The notes beneath the pieces are model-generated. The model was given only the letters and a program-made list of their open reading frames with translations. It ran no database searches and had not been told where the DNA came from. Shown here one piece after another: positions 1 to 40,487 of a stretch of DNA of 40,487 nucleotides. Origin of the DNA: Flavobacteriales bacterium (GTDB lineage: Bacteria > Bacteroidota > Bacteroidia > JACJYZ01); contig JAGQZQ010000023.1 in assembly GCA_020435415.1 (NCBI GenBank), forward strand, positions 1 to 40,487, read 5' to 3'. A program made the translations under genes and the position numbers. The first letter of the stretch is position 1. Every line of letters starts with the position of its first letter.

Positions 1-41
1 GCCTAATGCGGGATGCTCTGAACCAGCTGAGCTAAGCTCCC
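1..41 (-). tRNA. 5' part of a tRNA, cut by the window edge
   Basis: Read on the minus strand from position 41, the sequence begins with a 7-base acceptor half (GGGAGCT), then TA, then a D-arm in which GCTC pairs with GAGC around a loop containing AGCTGGTTCA. This is the typical 5' half of a bacterial tRNA. The anticodon stem would start TCCCG, and the next seven bases read CATTAGG, which lacks the near-universal U at position 33. The anticodon therefore cannot be assigned. The 3' half lies outside the window, so a true gene, a decayed copy or an assembly-edge artefact all remain possible. Confidence 0.6.
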
Positions 42-128
42 TTAGGGGGATGCAAATATAGCTAAATATTCAATTTACAAAAACGAAAAAAGGATCAATA
101 AGATTCGGAATGGGGTCCGGAATATGGA

Positions 129-611
129 TCAGTTGAAGCTGAGGGTCTGCACGGCCTGGAAGAACCATGCCTGTACTTCATTGAATTCCGCAGGATCACA
201 CAGCATTTCAATGCGGGCCTTCCCACCGTTTACATCCAGCATCAGTATTGTGCGCTCCCGGATTCCCTGCTCATCAGATACCGTGGTGTGAAATTGTTCA
301 CCCTCATATCCGTTGACCTTTACTTTATCCACAGTGGCATCCTGGGCATAGTAAGCGTCCATGTTGGTAAACCGTTCCGCTTCTTCATTCAGGTAGATCC
401 TGATCTTTACGGTAGAGGATTCCTTGCTGTTCAGTTGCCAGTATGTCATCGACAAAATACCCGCCGTGGTGGATTCCCATTCCCCGCTAAGGTTCATACG
501 GATACGGTCGTTGTCACTGCGGTACGTTTGTTCATCACTTCCCGCCTTCACATTCAGAGCGAATACCATTGCACATAGCAAGGCAAACGCATTGGTAAGA
601 TTCTTCTTCAT
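129..611 (-). CDS. Secreted hypothetical protein, 160 aa
   Basis: A 160-residue protein with a clear signal peptide (residues about 1-23: Lys-rich start, hydrophobic stretch, cleavage near VKA-GS), so it is probably periplasmic or exported. The mature part is a mixed-charge domain of about 135 residues with no motif I recognise. It looks like a small beta-rich domain with recurring aromatic and acidic positions, and there is no lipobox, membrane segment or sorting tail. It is transcribed alone; a well-formed promoter lies about 90 bases upstream (704-735). I cannot assign a function. The signal peptide, promoter and clean ORF make it very likely a real gene. Confidence 0.8.
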   Translation of the reverse strand: MKKNLTNAFALLCAMVFALNVKAGSDEQTYRSDNDRIRMNLSGEWESTTAGILSMTYWQLNSKESSTVKIRIYLNEEAERFTNMDAYYAQDATVDKVKVNGYEGEQFHTTVSDEQGIRERTILMLDVNGGKARIEMLCDPAEFNEVQAWFFQAVQTLSFN

Positions 612-703
612 AAATCACATTATTTACACGTATCCGCACCAATACTTCCGGTGAAAATGTCAATAAATAAAGCGTTAGGCACGGACTGGGGTTTGCTTAT
701 CCA

Positions 704-735
704 CAAATGTACCACTTTCATCGAAAGCGTTCAAA
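704..735 (-). promoter_or_regulatory. Bacteroidota promoter for the 160-aa secreted protein
   Basis: On the minus strand TTTG (735-732), a 20-bp spacer and TACATTTG (711-704) match the -33/-7 consensus TTTG-N19-21-TAnnTTTG recognised by the primary sigma factor of this phylum. It predicts a 5' leader of about 85 bases ahead of the start at 611. Confidence 0.65.
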
Positions 736-842
736 CTTTTTTTTCGGCGGTTTTTTGTCTTTCCGCCTCCGCCCTACTATCGGCTATAAGTATTGTCAAC
801 ACAGACAACTTTATCATCAAGAAACCTTTTTATCATGGTTGC

Positions 843-870
843 ATAACACCTAATTGATATTGAGTTAACA
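843..870 (+). promoter_or_regulatory. Putative Pho box upstream of the beta-helix lipoprotein
   Basis: Three hexamers lie at exactly 11-bp spacing: ATAACA (843-848), TTGATA (854-859) and TTAACA (865-870). The last ends nine bases before a -7-like box, TTCCTTTG (880-887), which suits an activator site replacing a -33 element. The spacing and the TTAACA core resemble PhoB/PhoP sites of other phyla. Binding by the PhoB proteins of this window is inferred. Confidence 0.45.
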
Positions 871-924
871 TACGTAAGGTTCCTTTGCAACGAACAAAAG
901 AAATAATTCACAAAACCCATCAAA

Positions 925-2424
925 ATGAAACGACAAGACTTTTACCCGGTAACCAGGAAGGCGATTGTCTATTCCCTGTTTGCCGGTGCGCTGATGATGT
1001 CATCTGCGTGTTCTAAAAAGGAAGGATGTACCGATCCTACCGCCACCAACTTTGACGCGGATGCAAAAGATGACGACGGTTCCTGCGAGTACGAAGACAA
1101 GTCAACCACCTTTACCCAAACCATTGTCGGATCCGATACCCTTGTGACCATTAAAGATAATGGTGAAGGAATCGGCACAATGACCCTCACAAAAACCAAA
1201 ATCTGGATTCTGAACGGACTGGTGTTCGTGAACAGCGGACAAACCCTCACCATTCAGGCTGGTACCGTTATTAAAGGAAAATCCGGTCAGGGCGAAAACG
1301 CCTCAGCACTGGTTGTTGCACGTGGCGCCACCATCAATGCTGCCGGCACTGCTACTGAACCTATCATCTTCACTGCCGAAGCAGACAAGTTGGACGGAAA
1401 TCTGAGCACATCCGCCCGCGGCCTTTGGGGTGGCGTAATCGTTCTTGGAAAAGCAAAACTGAATTCATCTCCCGGCGAAACCGCTGTTGAAGGTATCCCA
1501 ACTACCGAATCAAGAGGTATTTACGGGGGCTCTGATGATGCAGACAACTCCGGAACATTAAAGTATATCTCCATCCGCCACGGCGGCACCGACATCGGTG
1601 AAGGAAATGAGATCAACGGTCTTACCCTGGGTGGTGTCGGTTCCGCGACCACCATCGAACATATTGAGATCATTGCCAATAATGATGATGGCATCGAATT
1701 CTTCGGTGGCATGGCCAGCGTAAAATATGCGGTAGTTGCCTTCTGCGCCGATGATGGTTTCGATTATGATGAAGGTTGGAGAGGACGTGGTCAGTTCTGG
1801 TTCCTGATCCAGGATGCCAACGCAGGAGACCGCGGTGGTGAGCACGATGGCGGTACCGATCCTGAAGATGGTACACCCTACGCAACACCTATGATCTACA
1901 ATGCAACCTACATCGGAAACGGTATCGCCAACGGTCATCGCGCCGTTACCTTCCGCGATAATGCCGGTGGAGAATACCACAACTGCATCTTTGCAGACTG
2001 GGGTAAAGGCATCGACGTTGAGAAGCTAGCTAGTGGAGAAGATTCATATGCCCGTTTAACTGAGAATTCCCTTAAACTGGTCAGCAATATCTTCTTCAAC
2101 ACCGTTGTAGCCGGAACCGGTGCAACTGCATCCGACCTTTTCAAGGTTACCCTTGGAACCGGTGCAACAGATGGTGGCGCACAAGCCGCTTTTGAAGCCA
2201 AATTTGCCAGCAATAGCAACGCGGTAGCAGACCCAGGCATCGTAACAACTGCAACTGCAGGAAGCATGCTTCTGGATCCCGTACCAGCCAATTCACTGGT
2301 AGCAGGTACCGCTCCAAGCAACTCCTGGTACACTTCTGTTACTTTCAAAGGTGCCTTCGATCCTAGTGCCACTCCATGGTGCAAAGGATGGACATTGCTT
2401 GACGAAGCAGGATTCCTGAAGTAA
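925..2424 (+). CDS. Beta-helix surface/periplasmic lipoprotein paired with a TonB receptor
   Basis: A 499-residue lipoprotein: signal peptide with lipobox ending SSAC (Cys about residue 29), then a short Asp-rich region (CTDPTATNFDADAKDDDGSC) resembling a calcium-binding-like repeat of Bacteroidota exoproteins. From about residue 65 there is a long domain of beta-helix type. It shows the phrases typical of this family: 'tl.I..GTVIKGK', 'GATINAAGTATEPIIFTA', 'RGLWGGVIVLGKA', 'IYGGSDDADNSGTLKYISIR' and 'DDGIEFFGG'. Such proteins are found in marine Bacteroidota next to a TonB receptor, as here (receptor 180 bp downstream). Ligand unknown. The Pho-box-like element upstream suggests phosphate control (inference). 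A strong hairpin follows the stop, so the downstream receptor probably has its own promoter. Confidence 0.85.
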   Translation: MKRQDFYPVTRKAIVYSLFAGALMMSSACSKKEGCTDPTATNFDADAKDDDGSCEYEDKSTTFTQTIVGSDTLVTIKDNGEGIGTMTLTKTKIWILNGLVFVNSGQTLTIQAGTVIKGKSGQGENASALVVARGATINAAGTATEPIIFTAEADKLDGNLSTSARGLWGGVIVLGKAKLNSSPGETAVEGIPTTESRGIYGGSDDADNSGTLKYISIRHGGTDIGEGNEINGLTLGGVGSATTIEHIEIIANNDDGIEFFGGMASVKYAVVAFCADDGFDYDEGWRGRGQFWFLIQDANAGDRGGEHDGGTDPEDGTPYATPMIYNATYIGNGIANGHRAVTFRDNAGGEYHNCIFADWGKGIDVEKLASGEDSYARLTENSLKLVSNIFFNTVVAGTGATASDLFKVTLGTGATDGGAQAAFEAKFASNSNAVADPGIVTTATAGSMLLDPVPANSLVAGTAPSNSWYTSVTFKGAFDPSATPWCKGWTLLDEAGFLK

Positions 2425-2453
2425 CAGTCTTCATGCGTAACTGTTAGTTCAAA

Positions 2454-2490
2454 CGCGCCCCGGAGGAGGAAATCGCCCCTCCGGAGCGCG
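2454..2490 (+). terminator. Rho-independent-like terminator after the lipoprotein
   Basis: A 13-bp stem (2454-2466 with 2478-2490, one C/A mismatch) closes an 11-base loop and is followed by TTATTTATT. It is very GC-rich and lies 30 bases after the stop codon. Confidence 0.75.
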
Positions 2491-2517
2491 TTATTTATTG
2501 GCATCTTCTATACTTTA

Positions 2518-2552
2518 ACCTGAATGTGTTAACATTTACTTAACACTCAGGT
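2518..2552 (+). promoter_or_regulatory. Putative Pho box / inverted repeat upstream of the TonB receptor
   Basis: Two perfect TTAACA hexamers (2529-2534 and 2540-2545) lie 11 bp apart. The same bases sit inside an inverted repeat: ACCTGA plus GTGTTAA (2518-2523, 2526-2532) against TTAACAC plus TCAGGT (2540-2552), with a 7-base loop and a 2-base bulge. It may be a direct-repeat activator site, a dyad operator or a weak hairpin. It lies 55 bases before the receptor start. Confidence 0.45.
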
Positions 2553-2606
2553 GATGCTTCGGTCACAGTACATCCGGAACTTTACGGCATCGTTATCCGA
2601 AGAAAA

Positions 2607-5420
2607 ATGAAGATATCCAGAATTGTAGTTTTCTTACTTCTGACAACCCTCGTCAGTCGGGCACAAGATGCCATCCTCAGTGGAAATGTGAAAGATGGAG
2701 ATAATGGGCAACCCATTCCGGGAGCTTCCGTTATTGTAGCAGGTACCACTATCGGGACCGCTACCGATTTCGATGGCAACTTCAGATTACCCATACCCAA
2801 ATCCGGTAAAGTAAAGATCGTTTGCCAATACATTACGCACAACCCGGATACACAGGAGGTAACCCTCCAACCCGGAAAAACGATCAACCTTAATTTCTCG
2901 TTGCACGTGCAGGTATTTACCATTGCTGAAGGAATAACGATTGAAGCAAGGGTGAATCAGAAGTCTGAGAATGCTGCACGGACCGCGGAAAAAAAATCTG
3001 CCACTGTGGTAACGGTTATGGCCGCAGAACAGATTGCCAAAGGCGGCGACGGTGATGCTGCTTCCGCAGTGAAGCGTATGCCGGGTGCCACGGTAGAAGG
3101 AGGTAAATACGTTTACGTACGTGGCCTCAGTGACCGTTATAGTAAAACCACCCTTAACAGTGCGGAGATTCCAGGCCTGGATCCGAACAGGAACTCGGTC
3201 CAAATGGATCTCTTCCCCACCAACCTGATCGAAAAGATCAGTGCCGTGAAATCATTCTCACCCGATTTGCCCGGAAACTTTACCGGTGGTCTTGTGAATA
3301 TCGATACCAAAGAGTATCCGAATTCATTGATGATGCAACTCTCAACATCCCTGTCATACAACACCCAATCGAACCTCCGCAATGATTTCCTTTCTCCGGG
3401 AAAAGGGTCAAAAGATTGGCTGGGAATGGATGACGGTAGCCGTGATATCCCAGCTGCAGTTGACGGCAAGGTCATTCCAGGATACGGTGCCGATAATCAA
3501 AAGCTGGAGACACTTACCAAAGCTTTCAACAAAAATGTCTCGCCTCAACAGACCAATTCATTTCTGAACCAGGGTTATTCCTTCTCATTTGGAAATAGGG
3601 ATTCACTGTTTAAACGACCCTTGGGTTACATGGCAGGCGTAACGTACAGCCACAGTTTCACCGGATACGATAACGGCTTTACCGGAAGATACAACCAGAC
3701 CGGACCGGTATCGGAAGTGAATAACCTGAACCCCGACCTCATTTTCAAGGATTCAAAGATGGAAGAAGATGTTCTCTGGGGAGGCCTGATCAACGTATCC
3801 TATAATCTTGCAAAGAATCATGATATCAGTGCCACCGTTCTCCACAACCAGAACGGCACAAACATAGCCAGGTACCAGGAAGGTGAAATCCCAAAAGATG
3901 CTGTTGGTCTTTATCAGCAAACCCGTGCGATGGGATACAAGGAAAGATCTTTGGACACGAAACAATTGAAGGGTAAACATACCCTGCCATTCCTTCACGA
4001 TCTCGAAGTAAGCTGGCTGGCCTCATTGACCACTTCGGCTCAACGTGAACCAGATCTAAGGTTTATGACCAACGATTATGAACTGGTCAATTCCGGAAGC
4101 GAGAACCCAGACACCCTGTATGGCCTTAGCCCGTCTATATATGGTCCGCCCAGCCGATACTTCAGGGACATGAAAGAGACCAACAATGACTACAAGGTAA
4201 ACTTCCAGCTTCCTCTGGAAACCAAATCCGGACATCCGGCCATTATCAAATGGGGCGCTTCACAAGTTGTAAAAGACAGGACGTTCCGGGAACAACGCTA
4301 CGATTTCCGCAATACGAATATGGTCTATACCGGGAACATGACAGAATACTTCTCGGATGCCAACATGGATCTTTCATCAACATCTCACGTGTATGTGGTA
4401 GATGGCTACCAGGAAAGGAACCAATATGATGCGGATGAGACTGTCAGAGCTGCATATACCATGGCCGACATCTCATTGGAGAGATTGCGGATCATCACCG
4501 GTGTACGTTTCGAACATGACAAGATTTATGTGGCAAGCCACAAAGCATCACTCGAAAAAGGATTCCTGAACAACAAGGATTTTCTTCCTGCCATCAATAC
4601 CACTTATTACATTAAAAAGGACACGACCAACCTGAGGTTTGCCTACAGCCGCACCCTGGCTCGCCCCATCTTCCGAGAGCTGGCGCCGTTTGCATCGTTT
4701 AACTTCGTAGGTGACTATGTGGAAGTAGGCAACCCAAATCTGCAAAGGGCATTGATCGACAACGTGGACCTGAAATGGGAAACATATCCGAGAACAGGTG
4801 AGGTGATCAGCATCGGCGTATTCGGTAAGCGTTTTCAAAAACCAATCGAGCGCACTTTTAATATCACCGCCAACAATCCGGAGTTAACATACAGAAACGT
4901 GAAAGAAGGCCGGGCCTACGGTGCAGAGTTTGAATATCGCAGAAACCTGAGCGCTTTCCACCGGTCCCTGGAACACTTCAGTCTTGGCACCAATGTAACC
5001 CTCATTTATTCCCGCGTTGCAATTGATGCGAAAGAATTGGCCGATATCCGTGAACTGGATCCGGAACACCCAAGCAAGCGGGTGATGTTCGGCCAGTCGC
5101 CCTATGTTGTGAACGCATCACTCGGTTATCAAAATGACTCACTTGGGATGTCTGCCAACCTGAACTTCAACGTTTCAGGCGAGCGGATGGTAGTGGTGAT
5201 TGACGGTGGAGACCCGGATGTGTTTGAACAACCCACCCCTCAGCTTGACTTCAACATCAGAAAAGATATCGGTAAGAAGCTTGCCGTTTCATTGAACATG
5301 AAAAACATCCTCAACCCTGAATTCAGGCAGACCCAAACATTCAAGGGCAACGATTACGTTTTTCAATCCTACAAAAAAGGTATGAGTATCGGACTTAGCG
5401 TTCGCTACAATATTTTCTGA
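2607..5420 (+). CDS. TonB-dependent outer-membrane receptor
   Basis: A 937-residue outer-membrane transporter. A signal peptide (1-19, cleaved near SRA-QD) is followed by a carboxypeptidase-regulatory-like domain (about 22-105, 'SGNVKDGDNGQPIPGASVIVAG'), a plug (about 130-245, 'YVYVRGLSDRYSKTTLNSAEIPG' region, 'NLIEKISAVKSFSPDLPGNFTGG') and a 22-strand barrel ending in Phe. The plug of this subgroup is common in Bacteroidota. It imports a ligand using TonB-ExbBD energy; the substrate cannot be read from sequence. Its partner is probably the upstream beta-helix lipoprotein rather than a SusD protein. The preceding 11-bp-spaced TTAACA pair and the nearby polyphosphate, Na+/Pi and PhoBR genes make phosphate or a phosphorylated compound a reasonable candidate, not a demonstrated one. 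Confidence 0.93.
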   Translation: MKISRIVVFLLLTTLVSRAQDAILSGNVKDGDNGQPIPGASVIVAGTTIGTATDFDGNFRLPIPKSGKVKIVCQYITHNPDTQEVTLQPGKTINLNFSLHVQVFTIAEGITIEARVNQKSENAARTAEKKSATVVTVMAAEQIAKGGDGDAASAVKRMPGATVEGGKYVYVRGLSDRYSKTTLNSAEIPGLDPNRNSVQMDLFPTNLIEKISAVKSFSPDLPGNFTGGLVNIDTKEYPNSLMMQLSTSLSYNTQSNLRNDFLSPGKGSKDWLGMDDGSRDIPAAVDGKVIPGYGADNQKLETLTKAFNKNVSPQQTNSFLNQGYSFSFGNRDSLFKRPLGYMAGVTYSHSFTGYDNGFTGRYNQTGPVSEVNNLNPDLIFKDSKMEEDVLWGGLINVSYNLAKNHDISATVLHNQNGTNIARYQEGEIPKDAVGLYQQTRAMGYKERSLDTKQLKGKHTLPFLHDLEVSWLASLTTSAQREPDLRFMTNDYELVNSGSENPDTLYGLSPSIYGPPSRYFRDMKETNNDYKVNFQLPLETKSGHPAIIKWGASQVVKDRTFREQRYDFRNTNMVYTGNMTEYFSDANMDLSSTSHVYVVDGYQERNQYDADETVRAAYTMADISLERLRIITGVRFEHDKIYVASHKASLEKGFLNNKDFLPAINTTYYIKKDTTNLRFAYSRTLARPIFRELAPFASFNFVGDYVEVGNPNLQRALIDNVDLKWETYPRTGEVISIGVFGKRFQKPIERTFNITANNPELTYRNVKEGRAYGAEFEYRRNLSAFHRSLEHFSLGTNVTLIYSRVAIDAKELADIRELDPEHPSKRVMFGQSPYVVNASLGYQNDSLGMSANLNFNVSGERMVVVIDGGDPDVFEQPTPQLDFNIRKDIGKKLAVSLNMKNILNPEFRQTQTFKGNDYVFQSYKKGMSIGLSVRYNIF

Positions 5421-5436
5421 TTGTTTACGGAAAGGG

Positions 5437-5467
5437 CGGAGACCGGGCAAAAATAAAGCCGGCTCCG
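5437..5467 (+). terminator. Hairpin after the TonB receptor
   Basis: CGGAG (5437-5441) and CCGG (5443-5446) pair with CCGG (5459-5462) and CTCCG (5463-5467), with a single bulged A. It starts 16 bases after the stop. No U-tract follows, so it is a weak intrinsic terminator or an RNA-stabilising hairpin. Confidence 0.5.
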
Positions 5468-5493
5468 AAGAAAACCGACTACGTTCATTGAGG

Positions 5494-5519
5494 AGCTGCC
5501 CGCCAGATAACAGGCAGCT
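5494..5519 (-). terminator. Hairpin downstream of the acidic 80-aa gene
   Basis: A 7-bp perfect stem, AGCTGCC (5494-5500) with GGCAGCT (5513-5519), sits 14 bases past the stop of the minus-strand gene at 5533. There is no T-run, so termination is uncertain. Confidence 0.4.
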
Positions 5520-5532
5520 GAAACAAACAAGG

Positions 5533-5775
5533 TTACTTATTGATGTACTCCATCTCCTCCACAGAGGTACCTATGCGGATGGTCGCATAATCATCCACGT
5601 TGATGTCATGGGAGAAGAAAACCTTCAGGTTATCCGTATCTGGCATATCATCATCTGGATCATCATCCAATTCAAGTTCAATTGAACGGACAAGCCAATC
5701 GTCATCGGCCATTAATTCATAAATTACCGGAGCATCCTCTTCAGGTCTGACCTCCAGGTTTGGCATTTCTTTCAT
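5533..5775 (-). CDS. Small acidic hypothetical protein, 80 aa
   Basis: An 80-residue, strongly acidic protein (run 'ELELDDDPDDDMPD' near residues 33-46) with no signal peptide or membrane segment, so cytoplasmic. No family is recognised. It is flanked by a hairpin downstream, and upstream by a possible promoter with a TAATTTTC box at 5790-5783 and TTTG 22 bp further out, which would give an almost leaderless transcript. It lies convergent to the TonB receptor and divergent from the PhoB-like regulator. Amino-acid composition and the clean reading frame favour a real gene, but function is unknown. Confidence 0.6.
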   Translation of the reverse strand: MKEMPNLEVRPEEDAPVIYELMADDDWLVRSIELELDDDPDDDMPDTDNLKVFFSHDINVDDYATIRIGTSVEEMEYINK

Positions 5776-5887
5776 GATTTCAGAAAATTAATTGTGTCAT
5801 TGGTTACGACCCCAAAACACGGAATCAACATTAATCGCATCATTAATACAACGTTATGTTTGCGGACATTACAGAGACATGTTGATT

Positions 5888-5915
5888 TTAACATAATTGT
5901 AACACTGATTTAATG
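5888..5915 (+). promoter_or_regulatory. Putative Pho box upstream of the orphan PhoB-like regulator
   Basis: Three hexamers at an exact 11-bp period: TTAACA (5888-5893), GTAACA (5899-5904) and TTAATG (5910-5915). A TAnnTTTG-like box, TAATTTCG, lies at 5936-5943. This is the same geometry as in front of phoB (14337-14364), suggesting regulation by PhoB or autoregulation. Confidence 0.5.
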
Positions 5916-5962
5916 GAGTGATGCCCACTCCTGGCTAATTTCGTTAGCCAATCAGTACAACC

Positions 5963-6664
5963 ATGGAATTCAGATATAAAGTCCTGGTGATCGACGATCA
6001 GCACGATCACCGTGAACAAATGTTACATATCCTTGCCAGAGAAGGATTTGATACCGTAGGTGCGGTTTCCGGACATGAAGGTGTTGAAAAAGCACAAACA
6101 ACCCATTCTGATATTATTATTATGGATATCGCCATGTCCGAAATGGATGGGGTGGAAACCTGCATGCAAATCCGTGCCTTGCAGGATTCCAAGCACCCGA
6201 TCATTGTCTTCCTTTCCTCTCGCAACGAGGATTATTCTCAGATCGCTGCACTGGAAGCCGGTGGTGATGATTACGTCACCCGGCCAATTAAACCCCGCGT
6301 GTTTGTTTCACGCCTGAAAGCACTGATCCGCAGATCACAGCTATGGCAAAAAGTGTCAATAGAAAACGGCAATGGCCATGCACCTTCCACCATCCTGAAC
6401 AAAGAGCGGTATTCGGTTCTTCATAACGGCACGGAATACGAACTTCCCAGGAAGGAATTCGGACTATTATCCTTGCTCATGTCCAAACCAGGCAAGGTAT
6501 TTACCCGGGAATCTATTCTCAATGCTGTTTGGGATGAAGAAGATCTGATCAGTGATCGCACCATCGATGTACATATCCGACGCCTGCGAACCAAGCTAGG
6601 CAAAGAACGCATCAAAACGCTGAAGGGCATTGGATACAAGTACTGTCTTACCATCGCCGAATAA
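5963..6664 (+). CDS. OmpR/PhoB-family response regulator, orphan
   Basis: A 233-residue two-component regulator. Residues 5-125 form a receiver domain with the acidic pair DD (11-12), phospho-acceptor Asp55 ('IIIMDIAMSEMDG'), the conserved Ser/Thr region and Lys in 'RPIKPRV'. Residues about 138-230 form the winged-helix DNA-binding domain ('ELPRKEFGLLSLL', 'DRTIDVHIRRLRTKLG', 'IKTLKGIGYKY'). It is closely similar in layout and wording to the PhoB at 14470, so the two are paralogues. No histidine kinase adjoins it, so it is an orphan that may be served by the PhoR at 15176 or another kinase. Its position just before the polyphosphate operon and behind an 11-bp-period motif suggests a phosphate-related role (inference). 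Confidence 0.92.
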   Translation: MEFRYKVLVIDDQHDHREQMLHILAREGFDTVGAVSGHEGVEKAQTTHSDIIIMDIAMSEMDGVETCMQIRALQDSKHPIIVFLSSRNEDYSQIAALEAGGDDYVTRPIKPRVFVSRLKALIRRSQLWQKVSIENGNGHAPSTILNKERYSVLHNGTEYELPRKEFGLLSLLMSKPGKVFTRESILNAVWDEEDLISDRTIDVHIRRLRTKLGKERIKTLKGIGYKYCLTIAE

Positions 6665-6719
6665 ACGACCTCTTCCTGATCATCGCGCCGGATTTCTTAT
6701 ATTTCCGGAACATGGTCAA

Positions 6720-7142
6720 TTGTGTAACATACTGTTGAACACGGAAGCACTCATAAGGGAGTTACAGTTCCGAACCTCAAGAAGTAGCGGACCTGGTGGG
6801 CAACATGTAAACCGAACGGAATCGCGTGTGGAACTGCTCTGGCATCCTGCCGGTTCTGATGTTTTCAATGACCGTGAGAAAGTCCGGATACAAAAACACC
6901 TTGCCAACCGCATTGATGGAGAAGGGATTTTACATTTGACGGCATCCGAAGAGCGTTCTCAATTGCGTAACAAAGAACTCGTCATTCAGCGCTTCCTGAA
7001 ACTAATCGCAAGGGCACTGGTTCCGCAAAAGAAGCGCATCCCCACCAAACCAGGCAAGGCGACGGTGGAAAAAAGGTTGGCTCTCAAGAAGAAGCGATCT
7101 TTAAGAAAACAACAACGGTCGGGCCGGGGAGGTGATGAATAG
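6720..7142 (+). CDS. arfB: Peptidyl-tRNA hydrolase ArfB (release-factor-like)
   Basis: A small class I release-factor-like protein with the catalytic GGQ in 'SSGPGGQHVNRTESRVEL' and a Lys/Arg-rich tail that enters the empty mRNA channel ('KKRIPTKPGKATVEKRLALKKKRSLRKQQRSG'). It has the usual length (about 140 residues) and lacks the codon-recognition domain, so it should rescue ribosomes stalled on mRNA lacking a stop codon. The start is uncertain: no ATG is placed suitably. The only in-frame ATG (6630) lies inside the preceding gene, whereas TTG codons at 6720 and 6735 fit the family length. A promoter-like TATATTTC lies at 6698-6705. Confidence 0.88.
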   Translation: MCNILLNTEALIRELQFRTSRSSGPGGQHVNRTESRVELLWHPAGSDVFNDREKVRIQKHLANRIDGEGILHLTASEERSQLRNKELVIQRFLKLIARALVPQKKRIPTKPGKATVEKRLALKKKRSLRKQQRSGRGGDE

Positions 7143-7171
7143 CAACCGCTAAACCGACATAGATTATTCAC

Positions 7172-7179
7172 TACTTTTG
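7172..7179 (+). promoter_or_regulatory. -7 box of the sixA-ppk1-ppx operon
   Basis: TACTTTTG matches the Bacteroidota -7 consensus TAnnTTTG exactly and lies 58 bases before sixA. I see no convincing TTTG element 19-21 bp upstream and no 11-bp-period TTAACA repeat here, so the operon's own phosphate control is not supported at this site. Confidence 0.4.
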
Positions 7180-7236
7180 ATGTGATCAAGATATCCGTAA
7201 CATGATTTTCCCATCAGCCCATAAAAAGTCCACACC

Positions 7237-7719
7237 ATGCTAAAATTATATGCCGTGCGACATGCCAAATCAAGCTGGGCTTTTCAACAACTGCACGATA
7301 TTGACCGGCCTTTGAAAAGAAAAGGGATCAAAAGAGCGATCCAAATGGCCCGGATACTGAAGGAAAGAGGTGCCAAACCGGATGCTGTAATCAGCAGTCC
7401 GTCCATGCGAACCTGCCAGACGGCCCTTTTGTTCGGCACCGTGTTACGATATAACCCTGAAAAGATCACCCTCCTGAATACCCTTTATGAAGCGGGGCTG
7501 GAGGATGTAAAAAAAATGATCAGTAAGCTGGCCGATAGTGACAAAGAAGTGATGTTTTTCGGCCACCATCCATCTATCACGGATCTTGCAAATACTTACC
7601 TGGATGAACCACTTGCAGCTCTGCCGACCGGTTCCATCGCCCTTCTTACCAGTAAAGCGAACAAGTGGTCCCGGTTTATCTCACAACCGCTGGATATTGA
7701 ATTGATCATGCCTCATTGA
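7237..7719 (+). CDS. sixA: SixA-type phosphohistidine phosphatase
   Basis: A 160-residue histidine-phosphatase-superfamily protein. The N-terminal catalytic RHAK (R8, H9 in 'LYAVRHAKSSW') and the second His (H110, 'FFGHHPSITDLAN') are present, and the length fits SixA. Members remove phosphate from phosphohistidine or small phosphorylated molecules in the cytoplasm. It ends 11 bases before ppk1, so it is probably cotranscribed with ppk1 and ppx. That placement hints that its substrate relates to polyphosphate metabolism; since Ppk1 forms a phosphohistidine intermediate, an action on Ppk1 is conceivable but purely inferred. Confidence 0.85.
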   Translation: MLKLYAVRHAKSSWAFQQLHDIDRPLKRKGIKRAIQMARILKERGAKPDAVISSPSMRTCQTALLFGTVLRYNPEKITLLNTLYEAGLEDVKKMISKLADSDKEVMFFGHHPSITDLANTYLDEPLAALPTGSIALLTSKANKWSRFISQPLDIELIMPH

Positions 7720-7730
7720 ATCCACCAACT

Positions 7731-9806
7731 ATGTCAAGAAAGAATACGCGAGCGAAAGCCAAACCCAGTCCGCTGATCAACCGGGAGATCAGTTGGCTTT
7801 CCTTTAACGAAAGGGTGCTTCAGGAAGCGGAGGATGAGAAGGTTCCATTGGTGGAACGCATTCGTTTCCTGGGTATATTCTCCAACAACCTCGACGAGTT
7901 CTTTCGGGTTCGGGTGGCCACACTCAGGCGCCTGGTCACCCTCAGAAAAACAGACCGGGAAGAATTACTGGCCAAACCCAAGAAACTATTAAAGGACATC
8001 CAGGATATGGTGTTGAGTCAACAACAAAGATTCGACAGCATCTATCAGAATCTGATCAAGCAACTGAAAACACACAACATCCATCTCATCACAGAGACAG
8101 AACTTGATGAGTCACAAGGAAGTTTTGTAACAGACTATTTTAATACGCAGGTGCGACCGGCACTGATCCCGGTGATGCTCAAACAAAACCGGCCACTCCC
8201 CTACCTGAGGGATCGCACCATTTATCTGGCCATCCGGTTGCTTGATGCCAAAAAGCAGGAACAATTTGCCCTGATTGAGCTTCCTACTGGTGTCCTGCCA
8301 CGATTTACCGTCCTACCTGAATCCAAAGGACGCCGCTACATCATTCTTCTGGATGACGTGATCCGTTTCTGCCTGAATGAGATCTTCTCCATCTTTTCGT
8401 TCAAGTCGATCGACGCATACACCATTAAGCTTACAAGAGACGCAGAACTGGACCTCGATCATGACATCTCCAAAAGCTTCCTGGAGAAAATGACGCGTAG
8501 CATCAAACAACGAAAAAAAGGAGATCCGGTACGTTTTGTTTACGATCGGAACATTCCTCCTTCCATGCTGGAATACTTAAAAAAAAGGTTGAAACTATCC
8601 GAATCGGATAACCTGATCCCGGGAGGCAGATATCATAATTTCAAAGACTTCATGAAATTCCCGAACGTCGGAGGTTCAGAGCTTGAATATGAAACCCTGC
8701 GCCCTCTCAGACACCCGGCTCTTGTAAATGCACACAGCACGATGGATGTGATCAGAAAACATGATGTTCTGCTACATTTCCCCTACCAGTCATTCAATCA
8801 CATGATCGATCTGCTTCGCGAGGCAGCCATCGATCCTTTTGTGACCTCTATCAAAATCACCACATACAGACTGGCAAAAAACAGTCACGTCATCAATGCG
8901 CTGGTTAATGCCGCACGCAATGGCAAACAGGTCATGGTGGTGATGGAACTGCAAGCCCGCTTCGATGAGGAAGCCAACATCAGGTGGTCCAACAAACTGG
9001 AAGAGGATGGTGTGAAGGTGATCTTTGGCATGCAGGGATTGAAGGTTCATGCGAAGATCTGTCTGATCACCCGCAAAGAACACGGTAAGCTGAAACAATA
9101 CGCCACCATCGGAACCGGAAATTTCAACGAGGTAACGGCCCGCGTTTATACCGACAATACCTTGATGACAGCGGATAAACGCATTACCATGGAGGTAGCC
9201 AAAGTGTTCAATTTCCTGGAAAATAACTACCAGACCTTCACCGCAAAACATTTGATGGTATCACCATTTTCCACCCGTAAGAAGCTTGCTTCACTCATTC
9301 AAAAGGAGATCGTCCATTCCAGAAAGGGGGGCAAAGGATACATCTTCCTTAAGCTGAACAACCTGGTGGATGAGGAAATGATCAAGAAACTTTACCATGC
9401 CAGTCAGGCAGGCGTTAAGATACGGATCATCGTACGCGGTACATGTTCACTCATACCCGGGCTACCGGATATCAGTGAGAACATTGAGGTGATCAGCATC
9501 GTCGATAAATTTCTCGAACATACCCGTATCTATGTTTTCGGGGAAGGCAAACATCAGCAGATCTTCCTCTCTTCCGCGGATCTGATGAGCCGGAACCTGG
9601 ATTTCAGGGTGGAGGTAACGTGCCCGATCTATGACCCGAAGCTTCAGAAACAGCTCCTTGAAATGCTGGACATGCAATGGGCTGACAATATAAAATCCCG
9701 GTATATCGATGAAAAACAGGAAAATCATTACCGGAATAGCGAAGGTAAAAAAGCCATCCGCGCTCAGATTGATTATTATAACTATCTTCAAGGGTTGGGT
9801 AAATAA
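7731..9806 (+). CDS. ppk1: Polyphosphate kinase 1
   Basis: A 691-residue cytoplasmic enzyme that reversibly polymerises the gamma-phosphate of ATP into polyphosphate. The N-terminal domain ('NREISWLSFNERVLQEAEDEKVPLVERIRFLGIFSNNLDEFFRVRV' region, residues about 17-60), the head domain and the two phospholipase-D-like C-terminal domains are all complete. The autophosphorylated His is H440 ('GLKVHAKICLI') and the second essential His is H597 ('FLEHTRIYVFG'). A TTG codon at 7716 also opens the frame, but the ATG at 7731 gives the normal start. It sits between sixA (11 bases) and ppx (11 bases). The operon pairs synthesis with degradation of polyphosphate, a usual arrangement. Confidence 0.97.
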   Translation: MSRKNTRAKAKPSPLINREISWLSFNERVLQEAEDEKVPLVERIRFLGIFSNNLDEFFRVRVATLRRLVTLRKTDREELLAKPKKLLKDIQDMVLSQQQRFDSIYQNLIKQLKTHNIHLITETELDESQGSFVTDYFNTQVRPALIPVMLKQNRPLPYLRDRTIYLAIRLLDAKKQEQFALIELPTGVLPRFTVLPESKGRRYIILLDDVIRFCLNEIFSIFSFKSIDAYTIKLTRDAELDLDHDISKSFLEKMTRSIKQRKKGDPVRFVYDRNIPPSMLEYLKKRLKLSESDNLIPGGRYHNFKDFMKFPNVGGSELEYETLRPLRHPALVNAHSTMDVIRKHDVLLHFPYQSFNHMIDLLREAAIDPFVTSIKITTYRLAKNSHVINALVNAARNGKQVMVVMELQARFDEEANIRWSNKLEEDGVKVIFGMQGLKVHAKICLITRKEHGKLKQYATIGTGNFNEVTARVYTDNTLMTADKRITMEVAKVFNFLENNYQTFTAKHLMVSPFSTRKKLASLIQKEIVHSRKGGKGYIFLKLNNLVDEEMIKKLYHASQAGVKIRIIVRGTCSLIPGLPDISENIEVISIVDKFLEHTRIYVFGEGKHQQIFLSSADLMSRNLDFRVEVTCPIYDPKLQKQLLEMLDMQWADNIKSRYIDEKQENHYRNSEGKKAIRAQIDYYNYLQGLGK

Positions 9807-9817
9807 GATCGCGGAAA

Positions 9818-10720
9818 TTGAATATTCATCATATAGGTGCCGTTGACATCGGCTCGAACGCCATTAGATTGTTGATCTGTCAGGTGATTGAAGATGGAGA
9901 AACAACACATTTCAGAAAACAATCCCTGATAAGGGTTCCCCTGCGATTAGGTAAGGATGTGTTTCTCACCGGTGTTGTCTCTGAAAAAAATGTTGAACAC
10001 CTGGTGGATGCCTGTGTTGCTTTCGCACACTTACTCCGGGCTTACCAGGTCAGTAGCTACCGGGCCTGTGCCACCTCAGCCATGAGAGAAGCCACCAATG
10101 CACCTGCTATTCTGAAAAAGATACGCTCAGATTCCGGCCTGGAAGTGGAAGTGATCTCCGGAGAAGAAGAAGCATCCATCATTTACTCGACACATATTGA
10201 ACGGCTCCTTGATGCCGACCGGCCTTCACTTTACGTGGATATAGGAGGTGGAAGCACGGAGATTACCGTCTTTCAGGGAAGAGATGTTAAAGCATCAACA
10301 TCATTTAATATCGGCACGGTACGCATGCTGGAAGGCCAGGTTGACAAGGCGATGATGGGATATATCAAAACCTGGCTTCAGAAAAACTGCGCCGGCATGA
10401 AAGGGATCCAAACCATCGGTTCCGGAGGCACCATCAACAAATTATCCAAACTCGTTCCAAACAAAAAGAAGGATACTACCTTTTACAGCTACGGTCAACT
10501 TAAGAACGTATATGCATTTCTCAAAGCCCTGACATTTGAGGAACGAATCGTAAAAGCTGGACTTAATGCGGATCGCGCCGATGTCATCCTTCCGGCCGCA
10601 CAAATAATGCTGACCATTATGAAATGGGCGGGAAGCAAGTCCATCATGATCCCCAAATTCGGACTGGCGGACGGGATGGTAAGAAGTCTGTATGAAGCCC
10701 AGGTTCAGGCCGAAAAGTAA
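9818..10720 (+). CDS. ppx: Exopolyphosphatase / Ppx-GppA family phosphatase, short form
   Basis: A 300-residue ASKHA-fold phosphatase that trims terminal phosphate from polyphosphate (or hydrolyses pppGpp). The phosphate-binding signatures are present: 'GAVDIGSNAIRLL' (residues 8-20), 'ATSAMREATNA', catalytic Glu in 'VISGEEEASIIY', 'YVDIGGGSTEI' and 'IGSGGTINKL'. It consists only of the N-terminal catalytic two-lobe region and lacks the C-terminal HD-like domain of the ~500-residue E. coli enzymes. The start is a TTG, because no ATG precedes the conserved motif. It is the last gene of the sixA-ppk1-ppx operon and runs convergent to the next gene with only four bases between the stops. Confidence 0.93.
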   Translation: MNIHHIGAVDIGSNAIRLLICQVIEDGETTHFRKQSLIRVPLRLGKDVFLTGVVSEKNVEHLVDACVAFAHLLRAYQVSSYRACATSAMREATNAPAILKKIRSDSGLEVEVISGEEEASIIYSTHIERLLDADRPSLYVDIGGGSTEITVFQGRDVKASTSFNIGTVRMLEGQVDKAMMGYIKTWLQKNCAGMKGIQTIGSGGTINKLSKLVPNKKKDTTFYSYGQLKNVYAFLKALTFEERIVKAGLNADRADVILPAAQIMLTIMKWAGSKSIMIPKFGLADGMVRSLYEAQVQAEK

Positions 10721-10724
10721 CCTG

Positions 10725-11723
10725 TTATAGTCCCGGGTAAAGTAAACTGCAGCCCCGAATCTCAGCGGCATCCAATCTTCCCAATACTTCAAATGCCTGC
10801 CGATCGGTATGCCACTTTCCGATGTCGTCCGTGGCAATGAAACTGCAGGTATACAAATTGGCCAGATCTATGATATTGATGGCACCAACGCGTCCATCCG
10901 GCACTTCCGCGAAAGGATCCGTCACATCCCGCATCCGCACCTGCATCCACGATGGCGTTTGAAAGAGCCCATCTTTTACAGAATACGCCTGCGACAACAA
11001 TTCGGTCATTCCGTATTCCGACCACACCTGAGCTATGGAAAACGCTGTCTTTAAACGGTCATGTACTTCCGCCCTTACCAACTCTTCCCTCCGTCCCTTC
11101 ATCCCTCCGGTCTCCATGACCATGGTCGTAGAAAGAGCAAAGGGGAAACGTTCTGCCAGATCAAGCAAGGCATAGGTTACGCCGATCAGCAGACAGGGCT
11201 GCCCATTGGCCTCCATTTGTTGCAATGCAGAAGCAACGGCCTCCAGGTCATCTTTATAAAAGGCACTCTCAGGTTGGCTGCCGGATTCCATGATCGTCTG
11301 CACCATATAAACCAGGGAGGAATGGCCACGCTCCAGATATGAAGGCAACAATGCCAGAATAACAAACTGTGAAGGCTGGCCAACAAACTGCCCGAAGGAT
11401 CGAAGACAACTTTCACGATACAGATCAACGTCCGGTACATGGTGGCGCGACGGATGCTGGCCGGTGGTGGTACTGCTTTCAAATACCACTTCAGCGCGTT
11501 TCGGTGTACATATCACCTCATGGCCCCTGAACAGGTTTACCGGAAGAAATGGAATGTCACGTAAACTTCCGATATCATCCGGATGCCTCCCCAGAAGCTC
11601 AATGTACCGCCTGTAAACCGGATTCACCGTTGCCTGGTAACGGAATATATTCATGGCCAGGTCCTCAAAATCCGCTTCACTCACCGTGAAAATTCGTTCC
11701 CTGAGCTTATCGGGTATTACCAT
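10725..11723 (-). CDS. LuxE/PaaK-like acyl-protein synthetase (ANL family)
   Basis: A 332-residue member of the acyl-protein synthetase branch of the adenylate-forming (ANL) superfamily, related to LuxE. Evidence: 'FLPVNLFRGHEV', the Ser/Thr-rich nucleotide loop 'VFESSTTTGQHPSRH', 'FVILALLPSYLERGHSSLVYMV', and the adenylation motif region 'VWSEYGMTELLSQAYS'. It lacks the large C-terminal swivel domain of full ANL ligases, as expected for the family. It probably activates a carboxylic acid as acyl-AMP and passes it to a protein or carrier. No LuxC-type reductase or acyl carrier is adjacent, so the partner is unknown. A perfect -7 box TACCTTTG lies upstream. Confidence 0.82.
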   Translation of the reverse strand: MVIPDKLRERIFTVSEADFEDLAMNIFRYQATVNPVYRRYIELLGRHPDDIGSLRDIPFLPVNLFRGHEVICTPKRAEVVFESSTTTGQHPSRHHVPDVDLYRESCLRSFGQFVGQPSQFVILALLPSYLERGHSSLVYMVQTIMESGSQPESAFYKDDLEAVASALQQMEANGQPCLLIGVTYALLDLAERFPFALSTTMVMETGGMKGRREELVRAEVHDRLKTAFSIAQVWSEYGMTELLSQAYSVKDGLFQTPSWMQVRMRDVTDPFAEVPDGRVGAINIIDLANLYTCSFIATDDIGKWHTDRQAFEVLGRLDAAEIRGCSLLYPGL

Positions 11724-11750
11724 GACTTATTATCCTGAGGTCTCATCCGG

Positions 11751-11758
11751 CAAAGGTA
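11751..11758 (-). promoter_or_regulatory. -7 box of the LuxE-like gene
   Basis: On the minus strand TACCTTTG fits TAnnTTTG exactly, 28 bases before the ATG at 11723. No clear TTTG -33 element is seen. Confidence 0.45.
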
Positions 11759-11847
11759 GCAGATAATGAAATGCAGGGCGAAGCTTACCCATTTGCAAAC
11801 TCATACCGGATGACGCGTGATAATAAATTCGTAATTTAGAAGTTGAA

Positions 11848-12345
11848 ATGATGAATATGCGTCTGATGAAGCTCAAACATTCATATTACTGGTTAATCGG
11901 TGCTGCTGCGCTCACCTGGGTGGGATGCATCAAGCCGCCGCAATGTCCGGATACACCTTTCATCGAATACAAAGACTTTATCATCACCAATGATTCAGCC
12001 CAACTTTTCTTTCAATTCTCAGATGGCGATGGCGATATCGGATTGAAGAAATCAGAGACGCAGGCACCATACGATTACAACCTGTACATGTCTTATTTTG
12101 AAAAGGTGAACGGGGTATTTGTGGAAGACTCCACGCTGGATCCGCCTTTCTGGTATCGTGTTCCATACCTCAACACGGAAAACTCCAACCGCTGTGTCAA
12201 GGGGACGATACATGTGAACCTTTCGCCATTTTACAGGAACTTTTTATCTCCTGAGAGCGACACCATCATGTTCAGGTTTTATTTGCTGGACAGGGCGTTG
12301 AATAAGAGTAACATCATCGACACCCCGGAGATCATCACCCCCTGA
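11848..12345 (+). CDS. Small lipoprotein of unknown function
   Basis: A 165-residue lipoprotein. The signal peptide ends in a lipobox (LTWVGC, Cys about residue 27) followed by 'IKPPQCPDTPFIEYKDFIITNDSAQLFFQFSDGDGDIGL'. The 'FSDGDGDIG' phrase is a recurring signature in Bacteroidota lipoproteins, here perhaps metal-binding given its Asp content. It may start at the first or second Met (11848 or 11851). Its stop codon abuts that of the convergent Na+/Pi cotransporter with no intervening base (TGATCA at 12343-12348), so no intrinsic terminator can fit between the two. Function unknown. Confidence 0.85.
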   Translation: MMNMRLMKLKHSYYWLIGAAALTWVGCIKPPQCPDTPFIEYKDFIITNDSAQLFFQFSDGDGDIGLKKSETQAPYDYNLYMSYFEKVNGVFVEDSTLDPPFWYRVPYLNTENSNRCVKGTIHVNLSPFYRNFLSPESDTIMFRFYLLDRALNKSNIIDTPEIITP

Positions 12346-14034
12346 TCACTTCATATCGATCAGTGCCTCGGTGATGTTAAAGATGTGATCCCCCATTTTC
12401 TCATAAGAAGAAAACAGTTCATTGTATATCATCCCGCTCCGGAAGTTGTATTCATTCTTTTCCAGATCCTCAAGGTGAAGAACCCTCAGTTGATCCCGCA
12501 ACTGATTGATCTCTATTTCCACTTCGTCAGCTTCCGTGATCTTCACCTGACCGAAAGGCCTGTCGAGGTTGGTGATCATCACATCAAAACCTTTACAGAT
12601 GAGCAGAAACATATCTTGAAGATTTTCACGCTGCGCCTGGGTAAACCAAACCCTTTCCTGGTGTTTCCGCGAGACCCATAATGACATCTGGTAGCATATA
12701 TCTCCGATCCTCTCAAGATCATTGATCACACCCAGCATTCCCCTCACCCGAAGTGAGCTTTCACGTGTAAGTTCTCCTTGTGAGATATTGCTCAGGTAGT
12801 CTGCAACCTCTACCTCGATACGGTCAGTGATGTTCTCATACTTCTCCACCCTCGAAAGCAACTCTCCGAATTTCTTATCATTGTTCTCTCGCAGGAGCGG
12901 CGGAACCATCTCAATCATTCGTTTGGTGAGCGTTCCGAACTTTACAATCTCCTTTTTGGCTTCCAGCAATGAAAGTTCGGGTGTGGTCATCAGGCCGGAG
13001 TCAATGTACTCCAGTTTGTACATTTCGTCCATATCACCGCGCGAAGGCACCATCCGAATGACCACCTTCACAAGCACAGGAACAAACCAAATGAGCAACA
13101 GCACGTTGGATACGTTAAAGGCTGTATGGAATATCGCCAGCGCCTGGGGAATGGCCTCGTCACTTGTAAACGGCGAACCCATGCCCATATCTATCATGAT
13201 GTCATTGATCTTCTGCAAGTAGAAACCATTCAGGAAAACCATCCAGGTTACACCGATAACGTTGAAAAGGCTGTGAATCCTGGCCGATCTTTTTGCGTGA
13301 ACATTACCTATGAAGGCTGCGATCTCCGCTGTGATGGTGGTACCAATATTTTCGCCAAGGATCATTGGTGCGGCAATCTCAAAAGGTATCCAGCCCTGAA
13401 AACACATGGTTTGGGTAAGCGTCATCGCCGCACTGGAAGATTGCACAATGATGGTGAGAAGGGTGCCGACACCCACGAATAGCAGGGTAGACAAAATTCC
13501 CATATCCGCATAGCTTGAAAGAAACTCGAGAACCTCGGGGCTGTTCTTGATATCCGGAACCGTATCTTTCAACGCTTCCAGCCCCATAAACAGTAATGCA
13601 AAACCGATCAGGAATTCACCCCAGAATCGCATATTCCCGCGCTTGCTGAAGATCATGGGAAATCCAACTGCAATAATAGGAAGGGCAAGTGTAACAATCT
13701 TTACCTTAAAACCAAGGGAGGCCACAATCCACCCGGTGATGGTGGTACCTACATTGGCCCCCATCATGATTCCGGCAGATTCTACCAAGGAAAGGAGGCC
13801 TGCATTCACAAAACTTACGGTCATCACCGTGGTGGCGGAAGACGATTGAACCAGGCTGGTAATCAGAAAACCGGTCAGTACACCCAGGAAACGATTCTTT
13901 GTCATGGAGCCAAGGATCATACGCATACGTGCACCCGCAGCATGCTGCAATCCTTCACTCATCACCTTCATACCGAAGATAAAGAAGCCGAGGGCTCCCA
14001 ACAACTCCATAAAATCCAGGAAATCAAATTTCAT
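12346..14034 (-). CDS. Na+/phosphate cotransporter with PhoU-like C-terminus
   Basis: A 562-residue inner-membrane transporter of the NptA/PNaS family importing inorganic phosphate with sodium. The two inverted repeats each carry the family's QSSS motif: Q63-S66 ('SLVQSSSATTV') and Q198-S201 ('IIVQSSSAAMT'), each followed by a 'GANVGTTIT' or 'GENIGTTIT' motif. Hydrophobic segments extend to about residue 330. Residues about 345-562 form a soluble helical PhoU-like domain ('FGTLTKRMIEMVPPLL', 'INDLERIGDICYQMSLW', 'YEKMGDHIFNITEALIDM'), which in this family probably senses or regulates transport. It is divergent from phoBR over a 435-bp region, so phosphate regulation is likely. Confidence 0.95.
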   Translation of the reverse strand: MKFDFLDFMELLGALGFFIFGMKVMSEGLQHAAGARMRMILGSMTKNRFLGVLTGFLITSLVQSSSATTVMTVSFVNAGLLSLVESAGIMMGANVGTTITGWIVASLGFKVKIVTLALPIIAVGFPMIFSKRGNMRFWGEFLIGFALLFMGLEALKDTVPDIKNSPEVLEFLSSYADMGILSTLLFVGVGTLLTIIVQSSSAAMTLTQTMCFQGWIPFEIAAPMILGENIGTTITAEIAAFIGNVHAKRSARIHSLFNVIGVTWMVFLNGFYLQKINDIMIDMGMGSPFTSDEAIPQALAIFHTAFNVSNVLLLIWFVPVLVKVVIRMVPSRGDMDEMYKLEYIDSGLMTTPELSLLEAKKEIVKFGTLTKRMIEMVPPLLRENNDKKFGELLSRVEKYENITDRIEVEVADYLSNISQGELTRESSLRVRGMLGVINDLERIGDICYQMSLWVSRKHQERVWFTQAQRENLQDMFLLICKGFDVMITNLDRPFGQVKITEADEVEIEINQLRDQLRVLHLEDLEKNEYNFRSGMIYNELFSSYEKMGDHIFNITEALIDMK

Positions 14035-14068
14035 ATCACACTATGGCTTCTTCACTGATGTGGAAAAA

Positions 14069-14093
14069 TGTTAATGTTAATGTTGCGAAGATA
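14069..14093 (-). promoter_or_regulatory. Promoter-like box and tandem TTAACA hexamers before the Na+/Pi cotransporter
   Basis: On the minus strand TATCTTCG (14093-14086), similar to TAnnTTTG, is followed at once by GCAACA-TTAACA-TTAACA (14086-14069), a 6-bp tandem of the hexamer seen in the putative Pho boxes. The period is 6 rather than 11, and the position downstream of the box would suit repression or a different binding mode. Confidence 0.35.
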
Positions 14094-14336
14094 GGTCTTT
14101 TGTAATCCTTTCCATGACCGGATTACTTTTTGGGTTGATCATCCCAATCAAAAAACTTTTCCCCAACCCGCAGGATACACATTTAATTGACCGGCACTGG
14201 TCCGCTTCACCAAAGTGTATTCAGTGGACTTCTGACAGCAATCTGGCTATATTTTTTTGTTAACTAACGGGGTAAAACCCCAATGATCACGGAAACAAAG
14301 GTATCTGCCATTCACATTCGTCAATCATTTCTAATG

Positions 14337-14364
14337 TTAACTTTATTTTAACAATAAGTTAAGC
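14337..14364 (+). promoter_or_regulatory. Putative Pho box upstream of phoB
   Basis: TTAACT (14337-14342), TTAACA (14348-14353) and TTAAGC (14359-14364) form three direct repeats at an exact 11-bp period, the clearest example in the window. It lies 106 bases before phoB. A canonical -7 box is not obvious downstream; CTGGTTTG at 14384-14391 is the nearest candidate. Autoregulation of phoBR, known in other bacteria, is the natural reading. Confidence 0.6.
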
Positions 14365-14469
14365 ACTCGTCATTTTTAAATCGCTGGTTTGCAGGCGTCA
14401 GTGGGAATACAGACCTTTACTTGCCTCCCTTAACATCGATGACCGGAGGGAACTTCTAACGAATAGATA

Positions 14470-15153
14470 ATGGACGTTACAAAAAAGATTTTGCTCGTGG
14501 ATGATGAGGAGGATATCCTCGAATTTATCCGTTATAACCTGGAAAAGGAAGGGTTTGATGTGAATGTGGCGCATAACGGACGAGAAGCCATCAACGTAGC
14601 CAAACAAATAAAACCGGACCTGGTGATCCTGGATATCATGATGCCGGAAATGGATGGCATTGAGACGTGCCAGGAAATCCGCTCCATACCGGAAATGGAA
14701 CACGTGGTCATCGCCTTTCTCACCGCAAGAAATGAGGACTACATTCATGTGGCCGGTTTGGATTCCGGAGGAGATGACTACATTACCAAACCTATTAAAC
14801 CGCGTGTACTTGTAAGTCGGGTGAAAGCGTTGCTCAGGAGAAGCCCTGCCAGGGGTGGTGATGACAGCGGCGTCATTCAATCCGGACCACTGACAATCGA
14901 TCAGGATAAGCACCTTGTGCAATGCAACGGTGATACGCTGGAACTCCCCCGTAAGGAGTTCGAACTTCTGGTGCTTCTCGCTTCAGCACCCGGAAAGGTT
15001 TTCAGAAGGGAAGAAATCCTGGATCGTGTCTGGGGTCAGGATGTGATCGTTGGCGACCGGACCATCGACGTACACATTCGAAAACTTCGCGAAAAACTGG
15101 GTGATGATTTTTTCCGCACCATTAAGGGCGTAGGTTATAAGTTTGAGTTCTGA
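14470..15153 (+). CDS. phoB: PhoB-type phosphate response regulator
   Basis: A 227-residue OmpR-family regulator. The receiver domain (residues 5-122) has the acidic residues D11-D12, phospho-acceptor Asp55 ('LVILDIMMPEMDG'), Thr in 'FLTARNEDY' and Lys in 'ITKPIKPRV'. The winged-helix domain (about 133-226) has 'ELPRKEFELLVLLASAPGKVF' and 'DRTIDVHIRKLREKLG'. It is followed after 22 bases by its cognate kinase gene and is divergent from a Na+/Pi cotransporter, which together support PhoB rather than another OmpR-type regulator. It should bind the 11-bp-period TTAACA repeats found at several promoters here (inference). Confidence 0.93.
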   Translation: MDVTKKILLVDDEEDILEFIRYNLEKEGFDVNVAHNGREAINVAKQIKPDLVILDIMMPEMDGIETCQEIRSIPEMEHVVIAFLTARNEDYIHVAGLDSGGDDYITKPIKPRVLVSRVKALLRRSPARGGDDSGVIQSGPLTIDQDKHLVQCNGDTLELPRKEFELLVLLASAPGKVFRREEILDRVWGQDVIVGDRTIDVHIRKLREKLGDDFFRTIKGVGYKFEF

Positions 15154-15175
15154 TGTAGTACATTTGTAAGTTCTC

Positions 15176-16267
15176 ATGAAGAACTTAACGCCACATCAGA
15201 TATCTATCAGGGCATCCCTCGTGATTGCCGTGGCGTATACCCTTTTGTCCTGGGTAAGCCTGTCCAACCCAACCAAACTGGTCATTGTTTTTCATTTCGG
15301 ATTGGTGTTTGTGATATCCTTTTTGGTGATGCGCTATACCATCGGTCATTTCATCTACAGGAAGATCAAGCTCATTTACAAAACCATCCAAAAGGAAAAA
15401 TCCAAAAAGCTTGAAAAGAAAGAGGAGACCTCATCCATTATTCATGAGGATCTCATGGCCCGGGTTAATATGGATGTGCAGGCCTGGGCAGACAGCCAGC
15501 GGCAGGAGATCGACCGGCTGGTGGCGGATGAACAATACCGGAAGGAATTTCTGGGAAATGTGTCGCACGAACTGAAGACGCCGATCTTCAACATCCAGGG
15601 GTATATCCTGACATTGCTGGAAGGTGGACTGGAAGATGAATCGATCAACCGGGACTACCTCCAAAGAGCCGACAAAAGCGTGGATCGGCTGATCCATATT
15701 GTAGAAGATCTTGAAACAATCAGCCAGCTGGAGGCCGGTCATCTGGAACTGGACATGGACAAGTTTGATGTGGTTGCGCTTACAAGAGACATCCTGAAGT
15801 CGCAGGAACTGGTGGCAAGGGACTCCAGCATTACACTTGGATTCAAGGATCACGATGAAAAGCCCCGGGAAGCGATGGCAGATAAAGAGCGGATTCGTCA
15901 GGTCATCACCAACCTGATCGTAAACAGTATCCGTTACGGGAAGAAGGGAGGCCAGACCGAAGTACGGTTTTATGATATGGACGAGAACTGGCTGGTGGAA
16001 ATTTCCGATGACGGCATCGGCATCCCCAAGAAACACCTGCCCCGTATCTTCGAACGCTTTTTCAGGGTTGACAAGAGCCGATCCCGCGAACGCGGCGGTA
16101 CAGGACTAGGCCTTTCCATTGTCAAGCACATCATTGAAGCGCACGGACAAACCATCAATGTGAGGAGTACGGAAGGAGTGGGATCCACATTCTCCTTCAC
16201 CCTTGAAAAAGCAAAGGAGCGCCCGTCTAATCAGCGTTTCCGAAAAACAAGCACTTCGCCTTCCTGA
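15176..16267 (+). CDS. phoR: PhoR-type sensor histidine kinase
   Basis: A 363-residue membrane kinase. Two hydrophobic segments (about 12-30 and 34-52) are separated by only a few residues, so there is almost no periplasmic sensing domain, as in PhoR proteins that sense through the phosphate transporter/PhoU. A charged helical linker follows (60-120), then the HisKA domain with phospho-accepting H131 ('GNVSHELKTPIFNI') and a HATPase_c domain with N box ('QVITNLIVNSIRYG'), G1 ('ISDDGIGIP') and G2 ('RGGTGLGLSIVKHI'). It is cotranscribed with phoB. Its last 37 bases overlap the 3' end of the opposing lipoprotein gene. Confidence 0.93.
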   Translation: MKNLTPHQISIRASLVIAVAYTLLSWVSLSNPTKLVIVFHFGLVFVISFLVMRYTIGHFIYRKIKLIYKTIQKEKSKKLEKKEETSSIIHEDLMARVNMDVQAWADSQRQEIDRLVADEQYRKEFLGNVSHELKTPIFNIQGYILTLLEGGLEDESINRDYLQRADKSVDRLIHIVEDLETISQLEAGHLELDMDKFDVVALTRDILKSQELVARDSSITLGFKDHDEKPREAMADKERIRQVITNLIVNSIRYGKKGGQTEVRFYDMDENWLVEISDDGIGIPKKHLPRIFERFFRVDKSRSRERGGTGLGLSIVKHIIEAHGQTINVRSTEGVGSTFSFTLEKAKERPSNQRFRKTSTSPS

Positions 16268-16713
16268 GATTCACCCGCCAAATGAATCAGGTTATCATCC
16301 GGATCATATGGCCTGGCTTTAAACCAGTCCGGACCCGTCTCGGTCACCACGAATATTTTCTCTATCCGGATACCTAACAACTCCTGACGTATTTCATCAT
16401 TTTCGGAAGCTTGTCCGGCATCAACTTCCCCGGATACGGTTAAGGTATCTTCGGAAAACAACCAATGTTCAATATTAAAGGACAGGAACGGCAGGTATCC
16501 CTCCTTATCACCTGCACGCAATCCTTCACCCAGATAACCATTCCCTTCCGCCGTCAGATCCAGGTCTATATATTCCATTTGCCCCAGCGCATTCTTTCCT
16601 TTCTCCGCACGCCATTTTCCGGCCATAGCAAATGCACCATGCTGTGTTAATTCCCCAGGCTGAGATCCACATGCGACCAAAGCAATACAAAATCCGAAAA
16701 AGATTCTTTTCAT
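16231..16713 (-). CDS. Hypothetical lipoprotein, 160 aa
   Basis: A 160-residue lipoprotein: short signal peptide with lipobox LVAC (Cys15) followed by GSQPGELTQHG. The mature part is acidic and apparently beta-rich ('GKWRAEKGKNALGQMEYIDLDLTAEGNGYLGEGL'), suggestive of a small lipocalin-like or glycoside-binding fold, but no family can be named. Its 3' end runs 37 bases into phoR on the other strand. The two genes are convergent, with no terminator visible in the overlap. Confidence 0.75.
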   Translation of the reverse strand: MKRIFFGFCIALVACGSQPGELTQHGAFAMAGKWRAEKGKNALGQMEYIDLDLTAEGNGYLGEGLRAGDKEGYLPFLSFNIEHWLFSEDTLTVSGEVDAGQASENDEIRQELLGIRIEKIFVVTETGPDWFKARPYDPDDNLIHLAGESQEGEVLVFRKR

Positions 16714-16782
16714 ATTCGAATAACTGGATGCGAAGAGATTCTAAATGTAGAAATAAATTGGTCAGCGTAAAAGCATAACGAC

Positions 16783-17856
16783 TTATAAACCTTTGTGCCG
16801 GATCAACTCTTCTATCGCCTTTTGCAATCCTTCGGGCCGCATGGGCTTAAGCGGCTTTAGCTTGCGATAGGCAACCAGCGCATTCCCCAGACCCAGGTCG
16901 GATTGATGTACTTCTATCCCGGAACCGGAACCTGCCGCATATTCTGCCAGGTATTCCTGCTCTGTTTGTCCGGGAGTCGGAATGAGAATGGCTGTCCGAC
17001 CCAATATTCTGAGGTCCATAAGGGTTGAATATCCCGAACGGCAGATGATCACACCCGCCCCCATGATCTGATCTCTAAATGGCTCATCAGCAAGGTGGTC
17101 AAACCAAGTGATAGATTCGGATGAAGCGGGAGCGGTCCCTGTTCTACCCCTGATGATGGTCACTTTCATATTGAGGTCAGGCAGACGGGAGACCAGTTCC
17201 TCCTCCAACTGACTTCGCTGCGGTTCGGGCCCTGAAAGAATGACCAGACATTTGTTGGGGTCAGCGGTCGGTGTGGTCTCAGGAAGGGTAAAACGCGATA
17301 GCAAACCAACATATCGCACATGTGACGGCAGCGGCTGGCCGTGGGACAAGCGCCCCGACAGGTTTTCTTCACCGGCCGCGTCCGGCACCCAGCAATAGGT
17401 AAACCTGCGAATCCAATGCTGCTGCATCTGATAGATCAGTCCTTCGAAAGCCGGCGCCTGCACATGTAACTGGTGACTGATAAATACCGAAGGTATGCGT
17501 TGAGACCATAATCCGTAACGATTATCAGATATCACGGCATCCAGGCGGTGCATATCCACGTAATCATTTAACACGCGATGTTCTTCACGAATGGTCCGCC
17601 ATAAACGGGGAGATTGCTTCAGCATGGCAGCTGCCATGAAATTTCCATTCTCCGGATAGCGAACGTCATATGAGGGAAGTTCCAATCCATGCAGCTGTGG
17701 AAAAACTTCCTGAAGCAATGAAAGGGAGGAAGAAGCTCCGCCGATGAATACCTCACGGCCGGCTTCAATCAATTTACGGATCACAGGAATGCATCGCGTG
17801 GCGTGACCCAGACCCCAATCCAGCGGAGCCACCAATATTCTTTGATTCCCTTTCAT
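16783..17856 (-). CDS. MurG-like (GT28 family) glycosyltransferase
   Basis: A 357-residue GT-B fold glycosyltransferase. The N-terminal acceptor half begins 'RILVAPLDWGLGHATRCIPVIRKL', the glycine-rich membrane-sugar motif of MurG-like and related enzymes. The C-terminal half carries the donor-binding region ('CRSGYSTLMDLRILGRTAILIPTPGQTEQEYLA', residues about 277-309), including the serine/threonine and GQTEQ motif that contacts a UDP-sugar. No transmembrane segment is seen, so it is cytoplasmic or peripheral. Acceptor and sugar are unknown. It is divergent from trmB; a perfect -7 box TAACTTTG lies in the shared upstream region. Confidence 0.8.
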   Translation of the reverse strand: MKGNQRILVAPLDWGLGHATRCIPVIRKLIEAGREVFIGGASSSLSLLQEVFPQLHGLELPSYDVRYPENGNFMAAAMLKQSPRLWRTIREEHRVLNDYVDMHRLDAVISDNRYGLWSQRIPSVFISHQLHVQAPAFEGLIYQMQQHWIRRFTYCWVPDAAGEENLSGRLSHGQPLPSHVRYVGLLSRFTLPETTPTADPNKCLVILSGPEPQRSQLEEELVSRLPDLNMKVTIIRGRTGTAPASSESITWFDHLADEPFRDQIMGAGVIICRSGYSTLMDLRILGRTAILIPTPGQTEQEYLAEYAAGSGSGIEVHQSDLGLGNALVAYRKLKPLKPMRPEGLQKAIEELIRHKGL

Positions 17857-17866
17857 GACGTAAACC

Positions 17867-17874
17867 CAAAGTTA
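17867..17874 (-). promoter_or_regulatory. -7 box of the glycosyltransferase gene
   Basis: Minus-strand TAACTTTG matches TAnnTTTG exactly and lies 11 bases upstream of the ATG at 17856, giving a very short leader. A TTTG -33 element is not evident. Confidence 0.45.
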
Positions 17875-17906
17875 AAACCTTTCGCGACTTGTGTAAAGTA
17901 AGCACA

Positions 17907-17914
17907 TATATTTG
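17907..17914 (+). promoter_or_regulatory. -7 box of trmB
   Basis: TATATTTG matches TAnnTTTG exactly, nine bases before the trmB start at 17923. A TTG lies 15 bp upstream (17889-17891), shorter than the usual spacing. Together with the minus-strand box it forms a compact divergent promoter. Confidence 0.5.
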
Positions 17915-17922
17915 CAGCGAAT

Positions 17923-18603
17923 ATGGGAAAGGATAAGTTAAGGCGCTATCGCGAGAATGAGTCGTTGCCAAATGTCATTCAACCCGGAAGACCGGTGCCG
18001 GAAGAAGTTTTCAAATGGAAGGGAAAATGGGCGAAGGAATATTTCGGCAACATGGGAAAGCTTATCCTCGAATTAGGTTGTGGCAAGGGAGATTATACCC
18101 TCGGACTCGCCCGAAGAAATCAGAAAGATAATTTCATAGGAGTTGATATCAAGGGTGCGCGGATATGGAGGGGTGCACGAACCGCCCTGGATGACGGACT
18201 TCAACACGTGGCTTTTATAAGAAGCCCGATCGAATGGCTGCCCCATTTCTTCGCGCAGGAAGAAGTGGATGATATATGGATCACCTTTCCCGATCCTCAA
18301 CTCAAGCGCAAGCGTACCAAAAAACGTTTGACCAGTCCGGGCTTTCTGGACCACTATCGCCGCTTCCTTTCCGGTGAAGGATTGGTGCGTTTGAAAACAG
18401 ACAGTGCGGAGCTTTTTGAGTTTACGAATGAGGTCCTCGACCAGGAAGGCATAACAGCCGAAATTAAGAGCGATGATGTCTATGCGCAAGCCGACCTTCT
18501 TCCTCCCGAGGTTTCGGCCATCACCACATTTTATGAAAGCAGGTTCCTCGCTGAAGGTAAGCCTATCCACTATGTGGCCTTCAATCCGCATAAAAGGTCA
18601 TAA
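17923..18603 (+). CDS. trmB: tRNA (guanine-N7)-methyltransferase TrmB
   Basis: A 226-residue SAM-dependent enzyme forming m7G46 in the tRNA variable loop. The SAM site 'LILELGCGKGDYTLGLARR' (residues about 47-65), 'FIGVDIKGARIWRGARTA' and the family-specific 'DIWITFPDPQLKRKRTKKRLTSPGFL' (residues about 112-138), which includes catalytic Asp and Pro residues, are all present. Length is normal. It stands alone behind the -7 box at 17907. Confidence 0.96.
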   Translation: MGKDKLRRYRENESLPNVIQPGRPVPEEVFKWKGKWAKEYFGNMGKLILELGCGKGDYTLGLARRNQKDNFIGVDIKGARIWRGARTALDDGLQHVAFIRSPIEWLPHFFAQEEVDDIWITFPDPQLKRKRTKKRLTSPGFLDHYRRFLSGEGLVRLKTDSAELFEFTNEVLDQEGITAEIKSDDVYAQADLLPPEVSAITTFYESRFLAEGKPIHYVAFNPHKRS

Positions 18604-18735
18604 CCATTTCACCTTGTAAGTACTTCGTATCAATTCTGATTATATTTTTGTGATGTAATTAAATTTTACATTTAAGTATATTTTTTGCGATATCGAAGCG
18701 TGCGCTCTTCACGAAATTTTGTGGACACTTGTTGT

Positions 18736-19116
18736 ATGGAAGTCCACATAGGTCTCATGATTAAAAAACATCTCCGGGAGTCCGGTATGAGCAAGACAGA
18801 ACTTGCCCGCCGGATCAATACAACCTCCCAGAATGTATATGGGATTTTCAAGAGGAAAAGCATTGACACAGGCCTTCTTCAAAAACTATCGGATGCCCTG
18901 GGTGTTGACTTTTTTCAATACTACACACAAGGCAGCCTGGCTTCCGAACCACCCAACACTTATCTGAAACAAAATGAGGCTGCACTATTGAAGCAGCAGG
19001 TGAAATTCTGCGAAGAAAAGATCGCCCTCATGGAAAGAGAAAATGAATACCTTAGGGAGATCAATGATTTACTGAAGGAGAAAATATCGGGTGGAACAAA
19101 AAAACCAAAATCATAA
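18736..19116 (+). CDS. Small XRE-family DNA-binding protein with C-terminal coiled coil
   Basis: A 126-residue cytoplasmic protein. Residues about 4-62 form a helix-turn-helix of Cro/XRE type ('LIKKHLRESGMSKTELARRINTTSQNVYGIFKRKSID' region) and residues about 80-120 a predicted coiled coil ('KQQVKFCEEKIALMERENEYLREINDLLKEKI'), suggesting a dimer. The ORF opens at a TTG (18685), but the ATG at 18736 gives the normal HTH start. The 3' end overlaps the next gene by 26 bases, implying translational coupling. Targets unknown. Confidence 0.8.
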   Translation: MEVHIGLMIKKHLRESGMSKTELARRINTTSQNVYGIFKRKSIDTGLLQKLSDALGVDFFQYYTQGSLASEPPNTYLKQNEAALLKQQVKFCEEKIALMERENEYLREINDLLKEKISGGTKKPKS

Positions 19117-19483
19117 GCTTTCACATTCACCGTCCGAACCGCATCAGGAAGATTTTTTCGATCGCGTTTACGAGGTAGTAAGACTGGTTCCTTATGGAAA
19201 GGTCACGTCGTATGGCGCCATTGCCAAATATCTCGGTTCAGGAAGATCGGCCCGTATGGTAGGTTGGGCCATGAATCAGGCACACACACACCATTCATCG
19301 GTACCTGCGCACAGGGTGGTAAACCGGGCAGGCTTGCTTACGGGGAAACACCATTTCAGCGGACCAACATTGATGCAGCAATTACTCGAGAACGAGGGTG
19401 TGCGTGTGGTCAATGACCAGGTGGTTGATTTCGATAAACACTTCTGGGATCCTATGAAAGAATTGCCGTTTGACCGGTTCTGA
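19091..19483 (+). CDS. Alkyltransferase-like protein lacking the catalytic Cys
   Basis: A 130-residue protein of the MGMT C-terminal domain family ('FFDRVYEVVRLVPYGKVTSYGAIAKYLGSGRSARMVGWAMN'). The region corresponding to the PCHRV active site reads V-P-A-H-R-V (residues 71-76), so the alkyl-accepting Cys is replaced by Ala73. That is the mark of alkyltransferase-like (Atl/YbaZ) proteins, which bind O6-alkylguanine and flag it for nucleotide excision repair instead of repairing it. Many Atl proteins have Trp at this place. No ATG precedes the conserved region; a GTG at 19091, overlapping the upstream gene, fits the family length. Confidence 0.88.
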   Translation: MEQKNQNHKLSHSPSEPHQEDFFDRVYEVVRLVPYGKVTSYGAIAKYLGSGRSARMVGWAMNQAHTHHSSVPAHRVVNRAGLLTGKHHFSGPTLMQQLLENEGVRVVNDQVVDFDKHFWDPMKELPFDRF

Positions 19484-19518
19484 GCTTTCCCTTATTTAGA
19501 ATTGTTCTACATAATCTA

Positions 19519-19526
19519 TATCTTTA
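19519..19526 (+). promoter_or_regulatory. Possible -7 box of the mrp operon
   Basis: TATCTTTA differs from TAnnTTTG by one base and lies 25 bases before the mrp ATG. A TTG at 19502-19504 is nearer than usual (14 bp). Weak support. Confidence 0.3.
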
Positions 19527-19550
19527 CATTCTGCACCAATTCAACGTTTC

Positions 19551-20654
19551 ATGCCGATTACAAAAGAGGCCGTACTTGAAGCATTAGGACATGTTGATGA
19601 TCCGGATCTGAAAAAAGACCTGGTAACCCTGGGCATGATCCGGGACCTTGAGATCGAAGGATTGAATGTCCGCTTTTCCGTGGTACTTACCACCCCGGCC
19701 TGCCCAATGAAAGAGATGATCCAACGGGCCTGTGAGAATGCCATCATCCATTATGTAAATGCCGATGCCAGGGTTGATATAAATATGACCTCGGAAGTGA
19801 CTTCCGGTCAAAGCAACAACAAGCCCGCCCTGAAAGGCATTAAAAATATCGTGGCCATATCTTCCGGTAAAGGAGGTGTGGGGAAGTCTACTGTTGCCGC
19901 CAATCTTGCGGTTGCACTGGCCAAACACGGAGCAAAAGTGGGTCTGATCGATGCTGATGTTTATGGTCCATCTGTCCCCCTGATGTTTGATGTAGGCTTT
20001 GAACGTCCCGGCATGGCAGAGGAAGACGGAAAGAAGAAAATGGCACCCGTGGAAAATTACGGTGTCAAACTGATGTCCATCGGTTTTTTTGCGGAAGCCT
20101 CACAAGCGGTGGCCTGGCGCGGCCCGATGGCCACAAAAGCATTAAATCAGATGATCACCGATGTGGCATGGGGTGAGCTGGATTATCTCCTGGTTGACCT
20201 GCCTCCTGGCACCGGCGACATCCACCTGACACTCGTGCAAACCCTTCCACTGACCGGTGCAGTGGTAGTTACCACACCACAAAGTCTGGCCATAGCAGAC
20301 GCCAGAAAAGGAATGGCGATGTTCCGCATGGAGCAGATCAATGTTCCGGTCCTGGGTTTGATTGAGAACATGTCATGGTTCACCCCGGCCGAACTGCCGG
20401 AAAACAAATATTATATCTTCGGTAACGGAGGAAGTCAACGGCTTTTGGATGAGTTTAATATCCCACTGCTCGGCCAGATTCCCCTTATCCAATCCATTGC
20501 CGAAGCCTCAGAAGCAGGAAGGCCCATTGCACTGCAGGATGATACTGAAACCGCCCGGGCATTTACCGAACTGGCCGGGAAACTGGCCCAGACATTGGCG
20601 ATAAGGAATGCTTCCCTGGCTCCGTCAGAAACCGTTAAAGTCACCCAATTCTGA
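19551..20654 (+). CDS. mrp: Mrp/ApbC-type iron-sulfur cluster carrier P-loop ATPase
   Basis: A 367-residue cytoplasmic ATPase thought to deliver Fe-S clusters to apoproteins. A DUF59/MIP18-like domain (residues about 4-85) precedes a deviant Walker A ('SSGKGGVGKST', residues 104-114) with the signature Lys; then come 'LIDADVYGPSVPLM' and 'YLLVDLPPGTGD'. The usual C-terminal CxxC after 'LIENMSWF' is replaced by 'TPAELPENKYYIFGNGG', the form common in Bacteroidota, so the cluster would have to be held differently. The next gene encodes an NFU-type scaffold four bases downstream, consistent with a joint role in Fe-S assembly. Confidence 0.95.
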   Translation: MPITKEAVLEALGHVDDPDLKKDLVTLGMIRDLEIEGLNVRFSVVLTTPACPMKEMIQRACENAIIHYVNADARVDINMTSEVTSGQSNNKPALKGIKNIVAISSGKGGVGKSTVAANLAVALAKHGAKVGLIDADVYGPSVPLMFDVGFERPGMAEEDGKKKMAPVENYGVKLMSIGFFAEASQAVAWRGPMATKALNQMITDVAWGELDYLLVDLPPGTGDIHLTLVQTLPLTGAVVVTTPQSLAIADARKGMAMFRMEQINVPVLGLIENMSWFTPAELPENKYYIFGNGGSQRLLDEFNIPLLGQIPLIQSIAEASEAGRPIALQDDTETARAFTELAGKLAQTLAIRNASLAPSETVKVTQF

Positions 20655-20658
20655 TTGC

Positions 20659-20922
20659 ATGCCGGCACGCATCGACACCACTTTATTTGACCGGATAAAG
20701 AAAGAGCTGGAACAGATACGCCCTTTTCTTCAGGCTGATGGTGGTGATGTGACGCTGGAAGAAATAACCCCTGACCTGGTTGTGAAAGTCAGACTTTGGG
20801 GAGCCTGCTGCTCGTGCTCCATGAGCCCAATGACCATGCAGGCCGGTATAGAGGAAGCTGTGAAAAAGGCCTTTCCCGAAATCCGGGAGGTCATTGCCAT
20901 CAACGAAGGACAATCCAAATGA
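20659..20922 (+). CDS. NFU-domain Fe-S cluster scaffold/carrier
   Basis: An 87-residue protein made of one NifU C-terminal (NFU) domain: 'IRPFLQADGGDVTLEEI' and the cluster-ligating 'GACCSCSMSP' in which C50 and C53 form the CxxC (C51 is extra). Two monomers would bridge a [4Fe-4S] cluster. The longer frame from 20608 lies inside mrp; the ATG at 20659, four bases after the mrp stop, is the natural start. The stop overlaps the start of the next gene (ATGA), so the three genes are translationally coupled. Confidence 0.9.
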   Translation: MPARIDTTLFDRIKKELEQIRPFLQADGGDVTLEEITPDLVVKVRLWGACCSCSMSPMTMQAGIEEAVKKAFPEIREVIAINEGQSK

Positions 20923-21800
20923 CTACACCATTGGATCTCTCACAGATCATGTTACGCGAGAACGCGCTTCACGATAAGATCGTGGTGATCACCGGCGGAG
21001 GCACAGGCCTCGGAAAATCCATGGCCACCGGATTTCTGCACCTGGGCGCAAGGGTGGTCATCACCAGCCGCAGGCAGGAAGTGCTGGATGCTGCCAAACA
21101 GGAACTTGAAGCATCCTGGCCAGGAAAAATACTAGCCTGTGCCTGTGACGTGAGAGATGCTTCCCAGGTAGAAGCATTGCTTCAGTTTACATTGGATCAT
21201 GCAGGCATACCGGACATTCTCGTTAACAATGCCGCCGGGAATTTTATTAGTCCCACGGAAAAATTATCACACCGTGCCTTTGATACCGTGGTTGATATCG
21301 TTTTAAAAGGCAGCTATAATACTTCCCTTACTTTCGGGAAACACTGGATCGGCAAAAAACATCCGGCCATGATCCTGAATATTGTGACCACATACGCGTG
21401 GACTGGCTCCGGCTACGTAACACCTTCTGCTTGCGCAAAAGCAGGTGTATTATCCCTAACCCGTTCTCTGGCCGTTGAATGGGGACCCAAAGGAATTCGC
21501 TGCAATGCCATTGCACCAGGTCCATTCCCCACCAAAGGAGCCTGGGACCGGCTCTTCCCCGGAAATCTGGCAAAAAAACTAAGTCCGGAATTGCGTGTTC
21601 CCCTTGGTAGAACCGGTGAACATATAGAGCTGGTAAATCTTGCGACCTACCTCGCATCACCATATGCGGCATACATTAATGGCGAAGTGGTAACGATCGA
21701 TGGGGGTGAGTGGCTGAAAGGCGCCGGCCAGTTCAACATCATGGGTGAACTGAAAGATGAGGACTGGGAAAAGCTTAATGAATTAAGAATGAAGAAATGA
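20919..21800 (+). CDS. 2,4-dienoyl-CoA reductase-like short-chain dehydrogenase
   Basis: A 293-residue SDR. It has the Rossmann nucleotide motif TGGGTGLG (residues 25-32), 'VVITSRRQEVLDAA', 'LVNNAAGNFISPTE', the active-site region 'TTYAWTGSGYVTPSACAKAGVLSLTRSLAVEWGPKG' and 'VTIDGGEWLKGAGQFN'. These phrases closely resemble mitochondrial/peroxisomal DECR, which uses a displaced Tyr plus Lys in YAxxGSG...SAxAKAG. It is therefore probably an NADPH-dependent 2,4-dienoyl-CoA reductase that removes double bonds in unsaturated fatty-acid oxidation. It begins four bases inside the NFU gene. Another enoyl-CoA substrate is possible. Confidence 0.88.
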   Translation: MTTPLDLSQIMLRENALHDKIVVITGGGTGLGKSMATGFLHLGARVVITSRRQEVLDAAKQELEASWPGKILACACDVRDASQVEALLQFTLDHAGIPDILVNNAAGNFISPTEKLSHRAFDTVVDIVLKGSYNTSLTFGKHWIGKKHPAMILNIVTTYAWTGSGYVTPSACAKAGVLSLTRSLAVEWGPKGIRCNAIAPGPFPTKGAWDRLFPGNLAKKLSPELRVPLGRTGEHIELVNLATYLASPYAAYINGEVVTIDGGEWLKGAGQFNIMGELKDEDWEKLNELRMKK

Positions 21801-21854
21801 AGAATTAAGAATGGAAGATAACCGGAAACAATGGTTCCCCATTCATTCTTAATT
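21781..21854. repeat. Extragenic AATTAAGAATG repeats, convergent hairpin
   Basis: AATTAAGAATG occurs directly at 21781-21791 and 21803-21813, and inverted at 21844-21854 (CATTCTTAATT). The first copy overlaps the end of the SDR gene. It lies between two convergent genes, so an AT-rich bidirectional terminator is possible. Similar short AAGAATTA-type repeats are widespread between genes in Bacteroidota. Confidence 0.6.
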
Positions 21855-21862
21855 AAACAAAT

Positions 21863-22039
21863 TCACTCTTCGCTGATGATCCGGTTTGATACAATGTATC
21901 CGATCACACCAAACAGCACAAACAAGAAGCTGACGATCAGGAAGAAATTATCCGGACGATTCATAAGTACGTTAAGGATCACGAACAATACACCCAGAAG
22001 AATCAGTAATACACCGCCGTTTTTCAGAAATGCTTTCAT
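21863..22039 (-). CDS. Small integral membrane protein, 58 aa
   Basis: A short minus-strand gene beginning at the ATG complementary to 22037-22039 and ending at the TGA complementary to 21863-21865. The 58-residue protein starts MKAFLKNGG and has two hydrophobic helices (about residues 9-25 and 32-51) joined by a short loop 'MNRPDNF' and a short tail 'SNRIISEE'. It should sit in the inner membrane as a hairpin. No function is known. Composition and a natural start and stop support it over the opposite-strand ORF at 21831-22052, which mirrors it. Confidence 0.75.
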   Translation of the reverse strand: MKAFLKNGGVLLILLGVLFVILNVLMNRPDNFFLIVSFLFVLFGVIGYIVSNRIISEE

Positions 22040-22130
22040 AGGTTTGTTTTAATTTGCAACGAGCATGTTGCCTTTATTTATGGTACAAACTCAATCATGC
22101 GAAGGTAAACATTGACCTTACAATGCGCAA

Positions 22131-23072
22131 ATGGCTAATGAAATTCCGATATCGCCGGGTAACAACAGGAAGGTGATCATTGCCGGAGGAAGTGGTCAGA
22201 TAGGCCGTCACCTTGCCATTCACCTCAACAGTGAGGGCTACCAGCCGGTATGTCTGAGTCGTCATGCTCCCGCCCCTTCCCTACCGTATGCTTCATGGCA
22301 TCATTGGGATCCCATGAACGGAAAAATTGATGAGCATGCATTGATCGACGCCCATGCCATCATCAACCTGGCCGGGGAATCTGTCGCCGGGGGACGATGG
22401 ACAGCAGAAAAGAAAAGACGCATCATAGATAGCCGGGTTTCTTCTCATCTAACATTACTAAATGAGGTGCAGAGCAAAGGACAAACATTACCGGTTTATA
22501 TCGGAGCGTCCGCTACGGGTTATTACGGATCAGACACGTCAGACCATATTTTCTCCGAAGAGGATCCGCCCGGAGAGGATTTTCTGGCAGACTGCTGCAA
22601 ACAGTGGGAAACTGCTGCACTGGATCGGGTTTCGGTTGTGAATCGAATGGTATTGCTCAGAACCGGCATCGTACTCGCTGATGATGGCGGCGCACTGGCT
22701 AAAATGGCCGGACCGGTTCGCTGGGGTATAGGAAGCCGGCTTGGTACCGGTGAGCAATTTCTTCCATGGATTCATATCCGGGATATTTGCCGCATGTATC
22801 AGAAAGCCATTGAAAATACTTCCATGCAGGGAATCTGGAATGCGGTCGCACCCAACCCTGTCACGCAAATAGAACTGACCCGGACACTTGCATCTGTTTT
22901 GCACCGGCCGCTTTTCCTTCCACCGGTACCTGCATGGCTCCTGAAATTAGTACTGGGAGAAATGGCGGAAATAATAACCAATGGCAGCCGGGTCAGTGCG
23001 GAAAAGTGGAAGTCTGTCAACTTCTCGTTCCGGTTCCCAACCCTGAGACCCGCTCTTGAGGATTTAATATGA
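22131..23072 (+). CDS. TIGR01777-family SDR epimerase
   Basis: A 313-residue NAD(P)-binding epimerase-like protein (YfcH/TIGR01777 family). It shows the Rossmann motif 'IIAGGSGQIGRHLAIHL' (residues about 16-32), 'INLAGESVAGGRWTAEKKRRIIDSRV' (family signature), 'IGASATGYYGSD', 'LRTGIVLADDGGALAKM', 'LPWIHIRDICRMYQKAIE' and the C-terminal 'GIWNAVAP'. Biochemical role in the family is poorly known; related plant proteins act in chloroplast cell-division-like or sugar-nucleotide contexts. Here it is a single gene with an ATG start and no clear operon partner. Confidence 0.9.
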   Translation: MANEIPISPGNNRKVIIAGGSGQIGRHLAIHLNSEGYQPVCLSRHAPAPSLPYASWHHWDPMNGKIDEHALIDAHAIINLAGESVAGGRWTAEKKRRIIDSRVSSHLTLLNEVQSKGQTLPVYIGASATGYYGSDTSDHIFSEEDPPGEDFLADCCKQWETAALDRVSVVNRMVLLRTGIVLADDGGALAKMAGPVRWGIGSRLGTGEQFLPWIHIRDICRMYQKAIENTSMQGIWNAVAPNPVTQIELTRTLASVLHRPLFLPPVPAWLLKLVLGEMAEIITNGSRVSAEKWKSVNFSFRFPTLRPALEDLI

Positions 23073-23095
23073 AAAGTTAAAATCACTTCCCGAAA

Positions 23096-23131
23096 CCAAA
23101 TAATCTTTTGATTTTGCGGGCAATTATTTGG
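23096..23131 (+). terminator. Possible terminator after the epimerase
   Basis: A 9-bp perfect but AT-rich inverted repeat, CCAAATAAT (23096-23104) and ATTATTTGG (23123-23131), encloses an 18-base loop and is followed by a T-rich stretch. It begins 24 bases after the stop. Confidence 0.35.
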
Positions 23132-23203
23132 ATTTCTTCTATTCATTTCGTTTATTGCCCTTGCCGTCGTCACAGTTGACAGTTTATTATACTTTCTTAC
23201 TTC

Positions 23204-23249
23204 TTTTTGTTTAGTTGTTTTACTAATTTTTGTTTAGTTGTTTTACTAA
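23204..23249 (+). repeat. Perfect 23-bp tandem duplication before the M4 protease
   Basis: Positions 23204-23226 and 23227-23249 are identical: TTTTTG, TTTAGTTG, then TTTTACTAA. The pair ends 16 bases before the ATG, inside the expected promoter or 5' leader. It could be a replication-slippage product changing promoter spacing, or a duplicated operator. Confidence 0.9.
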
Positions 23250-23265
23250 CTAATCCGTTACTGAT

Positions 23266-26200
23266 ATGAAAAAGAGCATTGCGCGGGGTATGGTTTTACC
23301 CCTATGCGTAGTCGTGGGTTCGCTGTCCTCCTATGGACAGGAGATTGAAGGACAAGCTGCTTCTGCACTTATCCAGGATGCTACAAAGATTCGTATGGAC
23401 AGAGCACGCTCTGAAAAACCCCTGTACGTTAAATTTGACGAGACTTCCCAAAGGCATGCACAGAAGCAACCTCTGGAACTCATCCTGCAGGCTGTGCAGG
23501 CAAGTCCGTCCGATGATTACAAGCTAGTCAAAACAGAAGCAGATGCCATCGGCTATCAGCACCAGAAATTCCAACAACAATACAAAGGCATACCTGTGCA
23601 AGGCGGAGAATTCCGGGCACATATGATCGATGGTGCCGTACGAAGCATCAACGGGCAACACCAGGCCGTTGGTCAGGTGAATGTCATTCCTGACATCAGT
23701 GAACAAACCGGGCTAGCTTCAGCTGTACAGTTCACCGGTGGACAAAAGTTCATTTGGGATGCACCCGAAGAAATAGAGAATCTGCGAAAGGTTTTTGAAG
23801 ACCCTACTCTTGACTTTGGCCCGAAAGCCGAATTATGGATCGTGGCGAGAAACCTGGATCCGTCCACAGGTGATTTTCATCTTGCCTATAAATATGACAT
23901 CTGGTCTCTTGTGCCGGATGGTCGTTGGGACGTTTATGTAGATGCCCACACCGGTGAAGTCATTGCCAGGAACGACCGTATCCACACCGCCGACGTGCAG
24001 GGAACTGCAAAAACCCGCTATGACAATACCCAAACAATCACCACCGACAGCTACAACGGATCCTATCGCTTACGTGAGGTAGGTCGAGGAAACGGAATCC
24101 AGACGATGGATGCCAATACAGGTACATCCACCGGTAGCGCTGTTGACTTTACGGACAGTGACAACAACTGGACCACCACTACCAACATGGATGATGCCGG
24201 CACGAATGCACACTTTGCAGCAGAAAAAATGTACGACTACCTGAAGGAGAAGCACAACCGCAACAGCATTGACGGAAATGGCTTTAAGCTGGTGGGATAT
24301 GTTCACTGGGACAATGGTTGGGTCAACGCTTCGTGGAACGGCCAGTACATGCGCTATGGTGATGGCAACGGCGCCCCGCTGACCACCATCGATATCGGTT
24401 GTCATGAGGTAGCACACGGTCTTACCAGCGAAAGCGCCGATCTGGTGTATCAGGGAGAATCCGGTGCACTCAACGAATCTTTCAGTGATATTTTTGGAAC
24501 CGCAGTGGAATGGTATGCCACCCCATCCAAAGGAGATTATCTGATGGCAGAAGATATAGGTGCCTTCAGAAACATGCAAAACCCGAACGCCTATAACCAT
24601 CCCGATACCTACCAGGGTACCAACTGGGCTTCAACAAGTGGTGGTGATAACGGTGGTGTTCACACGAACAGCGGCGTTCAGAATTTCTGGTACTATCTTT
24701 TGAGTGAAGGAAAGTCGGGAACCAACGACAACGGCAATGCATACAGCGTGTCCGGCATCGGACGCGACAAAGCTGAAAAGATCGCCTTCCGCAACCTGAC
24801 TGTTTACCTGGGAACCAATTCAGACTATTCAGATGCGCGTTACTATGCACTGGAGGCTGCCAAAGATCTTTATGGTGACTGCTCAACGGAATATATTGCC
24901 ACAGCAAATGCATGGTATGCCGTGGGTGTAGGCAGCAAACCGAATTGTGCCGTGCCACCCACTCCGGACTTCGTAGCCGATGTGACCAGCAGTTGTGATG
25001 GAACGGTACAGTTCACCGACAACTCCACAAGCGCACCCACTTCCTGGTCATGGGATTTCGGAGACGGTCAGTCATCCACCCAACAAAACCCGACCCATAC
25101 CTATACCACCAGCGGAACATTTACAGTAAAGCTTACCGCTGGCAATTCGTACGGGCAAAATACCGCTACCAAAACTTCTTACATCAACATCAGCTTACTC
25201 GGGAATCCCACCGTGCAGGATGGTCAGCGATGCGGAGCCGGTGTGGTTAATCTGTCCGCCTCAGGAAGCGGTAACACATGGAACTGGTATGATGCCGCTA
25301 CCGGTGGAAACCTGGTAAATACCGGCACTTCATACAGTCCGAACGTAAGCACCACCACAAGTTATTGGGTTGAGGCCAAAGATGTCAAGGCTGCCCAAAA
25401 GGGAGGCCCTGCTGATGAGGCATCGGTTGGAACAGGTGGTTATTTTACGGCCAATGACCTGCGCGGTTTATTCTTCGACGTAACCTCGTCGGTTTACATA
25501 AGAACCGTTAAAGTTTTTGCCAATACCGCCGGAAACCGGGTGATTGATGTACTTCAGGGAAGTGATACAGGATCCGTGGTACATACCAAAACAGTGAATA
25601 TTCCTGCCGGTGAGAGCCGGGTCACCCTTGATTTCCTGATGAACCCCGGCACCAATTATTTTATCAAAGTAACCGGTGCTACGGTAGACCTTTATCGCAA
25701 TGATGCAGGTGGGACCTACCCATACAATGTGGGAGGTGTCATATCCGTCACCGGTACAAACGCTGGTTCCGCTGGTTATTATTACTTCTTCTACGACTGG
25801 GAGATCCAGGAGAAGGAATGTACCAGCGGCCGCACAGAAGTGGTGGCTACGGTTACCCCGAACAATGTGAACCCGGTAATCAATGTGGATGCAAGCAACA
25901 ACCTCATTGTTTCGGGTGTAACCGGAAGCCCCACTTATCAATGGTATCTGAATGGCAATCCCATCCCGGGTGCCACCGGAAGCAGTTACACGCCGATTGA
26001 GAACGGCACTTACACTGTGGAAGTAACAGATGCCGGTGGTTGTGTAGGGATGTCCGATCCGATGGATGTGATCAATGTGGGTGTAGCAAATGCCGGACAG
26101 AACATGTCCGTGGCCCTCTACCCTAACCCTGCCGGAGATCAGGTAAGCCTTGCTTTAACAGCAACCGGTACGGTCAACATGGAGATCGTGAACCTGATTG

Positions 26201-26340
26201 GTGAAAGGGTGATGGCAAGGAGATTGAGCGAAGGTCGTCACGACCTTAACCTGCAACAACTACCCGACGGCGTTTACATGGTGAGGATTTCCACTACTGA
26301 TAAAGGCCAGAAGATCATCCGATTGATAAAAGGAAACTAG
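23266..26340 (+). CDS. Secreted M4 (thermolysin-like) metalloprotease with PKD and T9SS tail
   Basis: A 1024-residue exoprotease. In order: signal peptide (1-24), fungalysin/thermolysin-type propeptide (about 50-240), catalytic domain (about 250-550) with zinc ligands H380 and H384 (HEVAH; E381 catalytic), E404 in 'GALNESFSDIFG' and the His of 'GGVHTNSGVQNFWYYL'. A PKD domain follows ('FTDNSTSAPTSWSWDFGDGQ', about 565-645), then an Ig-like stretch, a jelly-roll-like domain (about 715-850), another Ig-like region and a C-terminal T9SS type A sorting signal (about 950-1024: 'VALYPNPAGDQVSLAL', 'LPDGVYMVRIST', 'KIIRLIKGN'). It should be released or attached to the surface after T9SS export. A tandem duplication precedes it and a strong terminator follows. 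Confidence 0.96.
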   Translation: MKKSIARGMVLPLCVVVGSLSSYGQEIEGQAASALIQDATKIRMDRARSEKPLYVKFDETSQRHAQKQPLELILQAVQASPSDDYKLVKTEADAIGYQHQKFQQQYKGIPVQGGEFRAHMIDGAVRSINGQHQAVGQVNVIPDISEQTGLASAVQFTGGQKFIWDAPEEIENLRKVFEDPTLDFGPKAELWIVARNLDPSTGDFHLAYKYDIWSLVPDGRWDVYVDAHTGEVIARNDRIHTADVQGTAKTRYDNTQTITTDSYNGSYRLREVGRGNGIQTMDANTGTSTGSAVDFTDSDNNWTTTTNMDDAGTNAHFAAEKMYDYLKEKHNRNSIDGNGFKLVGYVHWDNGWVNASWNGQYMRYGDGNGAPLTTIDIGCHEVAHGLTSESADLVYQGESGALNESFSDIFGTAVEWYATPSKGDYLMAEDIGAFRNMQNPNAYNHPDTYQGTNWASTSGGDNGGVHTNSGVQNFWYYLLSEGKSGTNDNGNAYSVSGIGRDKAEKIAFRNLTVYLGTNSDYSDARYYALEAAKDLYGDCSTEYIATANAWYAVGVGSKPNCAVPPTPDFVADVTSSCDGTVQFTDNSTSAPTSWSWDFGDGQSSTQQNPTHTYTTSGTFTVKLTAGNSYGQNTATKTSYINISLLGNPTVQDGQRCGAGVVNLSASGSGNTWNWYDAATGGNLVNTGTSYSPNVSTTTSYWVEAKDVKAAQKGGPADEASVGTGGYFTANDLRGLFFDVTSSVYIRTVKVFANTAGNRVIDVLQGSDTGSVVHTKTVNIPAGESRVTLDFLMNPGTNYFIKVTGATVDLYRNDAGGTYPYNVGGVISVTGTNAGSAGYYYFFYDWEIQEKECTSGRTEVVATVTPNNVNPVINVDASNNLIVSGVTGSPTYQWYLNGNPIPGATGSSYTPIENGTYTVEVTDAGGCVGMSDPMDVINVGVANAGQNMSVALYPNPAGDQVSLALTATGTVNMEIVNLIGERVMARRLSEGRHDLNLQQLPDGVYMVRISTTDKGQKIIRLIKGN

Positions 26341-26357
26341 AACGAATCACTTTGCTA

Positions 26358-26387
26358 AAAGCCGGTGGCAAGAATGTCACCGGCTTT
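26358..26387. terminator. Bidirectional intrinsic terminator
   Basis: A 10-bp perfect stem (26358-26367 AAAGCCGGTG with 26378-26387) and 10-base loop, flanked by A's on the left and T's on the right. It serves both the M4 protease (+) and the convergent macroglobulin-like gene (-). Confidence 0.9.
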
Positions 26388-26411
26388 TTTATTCTTCACA
26401 TCACCTGAGAA

Positions 26412-28133
26412 TCAGGGTTGGATAACCAACGATTTCCCGGAGAACACTTCAACACCTTTCCGATCAATTCCGGACACAATAATCTCATATGCTCCCTCAC
26501 ATTCGGGAATCGGAATCCGGAATAAATGTTGGCCACTGATCAATGAAGCTTGTGCATCCCAATACAACAACGTTTCCGTAAACGAATCCCCTATGTTACC
26601 GGTCCCTGGTTGAACCGGTTTGATCTGCCGGCAAAGCGATCCCACCTTAACAACAACCGCACCGTCCGGTAACTCCAGTCCATTCAGATCATGCCGAACC
26701 GTGCTGATGCTGACCAGTCCGTGTAACACTGATCCGCCATTTACAAAATAAGTTGGAATAACGTGGATGCTTCTGATCCGTTCCGGATGAATGGTTAATA
26801 AACGGTCATGGTCCGTGAAAGGTACACCATCAAGCAATACCATGGTATTCTCCGAGACAATATTGGTCTTGGGATCAAAAGTGACAATGCGCTGACGACC
26901 TTCAATGTCCCTGACATATGAATTTGGTACCAGCTCGCTGAACACCTCTCTTAATGTAGGAAGCGGGACATAATCCCGAAGCCATATTCCGTTATCCACG
27001 TAATGAAAAGGATGTGGGTTCAAGCTGTCTGTTTCATAAAAAACATTTACCGGTATGCTGTCATGAAGTCTGCTTTGTTTATCCAGATACAACCGGTTAT
27101 AGAGTTCATAGGTGGGAGTATCCATAACCATGGCCGTGATCGGTATTTCCGGAAACTCTGGAGCAAAGTCATTGTTCACCAGAATAGTTGCAGATACCTC
27201 CGGTTGATTCTCAACGGCTATAAAAACTTCCTGGCGATCTTCGAGATTCTGTAAACTGAAAATAAAACTTCCGGAACCATCCGTTCTGGTAACATGAAAC
27301 TGCTGTTGCCCCACATTAACACCCGCATAAACAAGCGCATGACCTATGGCTTGCCCGGTCTCAGTATTCACCACACGACCTGAAACACTGACTCCCCTGA
27401 TCTCAGGACACCACTCTATTTCATCGCGAGGTATTTCTGACCGACCAGGTGACTCATTAATTCCATGATAGGATCTTATATAGGTTCCTTTTCTCACCAC
27501 AGCAATACTTAAGTCATCTATATCTTCTCCGGTGATGGTGGCGTTCATGACATCACCTGGACGATATTTATCCTTATCTGTTGAAATCCTGACATGCTCT
27601 TTGGCCCTGCGATCATGCCATCCCATCTGAAATCTGCTGGTATCAACCACATACATACCGTTCTCAGGTGGTGCATTCGGATTAATCACAATCAGCTGAC
27701 TGGTATGATAGTATTCCGGCGGATAGTTTCTCATAAATTGGGTGTAGGCCCGAATAAAATAACTTCCTGTGATCAGGTCATCCGGGATGGAAATTCCACT
27801 TTGGGCAACATTATTTTTAACCCTGCATTTGGTTTGCAGTACCGGTAACATCCTGTGATCAAATATTTCAATGTAAACCACGGTGGATGCCAGACCGGAA
27901 GGGAGGGAGGACATGACACTGGCATTGAACCACAAAATATCCCCGGTATAGTAAATCGACCTGTCCGTCGTGATGATCACCTTTTCAAACGTATCCGGTT
28001 CATCCCTGGAAAATACAGGCGTGAATCCCGGCCATAACAGGACCAGGAAAAGAACGCTAATAATACGAGAGCGTGAGATTGGTATGACTTTACATTCAAT
28101 CAATCCAGAAAGGGGGTTTTTCAAGTACACCAT
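26412..28133 (-). CDS. Macroglobulin-like surface protein with a TonB plug-like C-terminus
   Basis: About 573 residues. After a signal/anchor segment (about 25-45) comes an MG2-like region ('EKVIITTDRSIYYTGDILWFNA', 'GSYFIRAYTQFMRN', 'ERVRISTDKDKYRPGD'-type phrase near residue 200). Then come a carboxypeptidase-regulatory-like domain ('VSVSGRVVNTETGQAIGHALVYAG') and a TonB-plug-like region ('SENTMVLLDGVPFTDHDRLLTIHPERIRSIHVI'), but no beta-barrel. It is probably periplasmic or exposed on the surface. The start is not certain: an ATG at 28133 lies inside the end of the DUF4249 gene, and a TTG at 28103 is an alternative. It is the last gene of a three-gene operon with a TonB receptor and a DUF4249 protein. 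Confidence 0.75.
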   Translation of the reverse strand: MVYLKNPLSGLIECKVIPISRSRIISVLFLVLLWPGFTPVFSRDEPDTFEKVIITTDRSIYYTGDILWFNASVMSSLPSGLASTVVYIEIFDHRMLPVLQTKCRVKNNVAQSGISIPDDLITGSYFIRAYTQFMRNYPPEYYHTSQLIVINPNAPPENGMYVVDTSRFQMGWHDRRAKEHVRISTDKDKYRPGDVMNATITGEDIDDLSIAVVRKGTYIRSYHGINESPGRSEIPRDEIEWCPEIRGVSVSGRVVNTETGQAIGHALVYAGVNVGQQQFHVTRTDGSGSFIFSLQNLEDRQEVFIAVENQPEVSATILVNNDFAPEFPEIPITAMVMDTPTYELYNRLYLDKQSRLHDSIPVNVFYETDSLNPHPFHYVDNGIWLRDYVPLPTLREVFSELVPNSYVRDIEGRQRIVTFDPKTNIVSENTMVLLDGVPFTDHDRLLTIHPERIRSIHVIPTYFVNGGSVLHGLVSISTVRHDLNGLELPDGAVVVKVGSLCRQIKPVQPGTGNIGDSFTETLLYWDAQASLISGQHLFRIPIPECEGAYEIIVSGIDRKGVEVFSGKSLVIQP

Positions 28134-29253
28134 TCTCCCGACAGTCCATACAATCCTTGTTGGGAATTCCGCTGGTTCCACTATGATCATGAGCAACAAA
28201 CACAGGCCATTCGTCAGGGCTGGTATAATCAAGATACGCTACAGCTCTGATATCGGCCTCTGTGAACAGACAAATATCATATATGAATCTCACACCAGGC
28301 GGGCGATCAACAAACACTCTTCTGTCAGATGCCCCTGCCGCCATAAAATAACCATAGGCTTCCGTCCCACGATCTCCCACTTTGTATATGTTTCCCCGGA
28401 CTGAGTAAGGTTGATATTCATAGAGAGAGCCTTGGTTATCATATATCTCCCTGATGCTATTCCAATAGGTATAAGCCTCCTTCGTAAGCGACATCTGCTG
28501 TACGTACAAGCTATACCTGATGGTCAGTGCCTTAGAATAATTATCCTCAAAGTGAAGCGGATGATGTTCTACAACCGGTTGACTGAATTCAGATGTATTA
28601 TAAAGAAAGATCTTTTTGATCGCATCGGTCCTGAAACATGTTTGAAGAGAATCTGTGTGCAGTACCTGATGGAGTCTTATCCCATCGTAATACCAATAAA
28701 TTTTGAACTCTACATCAAACTTATGGGTTGATGCAAGCGACCACATATAATAGTTGGTATCGGAAACGGGAACTTCTGTATCGATATAAAACTGATAGCC
28801 TTCCCTAGGGGTAGGAAATTCAGGGTCATCATGTGTTTCAAGGATCGGATAAAGGTTCTTTATACCCGTCCCTTTCATCAACAATTCTTCATCTGACTCG
28901 AACCGTTCACCATCAGGTGTTTCCACGATAATATGATATCTACGGCCGGGTATGCCACGGATCGCAGCAGAATCCGTATAGTATTCACCATCCGATGTTT
29001 CACTAAGAGCGGCTTTATTTCCTAAGTTGTCCGCAATAGTGACCACACAATTCCTGAGCGGATGATATTTAGGGTCGGAAGTATTTGAGGAGGTGGATAT
29101 CCGTACCATATAGGGTCCGGGCAGGTCCGTGATGGCTCCGTTCACCACCAGTACAGATTTGCCTTCATCGATCTCCGGCTGATATTCTTCCACACAGCCA
29201 TACAGAATGGCAATAGCCATCATAACAGGTAAAATACATTTGCTACTCCTCAT
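28096..29253 (-). CDS. DUF4249 lipoprotein
   Basis: A 385-residue outer-membrane-associated lipoprotein. The signal peptide ends in a lipobox (ILYGC, Cys20, followed by VEEYQPEID), and the mature part carries features of DUF4249: 'LVVNGAITDLPGPYMVRIS', 'TIADNLGNKAALSETSDGEYYTD', 'YHIIVETPDGERFES' and 'GTSGIPNKDCMDCRENGVLEKPPFW'. This family regularly follows a TonB receptor in Bacteroidota and is thought to assist it, in a role resembling SusD. The ATG at 29253 is preferred over the earlier frame start at 29364, which lies well inside the receptor gene; it overlaps the receptor's stop by 11 bases. Confidence 0.87.
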   Translation of the reverse strand: MRSSKCILPVMMAIAILYGCVEEYQPEIDEGKSVLVVNGAITDLPGPYMVRISTSSNTSDPKYHPLRNCVVTIADNLGNKAALSETSDGEYYTDSAAIRGIPGRRYHIIVETPDGERFESDEELLMKGTGIKNLYPILETHDDPEFPTPREGYQFYIDTEVPVSDTNYYMWSLASTHKFDVEFKIYWYYDGIRLHQVLHTDSLQTCFRTDAIKKIFLYNTSEFSQPVVEHHPLHFEDNYSKALTIRYSLYVQQMSLTKEAYTYWNSIREIYDNQGSLYEYQPYSVRGNIYKVGDRGTEAYGYFMAAGASDRRVFVDRPPGVRFIYDICLFTEADIRAVAYLDYTSPDEWPVFVAHDHSGTSGIPNKDCMDCRENGVLEKPPFWID

Positions 29254-32200
29254 AACCTCCCAGTTTAAAGCTGTATGCACAGGAAAATATAGGGGTTCCG
29301 ATAACTGCAAGTTTGTATCCTTTGATACTCCCTTCTTCCTGTTTGAAATATACCGAGTAAGCATTACGGCGGCCTAAAAGATTATAGACTGAAAAACTCC
29401 AGGAACCGTGTATTAGTTTTTTTGACTTGAGATTTCCCTCCACGCTGGCAGAAAGATCAATACGAAAATAGTCGGGGATCCGGTATGCATTCCTGTCTGA
29501 GTATTGTACAATCGGAATCTCATTCTGATAGAAAATGGCAATCGGGTAAGTGATGGGGCGACCCGTTGCGTAAACCATATTGGTGGAAACGTTAAAGCGG
29601 CGGGAGAAACGATAGTTGGCTGCTATGTTGATGGCATGCGGTTTATCAAAATTGGCTGGGAAGGGTACTCCCTGATTGATGGCATCTGTAGATGTCTGAC
29701 TATTAACGCAAACAACGGACCTGGAGAATGTATAGTTCACCCAACCGTTAAGGCGGCCTTTGGTTTTACTCACCATTGTTTCAATACCCGCTGCTTTTAG
29801 TTGCCCCTGTAGCACTTCTGTTTCAGGGGTTCTGGTGGAGGCGAGACTGGCACCATCGCGGAACTCAACGGTATTCCTTGCATGTTTGAAGTATGCTTCC
29901 ATAGAAAAAGTGAACACATCATTCCTGCTTTTCCTGAAGATACCAGCAGCATACTGGATACCGCTAAGCGGTTTAATATGGGAATCAACCAACTTCCATT
30001 TATCCGTGGGTGCAACAGCCACGGTATTGGAAAGCATAAACACATATTGATGAACTTGATTAATACCGCCTTTTACTACAACAAGATCCGAGAGTGAATA
30101 CTTTGCTGAGAGCCGAACATCAGGTGCATGATAGGTTACGATACGTTCACCCCTCCCGTAGTTCATGGTATCGGTGATAGATGAAACGGTCTTCCGGTCA
30201 CCGTCATAAACATACATATCTCTGGGTCCCAGATAAGAATACAGGTTATACCTCAAACCTCCGCTGATCACGGTTAATGCACCGATCTTCCACTCATCGT
30301 TTGCAAAGATTCCCGTTTCAATCCCCCGTTCCTTTCCCAGTTGAAGGGGTGTCACCAGCGATTCGGAGGTCAATGGATACCGCCCTCCCTGATTGATCAG
30401 GTAAAATATACCACCGGCGCCCGCAGTGATTTTATGATTGCTGCCGGGAAGCCATGTGAGTGTAGATTTGATTTCCGAATGATTCAACGCATACCCGGAA
30501 GAATATGCCGTCTTTTCTTCAACACTGTTATTCTCGTGGTATTTGTACTGACTGTAGATTGCACTTGTCTCAACGTGATGTCTGTTTCTGATAATATGCC
30601 TCCACGTTGCCGATATCCCCGCATTCCTGTAGTTCATGTGGGTAAAACTGGCAAGATTAATGTTATCACGACTAACATATGACACAATGTGTAATGTGTT
30701 GTTGTCACCCACACCCATATTGACATGCAGCAATGCATCCTGAAAATCCGCTCTGCTATTTCTGATCCTGGGTTCCTCCACCAATCTGAACATCCAGCCG
30801 GAATATGACGAACGTACAGCACCCAGATAACTGATTCTTTCTTTGGCCAGGGGCCCCTCAATTAAAAGGTTGGCTGTCAATGGGCCAACACCACCATTGG
30901 CTGAAAACTTTTTACGGTTCCCCGTTTTTGTATGCAGGTCGAATACCGATGCCAGGCGTCCGCCGAATTGAACGGGAATGCTTCCTTTATACAAAGTAAA
31001 GTCCTTGATCGCAGCCGGAGTGAAAGCAGTAAACATGCCAAACAAATGACCTGTATTATAAACTGGTATGTTGTCCAGATAAAATATGTTCTGATCGGCC
31101 GGGCTTCCCCTTACATTAAACCCGGATGCACCTTCTCCCACAGACTGAACACCTGGTAACAACAATGCAGTCTTGACTAGGTCCGCCTCCCCCATCATCC
31201 GGGGAATAACCTTTATGGCCTTCGCATCCAGCTTTTCAAAACCCAGCGAAGCCAGCTCCAACTTATTAACCACCCCTGCAGAAACGACCACTGTTTGCAA
31301 ATCATAAACCTGCTCCACCATGGAGAAGTCAATCTTATCATCATCATAAACCGTTAAGTTCATCCTTTCTTCCCTGAATTCGATCGCTCTCAGGATCAGG
31401 ATATATTTTCCCCTGGGTATTGTAACAGAATAAAACCCGTGCTCATCCGTGGCCGTGCCCAGATCAGCACCTTCCACATACAATGTGGCACCAGCAATTC
31501 CTTCACCGTCCTTTGCCCTGCGCACATATCCTCTTACAACAGCCATCGCACCACCAGTCTGCGAGGTCCGGCTGCCTGCTACAACCGTCTTTATGTTGTA
31601 TTCCTTTTCGTTTCTGAGAAGATGGTTCGCCTTCGATGGATCGATTACTGTGTCCGGATCAACATTAAAGTCATCATTATTGAAAAAACTCCAGGACAAT
31701 ACGCTGCGCTTACCCATGGCCACCGAATCGCTATAATCACTGACAGCGGCTATGACCCATGGATGAAATAACCGGAATTGTGCCGCTTCAGACGTGTCAG
31801 CCAAATGATATTTATCCTTGTCTTCCCGTACATGAAACTTCGCTCCAATATCAGCCAACTGTTCAGTACTCATGTATTTATAACGAATCCGGTGTTTCCT
31901 GAAATATCGATTGATCTCACTTTTCTCATCCTGAAAACAGGCAACAAAATCCTTTTTTGTTTTCACCTTCTTCAACTCTCCTGCTTCCGGGCAATAAAGG
32001 GTTTGTCTTACAGATGAGAACCGGCCATATGGGTTGAGGCTTGAATAATCCTGAATGAAACGTTTGGTGTGCCCTATAAGAAAAACATGTTCATCGGCTG
32101 TCACCACCATTTCCAGAAATCCAACCGGACCGGACTCATCGTTGAATTTCTTTGCATTAATAAACCGGCGATTGCCGGCAATGAACTCATCCACCCACTC

Positions 32201-32539
32201 CCCACGCATTACAACAGGAATCTCGCTGAGTCCATTAACCAATGTGTATAGGATCAATTTATTCTTTACAATATCATATTGTAAGGATACATCATTAAAA
32301 ACTTCGCCTTTAACGACAACCACGGAACTTGGCATAATACTATCAAAAAGGAATGCCGAGCCGTTGGCCTGCTTATGCTCGCTCCGATAGAATTCACCTC
32401 TTGCCAACCGGTCGTCCGGACCATAAAGTTCATACGTTTTAGCGTACAGCGATGACGTGTCCTGTTGCGCCGTCACAGATAGGCAGCCACAAACGATCAA
32501 ACCCCACAACAACAAGCAATCCCTAATGATCCGAACCAT
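29243..32539 (-). CDS. TonB-dependent receptor with an N-terminal extra domain
   Basis: A 1098-residue outer-membrane receptor. After the signal peptide (1-25, '...CGCLSVTAQQ') comes a region of about 300 residues not usual in such receptors (see findings). Then come a carboxypeptidase-regulatory-like domain (about 331-415, 'VVRGYVRRAKDGEGIAGATLYVEG'), a plug (about 425-560, 'GASGFNVRGSPADQNIFYLD', 'NTGHLFGMF', 'IPVQFGGRLASVFDL') and a barrel to the C-terminus. It heads an operon with DUF4249 and a macroglobulin-like protein. The ATG at 32539 begins the signal peptide; the frame is open to 32611. Ligand unknown. Confidence 0.92.
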   Translation of the reverse strand: MVRIIRDCLLLWGLIVCGCLSVTAQQDTSSLYAKTYELYGPDDRLARGEFYRSEHKQANGSAFLFDSIMPSSVVVVKGEVFNDVSLQYDIVKNKLILYTLVNGLSEIPVVMRGEWVDEFIAGNRRFINAKKFNDESGPVGFLEMVVTADEHVFLIGHTKRFIQDYSSLNPYGRFSSVRQTLYCPEAGELKKVKTKKDFVACFQDEKSEINRYFRKHRIRYKYMSTEQLADIGAKFHVREDKDKYHLADTSEAAQFRLFHPWVIAAVSDYSDSVAMGKRSVLSWSFFNNDDFNVDPDTVIDPSKANHLLRNEKEYNIKTVVAGSRTSQTGGAMAVVRGYVRRAKDGEGIAGATLYVEGADLGTATDEHGFYSVTIPRGKYILILRAIEFREERMNLTVYDDDKIDFSMVEQVYDLQTVVVSAGVVNKLELASLGFEKLDAKAIKVIPRMMGEADLVKTALLLPGVQSVGEGASGFNVRGSPADQNIFYLDNIPVYNTGHLFGMFTAFTPAAIKDFTLYKGSIPVQFGGRLASVFDLHTKTGNRKKFSANGGVGPLTANLLIEGPLAKERISYLGAVRSSYSGWMFRLVEEPRIRNSRADFQDALLHVNMGVGDNNTLHIVSYVSRDNINLASFTHMNYRNAGISATWRHIIRNRHHVETSAIYSQYKYHENNSVEEKTAYSSGYALNHSEIKSTLTWLPGSNHKITAGAGGIFYLINQGGRYPLTSESLVTPLQLGKERGIETGIFANDEWKIGALTVISGGLRYNLYSYLGPRDMYVYDGDRKTVSSITDTMNYGRGERIVTYHAPDVRLSAKYSLSDLVVVKGGINQVHQYVFMLSNTVAVAPTDKWKLVDSHIKPLSGIQYAAGIFRKSRNDVFTFSMEAYFKHARNTVEFRDGASLASTRTPETEVLQGQLKAAGIETMVSKTKGRLNGWVNYTFSRSVVCVNSQTSTDAINQGVPFPANFDKPHAINIAANYRFSRRFNVSTNMVYATGRPITYPIAIFYQNEIPIVQYSDRNAYRIPDYFRIDLSASVEGNLKSKKLIHGSWSFSVYNLLGRRNAYSVYFKQEEGSIKGYKLAVIGTPIFSCAYSFKLGGYEE

Positions 32540-32662
32540 TTTATTTTCTGAAACAATGCGGGAATTATTAAAAACGAAGGGACATAAATATATAAAATTT
32601 GGAAGTTCCATCCGAACTGAGAATAGTCGTTAGTACAAAGTATTTAGTAAGGATGCTTCCAA

Positions 32663-32702
32663 ACTAACTACTAACTACTATCTACTAACTACTAAAGACT
32701 AA
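32663..32702. repeat. Extragenic CTAACTA short repeat
   Basis: ACTAACT and ACTACTA units recur without a codon phase over about 40 bases, just downstream of the polyprenyl synthase stop and upstream of the receptor operon. Related TTAGTA units occur in the opposite sense at 32631-32650. It looks like a Bacteroidota-type extragenic repeat, possibly with hairpin potential. Confidence 0.65.
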
Positions 32703-32703
32703 C

Positions 32704-33666
32704 CTAAACCTCGCGACTCATCAGTCCTTCCATAAACGTGGTTAGAATTTCCGCGTTAAAGGAGAGTTCGGTAAGTGCATTATCGGCTTGTTGGTAATGT
32801 TCCCTTACCTTTTGCTTCAGCATCTTATCTACCCCGATTTTCTGATACAAAGATTTCACGGCAGATACCTTTTCTTCAGGTGCATCATGGCGGGATGCCC
32901 AGTGCTCAAGAAGCGTTATATCATCACCACTTCCGTGTTCACCCACCGATAACCAAAGGAATGTTTTTTTGTTAGCCAGAATATCGCCTCCTGTTTGTTT
33001 ACCGAAGGAGGAAGCATCTCCGAATGCATCCAGTAAGTCGTCCATCAGTTGGAAGGCGATCCCTGTGTGCAAGCCATAGTCGTATAAGATCCGGGCATCG
33101 CTTTCACTTGCTCCGCCGCATAAGGCACCGATCTGTAAACTGGCAGCCAGCAGCACTGCCGTTTTCATGGTGATCATATCCATGTATGCATCCAGAGACA
33201 CATCATTGCGGCTCTCAAAATCCATATCCAGTTGCTGACCTTCACATACCTGCAGTGCTGTTTTGTTAAATACTTGCAGTACCTGCTTCAGACATGCTTC
33301 CGGAGCATCCATCATTTTCTCATAAGCTTTCACAAACATGGCATCCCCGGACAGGATGGCGGTATTCACATCCCATTTTGCATGCACGGTAGGCTGATTG
33401 CGACGCAGCGGTGCCTGATCCATGATATCATCATGCATCAGTGTGAAATTGTGGAATATTTCGATGGCCATCGCCGGCCCCAATGCACGCTCTGAATCCG
33501 ATCCTGACATTTTACAAGCGGTGAGCACCAAAGTGGGGCGCAGGCGTTTTCCGCCAAGCGACATGATATAGCGGATAGGTTCGTATAGACCGGTAGGGTT
33601 AGTCCCCGGCACCCAGTCTGCAAAGGCATGTTCAAGCATTTTCCGGATATCCTTCACCGGATTCAC
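32704..33666 (-). CDS. Polyprenyl diphosphate synthase (FPP/GGPP type)
   Basis: A 320-residue trans-prenyltransferase condensing IPP with allylic diphosphates. The two Asp-rich Mg2+-binding motifs are D79-D83 ('[12 protein letters not shown]') and D209-D213 ('[11 protein letters not shown]'), with 'GGKRLRP' (38-44) for IPP binding. An aromatic residue (Phe) lies five positions before the first Asp of the first motif, a feature of short-chain synthases, so farnesyl or geranylgeranyl diphosphate is likely rather than a long-chain quinone tail (inference). Its start overlaps the stop of rmlA by four bases, so it ends the RND-rmlA operon. Confidence 0.92.
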
Positions 33667-34529
33667 CTGTTTTTGATCAGAGATAGAAGATAATCACCGT
33701 AACCACTTTTCCTTAATGGTTCGGCTAATTTCTCCAATTGAGCATCATCAATATAGCGCATACGCCAGGCCACCTCTTCCACACAGCCGATCTTCAGTCC
33801 CTGGCGTTTCTCGATAACTTGTACATACTGACCTGCCTGCATCAGGCTATCAAAAGTACCTGTATCCAACCAGGCGGTTCCCCGGTCCAGCACTGCCACA
33901 CTTAATTTTCCGGCTTCGAGGTATTGCCTGTTCACATCGGTGATCTCATATTCGCCACGTGCACTGGGCTTAAGGTTTGCCGCGATCTCCTTTACATTCT
34001 GATCATAGAAATACAAACCGGGAACGGCAAAGTTAGACTTGGGCTTAAGTGGTTTTTCTTCAATGGAGATGGCTTTGCCGTTTTCATCAAAATCAACCAC
34101 GCCATATCGCTCCGGATCGGACACATGGTATGCGAAGACAATACCTCCATCCGGGTCATTGCATTGCTGTAACATCCTGGATATTCCGGTACCATAAAAG
34201 ATATTATCTCCCAACACGAGCGCCACCTTATCATTACCGATAAAATCCGCACCGATCACAAAAGCCTGCGCCAGTCCATTGGGCTCTTCCTGGACAGCAT
34301 ATGTAAACTGACACCCCCAAGGACGACCATCACCCAGCAGGTGCTTGAAATGAGGTAAGTCATGCGGGGTTGATATGATAAGGATCTCCCTTATACCTGA
34401 AAGCATGAGGGTTGACAAAGGGTAATAAATCATCGGTTTATCATATACAGGCATCAACTGCTTGCTCATGACCAGGGTCAGGGGATGGAGTCTCGTACCG
34501 GACCCTCCTGCCAGAATGATTCCTTTCAT
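33663..34529 (-). CDS. rmlA: Glucose-1-phosphate thymidylyltransferase
   Basis: A 288-residue nucleotidyltransferase making dTDP-glucose from dTTP and glucose-1-phosphate, the first step towards dTDP-rhamnose and other deoxysugars. It has the N-terminal nucleotide-binding '[16 protein letters not shown]', '[20 protein letters not shown]', '[15 protein letters not shown]', 'LGDNIFYG' and '[10 protein letters not shown]'; length is normal. No rmlB, rmlC or rmlD is in the window. It overlaps the RND gene upstream and the prenyl synthase downstream by four bases each. Confidence 0.97.
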
Positions 34530-36949
34530 ATCAAATTGGTATTGGTGGTTTCCTTCCCTCCGTTACCTTCTCCCTTTGCAATGGTCAACTCATCCAGGTC
34601 AATATCTTCTTCCTCATCCAGGATTTCGAAAAAGGGTTCCCTGAACGTCTTGGACACAATGGCCTTATTTAGTGAGAGAAGTAACGATGGAAGTAAAACC
34701 AGATTAGAGAACATGGCAATAAGTAATGTAATTGAAATAAGGACACCAAGGGCTTGCGTGCCGCCAAAGCGGGAAGCGGCAAAAATCCCGAAGCCAAAGA
34801 ACAGAATAATGGATGTGTACATCATACTCACCCCAACCTCGCGCATGGCAGCCAGGACAGATTTCTTGATGTTCCCGTTGTAAATCTTCAGTTCCTGGCG
34901 ATACTTGGCAAGAAAATGGATCGTATCGTCCACGGAGATTCCAAAGGCGATGCTGAAGATCAACACCGTTGAAGGTTTGATAGATATACCCGCAAATCCC
35001 ATCAACGCCGCAGTAAGCAACAGCGGGATCATATTGGGAACAAGGGAAATCAGCACCATTCGGAATGACCGAAACAGTACAGCCATAAAAAAGGCAATGA
35101 GGAAAACGGCAAGGGCCACACTCACAAAAAGACTGTTTACCAGATAATCCGTCCCTTTCAGGAAAACCAGACTTGTACCGGTAAGAATCACCCGATACTT
35201 GGCAGGGTCGAAGATGGAGTCGATCTTCGGACGTAGATCATCCCTGATCCTTTCGATCTCCCTGGTACCTATATCGGCCATTTGCGCACTGACCCTTGTG
35301 ATTGCCTTGGTACTGTCTATGAACGATTTCAACGGATTCTTCCCAAGGGAATCTTTGGGGACATAGGAAAGTATAAAACCACTTTCCGGTTTGGTGGGCA
35401 GCTGATACCTGGAAGGATTTCCATTATAATATGCCTGCTTCGAGAATTTGATCAGGTCCACAACAGACAGGGGTCTGGAGAATTCCGGATAAGAGGATAT
35501 GATCTTTTGTAATTTCTCAATCTTTTCAAGTGTAGGAAGGCGCATCACACCTTTTTTGGTCTTGGTATCAATGAAAATCTCAAATGGCATCACGCCGCTG
35601 AAATGCTCTTCAAAAAAGCGCAGGTCCACCGTGATCGGATCATGGGAAGGAAGGTCATCCACAATGTTTCCTGTCGTTTTCATCTTCACCACGCCGAGTA
35701 CGACAACCACCAGAAGCAATACTGTTGAAACGTAAACCCACCGGCGGTAATCATTAATAATGACCACCAGACGTTCCACAAAGCGCTGTACCAGACGATT
35801 ATCCAGATGCTGGGTATGCTTTTCCCTCGGTGGCTTCAGGTAGCTGAAGATGATAGGGATGAGCAGAAGGGACAAGACAAAGATCAGCAGGATATTCACC
35901 GATGCCACCACCCCGAACTCCTTCAATACTTTGCTTTCCGTAATAGAGAAGGTTGCAAATCCACAGGCTGTGGTCACATTGGTCATCAGGATGGCTGCAC
36001 CTGTTTTTTGAATAACCCTTGCCAGTGCTTTAAATTGGTTTCCGTGGTTCTTGTACTCCCGGTGATATTTATTCAGCAGGAAAATACAATTCGGAATGCC
36101 GATCACTATGATCAGTGGTGGAATCAGCCCGGTGAGCATGGTAATCTTATACCCAAGCAAACTAATGATACCGAATGACCATATCACACCGATGATGACC
36201 ACAACCATGGAAAATACCATGGGCGTGATCGAGCGGAAAAACAGGAAAAGTATGGTGGCAGTGACCGCAATCGCAAGGAACAGGAACATCTGAAGCTCCT
36301 TCTTAACCTTGGCGGTGATCGCAGTCCGGATAAAAGGGAGCCCGGAATAGTGAACATCCGTATGATATTTGGCTGAAAAATCATCGGCCAGGGCAATCAC
36401 ATCTTCCACCAGGGTAATGCGTGACTTTGAATTCAGACGCTTCTCATCCAGCGTCACGGCCATCAAAGTGGAATGATTGTCTTCGTGGTAAATAATGTTG
36501 TTATAAAACGGAAGGTCAAGGATTTCTTTGCGAATGCTATCCAGTTCCTCCTGTGTCTCCGGCCGGTGCTCGATAACAGGGAAGAAATCAAACTTATGTT
36601 CTTCCTGATTCTTGCGAATGCTATAAAGCCTGGCCAGGGATACCACTTCTTCGATACCGTCGGTATTTCTGATCGCATGTGTCAGATCATACCAGCCCTG
36701 GAACTTGTCCAGTTTGAAGATATCGGGGTCCTGGATACCAATGACCAATACATTGCCGTCCTCACCAAACAACGCCTTGAACTCATGGTAATCGACGCTG
36801 GCTGTGTCATCTTCCGGCAGCAGGCTTGCAAATTCATACGACAACTGAACCGACGTTGCCTTGTAGCCCATAAAGGCCGTCAGCAGGCCAATGGCCAGCA
36901 GAAACGTAAGGCGGTTGCGGAGAATGATCGTAGAAAGACTGGCCCACAT
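34526..36949 (-). CDS. RND-superfamily (MMPL-type) membrane exporter
   Basis: An 807-residue inner-membrane protein built as two repeats, each with one N-terminal transmembrane helix, a large periplasmic loop (about residues 30-220 and 420-600) and five further helices. The permease signatures '[20 protein letters not shown]' and '[18 protein letters not shown]' are present at matching places in the two halves. Relatives export lipids, sterol-like molecules or hopanoids. Being cotranscribed and translationally coupled with rmlA and a polyprenyl synthase, it may export an isoprenoid or glycolipid precursor (inference). The substrate is not readable. Confidence 0.9.
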
Positions 36950-37050
36950 GGGGATTACAACGGTTGAAAGATGCCGCTAAAGTATATAAAAATGCAATGG
37001 GGAAAAAATGCAGAGGCCTTTGTTGAGGCGGTACAAGGTGATATCAGGTC

Positions 37051-40000
37051 CTATTTACCCTTCACAACCTGCACATAACCCCGCCAGTACTTGCCCTCCC
37101 ACGTGAGAACATAGTAATACACTTCTCCATCCACACCTGCTGCATCCCAGTCGTTCCGGTAGTAATCACTTTGGTAAACTTTGATACCCCAGCGGTTGAA
37201 TATGGTCAGTCTGGCACCTTGCGGCAATCCGCGGATATAGAATACGTCGTTTACACCAGGCGACTCCGGATACGGTGTGAATACGTTCGGTATGATCACC
37301 TCGATAAATTTGACCACCATAATGTCAGAGGCGAGCGCGCATCCGTTTCCGGTACTGCTGAGTGTCAGGACGAGTGAATCCAGATCGTAGTCTCCCGTAC
37401 CGGGGAAGTACACCGCATTCGGGTCGGTATTATTCGGCACGAAGGTTCCCGAACCGTTGCTTGTCCATATCACCGTAGAGGTAAACTGATAAGATCCGCT
37501 CAGCTGCAATGACTTGGTACCGATGGGAACTTCCTGATCCAATCCCGCATTTACAATGGCCTTGATACCTACCGTCACTTCCATGGTATCGGTTATGTTG
37601 GAACAGGCACCAACCGATGTCAGGTAAATTTCAATCACCGAATCCGTTGGGCTGTGCAAATAATGCACGACCTGGGAAGTGTTGTCCGGCACAAACGTTC
37701 CTGACCCGTTCGTGGTCCACAGGTAGGTTCCGGAACCGGATATCTGTCCGACAAGCAGAAGCGAATCACCTTTACAAATTCCCGTATCCGGATCCATGAC
37801 CGGAACTCCCGGGGAGATAACCGCCAGGGTATCCGAACCGGTAATCGTGCATCCGTTGCCATCGGTTACCGTAACGATATACAGGAAGGTATCGATCGGA
37901 GAAACCATGATGTTGGCAGTGGTGGAAGATAAATTGTCATTCCACAAATAGCTGTATGGGGCAGTACCGCCGCCTGCGGTGGCGCTCACAATAGCGGTAT
38001 CACCATTGCAAATGAAAGAAGGCGCTGACAATACACTCAGTGTAAGCGGAGCAGGTTCATCCACCACCAAAACGTCCGTTCCTGTACATCCCTTTGAGTC
38101 AGTAACGGTGATATTATAGATACCCGAGCAAAGTCCGGTTACAGTGGCATTGGCCTGGCCATCGCTCCATAAGTAAGTATATGCCGGGGTACCGCCGTTT
38201 ACCGTTACGGTAGCCGTTCCATCGCATATGCCATTACATGATAATGATACCGTATCAACCAGAGTAAGATTAAGCGAGGATGCCTGCCTTATGGTATCTC
38301 CCTGAACGGTCTTACAACCCAGTCCGTCGGTAACCTCCACGTAAATGACTCCGGCACATAATCCGGTAGCCGTGGCGCTTGTTTGTGATGATGCGTCGTT
38401 CCACAGGTAAGTAAACGGTGGATTTCCGCTGCTGACAGCAACGGTAGCCTGGCCATCGCAATTCCCATTACATCCCACATCCACGACACTCATACTATCT
38501 ATGGTTGGTCCGCCATTATCACTCAATGGCACCTGATCTGCCAGAACACAACCATTCACATCTGTGATGGTCACATAATAAAGAGCTGCACACAGTCCGG
38601 TCACCGTGGCGCTTGTTTGTGATGAAGCATCACTCCATACGTAGGTGTACCCCGGTGTTCCACCTGTTGGTGCTATGGTTACACTACCATCACAAACACC
38701 GCATGTCGAGTTCACGCTGGTTCCATTTCCAACCAGTGCAGACGGAGACAGGATCAGCACAGATACGGAATCCGCACAGCCATTGACATCCGTGAGCGTT
38801 ACTGAATATGATCCCGCACACAATCCGGTTGCTAAGCTGTCGGTCTGACCGTCACTCCACATATAACTGTATGGCAATGTACCACCTGCACCGGCAACTT
38901 CTGCCGTTCCGACACATACCCCGCTACATATAAGATCGGTGCTGGATATGATGGTTGGAACAAGCGGTGATGGTTCGGTTATCGTAATGCTGTTGGTCGT
39001 CTGACAACCGTTGACATCAGTCACTGTCACACCAACGGCACCTGCACATAAGCCGGTAGCCGTGCTGTCGGTCTGGCCGTCATCCCATACGAACGTATAA
39101 GGAGAGGTACCTCCGGTGGGTGTCAACACCGCCATCCCCGTACAGTTACCACCACAATCCACAAACGATGAATCGGTGAACGTACCAGCAAGCACAGCAG
39201 GTTCAGTTATCGTGATTGCAACCGGGAGCAAACAACCGTTGTTATCAGAAATACTAACGATATAGTTCCCTGCACAAAGACCTGTTGCGGTAGCGGTTGT
39301 CTGACTTGAAGCATCGTTCCATTGGTAAGAATAGGGAAGTTGTCCACCGACCGGTGTCAGAACCACCTGCCCATCGCATGCTGCGTTACATGTTGCATTG
39401 GTTATTACTTCACCGCCGCTTGTAGCACCTCCGTTGTCGCTCAGAATAACCACATCCGTTGCTGTACATCCACTGGCATCTGTTATGGTCACATTGTATG
39501 CTGCTGCGCACAGGCCTGTCGCTGTTGCCGAAGTCTGGCTTGAAGCATCATCCCAAACATAAGTGAACGGACTGGTACCACCCGTAGGTGCTACGGAGAC
39601 ACTTCCGTCACAAACACCACAACTTGAGCTCACCGAAGATGGGTTGGAAACAATCGGATTCGGACTGGTCACCGTTCCTGAAGTCATTGCTGTACAACCG
39701 TTGGCATCAGTTACCGTGAGGTCATATACACCGTCACAGAGGCCAGTAGCATTCGCCGTGGTCTGACCATCAGTCCATACATAGCTGTAAGGTGTCGTAC
39801 CACCTGCTATCGTAGTTGCCACTGAACCGTCGCACACGCCATTACATGTAGGATCGGTAACAGATAGAACAGATGCTGTCAACGTATTTGGTTCAGTGAT
39901 CGTGATGCTGCCGGTTGCGGTACAACCGTTCACATCGGTGACGGTAACATCAATTGCACCACTGCACAAACCAGTTGCAGTCGTACTTGTCTGACCATCA

Positions 40001-40487
40001 CCCCAGAGATATGCAAATGGAGGTGTGCCACCTGAGGGTGTAACCTCGGCTTCACCGATGCAATCTCCGTTACACGAAACATTTGTTGTATCGCTAAAAA
40101 CTGTTGTAAGAAGTTGCGGTTCAGTTACGGTAAGGCCCATTGGCAGAGTACAACCCAGGGCATCCGTTACAGATACCGAATAGGCTCCTGCGCACAAACC
40201 CGTCAGGCTTGTCGTCGTTTCTCCGGTATTCCAAAGGTAAGTATAAGGCTGTATACCTCCCGATGGCGTCAGGGTAATTGTACCATCACAATCTCCGTTA
40301 CAACCCGCATTGGTAATCACCTCACCCAAGGTCGTTGGTCCACCGTTATCATTCAGTGTCACCATATCAACCAGCGTGCAGCCCGCTGCATCAGTTACAG
40401 TTACCGTGTACACCGCCGCACATAAGCCGGTCGCGGTTGCCGTAGTTTGACCTGAGACATCATTCCATACGTAAATATATCCCGGAG
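37051..40487 (-). CDS. SprB-repeat giant adhesin, C-terminal part (gliding motility-type T9SS substrate)
   Basis: The reading frame is open from 37051 to the window edge, so at least 1144 residues are visible and the N-terminus is missing. It is built from SprB repeats of about 76 residues, each beginning with a C-G-x-C-D/xG phrase, then 'GGxxPYxYxWxxGxxT', 'ATGLCAGxYxVxVTDxxGC'. Ten complete repeats and one partial are followed by degenerate Ig-like stretches. The C-terminus ('IIPNVFTPYPESPGVNDVFYIRGLPQGARLTIFNRWGIKVYQSDYYRNDWDA') is the type B/gliding-motility-associated sorting domain. It should be a T9SS-exported, cell-surface filament or adhesin such as SprB. Confidence 0.95.
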   Translation of the reverse strand, partial: PGYIYVWNDVSGQTTATATGLCAAVYTVTVTDAAGCTLVDMVTLNDNGGPTTLGEVITNAGCNGDCDGTITLTPSGGIQPYTYLWNTGETTTSLTGLCAGAYSVSVTDALGCTLPMGLTVTEPQLLTTVFSDTTNVSCNGDCIGEAEVTPSGGTPPFAYLWGDGQTSTTATGLCSGAIDVTVTDVNGCTATGSITITEPNTLTASVLSVTDPTCNGVCDGSVATTIAGGTTPYSYVWTDGQTTANATGLCDGVYDLTVTDANGCTAMTSGTVTSPNPIVSNPSSVSSSCGVCDGSVSVAPTGGTSPFTYVWDDASSQTSATATGLCAAAYNVTITDASGCTATDVVILSDNGGATSGGEVITNATCNAACDGQVVLTPVGGQLPYSYQWNDASSQTTATATGLCAGNYIVSISDNNGCLLPVAITITEPAVLAGTFTDSSFVDCGGNCTGMAVLTPTGGTSPYTFVWDDGQTDSTATGLCAGAVGVTVTDVNGCQTTNSITITEPSPLVPTIISSTDLICSGVCVGTAEVAGAGGTLPYSYMWSDGQTDSLATGLCAGSYSVTLTDVNGCADSVSVLILSPSALVGNGTSVNSTCGVCDGSVTIAPTGGTPGYTYVWSDASSQTSATVTGLCAALYYVTITDVNGCVLADQVPLSDNGGPTIDSMSVVDVGCNGNCDGQATVAVSSGNPPFTYLWNDASSQTSATATGLCAGVIYVEVTDGLGCKTVQGDTIRQASSLNLTLVDTVSLSCNGICDGTATVTVNGGTPAYTYLWSDGQANATVTGLCSGIYNITVTDSKGCTGTDVLVVDEPAPLTLSVLSAPSFICNGDTAIVSATAGGGTAPYSYLWNDNLSSTTANIMVSPIDTFLYIVTVTDGNGCTITGSDTLAVISPGVPVMDPDTGICKGDSLLLVGQISGSGTYLWTTNGSGTFVPDNTSQVVHYLHSPTDSVIEIYLTSVGACSNITDTMEVTVGIKAIVNAGLDQEVPIGTKSLQLSGSYQFTSTVIWTSNGSGTFVPNNTDPNAVYFPGTGDYDLDSLVLTLSSTGNGCALASDIMVVKFIEVIIPNVFTPYPESPGVNDVFYIRGLPQGARLTIFNRWGIKVYQSDYYRNDWDAAGVDGEVYYYVLTWEGKYWRGYVQVVKGK
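38510..40340 (-). repeat. Higher-order SprB repeat array (four-unit, about 915 bp)
   Basis: A DNGG tag marks every fourth SprB unit: its codons fall at + strand positions beginning 40340, 39428 and 38510, that is 912 and 918 bp apart. The four unit classes A-B-C-D recur in that order, with class-specific starts (A: ...GEVITN.xCN..C; B: ...DCGGNC or SCNGDC; C: PTCNGVC/LICSGVC; D: SxCGVCDGSV). The array is coding and is included in the CDS above. Confidence 0.8.

Follow-up and report, generated by a model that had tools for sequence, protein, structure and literature searches.

A predicted PHO box of the class Bacteroidia: TTAACA-like repeats at an 11-bp period between phoB and a Na+/Pi cotransporter gene

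What is the function of three TTAACA-like hexamers that stand between a phosphate regulator gene and a divergent phosphate transporter gene in a Flavobacteriales bacterium? The hexamers are located at positions 14337–14364 (+ strand) of the window, by which is meant the whole stretch of DNA analyzed (40,487 nucleotides of contig JAGQZQ010000023.1, assembly GCA_020435415.1). An earlier note, made from the letters of the window, placed them before phoB at exact 11-bp spacing, and this description holds letter by letter: TTAACT, TTAACA and TTAAGC are separated by TTATT and ATAAG (TTAACT-N5-TTAACA-N5-TTAAGC), with 11 bp between hexamer starts. The flanking start codons are those of phoB at 14470 (+) and of the Na/Pi cotransporter gene at 14034 (-). 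The perfect triple occurs a single time in the 3.48-Mb genome, and the pattern TTAAC-N6-TTAAC-N6-TTAA with at most two mismatches is found five times in the window, compared with a mean of 0.31 in 100 dinucleotide shuffles, none of which reaches five. On the strength of the sequence comparisons described below, these repeats are very probably the PHO box of Bacteroidota of the class Bacteroidia, at which PhoB is predicted to act as a tandem activator that replaces the -33 element.

The gene at 14470–15153 (+) encodes an OmpR-family response regulator whose best NCBIfam model is PhoB. The score of this model (TIGR02154, 220.9 bits) lies below its curated cut-off of 296.2, as does that of NF053854 (213.4 against 270); no other model ranks above these two for the product, however, and it is therefore called PhoB-like. 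Orthologues with up to 68% identity are present in 132 of 149 genomes, and the recognition-helix residues are nearly invariant in a set of 102 orthologues. The following gene (15176–16267, +) encodes a PhoR-like histidine kinase with HisKA and HATPase_c domains, for which the best models, PnpS/PhoR, likewise score below cut-off. The divergent gene (12346–14034, -) encodes a Na+/Pi cotransporter that carries a PhoU domain. The search of the window's own genome yielded no PstC, whereas the search of the class (149 genomes) found pstC in 54; consequently, phosphate uptake may rely on the cotransporter, perhaps as the main importer.

Promoters of phoB were taken from class relatives and Flavobacterium (n = 102). 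Unseeded Gibbs sampling with random starts, applied to the phoB promoters of 93 other genomes with the window's own genome left out, settled in the majority of runs on the direct repeat nTTAAnnTTnnnTTAACATnnn, with its 11-bp period. When pairs of TTAACA-like hexamers (at most one mismatch) were counted, the 102 promoters contained 101 pairs at exactly 11 bp (in 60 promoters) and 48 at 22 bp, compared with a mean of 11 at other spacings, and only 11 bp and its multiples were strongly over-represented. Removal of Flavobacterium left 75 pairs at 11 bp against a mean of 7. The coding sequence of the same phoB genes contained no 11-bp hexamer pair, and 40 paralogous OmpR-family promoters of equal base composition contained three. 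Two-fold cross-validation against the paralogue promoters gave AUC values of 0.87 and 0.92, with held-out Flavobacterium at 8/10 and 10/10, while about 18% of phoB promoters have no site of at least 10 bits. The resulting consensus consists of two or three direct repeats with an 11-bp period, TTAA(C/T)nTTnnn-TTAACAT, and this repeat structure is of a kind known for PHO boxes (PMC4415409).

The position of the box relative to the core promoter was examined using the Bacteroidota -7 box, which has the consensus TAnnTTTG (PMC9723704, PMC7366714). In boxes facing phoB (n = 49), the distance from the start of the -7 box to the start of the PHO box is 38/39 bp in 28 cases, 27 bp in 6 and 49/50 bp in 8; 41 of the 49 promoters carry a -7 box on this 27/38/49 (+1) grid, compared with at most five at 38/39 bp in shuffles. 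These distances place the downstream half-site at the -33 position, or one 11-bp turn to either side, so that the box holds a fixed position relative to the core promoter in the place of its upstream element. For sites in the reversed orientation the grid is found in 6 of 22 only. Boxes that read away from phoB sit farther upstream, at about -70 to -140, and at least some of them belong to a divergently transcribed pst gene (L233 and L378 denote a single site).

The box at 14337 belongs to the class that reads away from phoB. The triple reads exactly on the plus strand; its best-scoring register, however, is on the minus strand (14331–14352, GTTAAAATAAAGTTAACATTAG) and faces the Na/Pi cotransporter gene, with 16.4 bits from 14352 to 14331 against 10.9 bits on the plus strand. 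The repeats are near-symmetrical, as TTAA is self-complementary. In the direction of the cotransporter, a perfect -7 box, TACCTTTG (14296–14303, -), lies on the grid, 49 bp away from where the minus-strand box starts, and transcription from it would give a leader of about 250 nt. In the direction of phoB, the -7-like element CTGGTTTG (14384–14391, +) is weak, with two mismatches, and stands at 48 bp from the first repeat and at 37 bp from the second. The triple probably serves both genes, combining autoregulation of phoB with Pi uptake. As a separate observation, TTAACATTAACAT (about 14070–14090, minus strand, some 40 bp before the cotransporter start) contains two TTAACA words that are just 6 bp apart.

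The earlier note had pointed to three other regions of the same window and proposed a four-site motif. The regions are real and the proposal is supported, as the matrix learned without the window's own genome puts exactly these four regions on top: 2528 (19.4 bits), 14331 minus (16.4), 853 (15.9), 14342 minus, 5887 (11.3) and 14336 plus. Three regions of the window, which was outside the training set, reach at least 15.8 bits, compared with 0.02 expected per window at the null rate. The top site of the window, GTTAACATTTACTTAACACTCA (2528–2549, +), is a perfect TTAACA-N5-TTAACA and precedes a TonB-dependent receptor gene (2607–5420, +; Plug, CarbopepD_reg_2 and OMP_b-brl_3 domains). Its -7 element is weak, as is the one directed toward phoB. 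The box before ORF 925 (842–874, +) comprises the matrix site at 853–874 and an earlier repeat, CATAACACCTA, from 842, followed by a -7-like box, TTCCTTTG (880–887, +), at 27 bp from box 853 and 38 bp from 842. ORF 925 itself (925–2424, +) encodes a 499-residue lipoprotein with 34% identity over 291 residues to the lipoprotein of a Flavobacterium Pho island. Consequently, the lipoprotein, TonB receptor, phoBR and GT28 set of the window corresponds to that island. The third box, with three repeats (5887–5919, +; pair at 5887–5908 with the third repeat after it), precedes a second PhoB-like regulator gene and has a -7-like box, TAATTTCG (5936–5943, +), at 49 bp from its start. Three sites of the window thus fit the -7 grid, with TACCTTTG, TTCCTTTG and TAATTTCG, respectively. 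A weak box-like site at the start of the GT28-type glycosyltransferase gene (17855–17876, -; 9.6 bits) was doubtful, with misfitting geometry, and was dropped because it runs into the start codon and lacks a -7 box.

The second PhoB-like regulator (5963–6664, +) is 48% identical to PhoB, and it also falls short of the curated PhoB cut-offs. It is followed, to position 10720, by genes for an RF-1-domain protein, a histidine phosphatase, ppk and ppx (Ppx/GppA). The genes from 5963 to 10720 probably form one unit behind the PHO box, which makes a direct link between phosphate starvation and polyphosphate metabolism possible. The box might belong to this second regulator, or to both proteins, such that the paralogues share or compete for one operator. 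The nearly identical recognition helices (DRTIDVHIRRLRTKLG and DRTIDVHIRKLREKLG) speak for such an arrangement, as does the fact that the second gene, like its relatives, has the box in front of it. Most sampled genomes, however, have one strong PhoB orthologue with the box in front of its gene, and the second copy occurs in only a minority of genomes, indicating that the box is independent of it. Ownership by the second regulator, alone or shared with PhoB, is accordingly regarded as unlikely, although it is the most serious of the alternatives considered here.

If the repeats are the operator of PhoB, they should also mark phosphate genes elsewhere in the class, and the earlier note had suggested a search for the motif before such genes. 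With the matrix learned without the window's own genome, 17 of 20 held-out promoters of second PhoB-like genes in other genomes score at least 10 bits, including those of the window's type (L350, L351). At 17 of 30 pstC loci an upstream site of at least 12 bits was found, all intergenic, compared with 1.3 expected in shuffles; some of these sites (L378, part of L380) coincide physically with phoB-promoter sites of the training set, and the rest are independent. The remaining 13 loci have no site in the stretch scanned, and some stretches end short of the operon start. Matches occur in 3 of 40 paralogous OmpR-family promoters, and sites of at least 15 bits number 0 in the gldL and paralogue loci (256 kb) versus 18 in the pst loci (112 kb). 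By recovering pst and second PhoB-like genes while avoiding paralogues and gldL, the matrix supports the PhoB/PhoP-type reading that the note had offered. The same distribution bears on whether the repeats belong to a different OmpR/PhoB-family regulator of ArcA-like (11-bp TTAA repeats), CtrA-like (TTAA-N7-TTAAC) or RprY type. The TTAA words and their period recur in the sites of CtrA and ArcA. The PhoP motif of Riemerella anatipestifer has been reported as ArcA-like (PMC9603813). Against this, sites cluster upstream of phoB, of second phoB-like genes and of pst genes, with few in front of paralogous OmpR-family genes, and the other OmpR paralogues of the window's genome have differing recognition helices. 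The profile scores of the adjacent regulator do not identify it as a CtrA or ArcA orthologue either, as the ArcA model scores far below the PhoB models and CtrA is absent from its 25 top-scoring models. A different regulator of the family is therefore improbable.

In Flavobacterium, boxes of the phoB island lie between phoB and the TonB receptor gene and before the gene of a phosphate-selective porin, and some genomes have further boxes before the lipoprotein and GT28 glycosyltransferase genes. As a side observation, one or two box-like sites of 13 bits lie inside the phoB coding sequence of the Flavobacterium genomes examined, possibly reflecting mere codon conservation. PhoX as an independent Flavobacterium target gave a match in one genome only. 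The comparison with Flavobacterium johnsoniae was made by matching the island genes, as the GldL sequence search gave close relatives only. In this organism the matching genes rise under phosphate depletion, with log2 values of 8.0 for the receptor, 9.9 and 7.6 for lipoproteins, 5.4 for the glycosyltransferase and 3.1 for phoB, while the counterpart of the island porin does not rise (PMC8115612). The domains of the window's TonB receptor are the same as those of Fjoh_0545, which is Pi-induced (PMC8115612). These data are relevant to whether the repeats instead repress, for instance by keeping polymerase from the -33 region. Overlap of the box with the -33 position would be compatible with repression, and pstS is up in a Riemerella phoPR mutant (PMC5399024); however, the counterparts of most boxed genes rise when phosphate is depleted, and the placement fits an E. 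coli-like activator. We consider it improbable that the repeats act as a repressor site.

The bare consensus is not enriched in the window's own genome over the reversed pattern (26 versus 37, 177 versus 218, and 46 versus 48), and the perfect TTAACA-N5-TTAACA is not enriched in three Flavobacterium genomes. The hexamers alone therefore do not define the regulon. Equal frequency before unrelated genes had been named as the outcome that would refute the motif; this is what the bare hexamer pair shows, but it does not hold for the full matrix with -7 spacing. Matches to the matrix stand before phoB and known phosphate genes and are rare elsewhere, and specificity requires the full matrix together with the -7 geometry. 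Origin of the words by chance in AT-rich intergenic DNA, to which the control-rate loose consensus might point, is hardly credible, as a foreign-trained matrix ranks the four window regions first and only spacings of 11 bp and its multiples stand out.

In its own genome the matrix was scanned over the window and limited candidate stretches. Among the candidate loci examined, the combination of box, -7 grid and nearby start leaves ORF 925, the second regulator and the beta-propeller gene at C103:4924. The last site (L297) is a 16.7-bit box with the -7-like TACCTTAG before a gene (1584–2726, +) for a 380-residue protein with beta-propeller-type matches; in F. johnsoniae, the lipoprotein Fjoh_3414, which has InterPro domains of the beta-propeller type, is strongly Pi-induced. 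At C1:147245 (L002/L306), a TTAA triple with one mismatch and just 8.2 bits is found some 145 bp upstream of the gene for a purple acid phosphatase; at a distance of 1.4 kb, a CitMHS/TrkA_C transporter gene has a 14-bit site in front of it. Some high-scoring sites precede genes without a phosphate link: the 17.1-bit box at C75:8313 (L296) stands before a DUF34/NIF3 gene and a divergent lpxK with no obvious link to phosphate, and is either a chance site or an unexpected target.

The following mechanism is proposed for PhoB at its predicted box. When phosphate becomes limiting, dimers of phosphorylated PhoB would line up on the repeats in head-to-tail order along a single face of the helix. The half-site farther downstream would then occupy the place of the -33 element, about 20 bp before TAnnTTTG, or be displaced from it by one 11-bp turn in either direction, a placement from which PhoB is proposed to be an activator that replaces the -33 contacts. 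Tandem-bound PhoB would most likely recruit polymerase in lieu of the -33 element. At 14337–14364 this would couple phoB autoregulation to Na/Pi uptake in a genome where no Pst system was detected. A broader proposal, slightly less likely than not, is a class-wide PhoB design in which the box replaces the -33 element from three positions, each an 11-bp turn apart, at TAnnTTTG promoters, and two PhoB paralogues with the same helix share the operator, coupling phosphate uptake to polyphosphate metabolism.

Known systems offer both parallels and distinctions. The PHO box of Bacillus subtilis PhoP has the consensus TT(A/C/T)ACA-N5 in repeats. The CtrA box of Alphaproteobacteria, TTAA-N7-TTAAC, has the words and spacing of the Bacteroidia box but another regulator and other targets, as the Bacteroidia box marks phosphate genes. 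In E. coli the PHO box replaces the upstream promoter element, an architecture documented in part in PMC4415409. The Bacteroidia box shares with the B. subtilis box the 11-bp direct repeats (PMC4415409) and nearly the same core word. It differs in its second half-site, TTAACAT, with a conserved T about seven positions into each unit, and in facing a TAnnTTTG -7 box rather than a sigma-A -10 element. Like the E. coli PhoB box (CTGTCAT repeats), which is bound in tandem (PMC4415409), it has two 11-bp units, for which tandem binding is predicted; the core word is unrelated, and the primary sigma factor and -7 element are different. Within the phylum, DAP-seq of Riemerella PhoP gave the motif TTTAACA, with the same core word, and EMSA proved an autoregulatory site upstream of phoPR (PMC9603813). 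The accessible text of that report gives 583 peaks and mentions neither a repeat with an 11-bp period nor a promoter geometry nor a Pho regulon, and its authors compare the motif to ArcA (PMC9603813). For Bacteroides fragilis, binding of PhoB to a 512-bp fragment of the pst promoter is documented, with no box defined in it (PMC3547664). The earlier remark that a Pho box is poorly defined in Bacteroidota agrees with the open literature, in which no published definition for Bacteroidota or Flavobacterium was found (subscription papers were outside the search).

Low-phosphate genes are known in several Bacteroidota; the matrix describes the DNA site predicted for their PhoB. Together with the promoter spacing, this matrix would allow prediction of the Pho regulon in Bacteroidota of soil, sea and gut, and it names the exact bases to mutate. 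The predicted box may also provide a simple case of an activator working with the phylum's unusual primary sigma factor, for which the -33 element is either weak or has escaped detection.
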